This document shows, piece by piece, positions 1 through 64,000 of a stretch of DNA of 64,000 nucleotides. Source of the stretch: Stutzerimonas stutzeri RCH2 (GTDB taxonomy: Bacteria > Pseudomonadota > Gammaproteobacteria > Pseudomonadales > Pseudomonadaceae); NCBI RefSeq assembly GCF_000327065.1, contig NC_019936.1:248001-312000 (forward strand). The letters run 5' to 3'. The notes beneath the pieces are model-generated. The model had not been told where the DNA came from. It did not search any database and was given only the letters and a program-made list of their open reading frames with translations. The translations under genes and the position numbers were made by a program. Numbering within the stretch: position 1 is the stretch's first letter; the number at the start of each line of letters is the position of its first letter.

Positions 1-50
1 GCTCCGGGAAAAAGACGGGCATTCTAAACGAGCCGCAGGTCACGCGCGCC

Positions 51-78
51 GGCGCTGCGGGAAAATCCTCGCAGCGCC
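51..78 (-). terminator. Inverted repeat downstream of the PfpI-like gene
   Basis: A perfect 9-bp stem (GGCGCTGCG at 51-59, CGCAGCGCC at 70-78) with a 10-base A-rich loop lies just past the stop of the minus-strand PfpI-like gene. No T-run follows on the minus strand, so it may be a weak terminator or an mRNA-end stabiliser. Confidence 0.35.
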
Positions 79-95
79 TGCCGCGCATCGTCCGC

Positions 96-635
96 TCAGG
101 CGGACAGGGCCTCGACCAGCGCCTGGCTGAACGCCGGGATGTCATCCGGTTTGCGGCTGCTGATCAGCTGACCGTCCACCACCACCTCCTGGTCCACCCA
201 TTCGGCGCCGGCGTTCTTCAGGTCGTCGGTAAGCGAGGGCCAGCTGGTCATGCGCTTGCCCTTGACCAGGCCGGCCGAGATCAGCAGCCAGCCGCCATGG
301 CAGATCACCGCGATCGGCTTGTTCGCCGCGGCGGCATCGCGCACCAGCTGTTGTGCGGTTTCGTCGGTGCGAATGGTGTCGGAATTGACCACGCCACCGG
401 GCAGCAGCAGCGCGTCGTAGTCATTCATATCGAGGCCGTCGAAGGTCTTGTCTACGTGAAACTTGCTGGCCGGCGTGGTGTGGTTCCATCCGGTCACCTC
501 GCCATTCTTGGCCGAAACGATCTCCGCGGTCGCTCCGGCATTTTCCAACGCCTCCTTCGGCCCGGTCAGCTCGACCTGCTCGAAGCCGTCGGTCACCAGT
601 ATTGCCACGCGCTTGCCAGCGAGAGATTGGCTCAT
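96..635 (-). CDS. DJ-1/PfpI family protein (YhbO/PfpI-like)
   Basis: A 179-residue cytoplasmic protein of the DJ-1/PfpI superfamily; relatives act as stress-protective deglycase, hydrolase or chaperone-type proteins. The whole protein is one glutamine-amidotransferase-like domain: strand-one motif RVAILVTDGFEQVEL, then LLLPGGV, and the nucleophile elbow AVICHGGW carrying the expected Cys followed by His. The upstream ATG at 641 sits only 2 bases from the AGGAGG ribosome site, while the ATG at 635 is 8 bases away, so 635 is preferred. It is divergent from the HDOD gene across about 130 bp. The true substrate cannot be read from sequence. Confidence 0.9.
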   Translation of the reverse strand: MSQSLAGKRVAILVTDGFEQVELTGPKEALENAGATAEIVSAKNGEVTGWNHTTPASKFHVDKTFDGLDMNDYDALLLPGGVVNSDTIRTDETAQQLVRDAAAANKPIAVICHGGWLLISAGLVKGKRMTSWPSLTDDLKNAGAEWVDQEVVVDGQLISSRKPDDIPAFSQALVEALSA

Positions 636-764
636 CAGCATTGCCTCCTTCTGTCCTGTCGGTCGCCCCGCGGAATGCGGGTCACTTGAAATGTGACCCG
701 CATCTCAGCCAAAGTTCGCCTTTTGGTGCCGATGGCACTTTGCCCTCTCCTTGAGCGTCCCTTC

Positions 765-1631
765 ATGGCCGTTGACCTCTCCGCCGAACAGATTAGCCGG
801 GTGCTGCAAGGCATCAGCGTGCCTCCGCAACCGCAAATCATGGTCGACCTGCAGATGGAGCAGGTCATGCCCGTTCCGGATCTGAAGGCCATCTCGCGGC
901 TGATCAGCCAGGACCCGGGACTGTCCGGCGCATTGCTGAAGATCGTCAATTCGCCATATTTCGGCCTCGCCAACCGCATCGCTTCCATTCAGCAGGCAGT
1001 GAATCTGCTGGGCTGCAATTCGGTGATCAACCTGATCAATGCCCAGTCGATCAAGGGCGAGATGAGTGACGAAACCATCGTCACCCTCAGCCGATTCTGG
1101 GATACCGCACAGGATGTCGCGATGGCCTGCCTGACCCTTGCCAAGCGCATCGGCTACCAGTCGCCGGATGAGGCATACACCCTGGGCCTGTTCCATAACT
1201 GCGGTATCCCGTTGATGCTCAAGCGCTTCCCCGGCTACATGGCGGTGCTGGAGGAGGCCTATGCAAGCGCCGGGACTGAACAGCGCATCGTCGACATCGA
1301 GAACCGCGTGCTCAGCACCAACCATGCGGTGGTTGGTTACTTCACCGCCAAGTCGTGGAACCTGCCGTTGCACCTGTGCGATGCCATCGCCAATCACCAC
1401 AACGCCCTGTCGTTGTTCTCCGACGACTCGGGACGCGATGCACCGATCAAGACGCTGCTGGCGATCCTCAAGATGGCCGAGCACATCTGTGCCTGCCATC
1501 GCGTGCTCGGCGCTCAGCCGGATGATCATGAGTGGGAAAGCATCTCCCAGCTGGTGCTCGAATATGTCGGGCTCTCGGAATACGATTTTCTCTGCCTCAA
1601 GGAAAGCATCCGCGAGCTGGGCGTGGGCTGA
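765..1631 (+). CDS. HDOD domain protein
   Basis: A 288-residue protein made almost entirely of one HDOD domain, an HD-related fold lacking hydrolase metal ligands and used in bacterial signalling. The hallmark segment [12 protein letters not shown] followed by [10 protein letters not shown] and INLI is present in the first third. No other domain is attached, so it is probably a stand-alone output or scaffold protein. ATGs at 693 and 732 are also in frame, but 765 gives the normal HDOD N-terminus (MAVDLSAEQ). It lies 56 bp before mutM on the same strand and may be co-transcribed. Function unknown. Confidence 0.85.
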
Positions 1632-1687
1632 CGCCCCGGCGTCGGCCTGCTAAGGTCGGCATCCCTTCGCTGTATCCAACGTCTGCC

Positions 1688-2500
1688 ATGCCCGAACTCC
1701 CAGAAGTTGAAACTACCCGTCGTGGCATCGAGCCGCACCTGCTCGGTCAGCGCGTCGACCGCGTGCTGGTGCGCGACCGGCGCCTGCGCTGGCCGGTTCC
1801 GGAGGACCTTGATGTGCGCCTGTCCGGCCAGCGTATCGATGCCGTCGAGCGGCGCGCCAAGTACCTGCTGATCAAGGCCGAAACCGGCACATTGATCGTC
1901 CATCTGGGTATGTCAGGCAGCCTGCGCCTGGTGGACGCGGCGCAGCCGGTGGGCAAGCACGATCACGTCGATATTCTGCTGGAGTCCGGCCAGGCACTGC
2001 GCTACACCGACCCGCGGCGTTTCGGCGCGATGCTCTGGAGCGAGGAGCCTCTCGCCCATGTGCTGCTGGCGAGCCTCGGACCCGAGCCGCTGGGTGAGGA
2101 TTTCGACGGCGACCGGCTGTATCGGCTGTCCCGCGGGCGGAGCATGGCGGTCAAGCCGTTCATCATGGACAACGCCGTGGTGGTGGGCGTCGGCAATATC
2201 TATGCGAGCGAGGCGCTGTTCGCCGCCGGCATCGACCCGCGGCGCCCGGCAGGAAGCATCTCGCGAGCGCGTTACCTGAAACTGGGCGAGGAAGTCCGAC
2301 GGATACTGGCGATGGCCATCGAGCGCGGCGGCACGACCCTGCGCGACTTCGTCGGCGGCGACGGCAAGCCCGGTTACTTCCAGCAGGAGCTGTTCGTCTA
2401 CGGACGGGCCGGCGAATTCTGCAAGAGCTGCGGCTCGACCCTGCGCGAGATTCGTCTCGGTCAGCGCGCCAGTGTCTATTGCAGCCGTTGCCAGCGTTGA
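1688..2500 (+). CDS. mutM: Formamidopyrimidine-DNA glycosylase (Fpg/MutM)
   Basis: A 270-residue bifunctional DNA glycosylase/AP lyase that removes 8-oxoguanine and formamidopyrimidines. It begins MPELPEVE, giving the catalytic Pro2 nucleophile and Glu3 after Met removal. The RRAKYLL segment carries the conserved lysine near residue 57. The C-terminal zinc finger has Cys245, Cys248, Cys265 and Cys268. Length matches the family exactly. It sits downstream of the HDOD gene on the same strand. Confidence 0.98.
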
Positions 2501-2550
2501 GCGCTCGCAGACTGCGCGTGCATTGACGGCGTTCACGCTCAGCTTGCCCC

Positions 2551-2569
2551 GGCCACTGCTATAGTGGCC
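2551..2569. repeat. Perfect 7-bp inverted repeat between mutM and the next gene
   Basis: GGCCACT and AGTGGCC are separated by 5 bases. The repeat lies 50 bp past mutM and 47 bp before the next start. No T-run follows, so it could be an operator or a weak terminator. It contains a TATAGT that resembles a -10 box, but no -35 box was found at a suitable distance. Confidence 0.35.
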
Positions 2570-2615
2570 GCCACAACTAAAATTGCCGCGTTTCGCACAG
2601 CTGAAGGACCACACC

Positions 2616-2957
2616 ATGAACCTGTTCCGCTCTACCGCTGCTGTCTTGGCACTGACCACTGGCCTGCTGGCGCTGCCGGCGCATGCGGAATCGGTTCCGC
2701 AGAATGTCAGCGGCGATCCGATGTACGCCGTTGAGGCACCCAAGGCCTACTCGATGATCGGCGATCTGGTCATCGCCCGTCCGCTGCTGATCGGCGCGAC
2801 CGTGCTGGGCGCCGCCGCTTTCGTCGTCAGCCTGCCGTTCACCGCGCTGGGCGGTAACGTCGGCGAGGCTGGCAAGGCATTGGTGGTCGAGCCCGGCAAG
2901 GCGGCCTTCGTCCGTTGCCTGGGTTGCACCACCAGTGGCTATGGCGCCCAGAATTGA
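2616..2957 (+). CDS. Small secreted protein of unknown function
   Basis: A 113-residue protein with a clear Sec signal peptide (lysine-free short n-region, hydrophobic [13 protein letters not shown], cleavage after AHA). A second hydrophobic stretch near residues 55-75 ([19 protein letters not shown]) may span or lie in the membrane. The C-terminus holds two cysteines (CLGC). Similar small Pseudomonas proteins are often labelled multidrug transporter in databases, but nothing here supports transport. A GAAGGA ribosome site precedes the ATG. Function not recognised. Confidence 0.75.
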
Positions 2958-3057
2958 TCGACATCATCCGCGCCGCGACTCGCCAGGCATGAGCCTTTCG
3001 GTCGCGGTGCTGCTGCAGTAGGCTTCGCCTCCCATTCCGCACCGCGAAGCCCAACGC

Positions 3058-4896
3058 TTGAACAATCGCTACTTCAAGATCCTTCTGCCGATCGTCGGCG
3101 TGCTGATGTTGTCCTGGTCGTTCTGGGCCAATGACGGCTGGCTCGAGCTTTGCGCGGGGCTCGCGCTTTTCCTGTTTGGCATGCAGTGCCTGGAGGAGGG
3201 GTTACGTCAGCTGGCCGGTAGCAAGCTCGAGCAGCTGCTGGCGCGTAGCACGGCAACCCCGCTCAAGGGGCTGCTGTTCGGAATCAGCGGCACCATGCTG
3301 CTGCAATCCAGCACGCTGGTTTCGCTACTCACTATCGCCTTTATCAGTACCGGACTGATCAAGCTAGCGGGCGGCATCGCGATTTTGTTCGGCGCCAATC
3401 TGGGCTCTACGACGGGCATCTGGTTGCTCGCCCTGGCCGGGCAGAACGTCAGTCTCAGCCCGCTCGCCTTGCCTCTGCTGGTATTCGGTGTGCTGGCCAG
3501 CTTCACCGGCGACAAGGGCAAGGCAGCCGGGCGCATCGTGCTTGGCATCGCCTTCATCTTTCTCGGAATCGACCAGATCAAGGACGGCTTTTCCAGCTTC
3601 GGCAGCCTCGACCTGTCGCACTACCATGCGGGGGGACTGAAGGGGCAACTGCTGTTCGTCGCGATCGGGCTGCTCGCCACCGTGGTGCTGCAGTCCAGTC
3701 ATGCCACGCTGATGCTGACGCTGACAGCGTTGGCGGCCGGGCAGCTGGATCTCGGGCAGGCGCTGGCGACCGCCATCGGTGCCAATGTGGGAACCACGGT
3801 GACCGCTGCCCTGGTCGGCTCGCTCGGCGGCAATCGGAGCGCCCAGCGGCTGGCGCTGGCGCACGTATTGTTCAACGTGGTGACCGCGCTACTGGCGCTG
3901 GTTCTGCTGCTGCCGCTGACCGATCTGGTGCGCTGGGTCACCGCGCCCCTGGGGCTGGGTGGCAACACGCTGATTCAGCTGGCACTGTTCCATTCGTTGT
4001 TCAACGCCATGGGCGTCGCCCTGTTCTGGCCGTTTCAGCGGCAGCTGGCCGAGTTGCTGCAGCGGGTGCTGCCCGATCGTGTCGAACCGACGGTACTGAT
4101 TACCGAGCTTGCCCAGGCGATGCCGGCAGAGCCGCTGACCCATGCGCGTTACCTCAACGATCGTGCGCTGGATTCGGCAGATGCTGCAGCCAGCGCGGTG
4201 GCGCAGGAGCTGCAGCACCTGGCGCGGTTGAGCCTGGAGGTGATCTGTCATGCGACCTACTTGCCGGTTGATCAGCTGCGGCAACAGGGCAAGATCGACG
4301 AAGCGCTGATCAACGCGAAACCCGAAGCGCAGGCGCTGGACGCCGAGCGGCTTTATCAGCGGCATATCAAGGGCGTGTATTCCGATCTGCTGGCCTTCAT
4401 GGGCCGCCTGGAGCTGCCCTTGGACGAAAGCCACCAGGCGTTCTGGCTGAGCTGTCAGGTGGCGGCTTTGCAACTGGTCGATGCAGTCAAGGATGCCAAG
4501 CACCTGCAAAAGAACCTCGGGCACTATCTGCGCACCGATGAATCTGCCGCGCGCCAGGCCTATGTCGAGTTGCGCCGGCATCTCTTGGAATCCCTACGGG
4601 AGATTCGTGCACTGAACCACTCGGAATTGCCCGATGAGCTCTGGCGCGAGCGGCTGAACTGGCTGGACGAGCGCGCGGCGCAATTCGATACCGAGTTCCG
4701 CCGCCGCCTGTTCGAGTCGATCCGCAACCACAAGCTGGATGGCCTGCAGACCAGTTCGCTGATGAACGATCTCGGCTATGCCAGTCGTATCATCCAGAGC
4801 CTGCGCAATGCGCTGCTGCTCGGCGAGGGGCATGAGCTGACGCGGCAGCTGCGTCAGCTCGCCGAGGACGACGGCCCGGTCATTCTGCAGCTGTAA
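3058..4896 (+). CDS. Na/Pi cotransporter family protein with C-terminal PhoU-like domain
   Basis: A 612-residue inner-membrane protein of the NptA/YjbB type, predicted to move inorganic phosphate with sodium. The N-terminal half holds the two inverted PNaS repeats, each with the conserved QSS signature (LLQSSTLVS near residue 82 and VLQSSHATL near residue 212). The C-terminal 270 residues are helical and hydrophilic, like a PhoU domain. The only suitable start is TTG at 3058, which gives MNNRYFKILLP; no clear ribosome site precedes it. The 3' end overlaps the convergent ggt gene by 17 bp. Confidence 0.92.
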   Translation: MNNRYFKILLPIVGVLMLSWSFWANDGWLELCAGLALFLFGMQCLEEGLRQLAGSKLEQLLARSTATPLKGLLFGISGTMLLQSSTLVSLLTIAFISTGLIKLAGGIAILFGANLGSTTGIWLLALAGQNVSLSPLALPLLVFGVLASFTGDKGKAAGRIVLGIAFIFLGIDQIKDGFSSFGSLDLSHYHAGGLKGQLLFVAIGLLATVVLQSSHATLMLTLTALAAGQLDLGQALATAIGANVGTTVTAALVGSLGGNRSAQRLALAHVLFNVVTALLALVLLLPLTDLVRWVTAPLGLGGNTLIQLALFHSLFNAMGVALFWPFQRQLAELLQRVLPDRVEPTVLITELAQAMPAEPLTHARYLNDRALDSADAAASAVAQELQHLARLSLEVICHATYLPVDQLRQQGKIDEALINAKPEAQALDAERLYQRHIKGVYSDLLAFMGRLELPLDESHQAFWLSCQVAALQLVDAVKDAKHLQKNLGHYLRTDESAARQAYVELRRHLLESLREIRALNHSELPDELWRERLNWLDERAAQFDTEFRRRLFESIRNHKLDGLQTSSLMNDLGYASRIIQSLRNALLLGEGHELTRQLRQLAEDDGPVILQL

Positions 4897-6612
4897 CCGG
4901 TTCGCGGCCTGCCGGCACTTTCAGGGCTCGGCCGATGCCGCGTGGGTCGCTGGCCGCCTCGACCGTGCCGCTCGGCTTGTGCCAATAGAGGACCTGCTGG
5001 TTGCCGTAGTCGCGCTCGATCAGTTTCGGCTGGTGGCCACGCTCGCGCAGGGCATCGAGCTGAGTCGGGGTGAAGGCATCGGCCTCGTACTGCAGTACGT
5101 CCGGCAGGTATTGGTGGTGATAACGCGGCACCGCCGGCCAGGCCTGCACCGGCTCGCCATCCAGATAAGACAGTGCCGAAAGCAGCACCATGCTCGGGAT
5201 GCGGCTGCCGCCGGGCGTGCCGAAGGCGGCGAACTCCTCGGCGCTTTCGATGAAGGTCGGACTCATGCTCGACAGCGGACGCTTGCCGCCGGAGATGGCG
5301 TTGGCACTGCTGCCTTTCAGGCCATAGGCATTGCTGCCGTCGATGTCGGCGGCGAAATCGTCCATCTCGTCATTGAGCAGCACGCCGGTGCCGGGCACGG
5401 TGAAGGCGGCACCGAACATCATGTTCAGCGACAGCGTCGCGGCCACCGCATTGCCTTCGGCATCGATCACCGCGAAATGCGTAGTGTGCTCGCCCTCGCG
5501 CCAGCGCGGCGCTGGCGGCAGCGCGATGCTGGGCGTCGCCCGGTCGGGGTCGATGGAGCTGGCGAGCTGCTCAAGGTACTGGTCTGAAAGCAGATGTGGC
5601 AGCGGTGACGCGACGAAGTCCGGATCGCCCAGCAGGCCGCGGTCGCGATAGGCCCGGCGCAGCGCCTCGACCACCAGATGACTGCGTTGCAGCGGTTCGG
5701 CGTCGCGCCAGGCCAGACGTTCGAGGATGCCGAGGCTCTGCGCGAGGATCATGCCGCCGGCCGAGGGCGGCGGCGCGCCGATCAGCTCGCGGCCATTGGC
5801 GAGGGCGAAGCGCAGCGGCTCGCGCTCGGCGGTGTGATAGTCGGCCAGATCCTGCAGTGTCCAGATGCCGCCGGCTGCTCGCACCCCTTGTACCAACCGC
5901 TCGGCCACCTCGCCGCGGTAGAAGCCATCACGGCCCTGGCTGGCGAGGCGCTCCAGGGTGTCGGCCAGTTCCGCCTGGCGCAGCAGATGGCCTTCGGCTG
6001 GCAGGTCCCCGTCGTGGAGAAACAGCCGCGCGCTCTCCGGGTCATTGCGCAGCGCCGCGAGGCGCCAGCTAGCGCGCTGGCGATAGACCGCATCCACGGC
6101 AAAGCCATCGCGGGCCAGGGCGATGGCCGGCGCCAGGGAGGTCTTCAGGGGCAGGCGGCCGCGCTTCTCGGCGAGTTCGACCAGCGCTGCCGGAATGCCG
6201 GGAATCGCGGCGGCCAGCGGGCCGTTCAACGAGAGCTCGCGCTGGATCTCGCCATCGCGCAGGTACATGTCCGGCGTGGCAGCAGCGGGTGCGCGCTCGC
6301 GGGCATCGAGAAAAATGTGGCGGGCCGGGTCGTCGGCCTCGCGCAGCAGGAAGAAACCACCGCCACCGAGCCCGGCCCCGTATGGCTCGACCACTGCCAG
6401 GGCCGCGCTGACCGCAACGGTGGCGTCAAAGGCATTGCCGCCTGATTCAAGAATGTGCCGGCCGACTTCGCTGGCCAGCGGATGGGCCGTGGCCACGGCA
6501 CCATTGGTGAGGGCGCTGCCCTGGGCCGCGCAGGCCAGCAGCAGGAGGGCGGCGAGACAACCCTGGAAGCCCTTGAGCAGGTTTTTCCGCAGGGTCGGTC
6601 GCCGCAGGATCA

Positions 6613-6613
<1 letters not shown>
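4880..6613 (-). CDS. ggt: Gamma-glutamyltranspeptidase
   Basis: A 577-residue periplasmic Ntn-hydrolase that cleaves gamma-glutamyl bonds of glutathione and related compounds. An N-terminal hydrophobic signal follows KNLLKG. The self-cleavage site and N-terminal nucleophile are at Thr377 in HTTHFAV, followed by GNAVAATLSLN. The small-subunit motifs NDEMDDF and GKRPLSSMSPT, which bind gamma-glutamate, are intact. The ATG overlaps the ferredoxin stop codon by one base (TGATG), so translation of the two is coupled. It converges with the Na/Pi transporter gene with a 17-bp overlap. Confidence 0.95.
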
Positions 6614-6906
<293 letters not shown>

Positions 6907-6971
6907 TTACGACCGGGCAATTGTGCCGCATCGCCGGCCCGCGTGCACCCGACGGGTACCGGCGGGCAGCG

Positions 6972-7553
<582 letters not shown>

Positions 7554-7559
7554 TCAATC

Positions 7560-9155
7560 TCAGGACTTCTTCAGCCGATCATCCAAATCCGACGCCAATT
7601 TCGCGCACAGCGCGTAGATCGAGAGCTGGGGGTTGGCGCCGATGCTGGTGGGAAACAGCGAGCCGTCGTGTATGGAAAGGTTTGCCAGCTGGTGGTGCCG
7701 TCCCAGGCTGTCGGTCACCGCCTGGCGCGGGTCTTCGCCCATGGCGCAGCCGCCCATGACGTGGGCGCTGCCAAGGTGGGTGCGGTACAGCGCGAGGTCC
7801 AGACCTTCGATCAGCTCGCGGGCGGCACGCGGCGTACGTACGTAGCGGGCGTCGCCATGCAATGGCAGCACGGCACGGGCGCCGGCGGCGAACTGGATCT
7901 CGGCCATGCTGTGAAAGGCGCGGCGGATGCCGTTCCAGGCATAGTCGGTCATGCGGTAGTCGAGCACCGGACTGCCGTCGCTGCGCAGCTCGACCGTGCC
8001 CTCGGCGCTGTCCGGATGAAAGCCGTCGCGCTGCAGGGCGATCATCGCGTGGGTATGCGGCAGCGCGGCCATGCGCTGGGCATTCTGCGGGCCGAAGCCG
8101 CCAAGCAGGGTAGTCGCGAGCGCGGGATGGATGGGCGGAACTTCGAGCTTGTAGCCGGCCGGCCCGGTAACCCCGTCGTGCCACTGGAAGTGGTCGGAAT
8201 AGATCGACTGTGGTGCGCCGCTGAAGGCATCGATGCGCTCGTCGAATTGCGCCGCGGAGAAGTTGGTCAGGTGTAGGAAGGTGCGTTTGCCGACGCGTTG
8301 GTGCGGGTCGGGAGCGTTCGAGCGCAGCAGCAAACCCGGCGTGTTGATGCCGCCGCCGGCCAGAATGTAGTGCCTGGCGACGACGCGGATGCGGTGTCCG
8401 TTCGGCTCTACGCCGCGTTCGTCCATGCCCAGGCAGTCCAGGCCGACGACCCGTTCGCCCTGCATCAACAAGCGCTCGGCGCGGCTGAGGTAGAGCAGTT
8501 CACCGCCGTTTTCCAGCATTGCGGGAATGCTGGTGACCAGCATCGACTGTTTGGCGTTGGTCGGGCAGCCCATGCCGCAGTAGCCGAGGTTCCAGCAGCC
8601 ACGCACGTTGCGCGGGATCACCGCCCAGTGCTGGCCAAGGCTTTCGCAGCCGCGCTGTAGTACCGCGTTGTTGGCATTCGGCGGCACGGTCCAGGGCGCG
8701 ATGCCGAGGCGCTGCTCCATGCGTTCGAACCAGGGCTGCAGCGTTTCGGCCGAAAGCCCGCTGACGCCGTGCTCACTGGCCCAATGCTGCAGGGTCTGCG
8801 GCGGTGTGCGAAAGCTCGAAGTCCAGTTCACCAGCGTGGTGCCGCCGACGGCGCGACCCTGCAGGATGGTGATGGCGCCGTCCTTGCTGGTGCGGCCGAT
8901 GGCTTCCTGATAGAGCGAGCGGTAGGCGCGGCCCTCCTGCATGTCGAAGTCGCCGCTGGTGCGCAGCGGGCCTTCCTCGATAAGCAACACCTTGTAGCCG
9001 GCTGCGCTCAGCACTTCGGCGCTGGTGGCACCGCCTGCGCCGCTGCCGACGATGGCGATGTCGGTTTCCAGGGTCAGGTCGCGTTGCAGTCGCGAGCCGT
9101 CGTGGGTCGTCCAGCCGCGGGCGAGGCCTTCGGCAAACAGATCGGCAACAGGCAC
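7560..9155 (-). CDS. GMC family FAD-dependent oxidoreductase
   Basis: A 531-residue flavoprotein of the glucose-methanol-choline family. The Rossmann FAD site IAIVGSGAGGATSAEVL begins near residue 33, and the C-terminal active-site region reads GCAMGEDPRQAV then HDGSLFPTSIGANP. A Cys cluster CWNLGYCGMGC near residue 190 resembles iron-sulfur or structural clusters of some membrane-linked GMC dehydrogenases (inference). It has no signal peptide of its own and follows the Tat-exported small protein by 15 bp, as in gluconate-dehydrogenase-like complexes where the small subunit carries the export signal. The substrate is unknown; an alcohol is likely given the neighbouring aldehyde dehydrogenase. 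Confidence 0.9.
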   Translation of the reverse strand: MPVADLFAEGLARGWTTHDGSRLQRDLTLETDIAIVGSGAGGATSAEVLSAAGYKVLLIEEGPLRTSGDFDMQEGRAYRSLYQEAIGRTSKDGAITILQGRAVGGTTLVNWTSSFRTPPQTLQHWASEHGVSGLSAETLQPWFERMEQRLGIAPWTVPPNANNAVLQRGCESLGQHWAVIPRNVRGCWNLGYCGMGCPTNAKQSMLVTSIPAMLENGGELLYLSRAERLLMQGERVVGLDCLGMDERGVEPNGHRIRVVARHYILAGGGINTPGLLLRSNAPDPHQRVGKRTFLHLTNFSAAQFDERIDAFSGAPQSIYSDHFQWHDGVTGPAGYKLEVPPIHPALATTLLGGFGPQNAQRMAALPHTHAMIALQRDGFHPDSAEGTVELRSDGSPVLDYRMTDYAWNGIRRAFHSMAEIQFAAGARAVLPLHGDARYVRTPRAARELIEGLDLALYRTHLGSAHVMGGCAMGEDPRQAVTDSLGRHHQLANLSIHDGSLFPTSIGANPQLSIYALCAKLASDLDDRLKKS

Positions 9156-9170
9156 GCAGGCCTCCTTTGG

Positions 9171-9701
9171 TCAGACTTTGGGCGGGCCGGGGTAACCGCA
9201 GCGCGCCCAGGAGGCGGGGCTGGCGTACCAGGCCATGAGGATCATCTGCAATAACGAGGCGTGGCCCTGACGCAAAAGGGCCAGCGAGCTGTTCTGCCAG
9301 CGCTGCAGGAATGCCCGCAGCTCGTCATCCGAGGCGTGGCTCCAGTCGCCCCAGACGCCAGTCAACGGACCGCGGGTCAGCGGCAGGCTGAGCACATCGA
9401 ACAGCTGCCGCACCTGCTGCGCCAGGGCCGGCGACAGGTGCCGCAGCCCCAGGTCGAGACTGGCGAGGGTATCCTGCACGGCTTGTGGCATGGCCTCCCC
9501 GGGCGCCGCTCCTTGCAGCAGCAGCGACGTCAGGCGATTGAGCAGCGGCAGATCGCTTTCGCGCAGCATGGTGAAGCCGCTCGCCGGACCGTCGGCAGCG
9601 GCACTGAACGTTCGGCTGAGCAGGCCGCCTCCGGCCAGCACCGCGCTGCCGAGCAGGCCGATCTTGAGCAGCTGGCGGCGGTTGACGGAGAGATCGGGCA
9701 T
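9171..9701 (-). CDS. Tat-signal small protein, gluconate 2-dehydrogenase subunit 3-like
   Basis: A 176-residue protein with a twin-arginine signal (NRRQLLKIG then a hydrophobic LLGSAVLAGGGLL), so it is exported folded. The mature part resembles the gluconate 2-dehydrogenase small subunit and ends with an aromatic-rich WARCGYPGPP motif typical of that family. The start at 9701 places the RR pair eight residues in; a longer in-frame start would overlap the upstream gene and displace the signal. It lies between the aldehyde dehydrogenase and GMC genes, 14-15 bp from each. No cytochrome subunit is encoded nearby. Confidence 0.8.
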   Translation of the reverse strand: MPDLSVNRRQLLKIGLLGSAVLAGGGLLSRTFSAAADGPASGFTMLRESDLPLLNRLTSLLLQGAAPGEAMPQAVQDTLASLDLGLRHLSPALAQQVRQLFDVLSLPLTRGPLTGVWGDWSHASDDELRAFLQRWQNSSLALLRQGHASLLQMILMAWYASPASWARCGYPGPPKV

Positions 9702-9715
9702 CGTGACGTCGTGCT

Positions 9716-11128
9716 TCAGCGGATGAACAGAGCGTAGATCAGCTTCTGCCACCACCTGCCGTAGGGCGGGTAGATCAGCCGGGCGGCGTTGAAGCGCTGT
9801 TTGATGAACAGGCTCTTGGCCTTGCTGAAGGTGAGGAAGCCTTCGCGCCCGTGGTACTGCCCCATGCCTGAAGGGCCGATGCCACCGAACGGCAGGTCAT
9901 CCTGCGCGACATGCAGCAGGGTGTCGTTCAGGCATACCCCGCCGGAGTGGGTCTTGTCCAGTACGCGCTGCTGTTCAGCGCGGTCGTAGCCGAAGTAGTA
10001 CAGCGCCAGCGGCCGCGGCCGCGCGTTGACGTACGCCAGTGCTTCATCCAGGTCGCCGTAGGGCACGACCGGCAGCAGTGGACCGAAGATCTCCTCGTGC
10101 ATCACCCGCATGTGCTCGTTGACCTCGAGCAACAGGCAATGCGGCATGCGTCGCTGCTGTGCTTCGGCAAACAGCGGCATGATTCGCGCGCCCTTGGCCT
10201 GGGCATCGTCCAGATAGTCCTGCAGCCGCGCCAGCTGGCGGTCGTTGATGATCGAGCTGTAGTCGGGATTGTCCGCGAGGCTCGGATACTGGCGCTGTAC
10301 GGCCTCGCGGTACGCCGTAACGAAGCCTTCGATGCGAGCCTGCGGCACCAGCACATAGTCTGGCGCGACACAGGTCTGCCCGGCGTTCATGCACTTGCCG
10401 AAGGCGATGCGTTCGGCGGCGTCGGTCAATGGAACGCTGGCCGAGACGATGGCCGGCGACTTGCCGCCGAGTTCGAGTGTCACCGGTGTGAGGTTCTCGG
10501 CCGCCGCACGCATCACGTCGCGGCCGATATGGGTTGCGCCGGTGAACAGCAGGTGGTCGAAGGGTAGCCGGGCGAAGGCGCGTCCCACCTCTACGTCACC
10601 GAGTACCACCGCCACCTGCTCCTCGGGAAATATCTGCGCCAGCAGAGCCCTGAGCAGCTGGCCGGTGGCCGGCGTCGACTCGCTCATCTTCAGCATTACC
10701 CGATTGCCCGCCGCCAAAGCGCCGATCAGCGGTCCGATGGCGAGATAGAGCGGGTAGTTCCACGGCACGATGATGCCGACGACGCCCAGCGGCTGATAGA
10801 CCACCCGAGCGCTGGCCGGTTGGAAGGCCAGGCCGACACGCCGGCGCGAGGGTTTCATCCAACGGCGCAGGTGACGACAGGCGTAGCGGATGCCGTGCAG
10901 GCTGGGCATGATTTCCGCCAGCAGGGTTTCGTCAGCCGAGCGATGACCGAAATCGGCGCTGATCGCTTCGATCAGCGCCGGCTGGTGGGTTGCCAGCACG
11001 TCGCGCAGGGCGTCCAACCCGCGTACCCGGTCTTCCTCCGAGGGCATGGGCGCGGCGAGAAACGCTGAGCGCTGACGCTGGAACAAGGCCTCCATGGTGG
11101 CAAGCGCTTGGGGGATGTCGGCAGACAT
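9716..11128 (-). CDS. Aldehyde dehydrogenase (coniferyl aldehyde dehydrogenase-like)
   Basis: A 470-residue NAD(P)-dependent aldehyde dehydrogenase. It shows VVGIIVPWNYPLYL in the cofactor domain, the general-base motif VTLELGGKSPAIV, and the catalytic cysteine in NAGQTCVAPDYVLV. The class of short ALDHs with a hydrophobic C-terminus includes coniferyl aldehyde dehydrogenases. It is the first gene of a three-gene minus-strand unit with the Tat protein and the GMC oxidoreductase, divergent from tetR. The likely role is to oxidise the aldehyde formed by the GMC enzyme. Confidence 0.92.
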   Translation of the reverse strand: MSADIPQALATMEALFQRQRSAFLAAPMPSEEDRVRGLDALRDVLATHQPALIEAISADFGHRSADETLLAEIMPSLHGIRYACRHLRRWMKPSRRRVGLAFQPASARVVYQPLGVVGIIVPWNYPLYLAIGPLIGALAAGNRVMLKMSESTPATGQLLRALLAQIFPEEQVAVVLGDVEVGRAFARLPFDHLLFTGATHIGRDVMRAAAENLTPVTLELGGKSPAIVSASVPLTDAAERIAFGKCMNAGQTCVAPDYVLVPQARIEGFVTAYREAVQRQYPSLADNPDYSSIINDRQLARLQDYLDDAQAKGARIMPLFAEAQQRRMPHCLLLEVNEHMRVMHEEIFGPLLPVVPYGDLDEALAYVNARPRPLALYYFGYDRAEQQRVLDKTHSGGVCLNDTLLHVAQDDLPFGGIGPSGMGQYHGREGFLTFSKAKSLFIKQRFNAARLIYPPYGRWWQKLIYALFIR

Positions 11129-11161
11129 GGAAGCTCCGGATAGTCGTGGCTGGAAGATTTC

Positions 11162-11177
11162 TAGAGTAATTGCTCTA
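11162..11177. promoter_or_regulatory. Candidate TetR operator between aldehyde dehydrogenase and tetR
   Basis: The palindrome TAGAGTAATTGCTCTA (half-sites TAGAG/CTCTA) lies in the 129-bp divergent intergenic region, 34 bp upstream of the aldehyde dehydrogenase start. Size, symmetry and position suit a TetR-family operator controlling both directions. Not tested. Confidence 0.5.
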
Positions 11178-11257
11178 AACTGTCAACGAAACGTGCTTAC
11201 CTGCCTGCCGGCGTGTACCGTTGCTTTCTTCGTTTCGCCGCCGAGAACCGCTGCCTC

Positions 11258-11902
11258 ATGGCACCCCGCACCAAGACCCGTGACCGCATCATCGAAGCCA
11301 GCCTGGAGCTGTTCAACGCCGAGGGCGAGCGGAACGTCACGACCAACCACATCGCCGCCCACCTCGGCATCTCGCCGGGAAATCTCTATTACCACTTCCC
11401 CAACAAGCAGGCGATCGTGGCCGAGTTGTTCATGCGCTACGAGGCGAGGGTCGATGGGTTTCTGCAGCTGCCGCTGCAGCGACCGATGCAGGTCCAGGAC
11501 AAGGCGGTGTATCTCGAGGCACTGCTCGGTGCGATGTGGGACTACCGCTTTCTGCATCGGGATCTGGAGCATCTGTTGGAGACAGATGCTCAGCTTGCTG
11601 AGCGTTACCGGTCGTTCTCAGATCGTTGCCTGAAAAATGCCCAAGCGATTTATCAGGGGTTTGTTGATGCGGGCATCCTGCGCATGGAAGCAGCAGAGAT
11701 TGAGGCGTTGACCTTAAATGCCTGGATCGTGGCAACGTCTTGGGTGCGTTTTCTCGGTACGCACGGCAAACGTGATTTGGATCTTCTTGCTCTGCGCCAA
11801 GGTGTTTATCAAATGCTCGCGCTGGAGTTTGGATACCTCGCGGATGACGTGAAAGATCAGGTAACAGTAATTGCTGGCAGCTTCATGACGCGCCCTGCGT
11901 GA
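11258..11902 (+). CDS. TetR family transcriptional regulator
   Basis: A 214-residue regulator. The N-terminal helix-turn-helix reads TRDRIIEASLELFN, then TTNHIAAHLGISPGNLYYHFPNKQAIVAELF, a textbook TetR DNA-binding domain. The remaining 150 residues form an alpha-helical ligand domain. It is divergent from the aldehyde dehydrogenase unit and probably represses it. Base composition changes inside the gene: about 61 % GC by hand count at 11281-11580 but about 52 % at 11581-11880, with codons unlike the upstream genes. This suggests a recombination junction near 11570. Confidence 0.93.
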   Translation: MAPRTKTRDRIIEASLELFNAEGERNVTTNHIAAHLGISPGNLYYHFPNKQAIVAELFMRYEARVDGFLQLPLQRPMQVQDKAVYLEALLGAMWDYRFLHRDLEHLLETDAQLAERYRSFSDRCLKNAQAIYQGFVDAGILRMEAAEIEALTLNAWIVATSWVRFLGTHGKRDLDLLALRQGVYQMLALEFGYLADDVKDQVTVIAGSFMTRPA

Positions 11903-11947
11903 CATTAAATTGACTCTTTAATCCTTTCGTCGAATAAAAACAAAATA

Positions 11948-11975
11948 TTGGCACCCATGATGGCCTTTTGATACT
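11948..11975 (+). promoter_or_regulatory. Candidate promoter of the wecB-nfrBA-ybcH operon
   Basis: TTGGCA (11948-11953) and GATACT (11970-11975) are separated by 16 bases in an AT-rich gap, about 100 bp upstream of wecB. An alternative is TTGACT (11910) with AATAAA (11933) at 17-base spacing. Either would start transcription inside the low-GC block. Confidence 0.4.
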
Positions 11976-11999
11976 TTAGTGATATCAACAAGCATCCAT

Positions 12000-12030
12000 G
12001 GAGGGTTGCTGATCTCTCGTCACACCCTCC
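12000..12030 (+). repeat. Stem-loop in the wecB leader
   Basis: GGAGGGT (12000-12006) pairs with ACCCTCC (12024-12030) across a 17-base loop, in the predicted untranslated leader 47 bp before the wecB start. It could affect leader stability or access. The stem has a GGA core of the type bound by CsrA/RsmA proteins, but GGA is in the stem, not the loop. Confidence 0.3.
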
Positions 12031-12077
12031 CTGCTTTCCTCCCGAATACGCGCAAACACAAGCGCCGCTGAGAAACC

Positions 12078-13268
12078 ATGAGCATCAATTCGTTGATCGT
12101 GTCTAACGAGGGCTCCTCTCGGCCGTCCTTTCGGCCAAAAGTCATGCTGGTGTTTGGCACCAGGCCCGAAGCTATCAAAATGGCACCCCTGGCACGGGCG
12201 CTGCGTGACGCAGAAGATCTTGAGCTTTGCCTGTGCGTCACGGGACAGCATCGGCAGATGCTTGATGATGTGTTGCGCCTGTTTGCACTCACCCCAGACC
12301 ATGACCTCGCGGTCATGACACCCGGGCAAACGCTTAACGGTTTGAGTGCTGCGATAGTTTCCCGGCTCGATCCTGTACTCGAGGCGGAACAGCCCGATAT
12401 GGTGCTCGTGCACGGTGACACCACGACCTCGTTCGCCGCAGCGCTGGCGGCATTCCACCGCTCAATTCCAGTAGGGCATGTGGAAGCGGGACTGCGCACC
12501 GGTAATCTCTACGCGCCATGGCCGGAAGAAGCCAATCGACGCTTGACCAGCGTTCTGGCCGAGCTGCATTTCGCCCCCACCGCAACCTCCCGCGACAACC
12601 TGCTTGGTGAGGGTGTTCCCGCGGCCAGGATCGATGTCACTGGTAACACGGTCATCGATGCCTTGCTGTGGATGCGTAAAACGCTTCATGAGAGCGGCTG
12701 GAAGCCCGAAGACCCAGCACTGGCGTCCTTGCCAGAGCGCGCGCGGGTCGTCTTGGTTACCGGCCATCGGCGGGAAAATTTTGGCGACGGTTTCCTGCGC
12801 ATCTGTCGTGCCCTTCGTCACCTTGCGCTGCGTCATCCAGACGTTCGCTTCATCTACCCGGTACATCTCAATCCGAACGTTCAAGAGCCGGTTTATCGAC
12901 TGTTGGATGGCTTGCCCAACCTGATTCTGATCCCCCCGCTGAGTTATCAGGCGTTCGTCTATCTGATGGATCGGGCGACCGTGATCCTTACCGATTCCGG
13001 AGGGGTGCAGGAAGAAGCGCCCTCGCTTGGCAAACCGGTGTTGGTAATGCGCGACACCACCGAGCGGCCTGAGGCCGTGGCGGCTGGTACGGTGCGGCTC
13101 GTTGGTACAGACGAGGAGCGGATCATCGAAGAAGTGTCACGCCTTCTGGATGACTCGGCGGCGTACGAGCAGATGCAACACGCCCACAACCCCTATGGGG
13201 ATGGCAATGCCTGCGCACATATCCTTGATCGGTTGCGGAAGCGGCTTATCTCAGGATGCGCAGAATGA
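12078..13268 (+). CDS. wecB: UDP-N-acetylglucosamine 2-epimerase (non-hydrolysing)
   Basis: A 396-residue enzyme that interconverts UDP-GlcNAc and UDP-ManNAc. The fold begins [17 protein letters not shown] (Gly27 region). Residues equivalent to the E. coli catalytic set are present: Asp114 (HGDTT), Glu136 (HVEAG), Glu150 (PEEANR) and His230 (TGHRREN). The nucleotide motif [17 protein letters not shown] is near residue 310. The N-terminus is about 19 residues longer than usual; ATG 12144 is an alternative start, and the ribosome site of 12078 is weak. Its stop overlaps the nfrB start (ATGA). Being first in this operon, it probably supplies UDP-ManNAc to NfrB. Confidence 0.95.
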
Positions 13269-15451
13269 CGCCGGATTACGTCTATCTGCTGATCGAAGCT
13301 GTTTCTTATTACTTGTACGCGTTGAAATGGGTCACGCTGGTTCTGGCTTCCTTGATGCTTGTGCTGGGGTTGGATGACCTGTTCATCGACCTCGTTTACT
13401 GGGGCCGCACCACGTGGCGCAATCTCGGCCTTTTCCGCCGCGTCGAGCGAGCGGACGAGTCTCTGCTCTATTCGGTACCTGAGAAGCCGCTGGCGATCAT
13501 GGTTCCCGCCTGGCGCGAGGTGGGCGTAGTTGGTGCCATGGCTCATCTGGCGGCTTCCACGCTGGATTACGAGAACTACCAGATATTCGTGGGTACTTAC
13601 CCCAACGATCCCGAAACCCAGGCCGATGTGGATGCGGTGTGCATGCGCTACCCCAACGTGCACAAGGTTGTCTGCGCCCGACCTGGCCCCACCAGTAAGG
13701 CCGATTGCCTTAACAACATCATCGACGCGATATTGCGCTTTGAAAGCCAGGCCAAGCTCAATTTCGCCGGCTTTATCCTGCACGACGCAGAAGACGTCAT
13801 CTCTCCGCTCGAGCTGCGTTTGTTCAATTACCTGCTACCGCGCAAGGACCTCATCCAGGTCCCGGTCTATCCATACGTCAAACGGTGGTGGAATTTCACC
13901 ACTGGCCACTATGCGGACGAGTTTGCCGAACTCCATGGCAAGGATGTTGTGGTGCGTGAGGCGCTGGTCGGCCAGGTGCCGAGCGCTGGGGTGGGAACCT
14001 GCTTCAGTCGTCGGGCTGTCGTTGCGTTGCTTGAGGACGGCGACGGTATTGCCTTCGACGTACAGAGTCTGACAGAGGACTACGACATCGGTTTTCGTCT
14101 CAAGAACAAAGGGATGACCGAGATATTTGCGCGCTTCAGTGTCCGGGATGAACGCCTGTCGCCGCTGGGCGAGCGCAACATCGGCGTTAGCAAGCGATCA
14201 GCAGGCGTAATCTGTGTACGGGAACACTTTCCGGAAACCATGGAGACGGCCATACGGCAAAAAGCCCGCTGGATAACCGGTATCGTTTATCAGGGGACCC
14301 GCACGCTGGGTTGGAGCAGCCATCCTTTCCTCAATTATTTCCTGTGGCGAGACCGTCGCGGTGCGATCAGCAACGCGGTCGGCCTGCTGGGCTCGCTGGT
14401 CTTTGTGCAACTGCTGCTGGTTTGGTCTGTGAGCCTTATTTTGCCGGATGCGTGGCATTTCCCTTCGGTTTTGGGGGATAGCGCCGCCTTGCATGTGCTC
14501 CTCGTGGTCAATGGTGTACTGCTGCTCAATCGGCTGATCCAGCGTTGCTACTTCGCAGGCTCGTTCTATGGCGTTATGCAGGGCGCGCTCGCGGCGCCAA
14601 GGATGCTTTGGAGTAATTGGGTCAACTTCTTTGCCAACCTGCGAGCGCTCAAGCAGGTGCTGGCGATGGGCGACTCCCGGAGAGTCGCCTGGGACAAGAC
14701 GTCCCATGAGTTTCCCGCATTGGTGGACTCGCCGCGCCGCGAGCCTATCGGTCGCCGCTTGCTCAATGCTGGCGCCATCACGGCCGAGCAGCTTGAGGAG
14801 GCATTGACATCTACCCGGCATCGGCGAATCGGCCGGGAACTGCTGGCGCGCGGATGGATTAATAGCCTGCAGCTTGCGCAGGCCCTGGCCGCACAGGCTG
14901 ATCTGGAATGGACACCGCTAAACCCTTTCACTATCGACGCGCAACTCATCGAGCAGCTGCCTGCAAGATTAGCGTTGCGCTACTCGGTTCTACCGATCGC
15001 GGAGCTTGATGGAACGCTTGTCATCGCCTCCGAGCGCGAACTGAGTCAGGTGAGCCTCGGCGCCATGTCACGTCAGCTGGGCCGGAAGATCATCTGCAAG
15101 ATTGCTCCCCAGGGAAGGGTGACCGTCGGGCTGCGCTACTGGTACTTGCGCCATACATCGGACAGCTCCCGTGAATTGATCGAACAGTTGGCAAGTCGTC
15201 GGAATGAACCGGAGCTCATGGAGCAAGTATGTCGACATCAAGTCCTGCTCGGTGACGTGATCCAGGAAGTAGGCATGTTGTCGAGTACGCTCATGGCTCA
15301 AGCGTTGATTGACTTCGAACCGGAGGAAGAGAGCCTAGGCGCTTCTCTTGTTCGACGCGGTTTGGTCAGCGAGGCGGTGATCCAGAGCGCTTTGAAAGAG
15401 CAGCGAGCGGAACAGCGAGCCGGGTTTGAACTGCTGATGGAGTACGCGTGA
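13265..15451 (+). CDS. nfrB: NfrB-like processive glycosyltransferase with C-terminal MshEN-type c-di-GMP region
   Basis: A 728-residue inner-membrane glycosyltransferase. An N-terminal membrane segment (about 10-35) is followed by a GT2 domain with [10 protein letters not shown], acidic motif HDAEDV (173-178), TEDYD (catalytic Glu271-Asp272) and QKARW (332-336), the processive-synthase motif. Two or more membrane helices follow (about 365-440). Residues about 490-728 hold MshEN-type repeats ([56 protein letters not shown]), which bind c-di-GMP in related proteins. The start at 13265 overlaps the wecB stop and has AGGA 8 bases upstream. E. coli NfrB is required for phage N4 adsorption. Confidence 0.9.
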
Positions 15452-18400
15452 TGCGGGTATCTCCACCAGTAGTGAAGAGTATTGCGATGGCGCTGCTGCT
15501 CGGACCGATTTCAGCTCTGGCTGCGCAAGGCAATCCGCTTAGCGAGGTGCAGCGCTTTCGCAGCTACCCATTCATCGACAAGGCCTATCAGGCGCTACGT
15601 AATGATGAGCCTGTCGAGGCAGAGAAGCTTGCGCGCCACGTACTCGATGAGATCTCTCCGCATGTCATCGAAGCGCGTGTGATAGTTGTGCAAGCGCTTG
15701 ACCAGCAAGGGCGGTACGAAGAGGCGCTGGATATGGCGGCTTCCTTGCCGCCAGGGGATCAGGCTGCGCTTGTGCAGTCATTGCGTTTGAACTGGATCAA
15801 CCAAGGAGATCTCTCGGCCGCGATTGTGGAAGGTTGGTTGGCTGAGGAAGCAGACGCAGCTCAGCGCGAGCAGATGCTGCGAAGCTATGCACAGCGGCTG
15901 CATGAACTGCACGGTCCCGTTGCTGCCCTTCGTTGGCTGCAGGGGCGACCCGCCAGCGAGCTGACCGTTACCGCGCTGTTAGAGAGAGCGGTCTTCGCCG
16001 AGCAGGCAGAGCAATGGATGGCGGTAATTAGCGACTTGGAGCCGTTGGCTGCGGATGGGGTGTTGCCTGCCGACAGCTGGCGTCGCCTTGGCCTCGCCTA
16101 TGTAATGACCGACAACGACAGATTGCCTGCTTATCTGCAGTCCGCGCCGTCGAATGAGGATGGCGTTAGCGTGCGGCTGTCAGCAGCCGAACGGGCGATA
16201 GGCCAAGGCCAGGCTAGGCAGGCCAAACAGCTGCTCCTGCCTTTGGAAAGGGCGCAAGCACTCTCGATGCCGCAGCGGGCGCTGCTGCTACAGGCTGCGC
16301 GTGACGACGGTGACGTGGCCTTGGCCGCGGAGCTGGCCGTCCGTTTGGATCGGCCATGTCTGGAATCAATCGAGTGGCTATCGGTTGCGGCGCCGCAGCT
16401 GGCCCGCGAGGCGCTTGGTGATTGTTCCCCAGCAACAGATCCGCGTCATTGGCTCATTCTGGCTCAGCGCCTCGAGGCGGAACATGCACTGATGTCGGCG
16501 ATCCTGCCCGAGCCGTGGAACACGCAGCGGCAGGACTACCTGCTGGCCCGGTGGCTACCCCGTAACGAGTTTGTGAAAGCCCGCGATTGGTTGCAGCAGC
16601 AGGCACCGTCACCACGACGCACTGCGCGACTGGCGCAGATTGCTCAGTCCATCGGTGACAAGAGTGCCGCGGCAAGCGAATGGCGAGAGCATTACCGTGC
16701 GACAGGAGAGCTCCGTTCGGCCGATCTGGCCAGCTTCCTATGGCTGCAGGCGGATCGACCGGTAGAAGCACGTGCTTTTCTCACGGATGTTTGGCGGCGT
16801 CGCGGCGAATTGCCGGAACCTCTGTTGAGTCGCCTGGTTGACCTCTACGTGCAGGCCCCGGATCTGAAAGTCTCGCAGCTCGACGAGTTCGCCAAGCAGT
16901 TGCCGCCTTCGGCTCGTGGTCGACTGTACGGGGCGCTTGCGGCGGAAGGGCGTTGTGGCGTTGTTGCGCAATTGCCGGTCAACGCGCCGACGGACGTCGA
17001 TGAATTGCGTGCGCTGGGCGTTTGTTCGCTTCCCCAACAGCCTGGGCAGGCTGTGGTCTATCTCCAGCTCGCGGCCGGCGCAGGGGACGTTCAGAGCCGG
17101 GGGCAATTGGCCTATGCGTTAGCAGCGGCTGGGCTTCCTGAGGATGCCTATGCTCAGTGGAACTCCATGCCGGCTGACGAACTCGACATCGAAGCGCATC
17201 TGGCGTTGTCTCGTGTCGCTTTGACACTCGGTCACCTGGATGCCGCCGAGCAGCATTGGCAAGACGCGCAATCGCTCACGTCGGAAGGCTGGAGACTGGG
17301 CGCTTTGATCTCCGAAGGCCGTGGACGTGACGACGAAGCTCTGGAGCGATACCGTCAGGCGCAGGCGTTGGGTGAGCAGCCAGCGGATTACTATCAGGGT
17401 GCTGTGGTTGCATTCCGCGCTGGCCGGGAAGAGCTCGGGATGCAATGGCTGCGTCGCGCGACCGAACTCGCCCCGGAGAATGGCCTGTTTCTGCAGGAAT
17501 ATGGAATGCGCCTGGCCGCCGCAGCCACGCCAGTGGAACGTGCCCAGGCGGTTGCTCCGCTTAGCAAGGCTGCCAGGTTGTTGCCGGAGAGTACCGATCT
17601 GGCGCAGGCGCTTGCCTTTCGCCTCATCGAGACGGGAGAACCCGAAGAAGCGCGCGCGCAACTCCGCCGTAGCATCGACTTGTTGCCTGTCGAGGCTTCA
17701 GCGGAAGCTCAGCGTTTCGCAGCGCGGCGGCAACACGAGAGCCTGGAGCGCCGCAATCGCCTCAGTCTCGCTACCAGCTGGTCGCCAGATGGTGTAAGGC
17801 GCAGTGCAGGACAGCGTCGAAACGATGAGTTTTCCCATGGTGTCCTTTTGGATCACCCCCTGGACGGCCCGTTGGCGAACAGGCTTTCGGCTTACGGTCG
17901 AATCATGGCTTCCGGTAAGGACGGCGATGCGCTGGATACAGTCGGCGGAGGGGTAGGGTTGCGCTATATGCCGTTCCAGTCGATCAATCTGAATCTCTAC
18001 GGCGAATTCTTTAGGGAAGACAAGCGCGTTGCTGACAATGATCTGATGCTTCGCGCCAGTGCTTCCTTCCTTGATCAGGGTGAGTATCGGAATGATTGGC
18101 GCGTGGACCAGAACCACTGGCCGGAGCGCTCGTTGTACCTGGACGCCGCTTGGTGGGTGGACGAGTCGGAGCGCTTGCTGGTAACGAGGTTCACTCGTGG
18201 TCATGCATTCAAGTTGCCCACCTCCTCAGCCCAGACGCTGAGCCCGTATCTGGTCGGCCAAGGCACCGAGCAGGACCGCCAACAGGATCTGCGGGTCGGT
18301 GCGGGCCTGCGCTGGCAGCTTTGGTTCGATGATGACCGCTATAACGCCTACCGCCGTCGGCTTAGCATGAGTGTGGAGTATCAACAGGCTCTGGGTGGGA

Positions 18401-18453
18401 ACCTATACGAGCGTGCCAACGGCCTGCAGATCGGCATCGAGTTGGCATTGTGA
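15451..18453 (+). CDS. nfrA: NfrA-like outer-membrane glycan export protein (TPR plus beta-barrel)
   Basis: A 1000-residue secreted protein. A signal peptide occupies residues 1 to about 25 (IAMALLLGPISALA). Roughly residues 30-780 are tandem TPR-like helical repeats rich in Ala, Leu, Gln and Glu. The last 220 residues alternate hydrophobic and polar positions in a beta-barrel pattern (LRYMPFQSINLNLYGEFF and later strands). This architecture matches NfrA, the E. coli N4 phage receptor, and parallels PgaA and BcsC exporters. ATG 15451 overlaps the nfrB stop (TGATG); a GTG at 15448 is also possible. Predicted to carry the NfrB product across the outer membrane. Confidence 0.88.
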   Translation: MRVSPPVVKSIAMALLLGPISALAAQGNPLSEVQRFRSYPFIDKAYQALRNDEPVEAEKLARHVLDEISPHVIEARVIVVQALDQQGRYEEALDMAASLPPGDQAALVQSLRLNWINQGDLSAAIVEGWLAEEADAAQREQMLRSYAQRLHELHGPVAALRWLQGRPASELTVTALLERAVFAEQAEQWMAVISDLEPLAADGVLPADSWRRLGLAYVMTDNDRLPAYLQSAPSNEDGVSVRLSAAERAIGQGQARQAKQLLLPLERAQALSMPQRALLLQAARDDGDVALAAELAVRLDRPCLESIEWLSVAAPQLAREALGDCSPATDPRHWLILAQRLEAEHALMSAILPEPWNTQRQDYLLARWLPRNEFVKARDWLQQQAPSPRRTARLAQIAQSIGDKSAAASEWREHYRATGELRSADLASFLWLQADRPVEARAFLTDVWRRRGELPEPLLSRLVDLYVQAPDLKVSQLDEFAKQLPPSARGRLYGALAAEGRCGVVAQLPVNAPTDVDELRALGVCSLPQQPGQAVVYLQLAAGAGDVQSRGQLAYALAAAGLPEDAYAQWNSMPADELDIEAHLALSRVALTLGHLDAAEQHWQDAQSLTSEGWRLGALISEGRGRDDEALERYRQAQALGEQPADYYQGAVVAFRAGREELGMQWLRRATELAPENGLFLQEYGMRLAAAATPVERAQAVAPLSKAARLLPESTDLAQALAFRLIETGEPEEARAQLRRSIDLLPVEASAEAQRFAARRQHESLERRNRLSLATSWSPDGVRRSAGQRRNDEFSHGVLLDHPLDGPLANRLSAYGRIMASGKDGDALDTVGGGVGLRYMPFQSINLNLYGEFFREDKRVADNDLMLRASASFLDQGEYRNDWRVDQNHWPERSLYLDAAWWVDESERLLVTRFTRGHAFKLPTSSAQTLSPYLVGQGTEQDRQQDLRVGAGLRWQLWFDDDRYNAYRRRLSMSVEYQQALGGNLYERANGLQIGIELAL

Positions 18454-19283
18454 GGCGTTTGCTCATTGGAATTCTGCTGAGTTGTGTAATGCGCGGCGTG
18501 GCTGCTGATGCACTTTTCTACCAACCGCAGACCAGCGATGCGGTTGTTGAGCCGGATCAGTGGGCTGAAATCTGGCGGCAGAGCAAAGCGCACGGATTTG
18601 ATCGAGTCATCGTTCAATGGACCCGTTATGGCGACGAGGATTTCGGTGGTGATCATGGCTGGCTGCGCAACGCGTTGCGCCAGGCACGACAGGCAGGGCT
18701 TGGACTTGTGGTGGGGCTCTATCAAGACCCTGACTATTTTTCGCGACTCAACGACCTCTCCAGGCTATCGCGCTACTGGAAACAGTTGTTCGATCAAACG
18801 CTGTTACAGCAGCGTCTATTGTTAAGTGAGGGCGTGGTCGCCGATGCGTGGTACCTCCCTGCCGAACTGTCTGACCGGACGTTTAACGATCAGGGTCGTC
18901 GCAAGGATCTACTCGAACAACTAAACGGCCTGATGCAGCACCTGCAGCAGCCGTTACAACTAAGTGCATATAGCACCGGCCAGCTGGCCCCAGCGGCAAA
19001 TGCTCGGTGGTTGGATGAGCTGCATGGCGTCGGAGCGATGGTCTGGTGGCAGGATGGCGTTGGGGTCGCGGAATTGCCAACGCTGGTGAGAACGGCGTAC
19101 GTGCAGGCCTTGTCCTGCGAGACGGGAATCGTTAGTGAGGCGTTCAGACGAACTAGCGTCGGTAATGAGCCGTTTACAGCCGTTCCGGCTGATCCACAGC
19201 GTTATTCGTCGTGCCACCCGTCAGCAGTTTTTTCGTTGCGCTATATGCCATGGGGCGCTGCCCTGCTAAGGGCTACGCCGTAG
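18450..19283 (+). CDS. YbcH-like DUF4434 protein, predicted periplasmic TIM-barrel
   Basis: A 277-residue exported protein starting at GTG 18450, which overlaps the nfrA stop (GTGA). The signal peptide is MRRLLIGILLSCVMRGVAA. The mature part looks like a glycosidase-type (beta/alpha) barrel: FYQPQ strand, VIVQWTRYGDEDF, LGLVVGLYQDPDYF, AWYLPAEL and LSAYSTGQLAP, with several acidic residues at strand ends. The same family is encoded beside nfrAB in E. coli (ybcH). By analogy with PgaB, PelA and BcsZ it may trim or modify the exported glycan, but this is inference. GC is noticeably low. It converges with the YheT-like gene with an 11-bp overlap. Confidence 0.75.
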   Translation: MRRLLIGILLSCVMRGVAADALFYQPQTSDAVVEPDQWAEIWRQSKAHGFDRVIVQWTRYGDEDFGGDHGWLRNALRQARQAGLGLVVGLYQDPDYFSRLNDLSRLSRYWKQLFDQTLLQQRLLLSEGVVADAWYLPAELSDRTFNDQGRRKDLLEQLNGLMQHLQQPLQLSAYSTGQLAPAANARWLDELHGVGAMVWWQDGVGVAELPTLVRTAYVQALSCETGIVSEAFRRTSVGNEPFTAVPADPQRYSSCHPSAVFSLRYMPWGAALLRATP

Positions 19284-20259
19284 CTTCCGCCAGCCACTGC
19301 GGAATCCGCTGCTCCAGGTAGTATCGCGGCCGCCGTGGCGAGCCTTCGATAAAGCCGACATGCCCGCCGCGGGGGTGCAGTTCGAGGGTCGTGGTGGCGG
19401 ACAGCTCGGCCGCATCCGGCACGCTGTGGCGGAATACGAAAGGATCGTCCTCGGCCTGGATCAGCAGGGTTGGCGTCGTGATCGTCGGCAGGTAGTAGCG
19501 GCTGGAGGCGCGGCGGTAGTAGTCCTGGGCGTCGCTGTAGCCATGCAGTGGCGCGGTGAAGCGGCCATCGAAGTCCCAGAAGGTACGCATGCCGTGCAGT
19601 GGCCCGAGGCTCTGCAGCGCACCGAGGTGCTCCTGCAGGCCCTCGCGCTGGAAGCGCTGTTGCTTGTCCTTCACATAGGCGACCATCGCTTTCATGAAAT
19701 GCGCCTGGTAGATGCGGGAGAAGCCGAGGCCGATACGGTCGGCGCACTGGTCCAGGCGGAACGGCACGGACACTGCCACCGCTTTGCGCAGCGGACTACT
19801 GGCTGCCGTTTCGCCGAGATACTTGAGCAGTACGTTGCCTCCTAGCGAGTAACCCACCGCATACAGCGGCGCCAGCGGCCGGGATGCCTGCAGATGCCCG
19901 ATCACTTCGGCGAGATCGTCGCTGGCGCCGGAATGATAGGCGCGCGGCAGCAGGTTGGGCTCGCCCGAGCAACCGCGCCAGTTGATGGCAACGCTGGCCC
20001 AGCCGCGCGCCGCCAGCTGCTGCTGCAGTCCAAGCACGTAAAGCGAATTCGATGAGCCGGTCAGCCCGTGCAACACCAGCACCAGTGGCGCCGTTGCTTC
20101 ATGCGGGCCGTGCCAGTCCAGGTCGATGAAGTCGCCATCGGCCAGCCACAGCCGTTCGCGCTGGCGCTCAAGACGCGGCGGCTTGCGAAAGAACGGGTTC
20201 CATAGGGTCTGCAGGTGCGCTCCGGGGAGCCACCAGGCGGGTTGGAAGGTGTCGGGCAC
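19273..20259 (-). CDS. YheT-like alpha/beta hydrolase
   Basis: A 328-residue alpha/beta hydrolase of the YheT/AB-hydrolase group. It has the oxyanion region VLHGLTGSSNS, the nucleophile elbow GYSLGGNVLLKYLGE (catalytic Ser), an acidic residue in QAEDDPFV, and the catalytic His in HPRGGHVGFIEG. The N-terminus (AWWLPGAHLQTLWNPFFR) is the usual family signature. Physiological substrate unknown. GC is back to the chromosomal norm, which makes it the right border of the low-GC block. Its 3' end overlaps the convergent ybcH-like gene. Confidence 0.92.
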   Translation of the reverse strand: MPDTFQPAWWLPGAHLQTLWNPFFRKPPRLERQRERLWLADGDFIDLDWHGPHEATAPLVLVLHGLTGSSNSLYVLGLQQQLAARGWASVAINWRGCSGEPNLLPRAYHSGASDDLAEVIGHLQASRPLAPLYAVGYSLGGNVLLKYLGETAASSPLRKAVAVSVPFRLDQCADRIGLGFSRIYQAHFMKAMVAYVKDKQQRFQREGLQEHLGALQSLGPLHGMRTFWDFDGRFTAPLHGYSDAQDYYRRASSRYYLPTITTPTLLIQAEDDPFVFRHSVPDAAELSATTTLELHPRGGHVGFIEGSPRRPRYYLEQRIPQWLAEATA

Positions 20260-20432
20260 GATCGCTCGGGTTCCTCTGTTTGGCCTGACGTTAGAGCGTC
20301 GGCGCCAGGAAGAAAAGCACGATGCAGGCCTTGAATGGTGCCTGCCGCTCGGCGACTTATGCCTTTAGGGATATGGTCAGGACCGCTTAAGCGGTGGACA
20401 GTGACGCGATAGCCTTATCCGGAACCCTGCCC

Positions 20433-20837
20433 ATGATGCCAACCCCCTTCGATCAACTGCTGGCCGCTGCGCGCGAGGAGCGCGAACCTCAGCGGCTGCT
20501 GTTCGTTTTCGTCAGTGCCGAACTGCCGGACGATGCCACCGAGGCCGAGCGCCAGCGCTTCGAGGAAAACGCCGGCGGCTCGCTGAAGCCGGTGCTCTGC
20601 GTCGACAAGCTGCCCGAGGAGCTGAGCGACTTCGCCGCGTTGCGCGACGAATCCGCGCGCACCGGGGTGGCCTGGGACCTGCTGTTCGCCGCCGCGCTGC
20701 CGGGGCAGGGCGGCATTACGCCGAACGCCGATGACGCCGAGCAGCCGCTGAAGATGATGGTCAGCGCCATCGAGACCGGCAATATCGGCCGCTTTCTCGC
20801 CTTCGATTGCAACGGTCAGACCGTCGATTTCTATTGA
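20433..20837 (+). CDS. Conserved small cytoplasmic protein, function unknown
   Basis: A 134-residue soluble protein (MMPTPFDQLLAAAR) with strands LLFVFVSAEL and LKPVLCVDKLP and the ending FLAFDCNGQTVDFY. No catalytic motif is recognised. It is strongly codon-adapted and lies where P. aeruginosa has a conserved gene next to rsmD, so it is a real gene. Databases sometimes give such proteins a ribonucleotide-reductase label, which nothing here supports. It ends 11 bp from the convergent rsmD. ATG 20436 is an equally good start. Confidence 0.8.
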   Translation: MMPTPFDQLLAAAREEREPQRLLFVFVSAELPDDATEAERQRFEENAGGSLKPVLCVDKLPEELSDFAALRDESARTGVAWDLLFAAALPGQGGITPNADDAEQPLKMMVSAIETGNIGRFLAFDCNGQTVDFY

Positions 20838-20848
20838 GGCCTTCGGCT

Positions 20849-21463
20849 TCAGCTCGAGGCGGAGCCGGACGGCACGCTGCGCTCCCATAGCGCGTAATGC
20901 ACCTTGCCGGCTTTCTTTTCCCGGTGCAGTCGCCAGTTGCCTGGCAGGCCGAGGCTGGAGGGCACCGCTTCGCTTTCCGTGTAGATCCAGGCGTGTTCGG
21001 CCAGCCAGCCTTTCGTTTCCAGCAGCTCGCAGGCCGGCTGCAGCAGGTTCTTGTTGAATGGCGGGTCGAGGAATACCAGGTCGAAGGGTGTCGGCGACTG
21101 CGTATCCAGGTAGCGCAGGGCATCGCTCTGCAGCAACTGGCCATGGCCGCAGTTGAGCGTATCCAGATGCTTGCGCAAGCTGGCGATGGCGTTGGCGTTC
21201 ACGTCCAGCGCCAGGGCCATGCTGGCGCCGCGTGACAGCGCCTCGAGATAGATCGCGCCACTGCCGGTGAACGGGTCGAGCACCCGTGCGCCGGAGAGGT
21301 ACGGTGCGATCCAGTTGAACAGGGTTTCGCGCACCCGGTCCGGCGTCGGCCGCAGGCCCTCGGCATCGGGGAAGCTGAAGCGGCGCGAGCGCCATTCGCC
21401 ACCGATGATGCGCAACTGGCCCTGGCCGCCGTGGGCGCCGGGTCGAATGGGTGGATTGGCCAT
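20849..21463 (-). CDS. rsmD: 16S rRNA (guanine966-N2)-methyltransferase
   Basis: A 204-residue SAM-dependent methyltransferase of 16S rRNA G966. The N-terminal RIIGGEWRSRRFSFP motif is diagnostic of RsmD. The SAM site reads RVLDPFTGSGAIYLEALSRGA, and the catalytic DPPF motif is in LVFLDPPFNKN. The ATG overlaps the stop of the upstream M16 lipoprotein gene (ATGA type). Confidence 0.96.
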   Translation of the reverse strand: MANPPIRPGAHGGQGQLRIIGGEWRSRRFSFPDAEGLRPTPDRVRETLFNWIAPYLSGARVLDPFTGSGAIYLEALSRGASMALALDVNANAIASLRKHLDTLNCGHGQLLQSDALRYLDTQSPTPFDLVFLDPPFNKNLLQPACELLETKGWLAEHAWIYTESEAVPSSLGLPGNWRLHREKKAGKVHYALWERSVPSGSASS

Positions 21464-23004
21464 CAGTGCTCCGGAACGCCGCTGGGCTGTTCGACTGGTT
21501 TATCGGTGGGCGGCGGCAGCGGTTGTTGTTCGACGCTGGGGCCGGCGGTGACGATGACGAAGGCATCTTCCTGCAGGTGTTTGTTCATCGCCGTCTTGAC
21601 CTGTTCGACGGTCAGCGCCTGCACCTCGCCCATGAAATCCTCCAGGTAGGTCAGCGGCAGGTCGTAGAAGCCGATGCTGCCGAGCTGACCGACGATGTCG
21701 GCGTTGCTGGCGGTGGACAGCGGGAAGCTGCCGGCGATTTCGCGTTTGCTGCGCTGCAGTTCGGCCTCGCTGGGGCCCTCGGCGAGATAGTCGCGGACCA
21801 GCTGCTGCACCAGTTCCAGCGCACCGTCGGTGAGTTCGGCACGGGTCTGCATGCTGATCATGAATGGCCCTTCGGCGCGCATCGGGCTGAAGCCGGAATA
21901 GATGCCGTAGGTCAGGCCGCGCTTCTCGCGCACCTCTTCCATCAGCCGCGTACCGAAACCGCCACCACCGAGGATCTGATTGCCCAGGTACAGCGCTGCG
22001 TAGTCCGGGTGACCGCGCGGGATGCCGAGCTGGGCCAGCATCAGGTGGCTCTGGTTGGACGGGAAGTCGATATGGTGCTTGCCGGCCACGGGTGCCTTGG
22101 GCGTCGGCGTTGCGGGCAGCGCTGGGCCTTCTGGCAGGGCTGCGGAAACTTCGGCAGCGAGTGCTTCGGCTTCTTCACGGGAAAGGTCGCCGACCAGCGC
22201 GATCACCGCATTGCCTGCCGCATAGGCACGGGCGTGAAATTCGCGTAGCTGCTCGACGCTGATCCCGGGCACCGACTCTGGCGTGCCTTCGCTCGGGTGC
22301 GCGTAGGGGTGGTCGCCATAGAGCTGCTCGAACAGCTCCAGGCTGGCCAGCTTGCCGGGGTTCTGCTTCTGGAATTCGAAGCCGGCGAGCAGCTGGTTCT
22401 TGATCCGTTGCAGCGAGTCGGCCGGGAAGGTCGGCTGCCCGATGACCTGATTGAACAGCGCCAGGGCCGGCTCACGCTTGTCCGGCGCGCTCAGGCTGCG
22501 CAGGCTGACCACCGCCATGTCGCGGTAGGAACCGTTGCCGAAGTCGGCGCCGAGGCCTTCGAAGCCGCGAGCGATGGCGCTGACATCCTTGCCCTCGACA
22601 CCCTCGTTGAGCATGGCGTTGGTCAGCAGCGCCAGGCCGGGTACTTCGCCATCCTGGCTGCTGCCGGCGGAAAAGGTCAGGCGCAGGTCGAACATCGGCA
22701 GCTCGCGAGCCTCGACGAACAGTACCTTGGCGCCCTCTGCGGTTTGCCAGCTCTGGATGTCCAGCTTGCGCCGGGCGAGCGGCTGGTCGCCGAGCTCGGC
22801 AAGCGACTCCAGGCGTGGCTTCTCAGACGTTGCGGGTTCCTCGGTCGGCACGGCCGGCTGGGCGGCTTCGCGCGCGACGTCCTGCTTCACCGGTTCGCCG
22901 GGTTGGGGCAGGGCCTTGGAGCCTTCATCGCAGCCCGCAAGCCCGAAACTGGCCACCAGCAGCAGGCCGAGCAGGCCATTGCGCAGGGCACTGAAATCAT
23001 TCAT
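21463..23004 (-). CDS. M16 family metallopeptidase homologue, catalytically degenerate lipoprotein
   Basis: A 513-residue M16 (pitrilysin/processing-peptidase) fold protein with a lipoprotein signal ending in LAGC. Where active M16 enzymes have HxxEH, this protein reads GLALLTNAMLNEG, lacking both histidines and the glutamate, so it should not hydrolyse peptides. The C-terminal half is normal (FGTRLMEEVREKRGLTYGIYSGF). It is probably the non-catalytic subunit of a heterodimer with the active protein encoded immediately upstream; the two genes overlap by 8 bp. Start chosen at MNDFSALRN for the lipobox. Confidence 0.9.
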   Translation of the reverse strand: MNDFSALRNGLLGLLLVASFGLAGCDEGSKALPQPGEPVKQDVAREAAQPAVPTEEPATSEKPRLESLAELGDQPLARRKLDIQSWQTAEGAKVLFVEARELPMFDLRLTFSAGSSQDGEVPGLALLTNAMLNEGVEGKDVSAIARGFEGLGADFGNGSYRDMAVVSLRSLSAPDKREPALALFNQVIGQPTFPADSLQRIKNQLLAGFEFQKQNPGKLASLELFEQLYGDHPYAHPSEGTPESVPGISVEQLREFHARAYAAGNAVIALVGDLSREEAEALAAEVSAALPEGPALPATPTPKAPVAGKHHIDFPSNQSHLMLAQLGIPRGHPDYAALYLGNQILGGGGFGTRLMEEVREKRGLTYGIYSGFSPMRAEGPFMISMQTRAELTDGALELVQQLVRDYLAEGPSEAELQRSKREIAGSFPLSTASNADIVGQLGSIGFYDLPLTYLEDFMGEVQALTVEQVKTAMNKHLQEDAFVIVTAGPSVEQQPLPPPTDKPVEQPSGVPEH

Positions 23005-24349
23005 CACGGGCTTCCTCGGGCAGTACATGGGCGACGCTCAGGCGGGAGCGGGTGAAGTAGGTGCTGGCGGCCTGCTGGATGTCTTCGGGCGTGACGGCTT
23101 CCAAGGCATTCAGCTCCTCGTCCATCAGGCGCCAGGAAAGCCCGACGGTTTCCAGCTTGCCGATGGTGGTGGCCTGCTGGGTGATGGAGTCACGCTCGTA
23201 GACCAGGCCGGCGATGACCTGAGCACGCACGCGCTCGAGCTCGTCTGCCGACGGAGGGCTCTGCTTGAGCGCATCTAGTTCCTGCCAGAGGCCGGCTTCG
23301 ACTTCTTCCAGCGTACGGCCCTTCTGCATGTTCGGTGCGGCGCTGAGGACGAACAGGCTGTCGCCACGGGCATAGGCGTCGTACCAGGCCGAGGCGCTGG
23401 TGACCAATTCTTCGCCGCGCTCCAGCCGCTCTGGCAGACGCGCGCTGTAGCCACCGTCGAGCAGGGCAGAGATCAACCGCAGCGCATGGACCTGGCGGGC
23501 GTTCTCCTCGGTCGCCAGGCTCGGCGTATTGAAGGCCATCATCAGCGTCGGCAGCTGCGTCTTCACGTGCAGCCTGAGGCGCCGTTCGCCCGGTTCGGCC
23601 AGTTCCAGCGGGCGCTTGGCTGCCGGTACTTCACGTTTCTCGATGGCGCCGAAGAAGCGCTCGGCCAGCCCGCGGACCTCATCGGCGGTCACGTCGCCGA
23701 CCACCACCAGGGTAGCGTTGTTCGGTGCGTACCACTGTTCGTACCAGGCGCGCAGCTCGTCGGCCTGCATGCGGTTGAGGTCGGCCATCCAGCCAATGGT
23801 CGGGTTGCGGTAGCCGCTGGCGGGGTAGGCGATGGTCTTGAAGCGCTCATAGGCCAGCGAGCTGGGCTTGTCGTCCGTGCGCAGGCGACGTTCTTCCTTG
23901 ATCACCTCGATCTCGCGGGCGAACTCTTCCGGCGGCAGCTTGAGGCTGGCCAGGCGGTCGGCTTCGAGCTCGAAGGCCACGGCCAGGCGGTCACGTGCCA
24001 GGACCTGGTAGTAGGCGGTGTAGTCGTCGCTGGTGAAGGCATTTTCCTCGGCGCCAAGCTCGCGCAGGATGCGCGAGGCTTCGCCGGCATCGAGCTTGCG
24101 GCTGCCCTTGAACATCATGTGCTCGAGGGCGTGGGAGAGGCCGGTCTGGCCAGCCGTCTCGTAGCTGGAGCCAACCTTGTACCAGAGCTGTGACACCACC
24201 ACGGGGGCGCGATGGTCCTCGCGAACGATCACTTTCAGCCCGTTGTCGAGGAAGAACTCGTGGGTTGGCTGGTTGTCTGCTGCTGCCAGCAGGGGCAGAT
24301 AAAGCGCTCCGAGCAGCAGGGCGGCGGCGCGGCGTAACATCAGAGGCAT
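22997..24349 (-). CDS. M16 family zinc peptidase, active subunit
   Basis: A 450-residue periplasmic zinc peptidase. A signal peptide (RRAAALLLGALYLPLLAAA) precedes the M16 domain. The inverted zinc site HxxEH is intact in GLSHALEHMMFKGS, and the downstream glutamate region REIEVIKEERR is present. The start at 24349 (MPLMLRRAA) is preferred; MLRRAA at 24340 is possible. It overlaps the inactive M16 lipoprotein gene, suggesting a catalytic/regulatory pair. Divergent from ftsY. Confidence 0.93.
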   Translation of the reverse strand: MPLMLRRAAALLLGALYLPLLAAADNQPTHEFFLDNGLKVIVREDHRAPVVVSQLWYKVGSSYETAGQTGLSHALEHMMFKGSRKLDAGEASRILRELGAEENAFTSDDYTAYYQVLARDRLAVAFELEADRLASLKLPPEEFAREIEVIKEERRLRTDDKPSSLAYERFKTIAYPASGYRNPTIGWMADLNRMQADELRAWYEQWYAPNNATLVVVGDVTADEVRGLAERFFGAIEKREVPAAKRPLELAEPGERRLRLHVKTQLPTLMMAFNTPSLATEENARQVHALRLISALLDGGYSARLPERLERGEELVTSASAWYDAYARGDSLFVLSAAPNMQKGRTLEEVEAGLWQELDALKQSPPSADELERVRAQVIAGLVYERDSITQQATTIGKLETVGLSWRLMDEELNALEAVTPEDIQQAASTYFTRSRLSVAHVLPEEARDE

Positions 24350-24529
24350 AGTCGGGACTCGTCCAGTTGGTGTCCGCCACGGCAGACTGGCAGGGCGGCA
24401 ACACGGCAGCCATGGTACTGGTGCGTGCGGATCAGGCAAAGCCGGGATATCCGCTGCCTAACCGGCCCTGATAGAGGAGTCCGTGCTTAGCGCACCCGCT
24501 TTGCGAGGTGCTAGGATAGAGCCCGTTTG

Positions 24530-24550
24530 GCCGGCAGCGTGGCTGCCGGC
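24530..24550 (+). repeat. Perfect inverted repeat in the ftsY leader
   Basis: GCCGGCAGC (24530-24538) and GCTGCCGGC (24542-24550) flank GTG, forming a 9-bp stem with a 3-base loop, 28 bp before the ftsY start. It could be a leader hairpin or an operator in the 229-bp divergent region between the M16 genes and ftsY. The rest of that region shows no other convincing signal. Confidence 0.4.
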
Positions 24551-24578
24551 GTATCGCACCCTTGAGAATACCTTCTCC

Positions 24579-25855
<1,277 letters not shown>

Positions 25856-25859
<4 letters not shown>

Positions 25860-26527
25860 TCCGTTTCGAACAGGTCGGCAAACGCTATCCCAACGGCCAC
25901 GTCGGGTTGCACGAGCTTTCCTTCCAGGTGCGTCGCGGCGAATTCCTCTTCGTCACCGGCCACTCCGGCGCCGGTAAAAGCACACTGCTGCGCCTGCTGC
26001 TGGCTATGGAGCGCCCTACCAGCGGCAAGCTGCTGCTGGCCGGGCAGGATCTGTCGCGGATCACCAATTCGCAGATTCCGTTCCTGCGCCGGCAGATCGG
26101 CGTGGTGTTCCAGAACCATCAGCTGCTGTTCGATCGAACCGTGTTCGATAACGTCGGCCTGCCGCTGCAGATTCTCGGGCTCAACAAGCGCGAGATCGGC
26201 CAGCGGGTGATGACCGCGCTCGAGCGCGTCAGCCTCAAGGACAAGGCGCTGCAGTACCCGGCCGATCTTTCCACCGGTCAGCAGCAGCGTGTCGGCATCG
26301 CCCGCGCCGTGGTACATCGCCCGGCCCTGCTGCTGGCGGACGAACCTACCGGCAACCTCGACCCGCGGCTGGCGGCGGAGATCATGGGCGTTTTCGAAGA
26401 CATCAATCGCCTCGGCACCACCGTTCTGATCGCCAGTCACGACCTGGCGCTGATCGCGCGGATGCGTCATCGCATGCTGACCCTGCAGCGCGGTCGCCTG
26501 ATCGGTGATGGGGAGGCCAGCCGATGA
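25856..26527 (+). CDS. ftsE: Cell division ATP-binding protein FtsE
   Basis: A 223-residue ABC ATPase that works with FtsX to activate septal peptidoglycan hydrolases. Walker A is GHSGAGKST, the signature loop STGQQQRV, Walker B LLLADEPTGNLD and the switch His in IASHD. Starts in an ATGA overlap with ftsY and ends in an ATGA overlap with ftsX. Confidence 0.98.
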
Positions 26528-27543
26528 GCAGCGAACGCAATCCCAAGACCACCCCGAGCACGGCCGAGCGTGTCGGTGGCTCGGTGAAGAAGCCCGAGCA
26601 ACCGCATAGTGACGAGCCGGACTTCAAGACGTTGTTCCACGCCTGGCTGGAAAGCCACCGGGCCAGCCTGGTCGACAGCCTCGGTCGTCTGCTCAAGCAG
26701 CCGATCGGCAGCTTCTTCACCTGCCTGGTGATGGCCGTGGCGCTGAGCCTGCCGATGGGCCTGGCGTTGCTGCTGGACAATGTCGAGCGACTTGGCGGCT
26801 CCTGGCAGCGCGCAGCGCAGATTTCCCTGTTCATGCAACTGGATGTGGACGCAGGTGCGGGTGAGCGCTTGCGCGACGAGGTCGCCGACATGCCAGATGT
26901 GGCAACGGCGGACTGGGTCAGCCGTGAGCAGGCTCTGGAAGAGTTTCAGCAGCTTTCCGGACTCGGCGAAGCGCTCAAGGAACTGCCGGAGAATCCGCTG
27001 CCGGGCGTGATCGTGGTGACGCCCAATGAAGTCGACAAGGACAAGCTCGAAGCGCTGCGCCTGCAGCTGGCCGAGCTGCCTGGCGTGCAGCAGGCCCAGC
27101 TGGATCTGCTCTGGGTCGAACGTCTGACGGCGATTCTCAAGCTCGGCGACCGCTTCGTCTTCGGTCTGACCCTGTTGCTGATCGCCACGCTGCTGCTGGT
27201 GATCGGCAACACCATTCGCCTGCATATCGAGAACCGCCGCACCGAGATCGAGGTGGTCAAGCTGGTCGGCGGCACCGACGGTTACGTGCGCCGGCCTTTC
27301 CTTTACATGGGCGCCATTTACGGGCTGGGCGCGGGGCTGATCGCCTGGCTGCTGCTGGCTTACGGCTTGGGTTGGCTGAACGAGGCGGTGGTGAGTCTGG
27401 CCGGTCTCTACGGCAGCGATTTCGGTCTGGAAGGCGTTCCGGCTGGTGATGCACTGTCGCTGGTGATCGGTGCCGTGCTGCTCGGATACATAGGCGCCTG
27501 GCTGGCTGTTGCGAGGCACCTCAGTGAACTTGCTCCTCGATAA
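26524..27543 (+). CDS. ftsX: Cell division membrane protein FtsX
   Basis: A 339-residue permease-like partner of FtsE. After a long polar N-terminus it has a membrane helix (FFTCLVMAVALSLPMGLALLL), a large periplasmic loop (about 95-215), and three C-terminal helices including FGLTLLLIATLLLVIGNTI and the last one ending LGYIGAWLAVARHL. The cytoplasmic ENRRTEIEVVKLVGG coupling segment that contacts FtsE is intact. Overlaps ftsE by 4 bp. Confidence 0.97.
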   Translation: MSSERNPKTTPSTAERVGGSVKKPEQPHSDEPDFKTLFHAWLESHRASLVDSLGRLLKQPIGSFFTCLVMAVALSLPMGLALLLDNVERLGGSWQRAAQISLFMQLDVDAGAGERLRDEVADMPDVATADWVSREQALEEFQQLSGLGEALKELPENPLPGVIVVTPNEVDKDKLEALRLQLAELPGVQQAQLDLLWVERLTAILKLGDRFVFGLTLLLIATLLLVIGNTIRLHIENRRTEIEVVKLVGGTDGYVRRPFLYMGAIYGLGAGLIAWLLLAYGLGWLNEAVVSLAGLYGSDFGLEGVPAGDALSLVIGAVLLGYIGAWLAVARHLSELAPR

Positions 27544-27577
27544 AAAACTCCTTTAATAACAATGACTTGACAGGTCC

Positions 27578-27598
27578 CCTGTGGAACTTTTCCACAGG
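27578..27598. promoter_or_regulatory. Palindrome upstream of rpoH containing a near-consensus DnaA box
   Basis: CCTGTGGAA and TTCCACAGG are perfect inverted 9-mers separated by CTT, just upstream of the rpoH promoter candidate. TTTTCCACA (27588-27596) differs from the DnaA box TTATCCACA at one base. E. coli rpoH is known to be DnaA-sensitive, so a regulatory role is plausible but untested; it could also be a hairpin ending ftsX transcripts. Confidence 0.45.
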
Positions 27599-27599
27599 C

Positions 27600-27627
27600 T
27601 TGCAGTCTCATGCGGCAATGCTAAACT
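27600..27627 (+). promoter_or_regulatory. Candidate sigma-70 promoter of rpoH
   Basis: TTGCAG (27600-27605) and TAAACT (27622-27627) with 16-base spacing; the -10 is preceded by TGC, an extended -10. It would start transcripts near 27634, giving a short leader before the GGAGG ribosome site and the ATG at 27656. Confidence 0.55.
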
Positions 27628-27655
27628 GCTGCAGCTTCGTCATTGGAGGTACTGC

Positions 27656-28510
27656 ATGACAACTACTCTGCAACCTGTTCAAGCGCTAGTCCCGGGAGCC
27701 AATCTCGAGGCCTACGTGCAGACCGTGAACAGCCTCCCGCTGCTCACCGTCGAGCAGGAGCGCGAGCTGGCCGGGCGCCTCTTTTATCATCAGGATCTCG
27801 AAGCAGCCCGGCAAATGGTGCTGGCGCACCTGCGTTTCGTCGTTCATATCGCTCGCAGCTACTCCGGCTACGGACTGGCCCAGGCCGACCTTATCCAGGA
27901 AGGCAACGTCGGCTTGATGAAGGCGGTCAAGCGTTTCAATCCGGAGATGGGCGTGCGGTTGGTGTCGTTCGCCGTGCACTGGATTCGCGCCGAGATTCAC
28001 GAGTTCATCCTGCGCAACTGGCGCATCGTCAAGGTCGCGACCACCAAGGCGCAGCGCAAGCTGTTCTTCAATCTGCGCAGCCAGAAGAAGCGTCTGGCCT
28101 GGCTGAACAACGATGAAGTGACCGCCGTGGCTGATAGCCTGGGCGTCGAGCCGCATGAAGTGCGCGAGATGGAAAGCCGTCTGACCGGCCACGACATGGC
28201 CTTCGATCCGGCGGCTGATGCCGACGACGACAGCGCGTACCAGTCGCCGGCGCATTATCTGGAAGATCATCGCTACGACCCGGCCCGTCAGCTGGAAGAT
28301 GCCGACTGGAGCGACAGCTCCACTTCCAGTCTGCATACGGCGCTCGAGGGTCTTGATGAGCGCAGCCGGGACATTCTCCAGCAGCGCTGGCTGAACGAGG
28401 ACAAGGCCACCCTGCATGACTTGGCGGCCAAGTACAACGTGTCGGCCGAGCGCATTCGTCAGCTGGAAAAGAATGCGATGAACAAACTCAAGGGCTCGAT
28501 TCAGGCCTGA
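27656..28510 (+). CDS. rpoH: RNA polymerase heat-shock sigma factor RpoH (sigma-32)
   Basis: A 284-residue sigma-70 family factor that directs heat-shock gene transcription. Region 2 is complete ([38 protein letters not shown], then [15 protein letters not shown]). The diagnostic RpoH box QRKLFFNLR is near residue 133. Region 4 HTH reads [26 protein letters not shown]. The ATG at 27656 has GGAGG 6 bases upstream; nothing longer is needed. Own promoter and a strong terminator, so it is a separate unit from ftsYEX. Confidence 0.98.
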
Positions 28511-28532
28511 CGCGCGGCAGCGTAGAAAAGCG

Positions 28533-28566
28533 AAACGCGGGATGCCATTGGCTCCCGCGTTTTTTG
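28533..28566 (+). terminator. Rho-independent terminator of rpoH
   Basis: A 10-bp stem (AAACGCGGGA at 28533-28542, TCCCGCGTTT at 28553-28562) is followed by a T-run, 22 bp after the rpoH stop. The best terminator in the window. Confidence 0.95.
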
Positions 28567-28593
28567 TTGCCCGCCGTTCACCACGGGTGCCGC

Positions 28594-31164
28594 CTAGGCC
28601 TTCCCGCTATTGGCTTGGCGAACGTTGTCTCGCGCTTTCTCTACTGCCGTCAGCAGCTGGACGTTGGTAATCGGCTTGTGCAGCCAGACGATCCGCTCGG
28701 GGAACTGCGCCTGGTCGAACTGATGTGCCGCGGAAATGACGACGATAGGCAGGTTCTGCATGGCCGGCTTTTCGCGCAGCTCATCGATCAGCTGCATGCC
28801 GCTGCCGTCGGGAAGGTGCAGGTCGAGCGTCATGGCCTCGTAACGGCCAGCAGCGAGCTTTTCTCGAGCCTGGTGCAGGCTCTGGACGCGCTCCACGCCG
28901 TAACCGCCTTCGCGCAGCATCATATGCAGCAGGCGCCCGGTATCCGGCTCGTCCTCGACTACCAGGATGCGCGGCAGGTCGTCGCGGCTGTCTGTTTCGC
29001 TGGCCAATTGCTGAATCGGAAGCTCGCACCAGAAGGTAGTGCCCTGGCCGGGAGGGCAATCGAAGCCGACCGTACCACCCATGCGCTCGATCAGCTCCTT
29101 GGTGATCGCAAGGCCGAGACCGGTACCGGACTTCTGCCGGCTATCGGATGCGTCTGCCTGGGCGAACTTCTCGAATACGCGCGAGCGAAACGCCTCGGGA
29201 ATGCCCGGGCCCTGGTCGGTGACGCTGATGCGTACCCGTGGTCCACGCAGACTGCTGTGCAGGCGGATCTCGCCACCCTGCGGGGTGAACTTGACGGCAT
29301 TGGACAGAAAATTGCCGAGGACCTGTTGCAGGCGCATACCGTCTACCCAGACGAGCACGTCGACCGGGTGATCGAGGCTGCAACGTATGCCGTGCTGCTC
29401 GCACAGCGCCTGATTGCTTGCCAGTGATTCCTCGAGCAGATCGCCAAGGGAGTGCTCGCGCAGTTCGAAGGACATCTTGCCGGCGGCGATCTTCTCCATG
29501 TCCAGCAGGTCGTTGATCAGATGACCCAGGCGCAGGCTGTTGCGGTAGGCGATCTCGAGCATCTGTTGCATGGACGCAGGTGCGCTGCCGAGCGCGCCGC
29601 CGACAATCAGGCCAAGCGCGCCGCTGATGGAGGTCAGTGGGGTGCGCAACTCATGGCTGACCGTGGACACGAAGTCGTTCTTCATCTGCTCGACGCGCTT
29701 GCGCTCGGTCAGGTCCATCAGCGTGCCGCTGATGCGTTGCGCCATGCCCTGTGCATCGCGCTGGATGTAGCCGCGCAGCAACACGGGTACGACGTGGCCG
29801 TGCTTGTGCTGCAGGCGCAGTTCGGTGGTGAAGTGATCGACATTGGACAGCATGGTTTGCGCCAGGCGCGCCTTCTGCTGCGCCAGGTCTTCGGCAACAG
29901 TCACGCGTTCCCACAGCTTGAGGTCGCAGGTCAGTTCGTTGGGGCGGTAACCGAGAATCTCCCAGGCGCGGGGCGAAGCGTACATGCTGCCGGCATCCAG
30001 ATCGAGATCCCAAAGGCCATCGTTACTTCCTTTGAGCGCCAGTGACAGGCGCTCCTCGCTCAAGCGCAGGTCGTGTCTGCTCTGGCGGATGTGTCGGGTC
30101 ATCTCCTCGGCCATCGCCTGTGCTCGGCTGTGACGCAGCGCCAGCGACGAGGTCAGGAAGAACACCAGCAGGCTGAGGCCAAGCCCCAGCGCCATGACCA
30201 ATGCCTCGTTGGAGTGGAAGCGGTTGTCGAACTCCGGCAGGCTGTCCAGGCGCAGTGTCCAGGTCTGCCCGTAGAGGTTCAGCTGCTGAACCTGACTGTA
30301 ACGCGAGTGGTCAGGACTGACGGTTTCCCTGGATGCATAGATCAGCTGTTCGGCCTGCTCGCCGTCGCTGGCATAGATATGCAATGCCAGTGGCAGATCG
30401 GCGGCGCGCAGAATGCCGCGCATCAGGTCTTCGACCCGATAGGGGCTGTAGACGAAGCCGATCAGCGCCTGCATGCGCTGCTTCGGCGTCAACAGCGACG
30501 CGCCTGGCTGGTACACCGGTACATAAAGCAGTACCCCGGCCTGCACCTTGCCGTGGGTCTCCTGCATAAGCGTCACCTTGCCGGTGATGCTCGTTTCGCC
30601 TAGCTGCGCAGCGCGGCGCATGGCACGCCGGCGGGTCGGCTCGGAATACATGTCGTAGCCGAAGGCTGCCAGGTTGCGGCCGACGAAGGGCTCGAGAAAG
30701 ATGATCGAGGTATAGAAGTCGCGTGGGCCGGGCGGGTAGATGTCGTAATCCGGAAAGCCCTGCGCGCGAATGCGCGCAACATGCGCATCCCGCGAGGCGG
30801 CTGGAATGGCCTGGGTGAACCCCACCCCCTGGATACCGGGGTAACGGTCCGGTAGCAGCAAGCGTTCGACATAGGCATGCCATTGCTCGCGGCTGACCTG
30901 CTCGACGGCATCGAACAGGCCCGCTCCGCCCAAGAGGATCTGCTCGTGGTCGCGCAGGCGTTTGCGAATCGCTTCGGTGACCTTCTCGCTGAGCATCTCG
31001 AACTGCTGCTCGGCGGCGCGATTCTCGCTGCTGCGCAGGTTGTGCCAGACCACCAGTTGCACCAACAGGGTGAATAGCAGCATCGCCCAGGCGATGCCGT
31101 TGCGTCGGCTGAAGAGCTGCCGGAGACCCTGGATCGGTCTTTGCTGATTCACGGGATCGCTCAT
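28594..31164 (-). CDS. Hybrid sensor histidine kinase (CHASE-PAS-HisKA-HATPase-REC)
   Basis: An 856-residue membrane hybrid kinase. Helices at about 22-40 and 320-342 flank a periplasmic CHASE domain (about 70-300; FLEPFVGRNLAAFGYDM at 156-172). A PAS domain (about 370-490) leads to HisKA with phospho-His504 (SHELRTPL). HATPase motifs are N622 (FLSNAVKFT), DQGPGIP and GTGLGLAI. The C-terminal receiver has Asp781 in LDLHLPDG and Lys830 in HKPI. There is no HPt domain and no adjacent response regulator. It follows the GGDEF-EAL gene with a 185-bp gap in which no other signal was seen. The ligand is unknown; CHASE domains bind small extracellular molecules. Confidence 0.93.
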   Translation of the reverse strand: MSDPVNQQRPIQGLRQLFSRRNGIAWAMLLFTLLVQLVVWHNLRSSENRAAEQQFEMLSEKVTEAIRKRLRDHEQILLGGAGLFDAVEQVSREQWHAYVERLLLPDRYPGIQGVGFTQAIPAASRDAHVARIRAQGFPDYDIYPPGPRDFYTSIIFLEPFVGRNLAAFGYDMYSEPTRRRAMRRAAQLGETSITGKVTLMQETHGKVQAGVLLYVPVYQPGASLLTPKQRMQALIGFVYSPYRVEDLMRGILRAADLPLALHIYASDGEQAEQLIYASRETVSPDHSRYSQVQQLNLYGQTWTLRLDSLPEFDNRFHSNEALVMALGLGLSLLVFFLTSSLALRHSRAQAMAEEMTRHIRQSRHDLRLSEERLSLALKGSNDGLWDLDLDAGSMYASPRAWEILGYRPNELTCDLKLWERVTVAEDLAQQKARLAQTMLSNVDHFTTELRLQHKHGHVVPVLLRGYIQRDAQGMAQRISGTLMDLTERKRVEQMKNDFVSTVSHELRTPLTSISGALGLIVGGALGSAPASMQQMLEIAYRNSLRLGHLINDLLDMEKIAAGKMSFELREHSLGDLLEESLASNQALCEQHGIRCSLDHPVDVLVWVDGMRLQQVLGNFLSNAVKFTPQGGEIRLHSSLRGPRVRISVTDQGPGIPEAFRSRVFEKFAQADASDSRQKSGTGLGLAITKELIERMGGTVGFDCPPGQGTTFWCELPIQQLASETDSRDDLPRILVVEDEPDTGRLLHMMLREGGYGVERVQSLHQAREKLAAGRYEAMTLDLHLPDGSGMQLIDELREKPAMQNLPIVVISAAHQFDQAQFPERIVWLHKPITNVQLLTAVEKARDNVRQANSGKA

Positions 31165-31349
31165 GCCTTCACTGCGGTGTGCTGTGCGTGGATCGGTTGA
31201 GTGGCAGGTTAGCCAGCCGCTGCTGGTCCGTCACTGAAGTGGGCCAGTATGCCGTAACGCCGTCGTTTCGGGCGGGTGCGGTAGGCAGGTTCGCCCGGAA
31301 AGTTGTGTCAGCTTAACTCCGGTAATGGCCTATTGATATACGCCCGTCG

Positions 31350-33278
31350 TCACCGTCCGGATGAGCGGCAGGCCTGGCCATGACAGAGTGCGCTGGGGCT
31401 CCAGTCGATCGCATCGGCAGGCTGCGGACGGGCAAAGCCATAGCCCTGGCCGTAGTCGCAGTTCTGCGCAAGCAGGAATGCCGCCTGCTCGGCGGTCTCG
31501 ATGCCTTCGGCAACTACTTTCAGGCCCAGGTTGTGCGCCAGGCCGATGACTGAGCGGGTAATGGCTGCGTCGTCGCGGTCGTCGGGCAGGCCGCGGACGA
31601 AGCCCTGATCGATCTTCAGCTTATGCACATTCATGCGCTTGAGGCGCTGAAGGGACGAATAGCCGGTGCCGAAGTCGTCGATCGCCAGCTGCACGCCGAG
31701 TGCGCGCAGGCGCTGCAGCAGCTCCAGCGCGGCATCAGGGTCCTGCATCACCGCGCTTTCGGTGATTTCCAGCTCCAGATGACGAGCCTCCAGGCCGCTT
31801 CTGGCGAGAATAGTGGCGACCTGCAGATCGAGTTCGCCGTTGCCGAACAGCCGGCTGGAAATGTTCACCGCGATGAATCCGAGCGGATGGCCCTGGCCGA
31901 GCCACTCGCGCGCCTGGTTGCAGGCCTGCTCCAGCACCCAGTGATCGATGGCGCTGATAAGTCCGGTTTCCTCGGCAATCGGGATGAAGACTCCCGGTGC
32001 GATCAAACCTTTTTCCGGGTGCTGCCAACGCACCAGGGCTTCGAAACCGCTGATCGTGCCCTGCCGCAGATCGTAGATCGGCTGGTAATGCAGACGCAGC
32101 TGGCCCTGCTCCAGCGCCTGTCGCAGTGCCGTTACCAGCTCGACACGCTGACGCGCCTGGCTGGTCAGTTCCTCGGAGTAGAACGCATAGGTCGAGCGGC
32201 CGCTGCTCTTGGCCTTGAACAGCGCCGAGTCGGCATTGCGCATCAGCTGCTCGGCATTCTGCACGTCAGTCGGATAGGGGTAGAGCACGATGCCGATGCT
32301 CGCGCTGCTGAACAGCTCCTGATCACCGATATGAAAAGACTCGTTGAGGCGGTCGAGGATGCGTAATGCCAGCGCGGTGGCCTTTTCGGCGCCGTAGCCT
32401 TCGCAGAGCAGGGCGAATTCGTCGCCACCGAGCCGGCCGAGTGTCATGCCTTTTTCCAGATGCTCGCTCAGGCGCGTGCTCACGGCCTGCAACAAGGCAT
32501 CGCCCAGGCTGTGGCCAAGGCTCTCGTTGATGTCCTTGAAATGGTCGAGATCGATCAGCAGCAGCGCGCCGCTGCGTTTGTGGGCGCGCGCGCGCTCGAG
32601 GTCCTGCTTGGCGCGTTCGGTAAACAGCAGGCGGTTCGGCAGGTTGACCAGCGGATCGTAGTGGGCGAGCTGGTCGAGTTCTTCGCGGGAGCGCTTCAGC
32701 GCCGAGAGGTCTGAGAACACGGCCACGTAATGGCTGAGCTGGCCCTGGTTGTCATGAATGCAGCGCAGGTTCTGCCATTGCGGGTACACCTCGCCATTTT
32801 TGCGGCGGTTCCAGATTTCGCCGCTCCACTCACCCTTGTCCTTTAGTGCCAGCCACATCTGCTGATAGAACTCTGCGTCGTGCTTGCCCGAGGCGAAGAG
32901 TTTCGGTGTCTGCCCGAGCACCTCCTCCGTGCTGTAACCGGTGATACGGCTGAAGGCCGGATTGACGTGCACGATGCGCTGCCTGGGATCGGTCACCAGC
33001 ACGCCTTCCTGGGTGCTGTCGAATACCGCAGCCGCCTGCTTCAGGCTGGTTTCCTGCACATGCTGGGCGCGCTGTTGCTCATCGAAGCGGCGAAAATGCT
33101 GGCGGCCGAGCAGAAATATCAGCGCGCTGGTCAGCGCCACGAACAGGGCACCCTTGCCCATTTGCCAGGCCTGGCTGTCGCCCGCGGCCAGATGATTAAC
33201 CAGCGTGTCGCCAAGCAGGATCCACAGCATGGCCAGGCTGAAATAGCCCAGGCTCAGCCGGACGAGATATGTGTTCAT
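31350..33278 (-). CDS. PAS-GGDEF-EAL c-di-GMP turnover protein
   Basis: A 642-residue protein with two N-terminal membrane helices (about 8-30 and 42-58), a PAS domain (about 80-195, FDSTQEGVLVTDP), a GGDEF domain with intact GGDEF at 284-288, and an EAL domain with GFEALVRW (EAL 413-415), ELEITESAV and DDFGTGYSSL. Both active-site motifs look complete, so it may make or break c-di-GMP. The inhibitory RxxD site ahead of GGDEF is absent (EKGM instead). Paired with the CHASE hybrid kinase on the same strand. Confidence 0.95.
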   Translation of the reverse strand: MNTYLVRLSLGYFSLAMLWILLGDTLVNHLAAGDSQAWQMGKGALFVALTSALIFLLGRQHFRRFDEQQRAQHVQETSLKQAAAVFDSTQEGVLVTDPRQRIVHVNPAFSRITGYSTEEVLGQTPKLFASGKHDAEFYQQMWLALKDKGEWSGEIWNRRKNGEVYPQWQNLRCIHDNQGQLSHYVAVFSDLSALKRSREELDQLAHYDPLVNLPNRLLFTERAKQDLERARAHKRSGALLLIDLDHFKDINESLGHSLGDALLQAVSTRLSEHLEKGMTLGRLGGDEFALLCEGYGAEKATALALRILDRLNESFHIGDQELFSSASIGIVLYPYPTDVQNAEQLMRNADSALFKAKSSGRSTYAFYSEELTSQARQRVELVTALRQALEQGQLRLHYQPIYDLRQGTISGFEALVRWQHPEKGLIAPGVFIPIAEETGLISAIDHWVLEQACNQAREWLGQGHPLGFIAVNISSRLFGNGELDLQVATILARSGLEARHLELEITESAVMQDPDAALELLQRLRALGVQLAIDDFGTGYSSLQRLKRMNVHKLKIDQGFVRGLPDDRDDAAITRSVIGLAHNLGLKVVAEGIETAEQAAFLLAQNCDYGQGYGFARPQPADAIDWSPSALCHGQACRSSGR

Positions 33279-33398
33279 CGTTGCTCTTGGGTCCGATCGA
33301 ATACTGCACAGTCAAACCCCATCGCACTGGGCGAGCGGGCGGTACGTTTTGCACCGGTGGAGCCGCATCCTGCTGCGCCAGTCGTCTTGTATGCCGGC

Positions 33399-34127
33399 TT
33401 ACAGCCAGCTTGGCCACCAGTCCGGGTGGTCGGGTTTGATTCGCTGCAGGTAGTGGCTGCCACCCAGCTGGCGCATCTGCTGGCGAATCCACGCCGCGCG
33501 ATTGTGCACATAGCTGCTCGGCTTGCCAGCGCTCCATTGTCGTGGGTTGGGCAGTACCGCAGCCAGCAGGCTGGCCTGGCGGGTCGACAGGTACGGCGCG
33601 CCAGTGCCGAAGTGATGCTGCGCCGCGGCCTGCGCGCCGAAGATGCCATCGCCCCACTCGACGCTATTGAGATACACCTCGAGGATGCGCTGCTTCGGCC
33701 ACAACAGCTCGATCAGTCCCGTGAACCAGGCTTCCAGGGCCTTGCGTGGCCAGCTGCGACCCGACCAGAGGAACAGGTTCTTCGCCACCTGCTGACTCAG
33801 GGTGCTCGCACCGCGCAGCGAACCACCGCGCTCATTGTGGCTAAGGGCGGCACGGATCGCGGCGACATCGAAGCCCCAGTGGTCGGCGAATTTCTGATCC
33901 TCGGCGGCGATCACGGCCATCTTCAGATCGTCCGGCAGCTCGCGCCAGGGACGCCAATCTCGCGTCAGGTCGATAGTTTCACCTGTGCGCCACGACTCGA
34001 TCTTGCGCTCGATCATCAAAGCGGTGAATGGCGGTGGCACCCAGCGGAACAGCAGTACCAGCAGCACCGATAGACCGATCAGCCAGAGCAGCAGTTTGGA
34101 CAGGCGCAGCAGCAGGTTTCGCAACAT
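33399..34127 (-). CDS. mtgA: Monofunctional biosynthetic peptidoglycan transglycosylase
   Basis: A 242-residue GT51 enzyme that polymerises lipid II glycan strands. One N-terminal membrane anchor (LLLWLIGLSVLLVLLF) is followed by the GT51 motifs AAEDQKFADHWGFD (catalytic Glu), GGSLRGASTLSQQVAKNLFLW, RKALEAWFTGLIELLWPKQRILEVYLN and GIFGAQAAAQHHF. No transpeptidase domain. The start at 34127 (MLRNLLLRL) gives the normal length. It diverges from the DUF423 gene. Confidence 0.97.
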   Translation of the reverse strand: MLRNLLLRLSKLLLWLIGLSVLLVLLFRWVPPPFTALMIERKIESWRTGETIDLTRDWRPWRELPDDLKMAVIAAEDQKFADHWGFDVAAIRAALSHNERGGSLRGASTLSQQVAKNLFLWSGRSWPRKALEAWFTGLIELLWPKQRILEVYLNSVEWGDGIFGAQAAAQHHFGTGAPYLSTRQASLLAAVLPNPRQWSAGKPSSYVHNRAAWIRQQMRQLGGSHYLQRIKPDHPDWWPSWL

Positions 34128-34195
34128 GTCACTTGGTCGTCGGCGAAAAGAGCGGGCATTATAACGGCCGCTTGGGCCATCGACCGGAAAAGGCA

Positions 34196-34570
34196 ATGAT
34201 TCGTTGTTATCTCGTGCTGGCTGCCGTGTTCGGTTTCACCGGTGTCGCGCTTGGTGCGTTCGCTTCGCACGGCCTCAGGGGTCAGCTCAGCCCTGCCTAT
34301 CTCGCCGTTTTCCAGACGGGCGTGCAGTACCAGCTGATTCATGCGCTGGCGCTGTTCGGCGTTGCGCTGCTGGCGTTGTTGCGTCCTGGCCGGCTGCTGA
34401 ACGCGGTCGGTGCGCTGTTCACCGCCGGCATCCTGTTGTTTTCCGGCAGCCTTTATCTGCTGACCCTGAGCGGGATCGGCAAGCTGGGCATGATCACGCC
34501 GATAGGTGGCACGGCCTTCCTCGCAGGCTGGCTATGCCTGGCGCTGGCCGGCTGGCGCATACGCGGCTGA
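34196..34570 (+). CDS. DUF423 membrane protein
   Basis: A 124-residue inner-membrane protein with four predicted helices and the family motif GAFASHGL near residue 20, plus QYQLIHALALF. Such proteins (YgdD-like) are widespread and of unknown function. The ATG at 34196 lies 68 bp from the divergent mtgA start. No partner gene suggests a role. Confidence 0.9.
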   Translation: MIRCYLVLAAVFGFTGVALGAFASHGLRGQLSPAYLAVFQTGVQYQLIHALALFGVALLALLRPGRLLNAVGALFTAGILLFSGSLYLLTLSGIGKLGMITPIGGTAFLAGWLCLALAGWRIRG

Positions 34571-34597
34571 CCGGGACGAACGGCCGCGGCCTTCGCG

Positions 34598-34626
34598 TTG
34601 GTCGCGTGGGTGATTCGGGCTAGAAT
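34598..34626 (+). promoter_or_regulatory. Candidate promoter of thiS-thiG
   Basis: TTGGTC (34598-34603) and TAGAAT (34621-34626) with 17-base spacing, 32 bp before the thiS start. No TPP riboswitch is present in the short leader. Confidence 0.55.
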
Positions 34627-34658
34627 GCCGTCCCCTTTTCGCAATGGCGGCGAACAGC

Positions 34659-34859
34659 ATGCAGATTCAGTTGAATGGCGAACCCTATGAGCTGCCAGCC
34701 GGCGAAACGGTCGCCGACCTGCTGGTACGTCTCGAACTGAGCGGCCGCCGCCTGGCTGTCGAACTCAACCGGGACATCGTGCCGCGTAGTGCGCACGCGT
34801 CGACCGCGCTCAGCGAAGGCGATTACGTCGAGGTGGTACATGCCATCGGCGGCGGCTAG
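34659..34859 (+). CDS. thiS: Sulfur carrier protein ThiS
   Basis: A 66-residue ubiquitin-like protein ([15 protein letters not shown]) ending in the GlyGly tail (AIGGG) that becomes a thiocarboxylate and donates sulfur for the thiamine thiazole ring. The start at 34659 gives the family length; an in-frame ATG 15 bases upstream is possible. It lies 74 bp upstream of thiG. Confidence 0.96.
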
Positions 34860-34933
34860 CCGGTAACACCTGTCCCGAATATGCCGCCTATACGGCCCCA
34901 GCCCGCTGTATCAAGTCCGAACGAGGATCTCCC

Positions 34934-35728
34934 ATGCGCCCAGTTCCGAACAACAAGCCCTTCATCCTGGCCGGTCGCACCTATCAATCGCGCCTGCTGG
35001 TAGGCACCGGCAAGTACAAGGATCTCGAAGAAACCCGCGCGGCCATCGAGGCCTCCGGTGCCGAGATCGTTACCGTCGCGGTGCGCCGCACCAACATCGG
35101 CCAGAATCCTGGCGAGCCCAACCTGCTCGATGTGATCAGTCCGGAGCGCTACACCATCCTGCCGAACACCGCCGGCTGCTTCACCGCCGAGGATGCGGTG
35201 CGCACTTGCCGCCTGGCGCGCGAACTGCTCGACGGTCACAAGCTGGTCAAGCTGGAAGTGCTGGCCGACCAGAAGACCCTATTCCCCAACGTGATCGAAA
35301 CGCTGAAGGCGGCCGAGGTGCTGGTCAAGGATGGTTTCGACGTCATGGTGTACACCAGCGACGATCCGATCATCGCCCGTCAGCTGGCCGAGATGGGCTG
35401 CATCGCGGTGATGCCGCTGGCCGGTCTGATCGGCACCGGATTGGGCATCTGCAACCCGTACAACCTGCGCATCATCCTTGAGGAAGCCACCGTGCCGGTG
35501 CTGGTGGATGCCGGGGTCGGTACCGCCTCGGACGCGACCATCGCCATGGAGCTGGGCTGCGAAGCGGTGCTGATGAACAGCGCCATCGCCCATGCGCAGA
35601 ATCCGGTGCTGATGGCCGAAGCGATGAAGTACGCCATCGAGGCGGGTCGCCTGGCCTATCTCGCCGGCCGCATGCCGAAGAAGCTCTATGCCAGCGCCTC
35701 GTCGCCGCTGGATGGGCTGATTCGCTGA
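34934..35728 (+). CDS. thiG: Thiazole synthase ThiG
   Basis: A 264-residue (beta/alpha)8 enzyme that builds the thiazole phosphate of thiamine with ThiS thiocarboxylate. The Schiff-base lysine is in LVKLEVL. The phosphate-binding segments [14 protein letters not shown] and [13 protein letters not shown] are intact. It is followed by a strong terminator, so thiS-thiG is a closed unit. Confidence 0.98.
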
Positions 35729-35739
35729 AACGATTCGTG

Positions 35740-35775
35740 GCCGGCCCTGACCTTGCGTCTGGGGCCGGCTTTTTT
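35740..35775 (+). terminator. Rho-independent terminator of thiSG
   Basis: Stem GCCGGCCC (35740-35747) with GGGCCGGC (35762-35769), followed by six T residues, 12 bp after the thiG stop. Confidence 0.93.
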
Positions 35776-35793
35776 ATTTCTCGCAGGTAGACC

Positions 35794-36510
35794 ATGACAG
35801 AGCAGAACCCCGCGGCCGAAGAGCAGCAAACCGAGCACCGCCGTACCATCAAGAGTTTCGTGATGCGTGCCGGGCGCATGACCGAAGGCCAGCAGCGTGG
35901 TCTGGAGCAAGGCTGGCCGAAGTTCGGTCTGGCGCTGGAGGACGGTCTGCGCGACTTCGACGAGGTGTTCGGCCGCAGCGCGCCGCGCACCTTCGAAATC
36001 GGTTTCGGCATGGGCCACTCCACGCTGGAAATGGCCGCAGCGGCGCCGGATCAGGATTTCATCGGCGTGGAAGTGCATAAACCCGGCGTCGGCGCGTTGC
36101 TGAGCGGACTTCTGTCACAGAAATTGAACAACGTGATGGTCTACAGTTGCGACGCCTTGGAGGTGCTGCGCGATTGCGTGGCCGATGCCAGTCTGGACCG
36201 CGTGCTGCTGTTCTTTCCGGACCCATGGCACAAGAGCCGCCACCACAAGCGCCGCATCGTGCAGCCGGCCTTCGCCGAGCTGATACGCAGCAAGTTGAAG
36301 GTTGGCGGCGTGCTGCATATGGCGACCGACTGGGAGCCCTATGCCGAGTACATGCTCGAGGTGATGAATGTCGCCCCGGGCTATCGCAATCTGGCTGAGG
36401 ACGGGCGCTGCGTGCCGCGTCCGGCAGAGCGGCCGGTAACCAAGTTCGAACGCCGTGGTGAGCGACTCGGCCATGGCGTATGGGATCTGAAGTTCCAGCG
36501 CATCGACTGA
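35794..36510 (+). CDS. trmB: tRNA (guanine46-N7)-methyltransferase
   Basis: A 238-residue SAM-dependent enzyme that methylates G46 of tRNA. Motifs: [16 protein letters not shown] for SAM binding, [31 protein letters not shown] (catalytic Asp region) and the C-terminal [17 protein letters not shown]. It begins 18 bp after the thiG terminator and has its own ribosome site. The 229-bp gap that follows holds a short trmB-end hairpin (36518-36531) and TATAAC boxes without convincing -35 partners. Confidence 0.97.
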
Positions 36511-36739
36511 GCGAGACTGCGGCAAGCCGCACCGCTATAACGCGCCCGCCGCCTGCAGGCCTTCATCGAAGAGCCCGGCCGGTGGGACGCTTGCGCCACA
36601 TCCATTCTAGAGCCGCAGCAGCGGCCAGGGACGAGCACCTGCCAGGAAGGCATGCCTGCCCACACCGTATAACAATGCAACGCCGACAGCCGGGCTAGCC
36701 AAGCGGTGCCCAGCGTCGTGCGCAATGGGGGAGTAGACG

Positions 36740-38077
36740 ATGTACGGAAAGATCGGAATTCTGTTGTTGGCGGCCTGTGCCGCTTTGCCGGTCCAGGCGA
36801 AGGTAGACAGCACCCAGGCAGCGCGGCTGGGGCAGGACCTGACACCGTTGGGAGCGGAGCGTGCCGGCAATCCGGCTGGAACCATTCCGCCCTGGACCGG
36901 TGGCGTGGCGCCGCCGGCCGGTTACGAGCCGGGCATGCACCACCCCGATCCATTTGCGGGCGACTCGGTGATCTACCGTGTCGATCGCAACAACCTGGGC
37001 GAACACGGCGATCGGCTTTCAGAAGGCATGAAGGCTCTACTGGAGCGCTATCCGGACTACCACCTGCGCGTCTTCCCGACCCGTCGCAGTGCTTCGGTGC
37101 CGCAGCGCATCTACGATGCCACTCGCTACAACGCGGTGAGCGCCGAACTGATCGCCAACGGCAACGGCATCCAGGGTGCTGCGGCCGGGATTCCCTTCCC
37201 GATCCCGCAGAGCGGCATCGAGGTCATCTGGAACCATATCCTGCATTACAAGGGTGACCAGAGCCACATGATCAACAACCAGGCGGTGGTGATCGGTGGC
37301 CGGGCCAACTACATCAAGCGCGACCGCCACGTGTACTACGTCTACAACCGCGAGGGGATGACTTACGGTGATCTGGACAACACGGTTCTGTACTACAAGT
37401 ACCGCGTGACCGCGCCGGCCAAGCTGTCCGGCACTGCACTGGTGGTGCAGGACCCGATCGACCAGGTGCTGACGACGCGCAAGGCCTGGCGCTACAGCCC
37501 CGATGATCGCCGTGTACGCCGTCTGCCATCGCTGGCCTACGATTCCCTGCAGCCGGATACCAGCGGCCTGGCCACCGCCGATGTGGTGGACTCCTTCAAC
37601 GGCGCTCCGGACCGCTACGACTGGCAGCTGATCGGCAAGCGCGAAATGCTCATGCCCTACAACAGCTACGCCGTGCACCAGAAGGGCATTGCCTACGACA
37701 CCATCGTCCAGTCGCGCACCCTGAACCCCGACCTGCTGCGCTACGAGCTGCACCGCGTCTGGGTGGTCGAGGCCACGCTGCGCAAGGGCTTCAGTCATCT
37801 GTACGACAAACGCCGCTTCTACATCGACGAGGACAGCTGGGCGATCCTGGCGGTCGATCTGTATGACGAGAAAGGCCAGCTGATCGGCCTGCAGGAAAGC
37901 CATCCGATCAGCTACTACGACGTGCCGATGTTCAACAGTACGCTGGAAACGCTCTATCACCTGAAGGATGGCAACTACTTCGTCGACGGCCTGGACAACA
38001 ACGAGCCGATGTACGATTTCGATGTGAAGCTCGGACCACGCGATTTCTCGCCGCAGGCGCTGCGTCGCGGCAACTGA
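36740..38077 (+). CDS. DUF1329 exported protein (LolB/LppX-like fold family)
   Basis: A 445-residue protein with a cleavable signal (GILLLAACAALPVQA). The mature sequence has DUF1329 hallmarks: IPPWTGG near residue 50, many aromatic residues (YYVYNREGMTYGDLDN, RKAWRYSPDDRRVRRLP), and YELHRVWVVEATLR near the end. Pseudomonas members are often found near efflux or lipid-trafficking genes and are thought to be periplasmic/outer-membrane lipid or hydrophobe binders, but no function is proven. Here it stands alone, with a strong GGGGGAG ribosome site and a terminator shared with the arc operon. Confidence 0.88.
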   Translation: MYGKIGILLLAACAALPVQAKVDSTQAARLGQDLTPLGAERAGNPAGTIPPWTGGVAPPAGYEPGMHHPDPFAGDSVIYRVDRNNLGEHGDRLSEGMKALLERYPDYHLRVFPTRRSASVPQRIYDATRYNAVSAELIANGNGIQGAAAGIPFPIPQSGIEVIWNHILHYKGDQSHMINNQAVVIGGRANYIKRDRHVYYVYNREGMTYGDLDNTVLYYKYRVTAPAKLSGTALVVQDPIDQVLTTRKAWRYSPDDRRVRRLPSLAYDSLQPDTSGLATADVVDSFNGAPDRYDWQLIGKREMLMPYNSYAVHQKGIAYDTIVQSRTLNPDLLRYELHRVWVVEATLRKGFSHLYDKRRFYIDEDSWAILAVDLYDEKGQLIGLQESHPISYYDVPMFNSTLETLYHLKDGNYFVDGLDNNEPMYDFDVKLGPRDFSPQALRRGN

Positions 38078-38095
38078 GTTAGTGCAGGTCAATGC

Positions 38096-38118
38096 AAAGG
38101 GCGCCGATGGCGCCCTTT
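38096..38118. terminator. Bidirectional terminator between the DUF1329 gene and arcC
   Basis: A perfect 10-bp stem AAAGGGCGCC / GGCGCCCTTT with GAT loop sits between the convergent stop codons. Short T-tracts exist on both strands. Confidence 0.8.
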
Positions 38119-38127
38119 GTTCATCTG

Positions 38128-39051
38128 CTATACGAGTCCTGCGGCTTCAAGGCTCACCCGCGTGCCGGCCTGGCCCTTGATGATGGCCTCGATCTGTTCC
38201 AGCGAGCCGATCACCGCGACGTTGCCGGTGTTGCGCGCGAACTCGCAGGCCGCCTGAACCTTGGGTCCCATGGAGCCGGCGGCAAAGCCACGGGATTGCA
38301 GCTGGTCGGGATGCGCCTCGCTGATGCGCCGCTGCTGCGGCGTGCCCCAGTCCAGGTAGGCGCCGTCGACATCGGTCGCGATCACCAGCAGGTCCGCCTT
38401 CAGCTGTTCGGCGAGCAGTGCCGAGCACAGGTCCTTGTCGATCACCGCCTCGACCCCCTGCAGTCGACCGCTCTGGTCATATACCGTCGGGATGCCTCCG
38501 CCGCCGGCGCAGATCACCACGCTGCCTTTATCCAAAAGCCAGCCGATCGGCCTGATCTCGAAAATGCGCTTCGGTCGCGGGCTTGGCACCACCCGACGAA
38601 ACCGGTCGCCATCCGCTGCGATGGCCCAGCCTTTTTCCTCTGCCAGGCGCTCGGCTTCTTCGCGGCTGTAAACCGGGCCAATCGGCTTGCTGGGCTGCTT
38701 GAACGCTGGATCCTCGGGGTCGACCTCAACCTGAGTCAGCAGGGTAGCCATGGGCACCTCGAACGGCAGCAGGTTGCCCAGCTCCTGTTCGATGATGTAG
38801 CCAATCATGCCTTCGGTTTCCGCACCGAGCACATCCAGTGGGTAGACGGGTACATCCTTGTAGGCGGCTCCCTGCAGAGCCAGCAGTCCGACCTGGGGGC
38901 CGTTGCCGTGGGCCACCACCAGTTCGTTTCCCGCCGCGATGCGGGCGATCTGCATGCAGGCGGTTCGGACATTCTCGCGCTGGTTGTCCGCACTCAAAGG
39001 CTCCCCGCGACGAAGCAGGGCGTTGCCGCCCAGGGCTATGACGATACGCAT
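38128..39051 (-). CDS. arcC: Carbamate kinase
   Basis: A 307-residue kinase that makes ATP from carbamoyl phosphate in the arginine deiminase pathway. The N-terminus [12 protein letters not shown] is diagnostic; further motifs are [21 protein letters not shown] and the catalytic-lysine region [10 protein letters not shown]. The start at 39051 gives the family length; a much longer upstream frame has no typical sequence. Last gene of arcDABC. Confidence 0.97.
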
Positions 39052-39080
39052 GCTGCGTTTCTCCGAATCAGATGTGCGGC

Positions 39081-40091
39081 TCAGATGCCGGCCAGCGTCG
39101 AGACGAGGATTGCCTTGATCGTGTGCATGCGATTCTCGGCCTGCTCGAAGGCGATACAGGCCGGCGACTCGAATACCTCCTCGGTGACTTCGATGCCATT
39201 GGCCAGATGCGGATAGCTCGCGGCGATCTCCTTGCCGATCTTGGTCTCGCAGTTGTGAAACGCCGGTAGGCAGTGCATGAACTTGCAGCGCGGATTGCCG
39301 GTTGCCTGCATCAGCTGCGGGTTCACCTGGTAGGGCAGCAGCAGCTGGATTCGCTCGGCCCAGGCTTCCAGCGGTTCGCCCATCGACACCCATACATCGG
39401 TATGGACGAAATCGACGCCTTGCACGGCTGCTCGTGGGTCTTCGGTGAGCGTCAGGCGTGCGCCGCTGGCCTTGGCGAATGCCTCGCAGGCGGCGACGTG
39501 TTCCGCACTCGGCCAGAGTGCGCGAGGTGCGGCGATGCGCACATCCATGCCGAGCTTGGCGCCGATCAGCAGCAGCGAGTTACCCATGTTGTTGCGCGCG
39601 TCGCCCAGGTAGGCGTAGCTGATCTGCTGCAGCGGCTTGTCGCTGTGTTCGCGCATGGTCATGACGTCGGCAATCATCTGGGTCGGGTGATACTCGTCGG
39701 TCAGGCCGTTGAATACCGGAACGCCGGCATAGCGCGCGAGCTCCTCGACGATCTCCTGCTTGAAGCCACGGTACTCAATGGCGTCGTACATGCGCCCGAG
39801 TACCCGCGCGGTGTCCTTCATGCTCTCCTTGTGGCCGATCTGCGAGGAGTTGGGGTCGATATAGGTGACGTTGGCGCCCTGATCGTAGGCGGCTACCTCA
39901 AAGGCGCAGCGGGTGCGCGTCGAGGTCTTCTCGAAGATCAGCGCGATGTTCTTGCCCTTGAGGTGCTGGCGCTCGGTACCGGTGTACTTGGCGCGCTTGA
40001 GATCGCGGGACAGATCGAGCAGGTAGCGCAACTCGCGCTCGCTGTGGTGCATCAGGCTGAGCAGGCTGCGGTTGTGCGTATTGAACGGCAT
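39081..40091 (-). CDS. arcB: Catabolic ornithine carbamoyltransferase
   Basis: A 336-residue enzyme splitting citrulline into ornithine and carbamoyl phosphate. It has the carbamoyl-phosphate motif [21 protein letters not shown], and the ornithine motif HCLPAFH. Its position between arcA and arcC marks it as the catabolic form rather than ArgF. Confidence 0.97.
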
Positions 40092-40108
40092 GATTCGCTT
40101 CCTCTTTT

Positions 40109-40140
40109 CACGAGGCGGCGTGGGAGCACGCCGCCTCGTG
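40109..40140 (-). repeat. Strong intercistronic hairpin between arcA and arcB
   Basis: A perfect 13-bp stem (CACGAGGCGGCGT / ACGCCGCCTCGTG) with a 6-base loop begins 4 bp past the arcA stop. No T-run follows in the direction of transcription, so it is more likely an mRNA stabiliser than a terminator, protecting arcA messages from 3' decay. Confidence 0.8.
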
Positions 40141-40143
40141 CTG

Positions 40144-41400
40144 TCAGTAGTCGATGGCGTCGCGGATGATCGGGCAGGTCATGCAATGCCCGCCGCCGCG
40201 GCCACGGCCCAGCTCGCTGGCGCTGATGGTAATGACCTCGACCCCGGCCTTGCGCAGCATGGTGTTGGTGAAGGTGTTGCGGTCGTAGCCGATGACGACG
40301 CCGGGCTCAAGGGCGACCACGTTGTTGCCGTCGTCCCACTGCTCGCGTTCGACTTCATAGCTGTCGCCACCGGTTTCCACTACCCGCAGCGCCGTCAGGC
40401 CGAGCGCCTCGGCCACGACGTCGAGAAACGGCGCTTGCTCGCGGCGCAGATCGATGCCGTCCGGCTTGCGCTCATCGGGCCGCAGGCTGAAGGCGGTAAT
40501 GCCGTGCACCACCTCCGGGAAGATGGTCACCAGGTCGCGATCACAGAAGCTGAACACCGTATCCAGGTGCATGGCCGAGCGGGAGCGGGGCAGGCCGGCG
40601 ACGATCACCCGCTCGGCGGCGCCGTGGCGGAACAGCGACTGGGCCAACTGGCCGATCGCCTGCCGCGAGCTGCGCTCACCCATGCCGATCAGCACTACCC
40701 CCTTGCCGATCGGCATCACATCCCCGCCTTCCAGTGTGGCCAGGCCATGATCGAGCTCGGGGTCGCCGTACCAGACCTTGAAATCCTGGTCGCGGAACTG
40801 CGGGTGGAAGCGGTAGATGGCGGCAGTGAGCAGGGTTTCCTGACGCCGCGCGGTCCAGTGCATCGGGTTGAGCGAAACGCCGCCGTAGATCCAGCAGGTG
40901 GTGTCACGGGTGAACAGGGTGTTCGGCAACGGCGGCAGGATGAAGCTCGAGTGGCCCAGGTAGTCGCGGAACATGCGGACAATCTCGCCACCTTCGCTGC
41001 CAGGCAGATCGCTGCCGGATACGCCGCCGATGAGGAACTCCGCCAGCTGGCGTCGCTCCAGGCCTTCCAGCCAGCTGCGTACTTCGCCCTGCAGGCCGAG
41101 TCCGACCTGGTTGGCGGTGATCTTGCGGTCGAGGAGCCATTTCAACGCTTCCGGATCGCTCAGCGTCTCGGTCAACAGGTTGTGCATCTCCAGCACCTCG
41201 ACGCCGCGCTCGCGCATCTTGCTGACGAAGTCGAAGTGGTCGCGTTTGGCCTGGCTCACCCAGAGCACGTCATCGAACAGCAGCTCGTCGCAGTTGCTGG
41301 GAGTCAGGCGCTGATGGGCCAGGCCCGGCGAGCAGACCATTACCTTGCGCAGCTTGCCTGCCTCGGAGTGAACGCCCAGCTTCGGTGATTGCAACATCAT
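40144..41400 (-). CDS. arcA: Arginine deiminase
   Basis: A 418-residue enzyme converting arginine to citrulline and ammonia. Active-site motifs: [29 protein letters not shown] and the catalytic Cys406 in GGGHCMTCP, at the same position as in the P. aeruginosa enzyme. GGAGG lies 6 bases before the ATG at 41400; a second ATG follows immediately. Confidence 0.98.
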
Positions 41401-41441
41401 TTAATGCCTCCTTGGTCGTCGCACCTGTTGGTGCTTCGGTG

Positions 41442-41470
41442 ACTGGCCACGACTCGTGATCGTGGCCAGT
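41442..41470 (-). repeat. Intercistronic hairpin between arcD and arcA
   Basis: An 11-bp perfect stem (ACTGGCCACGA / TCGTGGCCAGT) with a 7-base loop lies in the 91-bp arcD-arcA gap; a smaller GCACC/GGTGC stem is at 41421-41434. No T-run. P. aeruginosa arc mRNA is known to be processed, and this hairpin could define a stable arcA 5' or arcD 3' end (inference). Confidence 0.65.
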
Positions 41471-41491
41471 GGATACGGCAGGGTTATCGCC

Positions 41492-42919
41492 TCAGAGTGA
41501 AAGGAACCCGTCATAGAGCCCATAGGCGGCGATCGCCGCACCTATCAGCACCGCCGCGAAAATCAGCCTCTCGATGGCGGTAAAGACCGGCTGCCCGAGC
41601 TCATGCTTGGCCTTGGCGAAGAACAGCACCCCGGGGGCGTAGAGCAGCGCCGACAGCAGTACGTACTGCATGCCACCGGCGTACACCAGCCACATCGCAT
41701 AGAGCGTGGCGATGGCTGCGTTCAGCAGATCCTTGCGGCGCTCACGGGGGGCGCCCTCATATCCTTCGCCACGCAGACCAAGCAGCAGTCCATAGGCGGC
41801 CGACCAGAAGTAGGGCACCAGGATCATCGAGGTGGCGAGGTAGAGCAGGCTCAGATAGGTCGAGGCGTTGAACAGGGTGATGATCAGGAACAGCTGGATC
41901 AGCCCGTTGGACAGCCACAGCGCGTTGACCGGAACGTGCTTGGCGTTCTCCTTGCGCAGGAACTGCGGCATGGTGTGATCGCGCGCCGCGGCGAAGAGAA
42001 TCTCGGCGCACAGCAGCGTCCAGGACAGCAGGGCGCCCGCGAGGGAAACCACCAGCCCGACGCTGATCAGTACGGCTCCCCAGCGCCCGACGACCTGTTC
42101 CAGCACGCCCGCCATGGACGGGTTCTTCAGGCCCGCCAGCTCGGCCTGGCTCATGATGCCCATCGACAACACGTTCACCAGCACCAGCAAGGCCAGCACG
42201 CTGCAGAAGCCAATCACCGTGGCGCGGCCGACATCGCTGCGCCGTTCGGCGCGGGCCGAGAAAATGCTGGCGCCTTCGATGCCGATGAATACCCACACCG
42301 TCACCAGCATCATGTTGCGCACCTGCTGCATGACACCGCCTAGCTCGATGTTGCCGCGACCCCAGAAGTCGGCGGTGAACACCTCCAGGCGGAACGCCAC
42401 CGCTGTGATCACGATGAACAGGATCAGCGGCACGATCTTGGCGATCGTGGTGACAAGATTGATGAAGGCTGCTTCGCGAATGCCGCGCAGCACGAGGAAA
42501 TGCACACCCCACAGCACCAGCGATGCACCGATCACCGCCGGCAGGGTGTTGCCCTCGCCGAACATCGGCACGAAGTAGCCCAGGGTGCTGAACAGCAGCA
42601 CGAAGTAACTGACGTTGCCGATCCAGGCGCTGATCCAGTAACCCCATGCCGAAGAGAAGCCCATATAGTCGCCGAAACCCGCCTTGGCGTAGGCGTAGAC
42701 GCCCGCATCCAGCTCCGGCTTGCGGTTGGCCAGGCTCTGGAAGACGAACGCCAGGGTCAGCATGCCCACGGCCGTGATCGCCCAGCCAATCAGAATCCCG
42801 CCGGCGCTGGCACTGGCGGCCATGTTCTGCGGCAGGGAGAAGATCCCGCCGCCAATCATCGAGCCCACGACGAGCGCTACCAATGCTCCTAGCTTGAGTT
42901 GCTTCGAATTTGCGGCCAT
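41492..42919 (-). CDS. arcD: Arginine/ornithine antiporter
   Basis: A 475-residue APC-family transporter exchanging external arginine for ornithine. About 12 to 13 hydrophobic helices; the N-terminal motif LVVGSMIGGGIFSLPQNMA is the substrate-binding helix. First gene of the arcDABC operon, directly behind an Anr-type promoter. Confidence 0.97.
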   Translation of the reverse strand: MAANSKQLKLGALVALVVGSMIGGGIFSLPQNMAASASAGGILIGWAITAVGMLTLAFVFQSLANRKPELDAGVYAYAKAGFGDYMGFSSAWGYWISAWIGNVSYFVLLFSTLGYFVPMFGEGNTLPAVIGASLVLWGVHFLVLRGIREAAFINLVTTIAKIVPLILFIVITAVAFRLEVFTADFWGRGNIELGGVMQQVRNMMLVTVWVFIGIEGASIFSARAERRSDVGRATVIGFCSVLALLVLVNVLSMGIMSQAELAGLKNPSMAGVLEQVVGRWGAVLISVGLVVSLAGALLSWTLLCAEILFAAARDHTMPQFLRKENAKHVPVNALWLSNGLIQLFLIITLFNASTYLSLLYLATSMILVPYFWSAAYGLLLGLRGEGYEGAPRERRKDLLNAAIATLYAMWLVYAGGMQYVLLSALLYAPGVLFFAKAKHELGQPVFTAIERLIFAAVLIGAAIAAYGLYDGFLSL

Positions 42920-42952
42920 GGCTATCTCCAGGAAGTTCGTGGCACTTGCTGG

Positions 42953-42994
42953 ATTAAAGTACCGGGCGAACCGCTACGTAATGATTTCGCTCAA
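42953..42994 (-). promoter_or_regulatory. Anr/Fnr-type promoter of arcDABC
   Basis: On the minus strand, TTGAGCGAAATCAT (42994-42981) matches the Anr/Fnr consensus TTGAT-N4-ATCAA at 8 of 10 positions. A TTTAAT -10 box (42958-42953) lies downstream so that the site is centred about 41.5 bases upstream of the expected start near 42946, the class II activator position. This fits oxygen-limited induction of the arginine deiminase pathway. Confidence 0.8.
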
Positions 42995-43052
42995 GCCGTC
43001 ACCGGTTAGTTGCTGGGATGATTAGCTCGAACCGTCGTGAAAGGTGTTGAAA

Positions 43053-43466
43053 ATGCAGCCAGACGGCATGTCTCGTGGGGTAGCAGAGGAGGCGTTTGTG
43101 TTCAGGCCTGGTAATCTGCAGGTACGTGACCTGCCTTCGGCGGACCGACCTGCTTATCGCTTGTTGCTTGATTATCGAGTGGAAGATGGCGTGGCGGTGC
43201 CACGCTGGGCGTACTTCCACCTACGCGGCGAGGTCGGCCAGATAGTAGTAGACGAGCAATTTCGGATGCATCGGGACGTCGCCTGCAATTTCCTGCAGAA
43301 GATCCGTCAGTGCCTGCGCCAGCACGGCGCGCCTGTGCGTTCGGATGTCGTGTTCGGTTTTCACCGCCTGTACGACCCGCTGTTTGAGGATTTGCGCCGA
43401 CAGCTGCGCATCCGGTCAGGCGAGCCCGTCGACCTCGAGCGCTTTCTGCGTGATGAACGGGGCTAG
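43053..43466 (+). CDS. Conserved hypothetical protein
   Basis: A 137-residue soluble protein, no signal peptide or membrane segment. Its central part (RLLLDYRVEDGVAVPRWAYFHLRGEVGQIVVDEQF) looks like a beta-rich core; the C-terminal half is helical and basic. No family recognised. Good codon use supports a real gene. It starts at ATG 43053 (GTG 43044 also possible) and is divergent from arcD. Its stop shares a CTAG with the convergent DUF3392 gene. Confidence 0.65.
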   Translation: MQPDGMSRGVAEEAFVFRPGNLQVRDLPSADRPAYRLLLDYRVEDGVAVPRWAYFHLRGEVGQIVVDEQFRMHRDVACNFLQKIRQCLRQHGAPVRSDVVFGFHRLYDPLFEDLRRQLRIRSGEPVDLERFLRDERG

Positions 43467-43786
43467 TTGCGGTCGGCGATCACGCCGATGAGGAAGAAGA
43501 TCAGCAGCAGTACCGGTGCCAGGCTGTAGTTGTTCAGGTGCGCCAGTCCCTGGGTCATCCACGGCGTGAGGAAGACGATCGCCAAGCCATAGCCCACCGC
43601 GCAGACCAGCACGAAGATCAGCGTGCGCAGGAAGAAGTTGAGGTTGCTCACGGTGTTCTTCACCCAGGCGTTGAGCGCCGGGCCGAACAGCACGAACAGC
43701 GTCGCCATCAACGCCAGCGAAATATCGGACAGGTGGCTGCGGCTCCAGCGCGACAGCGTGACGATCAGGTCGAGTAGCAAATCCAT
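43463..43786 (-). CDS. DUF3392 membrane protein
   Basis: A 107-residue inner-membrane protein with three helices (ISLALMATLFVLFGPAL, FFLRTLIFVLVCAVGYGLAIVFL, SLAPVLLLIFFLIGVIA). Matches the DUF3392 group conserved beside hemW in pseudomonads. Function unknown. The 9-bp gap to hemW upstream suggests co-transcription with hemW-rdgB. Confidence 0.85.
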   Translation of the reverse strand: MDLLLDLIVTLSRWSRSHLSDISLALMATLFVLFGPALNAWVKNTVSNLNFFLRTLIFVLVCAVGYGLAIVFLTPWMTQGLAHLNNYSLAPVLLLIFFLIGVIADRN

Positions 43787-43795
43787 GCGGTGTCC

Positions 43796-44998
43796 TTAAG
43801 GCAGGAAGCTCTGTAGCAGGTCATTGAGAAACAGCTGGCCTTTGGGCGTCGCCACCAGGCGCTCAGGGTCAGCCGCCAGAAGGCCGCGGGCTTCGGCCTC
43901 GCGCCTTGGGTTGGCGAGCAGGTCCAGTGGTAGCCCGGTGCGCTGAGTGAACAGCATGGCCGGTACGCCGTCGGTGAGGCGCAGCACATTCATCAGGAAT
44001 TCGAAGGGCAACTCATCGGCCGTGAGCTGCTTTTCACCGGCACGAAAGGCCTTTGCCGGGTCCAGGTAGTCCTTGGGCAGGCGGGTCTTCCAGCTGCGCA
44101 GGATGTAGCCGTCGGCGTGGCTGAGTTTGGCGTGGGCCCCAGCGCCGATGCCGAGGAAATCGCCGAAGGTCCAGTAATTCAGGTTGTGCCGTGCCTGCCG
44201 CCCCGGTTGCGCGTAAGCCGAGGTCTCGTACTGGCGATAGCCGTGTTCGGCGAGCAGCGCCTGGCCGGCTTCCTGAATGTCCCAGAGGATGTCGTCTTCG
44301 GGCAGCTGCGGCGGCTGGCTCCAGAACACCGTGTTTGGCTCCAGCGTCAGCTGATACCAGGACAGGTGTGTCGGCTGCTGCGCGATGGCGATGCGCAGGT
44401 CGCTCAGCGCGTCCTCCAGACTCTGGTCCGGCAGGCCATGCATGAGGTCGAGGTTGAAGTTTTCGAAGCCGGCGGCACGGGCCATGTCGGCGGCGCGAAT
44501 GGCTTCATCGCCGTCATGGATGCGCCCGAGCGCCTTGAGTTTGTCGGCCTGGAAACTCTGCACACCGATGGACAGCCGGTTGATGCCGAGTTGGCGATAG
44601 TCGCGGAACTTGGCCTGCTCGAAGGTCCCGGGGTTGGCTTCCAGGGTGATCTCGATGTCGTCGGCGAAGCCAACCAGCCGCTCCAGGTCGTCGACGATCG
44701 CAGCCAGTGCCTGGGCGGAAAACAGGCTTGGCGTGCCGCCGCCGAAGAACATCGAGCTCAGTCGGCGACCCTGGACATGCTCGAGGTCATCCCGCAGGTC
44801 GGCCAGCAGCGCGGCGACGTAGGCCTCCTCGGGCAGCTCGGGGCCGGCCGTATGGGAGTTGAAGTCGCAGTAGGGGCACTTTCGCACGCACCAGGGGATA
44901 TGAACATAGGCCGCCAGCGGCGGCAGCACGAAGCCGGCCCCTCGCGTAATGCTGCTATCACCGCTACTGGCCGGGAGGGCTGGGTGTGCTGCTTTCAT
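43796..44998 (-). CDS. hemW: Radical SAM heme chaperone HemW
   Basis: A 400-residue HemN-like protein. The radical SAM cysteines are Cys37, Cys41 and Cys44 in [23 protein letters not shown] and [14 protein letters not shown] follow. The family carries heme rather than acting as coproporphyrinogen dehydrogenase. The start at 44998 overlaps the rdgB stop (ATGA), adding about 24 residues before the conserved [13 protein letters not shown]; a long upstream extension in frame is unlikely. Confidence 0.95.
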
Positions 44999-45588
44999 AT
45001 CCCCAGCCGCTGCTTGAGCAGGGCCATGGCACGTGCACGGTGGCTGAGCTGGTTTTTCTGTGCGGCCGGCAGCTCGGCACTGGAGCACTCACATTCCGGC
45101 ACCCAGAACAGCGGGTCGTAGCCGAAACCATGCTCACCGCGCGCCGCATGCAGGATGCGACCCTGCCAGAGGCCCTCGCAGATGATCGGCAGCGGGTCGT
45201 TAGCGTGCCGCACCAGGGCCAGGGCGCAGACGAACTGTGCGCCGCGCTCGGCGTCCGGCACGTCGCGCAAGACTTGCAACAGCTTGGCATTGTTGGCCGC
45301 GTCGCCCTGGCCGTCGGCATAGCGCGCTGAGTAGATGCCCGGTGCGCCGCCCAGGGCATCGACCGCCAGACCGGAGTCGTCAGCAAGCGCGGGCAAACCG
45401 GACAGCCGGGCCGCGTTACGCGCTTTGAGAATGGCATTCTCGATGAACGACAGGCCGGTTTCCTCAGGCTCGATATCGCTGAACTCGGCAACCGATCGCA
45501 CGCGTACGGCGTTGCCGAGCATGGCCTGGAGTTCCTTGAGTTTGCCGGCGTTATGACTGGCCAGCACCAGTTCGGAAAAAGGCATCAT
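44995..45588 (-). CDS. rdgB: dITP/XTP pyrophosphatase (RdgB/HAM1)
   Basis: A 197-residue nucleotide house-cleaning enzyme that removes dITP and XTP. Motifs: [51 protein letters not shown] and the C-terminal [10 protein letters not shown] and SHRARA. Coupled to hemW by ATGA and to the upstream DUF4426 gene by a 4-bp overlap. Confidence 0.97.
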
Positions 45589-46007
45589 CGGTCGGGAAAG
45601 AATTCCTGGTTGAAGTCGAAGCTGATTGGCTCAGCCCCGCTCGGCTGTACGGTGAGGCGAAAGCGCAGGGTTTCCTGGGAATCGAACGGAAACTGGGCGA
45701 GGTAGTAGATCGCCTCGTCGCCTTCCTTGAGCTGCTTGAAGCTCAGCGCGCGGTCCTGGCCGAGCAGGTTCTTCACCTCGCCGCTGACCTGCGCGGCGAC
45801 CGGCTTGCCGCCCTTGAGCACCGAGACATTGACCACACCCTGGGTCTTGCTCCGTACCAGCCCTGCCGCAGCGGCGATATCCGGCTGCAGGAAGCCGGAG
45901 TTGAAGGCGATGTAGTGGATGTCGTATTCGCCGACGCTGTGCTTGCGTTCAGCTAGGGCCGGCAATGTGAGGAGCGCGGCCAAAAGGCCGATCAGGACGT
46001 GTTTCAT
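45585..46007 (-). CDS. DUF4426 periplasmic protein
   Basis: A 140-residue secreted protein: signal [17 protein letters not shown], then a beta-rich mature domain ([29 protein letters not shown]). DUF4426 members sit next to rdgB and metW in pseudomonads; function unknown. GGAGG lies 7 bases before the ATG at 46007. It overlaps rdgB (ATGA). Confidence 0.9.
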
Positions 46008-46033
46008 AAGCTTACCTCCAGCGTTGAAGCCGC

Positions 46034-46633
46034 TCAGCGGGATGGCCCGGTGACGCGGTAGATGCCGATTTCGCCCAGCAGATTCGGCCATAGTCGACTG
46101 GCCCAGCCATGCCGATGGTCGCGGTCCACTGCCAAGCGCTCGAGCACCCTGGCACCGCTTTCCTGGCACAACCGCTCGAAGTCCTCGAACGTGCAGAAGT
46201 GAATGTTCGGCGTGTTGTACCAAGTGTAGGGGAGGAACTCCGACACCGGCATGCGGCCCTTGCTCGCCAGGTACCAGCGGCAACGCCAGTGGCCGAAATT
46301 GGGGAAGGTGATGATGCACTGGCGGCCAACGCGCAGCATTTCCTTCATCAGCTGGTCGGGGTAGTGCACGGCCTGCAGCGCCTGGGTCATCACCACCATG
46401 TCGAAGCTGTCGCTGGCGAAGTTGCCCAGGCCCAGGTCGAGGTTCTGCTCGATGACATTGACGCCCTTGTCGATGCAGGCGGCGATGTTGTCCGGGTCGA
46501 TCTCCAGCCCGTAGCCGCTGACCTGTTTGTGGTCGCGCAGCCAGGCCAGCAGCTCGCCGTTGCCGCAGCCGAGGTCGAGGACTCGGCTGCCGGCCGGGAT
46601 CCAGTCTTGGATGATGTCCAGATCGGCGCGCAT
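46034..46633 (-). CDS. metW: MetW, methionine biosynthesis methyltransferase-fold protein
   Basis: A 199-residue class I methyltransferase-fold protein (VLDLGCGNGELLAWL, GLEIDPDNI, MTQALQAVHYP). In bacteria with MetX, MetW is needed for full homoserine acyltransferase function. It lies 9 bp downstream of metX, forming the standard metXW pair. Confidence 0.96.
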   Translation of the reverse strand: MRADLDIIQDWIPAGSRVLDLGCGNGELLAWLRDHKQVSGYGLEIDPDNIAACIDKGVNVIEQNLDLGLGNFASDSFDMVVMTQALQAVHYPDQLMKEMLRVGRQCIITFPNFGHWRCRWYLASKGRMPVSEFLPYTWYNTPNIHFCTFEDFERLCQESGARVLERLAVDRDHRHGWASRLWPNLLGEIGIYRVTGPSR

Positions 46634-46642
46634 CTTCGTTCC

Positions 46643-47782
46643 TTATACGGCTATGCGGTTCATGTAACCGCGGAAGGCTTGCAGGTAGCGGGGATTGGGG
46701 ATCAGGAACGCATCGTGGCCCTGCGGTGCATCGATCTCCAGGTAGCAGACGTTCTTGCGAGCGGCGAGCAGGGCATCGACGATTTCCCGCGAGCGCTCCG
46801 GCGAGAAGCGCCAGTCGGTGGTGAAGGACATCACGCAGAAATCCGCCTTGGCGACCTCGAAAGTCTTGGCCAGATCATCATCGTTGGCCGCCGCCGGGTC
46901 GAAGTAGTCCAGCGCCTTGGTCATCAGCAGGTAGGTATTGGCGTCGAAGCGCCCGGAAAATTCCTCGCCCTGATAGCGCAGATAGCTTTCGACCTGAAAC
47001 TCGACGCTGTTGAAGTCGTAGTTGAGCTTCTCGCTCTTCAGCCCACGGCCGAATTTGGTGCCCATGGCGTCATCGGACAGGTAGGTGATGTGGCCGACCA
47101 TGCGCGCCAGCATCAGGCCGCGCTTGGGAATCACGCCCATCTCCTGGAAATGCCCGCCGTGGAACTCGGGGTCGGAGAGAATCGCCTGGCGCGCGACTTC
47201 GTTGAAGGCGATGTTCTGCGCCGACAGCTTCGGCGCCGAGGCGATGGCCAGGCAGTGACGCACGCGCTCGGGGTAGCTGATGGTCCATTGCAACGCCTGC
47301 ATGCCGCCCAGGCTGCCACCGACCACCGCTGCCCACTGGGCGATGCCGAGCCGATCGGCCAGGCGTGCCTGGCTGTGCACCCAGTCTTCCACGGTGACCA
47401 CCGGGAAGTCGGCGCCGTAGGGCTTGCCGCTGGCCGGGTTGGTGCTGCTCGGGCCGGTCGAGCCGTTGCAGCCGCCAAGATTGTTCAGGCTGACGACGAA
47501 GAAGCGGTTGGTATCTATGGCCTTACCCGGGCCGATACACGAATCCCACCAGCCGGGCTTACGGTCGTCCTCGCTGTGATAGCCGGCGGCATGATGATGA
47601 CCGGACAGCGCATGGCAGATCAGCACGGCGTTGCTGCGTGCGGCGTTCAGCTCACCATAGGTTTCGTAGATCAGCTGGTAATCGGCCAGCGTGCGGCCGC
47701 AGGCGAGTGTCAATGGCTCGGCAAAGTGCGCGATCTGCGGACTCACCAGGCCAACGGAATCGGCGGGAATGGCAGTGGGCAT
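46643..47782 (-). CDS. metX: Homoserine O-acyltransferase MetX
   Basis: A 379-residue alpha/beta hydrolase-fold enzyme that activates homoserine for methionine synthesis. The nucleophile elbow [12 protein letters not shown] holds the catalytic Ser; the Asp and His of the triad are in the C-terminal part ([14 protein letters not shown]). Pseudomonas MetX members are mostly O-succinyltransferases although the fold name suggests acetyl; the acyl choice cannot be decided here. Confidence 0.96.
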
Positions 47783-47867
47783 CGACCCTGGCTCTTGCTT
47801 GAAGAAGGCGGCAAAGTCTAAAGGTAAGCGCGCTGCAATTCATCCTGAAATGCAACGGCGGGCGGGT

Positions 47868-47908
47868 CGCTTGCCATTTCGACGCTTGCGCGGCGGAAAT
47901 GGCAAGCG
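47868..47908 (-). repeat. Long perfect inverted repeat between the dynamin-like gene and metX
   Basis: CGCTTGCCATTTC (47868-47880) and GAAATGGCAAGCG (47896-47908) form a 13-bp stem with a 15-base loop, 2 bp beyond the dynamin-like stop codon. No T-run follows, so it may be a Rho-dependent or stabilising 3' end. Confidence 0.6.
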
Positions 47909-47910
47909 GA

Positions 47911-49878
47911 TCAACTGCTCTGAACGCTGGCCAGGCTGACCACTTTGCCTTGGCGTCGCAGCGGTGCTGGCCGACGCAGTGCGCGCAGCATTTCCGCGGC
48001 TTGTGCCAGTTGTTGCTCCAGTTCGCCGCTGTAGCGGGTCAGCAGCTGCCCGCGCTGGCTGTTCTGCTGGCTTTCCTGGGCGAGGCTCTTGAGCCGCAGA
48101 ATGTGTGTTTCCAGCTGCTGCTTGTGCTCCAGCGAAAACTGCAGCAGCGGTGTCAGCGCGTCGCCAGCCCATTGCTCGGCTTCCTGACGCAGCCGCTGGT
48201 GCATGCCGATGACTTCCTGCACCAGGGTGGCGAAGAAACGCCGGGTCAGCGTGCGCTGCTCGGTGAGCAGCGTCTTGAGCTGCAGACGGAACTGGTCGGC
48301 CTTGCCTTGCAGGCTGCGCAGCTCGCGCTGGTAGGGCAGCAGCTGGAACAGCGGTGGGTCGATGCCATTCAACGGGTTTTCTTCGCTGTGCCGGCGGTAG
48401 ATCGCCGAAACCATCTTGTTGGCGCGCTCGGCCTCCTGTTCGAGGATGCCCAGGTCCTGCTCCACCGAGCGGAAGAAGTGCAGGATGGCCAGGTTGATGC
48501 CCAGCGTGGTCAGGCTACCGGTCAGGCTTCGCCGCAGTCGCGTCAGGTGTTCTTCAAGACGTTCTGCACGGATGGCTGCGCGCAGCAGCTCGCCCTGGCG
48601 TTGCAGCAGACGCTGATTGGTCTTCAGGTCCAGCAGGCGCTTGTGATGACGATTGTGGTCATGCCGGGTGCGCGCGGTGAGTTCCAGCAGCATCTGCCCG
48701 CTGCCTTCCTGATGACTGGCCAGCACGTCGCGCTGTTCGATGACCTTTTCCAGACGTAGCTTGAGCGCGTGCTGGCTGTTCTGCACCAGCGCCAGTACCT
48801 GTAGCACCACCTGGTCTTCCAGCAAGCGCTCTTTCTGCGCCAGGATGCGCTGGCTGAGCAGCTGCTCCAGCTGCTCCAGTTGACTGCGTTCGAGCAGTAC
48901 CTGGTCGCCGCGGATCTTCGCCATCAGCGCCTGCTTGGCCGACAGCGGCAGTACGTCGGCACAGTCGATGCCGAGCTGCTGTGCTGTGGTTGCGCGAATG
49001 TCTTCGATAGCCTTCTGGACGAAGGTTTCGCCGGCGACATCGTCCCAGAGCACATCAATCTTGTTGAGCACGGCGAACAGGCTGCTCTGGGTGTCTTCGT
49101 CAAGCTGACGGATATGCTGCTGCCAGATCTGCATATCGCTGGCGGTAACGCCGGTGTCGGCGGAGAGCAGGAAAATGATCGCCTGAGCGTTGGGCAGCAT
49201 CGACAGGGTCAGTTCCGGTTCGCTGCCTAGCGCGTTCAGCCCGGGCGTATCGAGAATGCGCAGGCCCTGGCGCAGCAGGGGATGATCGAAGTTGACCATG
49301 GCGTGCCGCCAGGCCGGCACCAGCACGGTGTTGGCGCTACCGGCGCTTTCCAGGCTGGCTGGGTCGAAACCCAGCTGGATCGCCTGCTCTACCGGCATGG
49401 CTTTGGTCAGCGCCACCTGGGCGAAGGCTTCAGCCATGCTTACAGGGTCGTGCGGATCGAGTGGCAGGTTCAGCCAGAGGCGCGGTGTGCGCTTGAGCTG
49501 CGCGATGCTGGTGTCTTCAAGGCGCGACTCGATGGGCAGCAGGCGGATGTAGGAGCGTTCCGAACGCGGATCGAACAGCAGTTCGGTGGGGCACATGGTG
49601 GTGCGGCCAGCCCGCGAAGGCAGGATGCGCTGACCGTAGTTGGAGAAGAACAGGCTGTTGATCAGCTCGGTCTTGCCGCGCGAATACTCGCCGACGAACG
49701 CCAGGGTGATGTGATCGGTGCGTAACACCCGCAGCGCTCGCTCCAGGCGCGCTTCCACGGCCTCGCTGCTGAGCCGGTTGTGCGCCAGCCAGCTGCGATA
49801 ACGGGTGATCTCGCGAATGAGGTCGCGCTTCCAGGTGACGTAGGCGTCCACTTGTCGATCGAGGCGTTCCATGCTCAT
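47911..49878 (-). CDS. Dynamin-like GTPase
   Basis: A 655-residue large GTPase. The G domain is N-terminal: P-loop GEYSRGKT (63-70), threonine switch region TTMCPTELLF, DTPGLNALG and NKID. The rest is long helical stalk with coiled-coil segments rich in Leu, Gln, Arg and Glu (about 340-640), with one hydrophobic patch (LTTLGINLAILHFF). This is the bacterial dynamin-like pattern; such proteins bind or remodel membranes. The stand-alone copy here suggests a single-subunit system. Function in pseudomonads is not established. The 270-bp region upstream carries only the hairpin at 50086-50122. Confidence 0.85.
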   Translation of the reverse strand: MSMERLDRQVDAYVTWKRDLIREITRYRSWLAHNRLSSEAVEARLERALRVLRTDHITLAFVGEYSRGKTELINSLFFSNYGQRILPSRAGRTTMCPTELLFDPRSERSYIRLLPIESRLEDTSIAQLKRTPRLWLNLPLDPHDPVSMAEAFAQVALTKAMPVEQAIQLGFDPASLESAGSANTVLVPAWRHAMVNFDHPLLRQGLRILDTPGLNALGSEPELTLSMLPNAQAIIFLLSADTGVTASDMQIWQQHIRQLDEDTQSSLFAVLNKIDVLWDDVAGETFVQKAIEDIRATTAQQLGIDCADVLPLSAKQALMAKIRGDQVLLERSQLEQLEQLLSQRILAQKERLLEDQVVLQVLALVQNSQHALKLRLEKVIEQRDVLASHQEGSGQMLLELTARTRHDHNRHHKRLLDLKTNQRLLQRQGELLRAAIRAERLEEHLTRLRRSLTGSLTTLGINLAILHFFRSVEQDLGILEQEAERANKMVSAIYRRHSEENPLNGIDPPLFQLLPYQRELRSLQGKADQFRLQLKTLLTEQRTLTRRFFATLVQEVIGMHQRLRQEAEQWAGDALTPLLQFSLEHKQQLETHILRLKSLAQESQQNSQRGQLLTRYSGELEQQLAQAAEMLRALRRPAPLRRQGKVVSLASVQSS

Positions 49879-50085
49879 CCAACTCCTGGAAGTGTGTTCG
49901 GCGAATTATCGGACCCGTCGGTGCAAGGTCAATTCAATCGAAGCCTGGCGTGACCGAGCGGCCACGATCACGGCATGGACGGTCATGATCGGCTCAAGTT
50001 CGAGCCGATGTCCTCGTTCATACCCCGCAGCTGAGTACGAGACTGGATGGAAACAGCCGAGAAAGTGCAGTCTACGTACTGCCGT

Positions 50086-50122
50086 GCGGCATTCCGAGGC
50101 GCTTTTTGCTCCTCGGTGCCGC
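50086..50122 (-). repeat. Bulged hairpin downstream of yggT
   Basis: GCGGCA and CCGAGG (50086-50099, with a TT bulge) pair with CCTCGG and TGCCGC (50111-50122), a 12-bp stem. A second small stem GCTTTG/CAAAGC lies at 50121-50136. They lie past the yggT stop and could end its transcript; there is no T-run after the stem. Confidence 0.45.
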
Positions 50123-50148
50123 TTTGGCAGCAAAGCATGAACGGCGTC

Positions 50149-50739
50149 TCAGATAAGCATGCGCAGGATGTTGGGCATGTGGGTCATGGTGGCCAGGTTG
50201 TTCACCACCAGCATGTCCAGCAGCTTGATCGTCAGGAAAGCGAAGATCGGCGAGATATCCAGCCCGCCGAGGTTCGGCAGCAGGCGGCGGAACGGCGCCA
50301 GGACCGGTTCGCAGAGTTGGCTGACCAGCTGTGCTCCCGGGTTGTGGCTGCCGGGTGCTACCCAGGACAGGATGACGCTGATGATCAGCGCCCAGAAGAA
50401 GATGTTGAGGAACAGGCCGGTGATGCCGATCAGCGCCCAGACCAACAGCAGCAACGGATTGCCGGTGGTGCCGTAGGCGATCAGCAGAATCAGCGTCATC
50501 AGCACCATCTGCACGATCAGCGCCAGGATCAGCGAGGAAAGGTCCAGCGTGCCCATGCTCGGAATGATGCGGCGCATCGGCCGCAGCAGCGGATGGGTCG
50601 CCTTGACGATGAACTGGCTCAGCGGGTTGTAAAAGTCGGCGCGTACCAGTTGCAGGATGAAGCGCAGCAGCACGATCAGCAGGTAAAGGCTGCCCAAGGT
50701 CTGGATGACGAGGATCAGGGCTTGCGAGAGTTGGGACAT
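50149..50739 (-). CDS. YggT family membrane protein
   Basis: A 196-residue inner-membrane protein with two YGGT repeats (LVRADFYNPLSQFIVKATHPLLRPMRRIIP and VAPGSHNPGAQLVSQLCEPVLAPFRRLLP), each flanked by helices. Conserved next to proC; proposed roles concern osmotic or ion balance, not proven. Follows proC by 9 bp. Confidence 0.93.
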   Translation of the reverse strand: MSQLSQALILVIQTLGSLYLLIVLLRFILQLVRADFYNPLSQFIVKATHPLLRPMRRIIPSMGTLDLSSLILALIVQMVLMTLILLIAYGTTGNPLLLLVWALIGITGLFLNIFFWALIISVILSWVAPGSHNPGAQLVSQLCEPVLAPFRRLLPNLGGLDISPIFAFLTIKLLDMLVVNNLATMTHMPNILRMLI

Positions 50740-50748
50740 GAATGCTCC

Positions 50749-51573
50749 TTATTGGCCCAGTTGTTCGGCCAGCTCGGCCGAGCGTTGTGCGGCGGCGTTT
50801 AGCGCCTGCTGCACCAGTCGCTCGAAGCCGCCGGCCTGGAAGGCTTTGATCGCCGCTTCGGTGGTTCCGTTCGGCGAGGTGACGCGACGCCGCAGTTCGG
50901 CGGCATCGACATCGCTTTCGCAAGCCATGCGCGCTGCGCCCAGCGCGGTTTGCATGGTCAGTTGCGCGGCGGTATCGCGGGGCAGCCCGAGCTGCTCGCC
51001 GGCGGCGGTCATCGCTTCGATCAGCAGGAAGAAATAGGCCGGGCCGCTACCGGAAACTGCCGTCACTGCGTCGATCAGGCGTTCCTCTTCGAGCCACAGC
51101 GCAATGCCGACGGCCGACAGCAGTTGCTCGGCCTGCTGCTTTTGCTCGGCGCTGACCTGGGCATTGGCGAAGAGGCCGCTTACTCCTTGGCGCAGCAATG
51201 CCGGGGTGTTCGGCATGCAGCGCACGATCGCCTGCGGACGCGGCCCCAGCCAGCGCTGCAAGCTGTCGCAGCTGATGCCAGCGGCGATCGAGACGATCAA
51301 GGGGGCGTGATCCAGATGGGGAACCAGATCGCGGCAGACGCTCTGCATGACCTGAGGTTTGACCGAAAGCACCACCACATCGGCGCCGGCCAGCGCGTCG
51401 GCGTTTTGCGCGAAGGTCTGGATGCCATGCTCGGCGCTGATCTTCGCGCGCTGCTCGGCGCCTGGATCGCTGGCGCGGATGGCTTCAGCGGCGACACCTT
51501 GGGCGCGCAGCCCGCCGATCAGGCTGGCGGCCATGTTGCCGGCGCCGATGAAGGCGATGCGGGGAGAGATCAT
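50749..51573 (-). CDS. proC: Pyrroline-5-carboxylate reductase
   Basis: A 274-residue enzyme for the last step of proline synthesis. N-terminal Rossmann site RIAFIGAGNMAASLIGG; C-terminal signature LPRDTAAQLTMQTALGAARM and SPNGTTEAAI. The start at 51573 has AGGA 6 bases upstream; the longer frame start lacks a ribosome site. Lies 10 bp after yggS. Confidence 0.97.
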   Translation of the reverse strand: MISPRIAFIGAGNMAASLIGGLRAQGVAAEAIRASDPGAEQRAKISAEHGIQTFAQNADALAGADVVVLSVKPQVMQSVCRDLVPHLDHAPLIVSIAAGISCDSLQRWLGPRPQAIVRCMPNTPALLRQGVSGLFANAQVSAEQKQQAEQLLSAVGIALWLEEERLIDAVTAVSGSGPAYFFLLIEAMTAAGEQLGLPRDTAAQLTMQTALGAARMACESDVDAAELRRRVTSPNGTTEAAIKAFQAGGFERLVQQALNAAAQRSAELAEQLGQ

Positions 51574-51583
51574 AGCAATTCCT

Positions 51584-52273
51584 TTATTGAGGGCGCCCGT
51601 AATCACGAGCACCGAACAGTGCGGTACCGATGCGGACCCAGGTCGCGCCTTCGGCGATCGCCGCTTCGAGATCCTGGCTCATGCCCATGGACAGCGTATC
51701 CAGCGTCAGTGGCAGTTCATCGCGCAATGCGCGCAGGCGGGCGAAGGCGGCGCGCTGCTCGGCGGGGTCTTCGCTCGGTGCGGGAATGCACATCAGGCCA
51801 CGCAGGCGCAGCTGCGGCATCGCGGCGACGGCCTGCGCCAGCTGTAGCAACTCTTCTGGCGCGCAGCCGGACTTGCTCGCCTCGCCGCTGACATTCACCT
51901 GCAGGCATATATTCAGCGGTGGTAGTTCGGCTGGACGTTGATCGGACAGGCGCTGGGCGATCTTCAGGCGATCCACCGAGTGCACCCAGTCGAAGCGCTC
52001 GGCGATGGATTTGGTCTTGTTCGACTGGATGGGACCGATGAAATGCCAGGCCAGCGACAGGTCGCTCAGCTCGGCCTGCTTGTCCAGCGCTTCCTGCAGA
52101 TAGTTCTCGCCGAAATCGAGGATGCCGCCAGCCGCAGCTTCGCGAATGGCGGCGGCCGGCTGGGTCTTGCTCACTGCCAGCAGCCCGACCGTGGCCGGGT
52201 CGCGATCCACAGCTTGCGCCGCCTCACGGATGCGCGCTGCGACCTTTGCAATATTCTTCTCTATCGTGGACAT
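51584..52273 (-). CDS. YggS family PLP homeostasis protein
   Basis: A 229-residue PLP-binding protein (fold of alanine racemase N-terminal domain). The PLP lysine is in LLAVSKTQP near residue 36; further motifs FGENYLQEAL, WHFIGPIQSNKTK and LSMGMSQDLEAAI. It controls free pyridoxal phosphate. Divergent from pilT across 66 bp. Confidence 0.96.
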   Translation of the reverse strand: MSTIEKNIAKVAARIREAAQAVDRDPATVGLLAVSKTQPAAAIREAAAGGILDFGENYLQEALDKQAELSDLSLAWHFIGPIQSNKTKSIAERFDWVHSVDRLKIAQRLSDQRPAELPPLNICLQVNVSGEASKSGCAPEELLQLAQAVAAMPQLRLRGLMCIPAPSEDPAEQRAAFARLRALRDELPLTLDTLSMGMSQDLEAAIAEGATWVRIGTALFGARDYGRPQ

Positions 52274-52339
52274 TACTTGCGCCCGCCGCCTTGGGGTCTG
52301 CGCGGCATTCTACCTGCTTGCTTGTAATTGGGGAGTCCC

Positions 52340-53374
52340 ATGGATATCACAGAACTGCTGGCCTTCAGTGCCAAGCAGGGTGCGTCGGATTTGCACCTTT
52401 CCGCCGGCCTGCCGCCGATGATCCGCGTCGATGGCGACGTGCGGCGCATCAACCTGCCGGCCATGGACCACAAGCAGGTGCATGCGCTGATCTACGACAT
52501 CATGAACGACAAGCAGCGCAAGGATTTCGAGGAGTTCCTCGAAACCGACTTCTCCTTCGAAGTGCCGGGCGTGGCGCGCTTCCGGGTCAACGCCTTCAAC
52601 CAGAACCGTGGTTCCGGCGCGGTGTTCCGGACCATTCCCTCCAAGGTGCTGACAATGGAAGACCTGGGAATGGGCGAGGTGTTCCGCAAGATCACCGATG
52701 TGCCGCGCGGGCTGGTACTGGTCACCGGGCCGACCGGTTCGGGCAAGTCGACCACTCTGGCGGCGATGCTCGATTACCTGAATAACACCAAGTATCACCA
52801 CATCCTCACCATCGAAGACCCCATCGAATTCGTCCACGAGTCGAAGAAGTGCCTGGTCAACCAGCGTGAGGTCCATCGCGACACCCTGGGCTTCTCCGAG
52901 GCGCTGCGTTCGGCACTGCGTGAAGACCCGGACATCATTCTCGTCGGCGAAATGCGCGACCTGGAAACCATCCGCCTGGCGCTGACCGCTGCGGAAACCG
53001 GTCACCTGGTGTTCGGCACCCTGCACACCACCTCAGCGGCGAAGACCATCGACCGCGTGGTCGACGTGTTCCCGGCCGAAGAGAAGTCCATGGTCCGCTC
53101 GATGCTTTCCGAATCGCTGCAGGCGGTGATCTCGCAGACGCTGCTGAAGAAGGTCGGCGGCGGCCGTGTGGCGGCTCACGAGATCATGATCGGCACGCCG
53201 GCGATCCGTAACCTGATCCGCGAGGACAAGGTGGCGCAGATGTATTCCTCGATCCAGACCGGTGGCTCGCTGGGCATGCAGACCCTCGACTCATGCCTCA
53301 AGGGACTGCTCGCCAAAGGGCTTATCTCGCGAGACAGCGCGAAGGAAAAGGCCAAGCAGCCAGAGAACTTCTAA
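52340..53374 (+). CDS. pilT: Type IV pilus retraction ATPase PilT
   Basis: A 344-residue hexameric ATPase that depolymerises type IV pili. Walker A GPTGSGKST near residue 135, Asp box ILTIEDPIEFVH, Walker B DIILVGEMRD, His box TLHTTSAAKTIDR, and the C-terminal AIRNLIRE motif essential for retraction. The start at 52340 (MDITELLAFS) is standard. Confidence 0.98.
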   Translation: MDITELLAFSAKQGASDLHLSAGLPPMIRVDGDVRRINLPAMDHKQVHALIYDIMNDKQRKDFEEFLETDFSFEVPGVARFRVNAFNQNRGSGAVFRTIPSKVLTMEDLGMGEVFRKITDVPRGLVLVTGPTGSGKSTTLAAMLDYLNNTKYHHILTIEDPIEFVHESKKCLVNQREVHRDTLGFSEALRSALREDPDIILVGEMRDLETIRLALTAAETGHLVFGTLHTTSAAKTIDRVVDVFPAEEKSMVRSMLSESLQAVISQTLLKKVGGGRVAAHEIMIGTPAIRNLIREDKVAQMYSSIQTGGSLGMQTLDSCLKGLLAKGLISRDSAKEKAKQPENF

Positions 53375-53391
53375 ACGCCTGACAACCCCTG

Positions 53392-53410
53392 GCGCCGCCC
53401 GACGCGGCGC
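53392..53410 (+). repeat. Hairpin in the pilT-pilU gap
   Basis: GCGCCGC and GCGGCGC form a 7-bp GC stem with a 5-base loop 18 bp after the pilT stop. No T-run; it may lower read-through into pilU or stabilise pilT mRNA. Confidence 0.45.
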
Positions 53411-53433
53411 TTGCCACGATTGCGAGTAAAACG

Positions 53434-54579
53434 ATGGAATTCGAGAAACTTCTGCGCCTGATGGTGGAAAAGGGCGGCTCCGATCTGTTCATCACGGCAG
53501 GCGTACCGCCTTCGATGAAGGTCAACGGCAAGATCATGCCGGTGAGCAAGACGGCGATGTCGCCGGAAATGACCCGCGAGACCGTGCACGGCGTGATGAA
53601 CGAGCAGCAGCGCCGCGAGTTCACCGAGAACCACGAGTGCAACTTCGCCATCAGCGCCCGCGGTATCGGCCGTTTCCGGGTCAGCGCCTTCTACCAGCGC
53701 AACCTCGCCGGCATGGTGCTGCGGCGTATCGAAACCAACATTCCGACCATCGAAGAACTCAAGCTGCCGGACGTCCTCAAGAAGCTGTCGATGACCAAGC
53801 GCGGGCTGGTGCTGTTCGTCGGTGCCACCGGTACCGGCAAGTCGACCTCGCTGGCCTCGATGATCGGCTACCGCAACAAGAATTCCAGCGGGCACATCAT
53901 CTCCATCGAAGACCCGATCGAATTCATCCACCAGCATCAGAGCTGCATCGTCACCCAGCGCGAGGTCGGTATCGACACCAGCTCGTTCGAGGTGGCCTTG
54001 AAGAACACCCTGCGCCAGGCGCCGGACGTGATCCTCATCGGCGAGATCCGCACCCGTGAAACCATGGACTACGCCGTAGCGTTCGCCGAAACCGGTCACC
54101 TGTGCCTGGCGACCCTGCACGCCAACAACGCCAACCAGGCGCTGGATCGCATCATCAACTTCTTCCCGCCTGACCGGCACAACCAGGTGTGGATGGATCT
54201 GTCGCTCAACCTCAAGGCCATCGTCGCCCAGCAGCTGGTGCCGACGCCTGACGGCAAGGGGCGCCGTGCGGTGATCGAGGTGCTGATCAATACGCCGCTG
54301 GCGGCCGATCTGATCCGCAAGGGCGAGGTGCATGAGCTCAAGTCGCTGATGAAGCGTTCCACCGAGCTGGGTATGCAGACCTTCGACCAGGCGCTGTACA
54401 ACCTCTATGTGCAGGGCGAGATCACCTACGAAGATGCGTTGCTGCACGCCGATTCGGCCAACGACCTGCGGCTGCTGATCAAGCTGGGATCGGAAACCGA
54501 TGGCGAACATCTGACCAGCGTGTCGCAAGGCCTGAGCCTCGAGGTCAGTGACGACGATCCGGGCCGCAGCTTCCGCTAG
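53434..54579 (+). CDS. pilU: Type IV pilus accessory retraction ATPase PilU
   Basis: A 381-residue PilT paralogue. Walker A GATGTGKST, Asp box SIEDPIEFIH, Walker B DVILIGEIRT, His box TLHANNANQALDR. The C-terminal extension of about 35 residues (LGSETDGEHLTSVSQGLSLE) separates it from PilT. Works with PilT for high-force retraction. Ends in a CTAG shared with the convergent DUF4130 gene. Confidence 0.97.
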   Translation: MEFEKLLRLMVEKGGSDLFITAGVPPSMKVNGKIMPVSKTAMSPEMTRETVHGVMNEQQRREFTENHECNFAISARGIGRFRVSAFYQRNLAGMVLRRIETNIPTIEELKLPDVLKKLSMTKRGLVLFVGATGTGKSTSLASMIGYRNKNSSGHIISIEDPIEFIHQHQSCIVTQREVGIDTSSFEVALKNTLRQAPDVILIGEIRTRETMDYAVAFAETGHLCLATLHANNANQALDRIINFFPPDRHNQVWMDLSLNLKAIVAQQLVPTPDGKGRRAVIEVLINTPLAADLIRKGEVHELKSLMKRSTELGMQTFDQALYNLYVQGEITYEDALLHADSANDLRLLIKLGSETDGEHLTSVSQGLSLEVSDDDPGRSFR

Positions 54580-55412
54580 TCGGCCGGTTTTGCATCCCGG
54601 CCGATGCGCTTGCCGCTTCTCGCGGCGACGCGCTCGGCCTGGCCATCACGCTGCGCACCGGCCCGCGCGCGGCTCATCAACTGCGGGATCAACATGCCTT
54701 CGGGTAGATTCTTCCAGAAACGCACCGGCAGGTTGCTCTCCAGTACGCCGCGGTTCAATCGGGCCGGGTTGAACGTGCTTTCGTAATATGCCTTCCATAG
54801 CTCGCCGCCCGGGTCCGCGGCGCTCTGCGCCAACTGCCGCCATTGTGGTGGGCAGGGTCGGGTGTAGTACATCTGCTGGCCGTCCCAGCAAACAGCTTCT
54901 TCCGGGGTCGCGATCAGCCAGCGGTTGCCACCCATCCGTTCGGCGAAATGCCCGGCCGCCCAGGGCAGTACGTCGTGCGCGGGCTCGAACCAGGCGACGT
55001 GCTGCGGTCCATCACTGGTCTGCAGTGGGCTGAAGCGCAGAAAGGCATGCAGATGATGGGCCTCACGGCGGACTGCCTTGATTCGCCCATGTAGCTCGCT
55101 GCCATCGATGTCGCCGACCATTCGCGCACTCGAATCGCCCTGGGCGACCCGCCAAAGCACGCGATACAGCAGGCTCCAGCGCTGCTCGGTGCGATAGCGT
55201 GCCGCCAGTTCGAGCTCGTCCAGCAGTTGCCTCGGGACGCGAATCCGCGGTCCGCATTCCGTTGACGGTGCAGGCGAAGGATCGTCGAACAACCCCGTCG
55301 ATTCATCGTCGCTGGCCCAGTTCACTTCATGTGGTGCGACGTGGCTCTGCAGCAGCGTCCGAGCGCGACTTCGCCACGCCTGGAAGCTTCCATCGAAGCG
55401 CACCGTGAGCAT
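54576..55412 (-). CDS. DUF4130/TIGR03915-type predicted DNA metabolism protein
   Basis: A 278-residue protein of the family that in other bacteria is encoded with a radical SAM repair protein or fused to UdgX uracil-DNA glycosylases. The characteristic core is present: RTEQRWSLLYRVLWR near residue 93, VRREAHHLHAFLRF near 137, HVAWFEPAHDVLPWAAGHF and RMGGNRWLIATPEEAVCWDG. The C-terminus is basic (RAGAQRDGQAERVAARSGKR), suited to nucleic acid contact. Its ATG overlaps the radical SAM stop (TAATG), so both are made together. No catalytic mechanism is known. Confidence 0.85.
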   Translation of the reverse strand: MLTVRFDGSFQAWRSRARTLLQSHVAPHEVNWASDDESTGLFDDPSPAPSTECGPRIRVPRQLLDELELAARYRTEQRWSLLYRVLWRVAQGDSSARMVGDIDGSELHGRIKAVRREAHHLHAFLRFSPLQTSDGPQHVAWFEPAHDVLPWAAGHFAERMGGNRWLIATPEEAVCWDGQQMYYTRPCPPQWRQLAQSAADPGGELWKAYYESTFNPARLNRGVLESNLPVRFWKNLPEGMLIPQLMSRARAGAQRDGQAERVAARSGKRIGRDAKPAD

Positions 55413-56623
55413 TACCAGAGCGCCAGTTGTGCGGGCGTGTCGCGCAGGTGCTGGCGCAGCATGGCCGACTCCTGTCCTGCCAGGCTTGGCCGGTAATCCT
55501 GAGTGATGACGAAGGGTTTGGCTTTCTCGAGCGAGCAGCGTAGACGGGTCAGATCCTCGAAGCGGATGCGCTTCTGCCGGCGCAGATCCACCAGCCGTTT
55601 CGCGCTGAGCATGCCGATTCCGGGAATGCGCGCGATCATCGTCGGTTCGGCGCGGTTGAGGTCCACTGGAAACTGGTCGCGATGCGCCAGCGCCCAGGCC
55701 AGCTTCGGATCGATATCCAGCGCGAGGTTGCCTGGGCCAGCGAGGAGTTCGCCGGCCTTGAAGCCGTAGCCCCGCATAAGGAAGTCGGCCTGATACAGCC
55801 GGTGCTCACGCATCAGCGGTGGTGCCGCGAAGGGCACGGTGTTGGGGCTGTGCGGAATCGGGCTGAAGGCCGAATAGTAGACCCGGCGCAGGCGATAGCT
55901 GCCGTACAGCGACTGGGCGGTGTGCAGGATGGTGCTGTCGTCGGTGTTGTCGGCGCCAACGATCATCTGCGTGCTCTGCCCGGCGGGTGCGAAGCGCGGC
56001 GCGCGCTTCTCCGCGCTGGCTTCGGTTTCGCCCTGGTGAATGGTGTGCATGGCCTGTTTGATGGTCAGCACCTGCTTTTCCGGTGCCAGGCGGATCAGGC
56101 TGGTTTCGGTTGGCAGCTCGATATTCACGCTGAGCCGATCGGCGTAGCGGCCGGCTTCGGCAATCAGCAGCGGGTCGGCGTCGGGAATGGTCTTGAGGTG
56201 GATGTAACCGCGAAACTCGTGCTCCTCTCGCAGCAGCCTGGCAACCCGCACCAGCTGTTCCATGGTGTAGTCCGCCGAGCGGATGATGCCGGAGCTGAGG
56301 AACAGGCCGCTGATGCAGTTGCGCCGGTAGAAGTCGAGCGTCAGGCTGACCACCTCTTCCGGCGTGAAGCGCGCCCGCGGCACATCGCTGGAGCGGCGAT
56401 TGACGCAGTATTGGCAGTCGTACAGGCAGAAGTTGGTCAGCAGGATCTTCAGCAGCGCCACGCAGCGCCCATCTGGCGTGAAGCTGTGACAGATGCCCAT
56501 GCCATTGGTAGCGCCGAGTCCGCTCTTGCCCTTCGAGCTGCGCTTCGGCGCGCCGCTACTGGCACAGGAGACGTCGTACTTGGCGGCGTCGGCAAGCACG
56601 CTGAGTTTGTCGATCAATTGCAT
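55412..56623 (-). CDS. Putative DNA modification/repair radical SAM protein (TIGR03916-type)
   Basis: A 403-residue radical SAM protein. The [4Fe-4S] cysteines are Cys66, Cys70 and Cys73 (NFCLYDCQYC). Additional conserved cysteines at 20, 45 and 54 (VSCASSG, GICHS, GRCVA) could ligate a second cluster. Motif LSSGIIRSADYTMEQL follows. The C-terminus holds a helix-hairpin-helix DNA-binding element (MIARIPGIGMLSAKRL). The start at 56623 (MQLIDKLSVLADAAKYDVSC) is the family start. A LexA box ends 16 bases upstream. First gene of an SOS-type two-gene unit with the DUF4130 gene. Confidence 0.88.
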   Translation of the reverse strand: MQLIDKLSVLADAAKYDVSCASSGAPKRSSKGKSGLGATNGMGICHSFTPDGRCVALLKILLTNFCLYDCQYCVNRRSSDVPRARFTPEEVVSLTLDFYRRNCISGLFLSSGIIRSADYTMEQLVRVARLLREEHEFRGYIHLKTIPDADPLLIAEAGRYADRLSVNIELPTETSLIRLAPEKQVLTIKQAMHTIHQGETEASAEKRAPRFAPAGQSTQMIVGADNTDDSTILHTAQSLYGSYRLRRVYYSAFSPIPHSPNTVPFAAPPLMREHRLYQADFLMRGYGFKAGELLAGPGNLALDIDPKLAWALAHRDQFPVDLNRAEPTMIARIPGIGMLSAKRLVDLRRQKRIRFEDLTRLRCSLEKAKPFVITQDYRPSLAGQESAMLRQHLRDTPAQLALW

Positions 56624-56639
56624 GACGGTGACCGTTATA

Positions 56640-56655
56640 CTGTTCGCATATACAG
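56640..56655 (-). promoter_or_regulatory. LexA (SOS) box of the radical SAM/DUF4130 operon
   Basis: CTGTTCGCATATACAG is a full CTGT-N8-ACAG LexA palindrome, 16 bp before the radical SAM start. A TATAAC -10 box on the minus strand lies right beside it (56638-56633), so LexA would block RNA polymerase. It is also about 100 bp upstream of the divergent TM2 gene. Confidence 0.85.
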
Positions 56656-56756
56656 TATCACGTCGATGCATTGCAGCAAGGGCCGTCTGGCGGGGCGGTT
56701 CAGGCGCATTATCGGATAAGCTGGACGTCACTCATCAAGCGCACATCGAGGTTCGG

Positions 56757-57152
56757 ATGCAGCAGAACACCCATAGCACGCTGATCGGCTATCTCCTGTG
56801 GATATTCGGTTTTCTCGGTTCCCATCGCTTCTACTACGGCAAACCCATCACCGGCACCATCTGGTTCTTCACCCTCGGCCTGTTCTTCGTCGGCTGGATC
56901 ATCGACCTGTTTCTGATCCCATCGATGGATCGTGAAGCGGACATGCGCTTCCAGCCGGGGCCCATCGACTACACGGTCGGCTGGATACTGCTGACCTTTC
57001 TCGGTGTGTTCGGCGTACACCGCATGTATCAGGGCAAGTGGATCACGGGGATCCTCTACCTGTTTACCGGCGGTTTGTTTTTCATCGGTGTGCTTTACGA
57101 CTTCTGGACGCTGAATTCGCAAATATCCGAGCGCAACCTGGCGCGGAGCTGA
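56757..57152 (+). CDS. TM2 domain protein
   Basis: A 131-residue inner-membrane protein with two similar halves, each a TM2-type hairpin: LWIFGFLGSHRFYYGKPITGTIWFFTLGLFFVGWIID and LTFLGVFGVHRMYQGKWITGILYLFTGGLFFIGVLYD. The repeated GxHRxYxGK motif is characteristic. Function unknown. Divergent from the radical SAM gene. Confidence 0.9.
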   Translation: MQQNTHSTLIGYLLWIFGFLGSHRFYYGKPITGTIWFFTLGLFFVGWIIDLFLIPSMDREADMRFQPGPIDYTVGWILLTFLGVFGVHRMYQGKWITGILYLFTGGLFFIGVLYDFWTLNSQISERNLARS

Positions 57153-57174
57153 AGGAGTAGGGCAGAAACTTCTG

Positions 57175-57205
57175 GCAGGCATGGACGTATCGATGTCCAG
57201 CCTGC
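57175..57205. terminator. Hairpin between the TM2 gene and pyrC'
   Basis: GCAGGC and TGGAC (57175-57186, one A bulge) pair with GTCCA and GCCTGC (57195-57205), an 11-bp stem between convergent genes. No long T-run; probably a bidirectional transcript end. Confidence 0.55.
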
Positions 57206-57219
57206 ACAGATCTGGCGCT

Positions 57220-58494
57220 TCAGCCTTCGAAGCTGACGTGGCCGTCGACGATGGTGTAGCGCACCGAGCCCGGCAGGCAGTGGCCCATGAACGGGCAATT
57301 GCGGCCTTTGGAATACCAGCGCTCGCCAACCAGGGTCGAGCTGTGTCGATCGAACAGCACCAGGTCGGCGGCCTGACCGGCCTGCAGCCTGCCGGCGGGC
57401 AGTTGCAGCGCGGCGGCGGGGCCGTTGGTCAGGCGCGCCAGCAGGGTCGGCAGGTCGAGCAGGCCGTCGTCCACCAACGTCAGCGCCAGTGGCAGCAGGA
57501 TCTCGGCACTGCTGATACCCGGTTCGGTTTCGCCGAACGGGGCCAGCTTGGCGTCGGTTTCGTGTGGCTGGTGATGGCTGGAAATCGCCGAGATCACGCC
57601 GGCCTTGACCGCCTCGCGCAGACCATCGCGATCCGCTGCGCTGCGCAGCGGCGGCTGTACGTGATACAGGCTGGAGAATCCATGCAGCGCTTCGTCGGTG
57701 AGGATCAGTTGATACATCGCCACGTCGGCGGTTACCGGCAGGCCGCGAGCCTGTGCCTGAGCGATCATTTCCGCGCCACGGGCGCTGGTCAGCTGGGCGA
57801 AATGAGCGCGAACGCCGGACTTTTCCACCAGTAGCAGATTGCGCGCCAGCGCTACGGTCTCCGCGGTTTCGGGGATTCCCGACAGGCCGAGGAAACTGGC
57901 GGTGGCGCCTTCGTGGGCAAGCCCACCTTCGGCCAGGTCGCGGTCCTGAGAGTGGAAGATCACCGTCAGATCGAAGGTGGCGGCATATTCCAAGGCGCGG
58001 CGCAGGTTGCGATTGCTGGCAAATTCGGTGAGGCCGTTACCGAAAGCGACGCAGCCGGCTTCGCGCAACGCGACCAGTTCCGACAGCTGCTCGCCAGCCA
58101 GATTGCGCGTCAGCGCGCCGATGGGAAATACCTTGGCGTGGCCCGACTCGCGGGCACGATCGAGGATCAGCTCGGTGACTGCCGCAGTGTCCAGGACCGG
58201 GCGCGTCTGCGGCGGGCAGCACAGGCTGGTGATGCCGCCGGCCGCTGCTGCGAGGGTCTCGCTGGCAATGCTGCCCTTGCGGCTGTAGCCAGGCTCGCGC
58301 AGCGCCACGGCGAGATCGACCAGGCCGGGTGCGGCGATCAGCCCCTGGCCATCGATCGTCCGTTGCGCTTCGAAACCAGCCGGGGCCTGGCCGATGGCGG
58401 CGATCTTGCCATGTTGCAGGAAAATATCGGCGACTTCGTCACGCCCGCTGACGGGGTCGATCACGCGCGCGCCGAGGATTCGAATTGCCACCAT
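57220..58494 (-). CDS. pyrC': Dihydroorotase-like protein PyrC' (catalytically inactive)
   Basis: A 424-residue amidohydrolase-fold protein that assembles with aspartate transcarbamoylase rather than hydrolysing dihydroorotate. The metal HxH of active enzymes is lost: the motif reads DLAVALREPG instead of DLHVHLREPG, and the later DHAPH motif reads SSHHQPH. Pseudomonas pyrB is known to need such a partner for ATCase assembly. The ATG at 58494 overlaps the pyrB stop (TGATG). A separate active dihydroorotase is expected elsewhere in the genome. Confidence 0.94.
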   Translation of the reverse strand: MVAIRILGARVIDPVSGRDEVADIFLQHGKIAAIGQAPAGFEAQRTIDGQGLIAAPGLVDLAVALREPGYSRKGSIASETLAAAAGGITSLCCPPQTRPVLDTAAVTELILDRARESGHAKVFPIGALTRNLAGEQLSELVALREAGCVAFGNGLTEFASNRNLRRALEYAATFDLTVIFHSQDRDLAEGGLAHEGATASFLGLSGIPETAETVALARNLLLVEKSGVRAHFAQLTSARGAEMIAQAQARGLPVTADVAMYQLILTDEALHGFSSLYHVQPPLRSAADRDGLREAVKAGVISAISSHHQPHETDAKLAPFGETEPGISSAEILLPLALTLVDDGLLDLPTLLARLTNGPAAALQLPAGRLQAGQAADLVLFDRHSSTLVGERWYSKGRNCPFMGHCLPGSVRYTIVDGHVSFEG

Positions 58495-59510
58495 CACTGC
58501 TGCTCCTCGGATACGGATTCGGAATCGATCTGGCGCTGCGCAGTCTGGCCGCTCATTGCCATGGACAGCACCGCCATGCGGATGGCGATACCGTAAGTGA
58601 CCTGGTTGAGGATCACCGATTGCGGGCCGTCTGCCACCGCCGACTCGATTTCCACGCCGCGGTTGATTGGGCCAGGGTGCATGACGATGGCGTCGGGCTT
58701 GGCCAACGCCAGGCGCTGAGTGTTCAGGCCATAGAGTTTGTAGAACTCGCCTTCGCTGGGCAGCAGGCCGCCCTGCATGCGCTCACGCTGCAGGCGCAGC
58801 ATGATCACCACATCGACGTCACGCAGGCCTTCGTTCATGTCGGTGAACACGCGCACGCCGTACTGTTCGATGCCCTCGGGAAGCAGGGTTTTCGGTGCGA
58901 TGACGCGGATATCCGGGCAGCCAAGCGTCTTCAGCGCCAGCATGTTCGAGCGCGCCACCCGCGAGTGCAGGATGTCGCCGACGATGGCGACCGAGAGGTT
59001 CTCGAAGCTGCCTTTGTGCCGGCGGATGGTGAGCATGTCGAGCATGCCCTGGGTCGGGTGTGCATGGCGCCCGTCGCCGCCATTGATGACCGCAACCTGG
59101 GGGCTGACATGCTCGGCGATGAAGTGCGCGGCACCAGAATCGGCGTGGCGCACCACGAACATGTCCGCGGCCATGGCTTCCAGGTTGCGCAAGGTGTCGG
59201 TCAGGGTCTCGCCCTTGCTGGTGGAGGAGGTCGACACGTTCAACGTGATCACGTCTGCCGACAAGCGCTGGGCCGCCAGTTCGAAGGTCGTGCGGGTGCG
59301 TGTGGAGTTCTCGAAGAACACATTGCAGACCGTCTTGCCGCGCAACAGCGGAACCTTCTTCACGGCCCGGGCGCCGACCTCGAGGAAAGAGTCAGCAGTG
59401 TCGAGGATCTCCGTGAGCAGCTCGCGGGGCAGGCCGTCGAGGGAGAGGAAGTGGCGCAGCTGGCCTTGGTCGTTCAGCTGTAGCGGGCGCTTGGCGTCGG
59501 TGGGCGTCAT
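58494..59510 (-). CDS. pyrB: Aspartate carbamoyltransferase catalytic subunit
   Basis: A 338-residue enzyme for the committed step of pyrimidine synthesis. Carbamoyl-phosphate motif [23 protein letters not shown], and [10 protein letters not shown] are all intact. The N-terminal extension before LSLDGLP is typical of Pseudomonas class A ATCase, where it binds regulatory nucleotides. Overlaps pyrC'. Confidence 0.97.
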
Positions 59511-59567
59511 CGCAGGATCTCGGTGGGCGGCTAGAGATGGACTGTAGTGCGGAAGCTACCGACTCGC

Positions 59568-60080
59568 TCAGGAGGGGCTGGTTTCCGTCTGTTGCTCGAG
59601 GGCCAGGGGCTCCGGCCCGATCAGCTTGATGCGCTGCTCCGGCGCCAACGACAGAGTGGCGCCGACTACGTCTGGGCGAATCGGCAGTTCGCGGGCGTTC
59701 AGGTCGAGCAGGCAGACCAGCGTCACGCTGGCGGGGCGACCGTAATCGAACAGTTCGTTGAGCGCGGCTCGGATGGTGCGGCCGGTCATCAGCACATCGT
59801 CGATCAGTACCAGGTGCTGCCCTTCGATCTCGAATGGCAGTTCCGATGGCTGAACCTGGGGGTGCAAACCCTTCTGGGTGAAGTCATCGCGATAAAAGGA
59901 AACGTCGAGGATGCCGAGCGGTTCGTTCTGCGCTCGCGCCGCTAGGATCGCCTGGGCGACCCAGACGCCGCCGGTACGAATGCCGATGAAACGTGGCTCC
60001 TGGATGTCACGGTCGCTCAGGTACTGCTTCAGTGCGGCGACCATCTCGGGCAGCAGCTGTTCGGGGTTGGGCAGGATCAT
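59568..60080 (-). CDS. pyrR: PyrR bifunctional regulator/uracil phosphoribosyltransferase
   Basis: A 170-residue type I phosphoribosyltransferase. PRPP motif [28 protein letters not shown] at the N-terminus. In pseudomonads it sits upstream of pyrBC' and regulates pyrimidine genes. No attenuator hairpin with T-run was seen in the 57-bp gap to pyrB. Confidence 0.95.
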
Positions 60081-60102
60081 GAGATCTCCTTCAGGGTCCG
60101 GA

Positions 60103-60531
60103 TCAGGCGGCGGGGTGATCGCTCAGCCAGCCTTCCAGTAGTAGAGCTGCGGCCAGGGCATCCACCGGGCGGTCGCGGTAGCCGCCGTGCTGGCCTTGGC
60201 GCAGGCGCTCGCCTTTGGCTTCGAACGTGGTCAGGCGCTCGTCGTGGGTGTGTACCGGCAGGTTGAAGCGTCCATGGAGCCGGCGCGCAAACTTTTCGGC
60301 TCGGGCGCTCATGTCGCTTGGCGTACCATCCATATTAAGGGGCAGGCCGACGACCAGCGCATCCGGCTGCCACTCACGCATCAAGGCCTCGATCTGCTGC
60401 CAGTCCGGCACGCCATTCTGCGCCTTGAGCACGCAGAGCTCGCGCGCCTGCCCGGTGATCATCTGGCCGACGGCGACGCCGATCTGTTTGGTGCCGTAAT
60501 CGAAGCCGAGCAGCAGGCGAGGCGCGCTCAT
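60103..60531 (-). CDS. ruvX: Holliday junction resolvase-like YqgF/RuvX
   Basis: A 142-residue RNase H-fold nuclease: [17 protein letters not shown] (catalytic Asp), [22 protein letters not shown] and the C-terminal [13 protein letters not shown]. Involved in 16S rRNA 3' maturation in E. coli. Start overlaps the yqgE stop by 4 bp. Confidence 0.95.
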
Positions 60532-61097
60532 GCGTGGCCGACCTGGGTACTGAGCAGGCGCAGGTCGACGCCCAGCGATGCGGCCGCTGCGTTCAGGCGC
60601 TGGTCGTAGGGCAGATCGAAGAGGATTTCCGTGCTCGCCGGGCAGCTGAGCCAGGCGTTGTCAGCCAGTTCGGCCTCCAGCTGCCCTGCTTCCCAGCCGG
60701 CGTAGCCCAGGGCGATGAAATGCCGGGCGGGGCCTTGGCCATCGGCGATGGCGAACAGCACGTCCTGTGACGTGGACATGCCGAGCGGGCCGAGCGCCAG
60801 CGTGGCCTGAAATTGATGATCGGCAGAATGCAGGACGAAACCGCGGTCTGTCTGCACCGGGCCGCCGGAAAAGATCGGCAGGCTCTGGCACAGCGATGGA
60901 ATCGGCCCGTCTGGGCGCAACTGTTCCAGAACATCGGCCAGACTGAGTCCGTTCGGTCGATTGATGATCAGGCCCATGGCGCCCTCTGCGCCGTGCTCGA
61001 TGAGGTAGATCAGCGTTTGGGCAAAGTTCGGATCGGCCATCTGGGGCATGGCGATCAGAAAGTGATGCTTGAGGTAACTGGGCGCGGTGCTTTTCAT
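60528..61097 (-). CDS. algH: UPF0301/YqgE (AlgH) family protein
   Basis: A 189-residue cytoplasmic protein of the YqgE family (LKHHFLIAMPQMADPNFAQTLIYLIEH, GAMGLIINRP, FSGGPVQTDRGFVLH). The P. aeruginosa member is called AlgH and influences alginate. No enzymatic motif is known. Coupled to ruvX. Confidence 0.93.
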   Translation of the reverse strand: MKSTAPSYLKHHFLIAMPQMADPNFAQTLIYLIEHGAEGAMGLIINRPNGLSLADVLEQLRPDGPIPSLCQSLPIFSGGPVQTDRGFVLHSADHQFQATLALGPLGMSTSQDVLFAIADGQGPARHFIALGYAGWEAGQLEAELADNAWLSCPASTEILFDLPYDQRLNAAAASLGVDLRLLSTQVGHA

Positions 61098-61160
61098 GCG
61101 CGCTAGCTTAAGCGTTGCTCTGCTTTCCGGCTACAGGTGCGACGGTTGGTCCAGCGATGG

Positions 61161-62054
61161 TCAGCGGCTGGAAAGCTTGTCGCCGCGCTCGAAGCGCCAG
61201 GTGCGAATGATCTCGACCTGATCGAATTTCTGTGCCAGTTCGCCGGTGAAGGGCGCAAAAGGCGCTGCCAGTCGCACGATGCGCAGCGCGGCATCATCTA
61301 GCACCGGCTGGCCGGAGGACTCGATCACGCGCAACTCTTGTACGGTGCCGTCACGGTTGATGGTCACTAGCATGCGCAGGCTGCCGTAGATCTGCTGGCG
61401 ACGCGCTTCGTCCGGGTAGTTGAGATTGCCGATGCGCTCGACCTTCTTGCGCCATTCATCGCGGTACCAGGCGCTGATATCGCGCATGGTGGCAGCGCTA
61501 TTCTGCCGGCTGACCCTTGGCCGTTTGGCGTAGCGCTCGACGTCATGTGCCAGCTCAGCTTCGAGGCTGGCGATTTCGGCGCTCAGCTGAGAGCTGTCGA
61601 ACGCCGGAGCGGCCTGCGGTTCGGGCTGCGGCTGGGTCTGCTGCTTGGTATCAGCCTTGTCCGGCTGCCGGCTGCGGGTGGTGACGACTGTTTTCGCCGG
61701 TTCCGGTTGCGTGCTGCGCGGTGGTGCTGCCGGTGGCGTCACCTTGCGCACCTCGGTGTCCTGAAAGGGCGCCTGCTCGGTGGTTTTTGGCGACGCCTTG
61801 TGCTCCAGCGTGCCGCTGCCCTGCTGGTTGTCCTGGGCGAGAAAGTCTGCTTCCTTGGGCTTTTCCTCGCTCTTGAACGTTGACAGAGTGATTTCCAGCG
61901 TCTTGCTGATCTGTTTCGGTTCGGACAGCGTGAAGCCCAGGCCGAGAATTAGGGCCAGGTGCAATGCGGCAGCTAAAAAAAGCGTGAAGCCGAGCCGGTC
62001 CGCCGGGCGGACTCGGGTGGTTTCAGGCGCAGGTTGGCGGATAGCGGCGTTCAT
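61161..62054 (-). CDS. TonB family protein
   Basis: A 297-residue energy transducer. One N-terminal membrane anchor (LGFTLFLAAALHLALILGLGF), a Pro/Glu/Lys/Gln-rich periplasmic linker (about 45-170), and a C-terminal TonB domain (RIGNLNYPDEARRQQIYGSLRMLVTINRDGTV, IRTWRF). The position upstream of gshB-pilG matches tonB3 of P. aeruginosa, which is linked to twitching motility. No exbB/exbD nearby. The start at 62054 avoids an unlikely N-terminal extension. Confidence 0.9.
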   Translation of the reverse strand: MNAAIRQPAPETTRVRPADRLGFTLFLAAALHLALILGLGFTLSEPKQISKTLEITLSTFKSEEKPKEADFLAQDNQQGSGTLEHKASPKTTEQAPFQDTEVRKVTPPAAPPRSTQPEPAKTVVTTRSRQPDKADTKQQTQPQPEPQAAPAFDSSQLSAEIASLEAELAHDVERYAKRPRVSRQNSAATMRDISAWYRDEWRKKVERIGNLNYPDEARRQQIYGSLRMLVTINRDGTVQELRVIESSGQPVLDDAALRIVRLAAPFAPFTGELAQKFDQVEIIRTWRFERGDKLSSR

Positions 62055-62099
62055 CGCAGGTCGGGTCGGCTCGAAGTGCCGCGCAGTCTGCCGGCTTTG

Positions 62100-62155
62100 A
62101 GCTGGGAGCCGCAAGCTCCAAGCTCAAAGCTGTTAGCTGGTTCAAGCTTGCAGCT
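62100..62155. repeat. AGCT heptamer array at the gshB 3' end
   Basis: AGCT occurs at 62100, 62114, 62121, 62128, 62135, 62145 and 62152, mostly exactly 7 bases apart and usually as AAGCT. The array covers the gshB stop codon and the gap before tonB. Similar AGCT-rich degenerate repeats occur in other Pseudomonas intergenic regions. Confidence 0.7.
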
Positions 62156-63092
62156 TGCCCGCGATCGCGTCCATGAGGCGCTCGCCGATTCGGGTATCGA
62201 AGGCGTTGTCGATTTCGCGGATGCAGGTGGGGCTGGTGATGTTGATTTCGGTGAGGTAGTCACCGATTACGTCCAGGCCGACAAACAGCAGACCGCGCTT
62301 GCGCAACTCCGGGCCGACGATTGCTGCGATCTCACGATCACGATCGGATAGCGGTTGTGCCACACCTCGGCCGCCCGCGGCGAGATTGCCACGCGTTTCA
62401 CCCGCTGCGGGAATTCGTGCCAAGCAATACGGAATCGGCTCTCCGTCGATCATCAGGATGCGTTTGTCGCCGTCCTTGATAGCCGGGACGTAGCGCTGCG
62501 CCATGATCTGCCTGCTGCCGTGTTCGGTCAGCACTTCGAGAATGACGGACAGGTTGGGGTCGCCTTCGCGATGACGGAAGATCGAGGCGCCGCCCATCTC
62601 GTCGAGGGGTTTGAGAATGATGTCACGGTGCTCGCGGGCGAACTCGCGGAGAATGTCCGAGCGCCGACTGACCAGTGTCGGAGGCGTGCATTGCGGAAAT
62701 TGCGTGGCGAAAAATTTCTCGTTGCAGTCGCGCAGGCTCTGCGGGCGGTTGACTACCAGCGTTCCGGCCTTTTCCGCCAGCTCCAGCAGATAGGTTGCGT
62801 AGATGTACTCGCTGTTGAAGGGCGGATCCTTGCGCATGAGGATCACGTCCAGGTCAGCTAGGGCTGCGTCGATTTCCTCATCCGTCTCGAACCAGTGCTG
62901 CGGGTCGTTGAATACCCGTAGCGGGCACATGCGTGCACGAGCCTGGTCGCCGAGCTGATAAAGGTCGCGTTGCTCCATATAGAACAGTGTCCAGTCGCGC
63001 GCCTGAGCCGCCAGCAGCATGGCCAGCGAGCTGTCCTTCTTGAAGGCGATCTGCGCGATAGGGTCCATGATGATCCCGACGCGAACGGTCAT
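62142..63092 (-). CDS. gshB: Glutathione synthetase
   Basis: A 316-residue ATP-grasp enzyme adding glycine to gamma-glutamylcysteine. Motifs: IMDPIAQIAFKKDSSLAML at the N-terminus, FATQFPQCTPPTLVSR, IILKPLDEMGGASIFR, and INITSPTCIREID at the end. The last codons lie in the AGCT heptamer array. No match to the bifunctional GshF form. Confidence 0.97.
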   Translation of the reverse strand: MTVRVGIIMDPIAQIAFKKDSSLAMLLAAQARDWTLFYMEQRDLYQLGDQARARMCPLRVFNDPQHWFETDEEIDAALADLDVILMRKDPPFNSEYIYATYLLELAEKAGTLVVNRPQSLRDCNEKFFATQFPQCTPPTLVSRRSDILREFAREHRDIILKPLDEMGGASIFRHREGDPNLSVILEVLTEHGSRQIMAQRYVPAIKDGDKRILMIDGEPIPYCLARIPAAGETRGNLAAGGRGVAQPLSDRDREIAAIVGPELRKRGLLFVGLDVIGDYLTEINITSPTCIREIDNAFDTRIGERLMDAIAGKLQA

Positions 63093-63328
63093 GAGGTGTT
63101 CTCCGGCAGTGGGCGGCAGCGGGCCGCCAGTGGCTCAAAATGTCGCTGCAGATTGGCCGTGGTTGTGCACTGGGTCAAGGAAAATCCGGATGCTTTTCCG
63201 GTTGATAGCGCGTGCATGAGGAGTGTGCTAAAAAGGTCCGGCGATTGGGTGCAGCCCATCGGTGGCAGGGCCTCCGGCGCACTGACATAACGATAAACTA
63301 CGACTCACCGAGGCGATGGTAGGGCGAA

Positions 63329-63736
63329 ATGGAACAGCACTCCGAGGGCTTGAAGGTCATGGTGATCGACGATTCGAAAACGATTCGTCGTACCGCTGAA
63401 ACCCTGCTGAAGAAAGTAGGATGCGATGTCATCACCGCAGTGGACGGTTTCGATGCGCTCGCCAAGATTGCGGATACTCATCCCCGCATCATCTTCGTCG
63501 ATATTATGATGCCCAGGCTGGACGGATATCAGACCTGCGCATTGATCAAGAACAACAGCTCCTTCAAGTCGACGCCAGTCATCATGCTGTCTTCCAAAGA
63601 TGGCCTGTTCGACAAGGCGAAAGGGCGTATTGTCGGCTCCGATCAATACCTTACCAAGCCGTTCAGCAAAGAAGAGCTGCTCGGTGCGATCAAGGCTCAT
63701 GTCCCTGACTTCGCGCCGGTGGAGCAAGCATCCTGA
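63329..63736 (+). CDS. pilG: Twitching motility response regulator PilG
   Basis: A 135-residue single-domain receiver of the Pil-Chp chemosensory system. VMVIDDSKTIRR holds the acidic pair, the phosphoacceptor Asp is in FVDIMMPRLDGY, and KPFSKEEL holds the conserved Lys. The 236-bp upstream gap contains a small CCGGA/TCCGG stem (63186-63201) but no clear promoter was assigned. Confidence 0.97.
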   Translation: MEQHSEGLKVMVIDDSKTIRRTAETLLKKVGCDVITAVDGFDALAKIADTHPRIIFVDIMMPRLDGYQTCALIKNNSSFKSTPVIMLSSKDGLFDKAKGRIVGSDQYLTKPFSKEELLGAIKAHVPDFAPVEQAS

Positions 63737-63779
63737 AGTTCGGCATTGTTTGCCGCTGAAGCCTTCCTATGGAGAAATC

Positions 63780-64000
63780 ATGGCTCGCGTTCTGATTGTT
63801 GATGATTCGCCGACCGAAATGTACAAGCTCACCGCCATGCTGGAGAAGCACGGCCATGTGGTGCTGAAAGCCGAGAACGGTGCCGATGGCGTTGCGCTGG
63901 CGCGCCAGGAAAAACCGGACGCCGTACTGATGGATATCGTCATGCCGGGGCTGAATGGTTTCCAGGCCACGCGTCAGCTGACCAAAGATTCTGAAACCAG
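63780..64000 (+). CDS. pilH: Twitching motility response regulator PilH (partial, cut by window end)
   Basis: The first 73 codons of a receiver protein: MARVLIVDDSPTEMYKL with the acidic pair, and the phosphoacceptor Asp in LMDIVMPGLNGF. GGAG lies 5 bases before the ATG at 63780, 43 bp after pilG. The gene continues beyond the window. Confidence 0.95.
   Translation, partial: MARVLIVDDSPTEMYKLTAMLEKHGHVVLKAENGADGVALARQEKPDAVLMDIVMPGLNGFQATRQLTKDSET

Follow-up and report, generated by a model that had tools for sequence, protein, structure and literature searches.

Which exopolysaccharide system do four tightly packed genes of Stutzerimonas stutzeri RCH2 encode, and how did they come to lie between a tetR-family regulator and a yheT-type gene that in most congeners enclose something else or nothing at all? 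The window analysed here is the whole stretch of 64,000 nucleotides at positions 248,001 to 312,000 of contig NC_019936.1. Its relevant features, in window coordinates, are as follows.

11213..11902, + strand: regulator gene of the tetR family, bordering the slot on the left (family match and congener comparison)
11827..19285, no strand: contents of the slot, without counterpart in five aligned empty-slot congeners
11903..12077, + strand: leader between tetR and wecB, 175 bp, presumed promoter region
12078..13268, + strand: wecB, non-hydrolysing UDP-GlcNAc 2-epimerase, predicted UDP-ManNAc supplier; sole PF02350 match in the genome
13265..15451, + strand: nfrB, GT2 synthase with C-terminal MshEN motifs
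14744..14896, + strand: tandem MshEN c-di-GMP motif of NfrB, residues 497-547 of the ORF starting at 13256; two 24-residue motifs, spacer 3
15448..18453, + strand: nfrA, TPR protein with C-terminal NfrA_C, predicted outer-membrane exporter
18450..19283, + strand: ybcH, DUF4434 protein with a predicted TIM barrel, likely to hydrolyse glycan in the periplasm
19273..20259, - strand: yheT-type alpha/beta hydrolase gene, right border of the slot (family match and congener comparison)

Assignment of the operon

Open reading frames, junctions and profile matches agree with the first-pass annotation, which had named the four genes at 12078-19283 and described overlaps of 1-4 bp between neighbours; all four lie on the + strand. 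The wecB stop (TGA, 13266-13268) overlaps an in-frame nfrB ATG at 13265 by 4 bp (ATGA); the longest nfrB ORF starts at 13256 and would overlap wecB by 13 bp. Depending on its start codon, nfrA shares 4 bp (GTG 15448) or 1 bp (ATG 15451) with the end of nfrB, and it overlaps ybcH by 4 bp (GTG 18450). In the survey of wecB joined to nfrBA that the annotation had proposed, 73 of 80 related loci showed this four-gene order, with wecB directly 5' of nfrB, and every one of the 80 had nfrA and ybcH; therefore this arrangement is not due to chance. In the leader, a promoter of the FliA type known from E. coli was sought, the best candidate having 4 mismatches in 12 positions, and sigma-70-like sites were not in excess (2, against 2.4 in shuffled sequences); nor were terminator-like sites (7 against 6.6).

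NfrB, annotated as a processive GT2 synthase with MshEN-type repeats, lives up to that description. It matches GT2 families, is 53% identical to E. coli NfrB and keeps the residues D177, TED 273-275 and Q335..RW339, the counterparts of the acidic, TED and QxxRW residues on which the E. coli system depends. Its C-terminal region scores above the cut-offs for MshEN (PF05157, 36.1 bits against 23.1, residues 549-631) and for the MshE-type c-di-GMP motif (NF053729, 64.9 bits against 38, residues 497-547). The spacer between its two motifs is 3 residues, as opposed to 5 in MshE, from which the motif was defined (PMC5013675). We considered a loss of c-di-GMP sensing in this lineage and dropped it, as both motifs fit a relaxed form of the PMC5013675 pattern with spacer 3. 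Across 82 aligned NfrB sequences the relaxed pattern matched not at all in 37, once in 43 and twice in 2, which makes it a poor test in this family, and aligned residues were used instead. Positions G499 and G526 are glycine in every one of the 82; according to PMC8669472, killing of E. coli by phage N4 was abolished by G491L and partly abolished by G519S at the glycines needed there. NfrB would thus be under c-di-GMP control, judging from its sequence. A diguanylate cyclase gene lies downstream, within 1.6 kb of ybcH, in 59 of 78 related loci, most of them from Pseudomonas, whereas none was found beside the operon here. The genome contains 37 GGDEF stretches, and all 34 of its matches to the ybcH-linked cyclase of related loci fall in the C-terminal GGDEF half of that protein (query residues 167-358).

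The same operon encodes both expected partners, the TPR protein with NfrA_C and the DUF4434 protein. NfrA matches NfrA_C (PF13283) with 123.7 bits (cut-off 25) over residues 829-994 and shares 27% identity with E. coli NfrA, by analogy with which it may act as a phage receptor. YbcH is 34% identical to its E. coli counterpart and matches DUF4434 (PF14488) with 68.6 bits (cut-off 30). The closest known system, E. coli NfrBA-YbcH with its N4 glycan receptor NGR (PMC8669469, PMC8669472), shares the order nfrB-nfrA-ybcH, the GT2 synthase with MshEN motifs, the NfrA family and the need for WecB; it differs in that E. coli wecB belongs to the wec (ECA) operon. Pseudomonas loci, such as that of Pseudomonas soli SJ10 reported in PMC8669469 and most of the 80 surveyed here, have all four genes together. 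The NCBIfam equivalog cut-offs were missed by NfrB (NF008411, 1155.3 against 1170), NfrA (NF007302, 510.8 against 1223) and YbcH (NF007404, 300.3 against 344), so the three are homologues and not formal equivalogs. None of the marker families of cellulose, PNAG or Pel systems, which the annotation had named as the competing assignments, was matched: the four genes gave no PilZ or BcsB match, PelF, PelG and PelD families were not among their matches, and the PNAG synthase family TIGR03937 (PgaC/IcaA) was not among the NfrB matches at E <=0.01. The assignment to the Nfr ("NGR") exopolysaccharide system is well supported.

The predicted activity of YbcH

The predicted model of YbcH (pLDDT 92.7) is a TIM barrel resembling glycoside hydrolases. 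The only acids invariant among 44 sequences, E139, D202 and E230, all lie in this model at the C-terminal ends of barrel strands 4, 6 and 7, so that E139 and E230 occupy the strand ends expected of a 4/7-type barrel. For these reasons YbcH is likely a polymer hydrolase, and trimming of the chain by it is plausible. Members of clan GH-A characteristically have an Asn before the acid/base Glu. Here that position is Ala138, and the relatives shown have A, M, L, T, E and others; YbcH is thus not filed in that clan.

A non-catalytic scaffold or chaperone is a serious competitor, which we hold to be somewhat less probable than a catalytic role. E. coli YbcH is named a putative scaffold in PMC8669469, where its deletion leaves N4 unblocked and suppresses the motility effect only partly. 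The missing Asn would fit such a role, and the fold is shared by proteins that do not hydrolyse sugars, as the Foldseek matches at E <=0.001 include lactonases, a pyruvate carboxylase domain and BHMT; a common fold proves no function. What a scaffold would leave unaccounted for is the strict conservation of three acids at the strand ends. The best Foldseek match, moreover, is BT_0435, a TIM-barrel protein of solved structure (PDB 4h41) that carries the label putative alpha-L-fucosidase and is only 14% identical to YbcH; glycoside hydrolases and chitinase-like proteins make up the majority of the 50 best VIA rows. No paper on DUF4434 was found in the literature searched, and a hydrolase-like predicted barrel with invariant acids appears to be new for this family.

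The tetR-yheT slot

The interval holding the operon begins in the 3' end of tetR and ends approximately at the ybcH stop, the exact base varying among relatives. Among 47 genomes of this single genus that carry the same tetR, S. stutzeri RCH2 included, it is empty in 27 and contains pel in eight, a GT2/HlyD/OEP set in seven, bcs (cellulose) in one, nfr in RCH2 and a remnant in one, tetR being located elsewhere in the other two. The GT2/HlyD/OEP set is PgaC-like and scores below the PgaC cut-off (136.5 against 422.3), and like pel and bcs it is an exopolysaccharide set. PelD_GGDEF and PilZ, like the MshEN of nfr, are c-di-GMP receptor types. A slot with alternative exopolysaccharide sets appears to be new: the literature searched, including the available portions of PMC7112194, PMC8792951 and PMC12125118, gave no description of it. 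For S. stutzeri MJL19, PMC12125118 describes bcs together with a "sea" cluster that varies between strains.

It is likely that whole surface coats are swapped at this site like cassettes, which would move by recombination between the flanking genes. Neither slot end region contained repeats of at least 12 bp, and the longest word shared by the two ends was 7 bp long in direct and 6 bp long in inverted orientation. In comparisons with G211, G186 and G072, identity drops toward the slot around tetR; there was otherwise no clear step, and no recombination tract was found beyond the tetR end. Near-identical genomes can differ in the slot: G176 holds pel, whereas it is empty in G160 and G233. As the cassette types cluster on the gyrB tree, part of the pattern must be inherited. 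The sister pairs of that tree are not firm for RCH2, since its nearest relative is G211 by gyrB (96.7%, against 88.8% for G072) and G072 by the window (about 94%, against about 90% for G211).

The operon might instead be a vertically inherited Pseudomonadaceae operon in its ancestral slot, lost by most congeners, with separate arrivals of pel, bcs and the GT2 set at a convergent intergenic site that tolerates insertions. We find this doubtful. Two of the 80 related loci, L002 and L044, both outside the genus survey, do hold nfr between the same tetR and yheT flanks, and loss seems easy, given the empty close relatives and G231, where an OEP remnant lies in a 900-bp gap. On the other hand, RCH2 is alone among the 47 genomes in having nfr in the slot, and the other carrier of the genus, G221, has it elsewhere and the slot empty. 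The operon also differs from L002 at 0.63-0.69 of fourfold sites, nearly twice the 0.31-0.39 of four flanking genes, and its GC3 is atypical (0.60-0.70 against 0.81-0.84 in five flanking genes). Weak codon selection might explain the low GC3 without import, though the same genes of L044 have 0.82-0.89. As for the reading of the interval as a dedicated exchange slot, in which Nfr/NGR, Pel, cellulose and PgaC-like GT2/HlyD machines replace one another or give way to none, with YbcH as the chain-cleaving hydrolase of the Nfr cassette, we judge the case evenly balanced.

UDP-ManNAc supply and the proposed polymer

WecB, annotated as a UDP-GlcNAc 2-epimerase with all catalytic residues, scores 489.5 bits against TIGR00236 (cut-off 210.15), is 61% identical to the E. 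coli enzyme and keeps its K34, D114, E136, E150 and H230. It is encoded beside nfrB by the only PF02350 gene of the genome, in which no UDP-sugar dehydrogenase over cut-off was found; there is no other evident user of UDP-ManNAc besides the Nfr system. In the family, WecB exceeds the cut-off in 23 of 24 genomes with NfrB and in 67 of 174 without. According to PMC8669469, species without another WecB, e.g. Pseudomonas soli, carry wecB beside nfrB, and this adjacency is taken there as evidence for UDP-ManNAc. The rule is reproduced in our 80 loci, as all seven lacking wecB beside nfrB have a full WecB elsewhere. Of the first-pass interpretation, we retain the gene identities, the assignment to Nfr/NGR, the c-di-GMP domain and a precursor supply contained within the operon, whereas the presence of wecB inside the operon, offered there as new, was already published in PMC8669469 and we dropped it as a finding.

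The NfrB polymer could be something other than ManNAc, e.g. a GlcNAc or mixed chain, with WecB tuning the sugar pool. ManNAc was proposed from genetics in PMC8669472 and PMC8669469, which leave the NGR structure open; yet wecB and wecC mutants of E. coli show opposite effects, as expected with UDP-ManNAc as substrate (PMC8669469), and we regard a different sugar as improbable. That WecB feeds another glycan, such as a separate EPS locus with pyruvyltransferase, GH5, GNVR and WecG/TagA-family genes (G000:C1:1924000-1942000, G000 being RCH2), its place in the nfr operon being incidental, is very hard to sustain, given the 73 adjacencies and the WecG/TagA-family transferase (one gene in RCH2, homologues in 52 of 56 same-genus genomes, RCH2 included), which seems not to depend on WecB, as, of the 20 same-genus genomes listed as having no WecB match, 19 contain homologues with 67-96% identity.

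We therefore consider it probable that this Nfr-type cassette, in a slot that congeners leave empty or fill with pel, bcs or a GT2/HlyD set, produces UDP-ManNAc, joins it into a polymer once c-di-GMP is bound to NfrB and secretes the chain. WecB would convert UDP-GlcNAc to UDP-ManNAc; the GT2 domain of NfrB would polymerise and translocate the derived chain upon c-di-GMP binding to the MshEN motifs; YbcH would cut or edit it in the periplasm, and NfrA would take it across the outer membrane. The analysis establishes which genes are present and in what order, their catalytic and MshEN residues, that the genome has one WecB and no UDP-sugar dehydrogenase over cut-off, the slot with its alternatives, and the predicted YbcH fold with its invariant acids; the identity of the polymer, its control by c-di-GMP, the activity of YbcH, the use by phage and the movement of cassettes by recombination are inferred.

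Biofilm polymers are usually studied singly, as fixed species traits. If the slot is indeed dedicated to exchange, a matrix polymer and the Nfr phage receptor would change in one recombination step while the c-di-GMP network stays unchanged. A slot with differing polymer machines, or with none, would help to explain strain-level differences in matrix and would offer natural matched backgrounds for comparison. As RCH2 has a single WecB, no UDP-sugar dehydrogenase over cut-off and no further evident consumer of UDP-ManNAc, it would provide a cleaner background than E. coli in which to solve the structure of NGR, and YbcH, if a hydrolase, could serve as a tool enzyme for this glycan.

Exopolysaccharide loci between tetR and yheT

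The wecB-nfrB-nfrA-ybcH operon lies in an interval, here called the slot, with the following borders:

11213..11902, + strand: tetR
12078-19283, + strand: wecB-nfrB-nfrA-ybcH operon
19273..20259, - strand: gene of a yheT-type hydrolase

Neighbouring genes are colinear in same-genus relatives, with DNA identity over the window parts compared of about 94% to genome G072 and 90% to G211; in relatives of this type the operon is missing and yheT directly follows tetR. TetR was found in 47 of the 56 same-genus genomes (source genome G000 included), and reading downstream of tetR in these revealed exopolysaccharide genes in all 17 filled slots.

Slot contents in the 47 TetR-bearing same-genus genomes
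Empty: 27/47
pel: 8/47; Pel families named in G176, the other seven assigned by similarity to G176 PelA, PelB or PelG; loci L108-L110, L125, L133, L143-L146, L200-L206
Four-gene TackOD1-GGDEF/GT2/OEP/HlyD set: 7/47; families named in G164, the rest by similarity; loci L104, L106, L111-L115, L126-L131, L147, L207
bcs: 1/47 (G220); BcsQ, a single protein joining a PilZ-containing synthase to BcsB, BcsC and GH8; locus L151
nfr: 1/47 (G000)
900-bp gap with OEP remnant: 1/47 (G231)
tetR elsewhere: 2/47 (G080, G043); AraC, FAD and TPP-enzyme genes next, yheT not found within 17-19 kb downstream of tetR

The slot is closed by yheT in all eight pel genomes (the cassettes of G189 and G210 being read at both ends only), in six of the seven with the four-gene set and in the bcs genome; in G228 yheT was not found, though rsmD is present. 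The four-gene set (L127:1591-7422) encodes a GT2, an OEP, a HlyD-type adaptor and a protein that combines TackOD1 with a divergent GGDEF domain. Its GT2 is PgaC-like, scoring under the PgaC cut-off, and the set may possibly be an undescribed synthase-type exopolysaccharide system. PelD and PilZ are c-di-GMP receptor types, as is MshEN, found in NfrB of the nfr cassette; for the GT2 set, the divergent GGDEF domain would be weakly suggestive of a c-di-GMP link.

In a gyrB tree of 46 of these 47 genomes (G217, without a full gyrB match, was left out), sisters alternate between filled and empty slots: G000 (nfr) with G211, G152 (pel) with G183, G180 (GT2) with G148 and G220 (bcs) with G227. When empty rows are excluded, pel needs three changes and the GT2 set four, three of them forced by well-supported branches; the label "other" in this tree covers G220, G080 and G043, having been set before G220 was recognised as bcs. 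Slot labels are more clustered than in shuffles (as low in 1 of 500 for pel and 20 of 500 for GT2), and thus inheritance has a part in the pattern.

Operon genes have a GC3 of 0.60-0.70, whereas five flanking genes reach 0.81-0.84; tetR has 0.69. Two loci from relatives, L002 and L044, carry nfr between the same flanking genes as in the window. Fourfold-site differences from L002 are 0.63-0.69 in the operon, 0.31-0.39 in four flanking genes and 0.48 in tetR, and from L044 0.56-0.67, 0.33-0.39 and 0.51, respectively. Since the operon is more divergent than its flanks, the cassette did not simply travel with them, barring faster evolution at its silent sites. TetR itself varies across the genus, that of G000 being 66-73% identical to those of nine congeners, which share 68-94% among themselves. 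A search for end repeats at the slot found none. The simplest mechanism would be an exchange of cassettes by homologous recombination in the flanks.

Operon products and the putative c-di-GMP module of NfrB

The four open reading frames described in the first-pass annotation are present where it placed them, all on the + strand, with overlaps of 4 bp for wecB/nfrB (taking ATG 13265 as the nfrB start), 4 or 1 bp for nfrB/nfrA and 4 bp for nfrA/ybcH. Profile searches name the products as follows: WecB matches TIGR00236 with 489.5 bits (cut-off 210.15), nfrB encodes a GT2 synthase that carries MshEN, nfrA a TPR protein with NfrA_C, and ybcH a DUF4434 protein. The nearest solved relatives of WecB, 3dzc and 1vgv, are both labelled UDP-N-acetylglucosamine 2-epimerase. 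Residues K15, D95, E117, E131 and H213 of E. coli WecB correspond one to one to K34, D114, E136, E150 and H230. Likewise, D169, D267 and W330 of E. coli NfrB correspond to D177, D275 and W339; these three and WecB K15 are taken from PMC8669469 and PMC8669472. Against L002, identity is 79% for WecB and 82% for NfrB but only 53% for NfrA and 57% for YbcH, the latter pair diverging faster.

All 82 NfrB rows, made up of the best 80 of 160 confirmed loci together with E. coli and the window, keep G499 and G526, which correspond to G491 and G519 in E. coli. In NfrB of the window a relaxed MshEN motif is matched at 497 and 524, forming a putative c-di-GMP site whose spacer has 3 residues, as opposed to 5 in MshE according to PMC5013675; an additional C-terminal MshEN-like module is more degenerate. 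A GGDEF gene adjoins nfr in most pseudomonads, as stated in PMC8669469. None follows ybcH in the window, whereas 59 of 78 related loci have one within 1.6 kb (among the best 80 of 160 NfrB loci, two being excluded as too short). A 642-aa GGDEF protein is encoded about 12 kb from the operon (31350-33278, - strand), one of 37 GGDEF stretches genome-wide, and no evidence was found that it serves NfrB.

wecB beside nfrB and the predicted use of UDP-ManNAc

PMC8669469 states that organisms without another WecB have wecB directly with nfrB, as in Pseudomonas soli, and the arrangement in the window is of this published kind. How often wecB joins nfr operons, a point raised in the first-pass annotation, can now be given: it is directly beside nfrB in 73 of the best 80 of 160 confirmed NfrB loci, and the seven others all have a full WecB elsewhere. 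NfrB is present in 24 of 198 family genomes (G000 included); WecB exceeds the cut-off in 23 of these 24 versus 67 of the 174 without NfrB. Intact wecB adjoins nfrB in 22 of the 24, and in G157 WecB is located elsewhere. In a quick NfrB tree of the same best 80 of 160 loci, where the branches of E. coli and L044 are long, a minimum of three changes is required to explain the eight rows lacking wecB, one of which is E. coli.

In the draft genome G191, wecB is in pieces beside an intact nfrB (L123:2747-3607), and no other WecB was found; this is the sole apparent departure from what was published and could be an assembly error. A short wecB remnant precedes nfrB in L053 (G199:C11:114753-114854), one of the seven loci above, where the operon copy may have been lost in the presence of a second, full WecB. 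G135, without an NfrB match, has a WecB scoring like the operon type (G135:C44:134343-135443, 466.6 bits). A divergent wecB-nfrB-nfrA-ybcH locus of G058 (L124:6540-14360) encodes an NfrB that ends just past the 53-residue tandem MshEN motif, which is kept while the C-terminal rest is missing, and the sole matching part of NfrA lies about 3.5 kb away. In the NfrB tree, three Thalassospira (Alphaproteobacteria) nfr operons with wecB (L003, L011, L060; NfrB identity 60-63%) sit within those of Pseudomonas, a likely transfer between classes. Two records titled Pantoea sp. (L043, L056) have NfrB inside the Pseudomonas putida group and are either mislabelled or transferred.

G000 has one PF02350 gene, and no UDP-sugar dehydrogenase over the cut-off was found in it, two weak partial matches lying below. 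Its single WecG/TagA-family gene is within the EPS locus L086, along with pyruvyltransferase, GH5 and GNVR genes. Homologues of this transferase occur in 52 of the 56 same-genus genomes (G000 included), among them 19 of the 20 listed without a WecB match (the exception being G124). Thus, the transferase seems to be independent of WecB, which leaves NfrB as the sole evident consumer of UDP-ManNAc in G000. The placement of the operon in a slot that holds other exopolysaccharide machines in congeners is worth following up, as is the putatively hydrolase-like YbcH.
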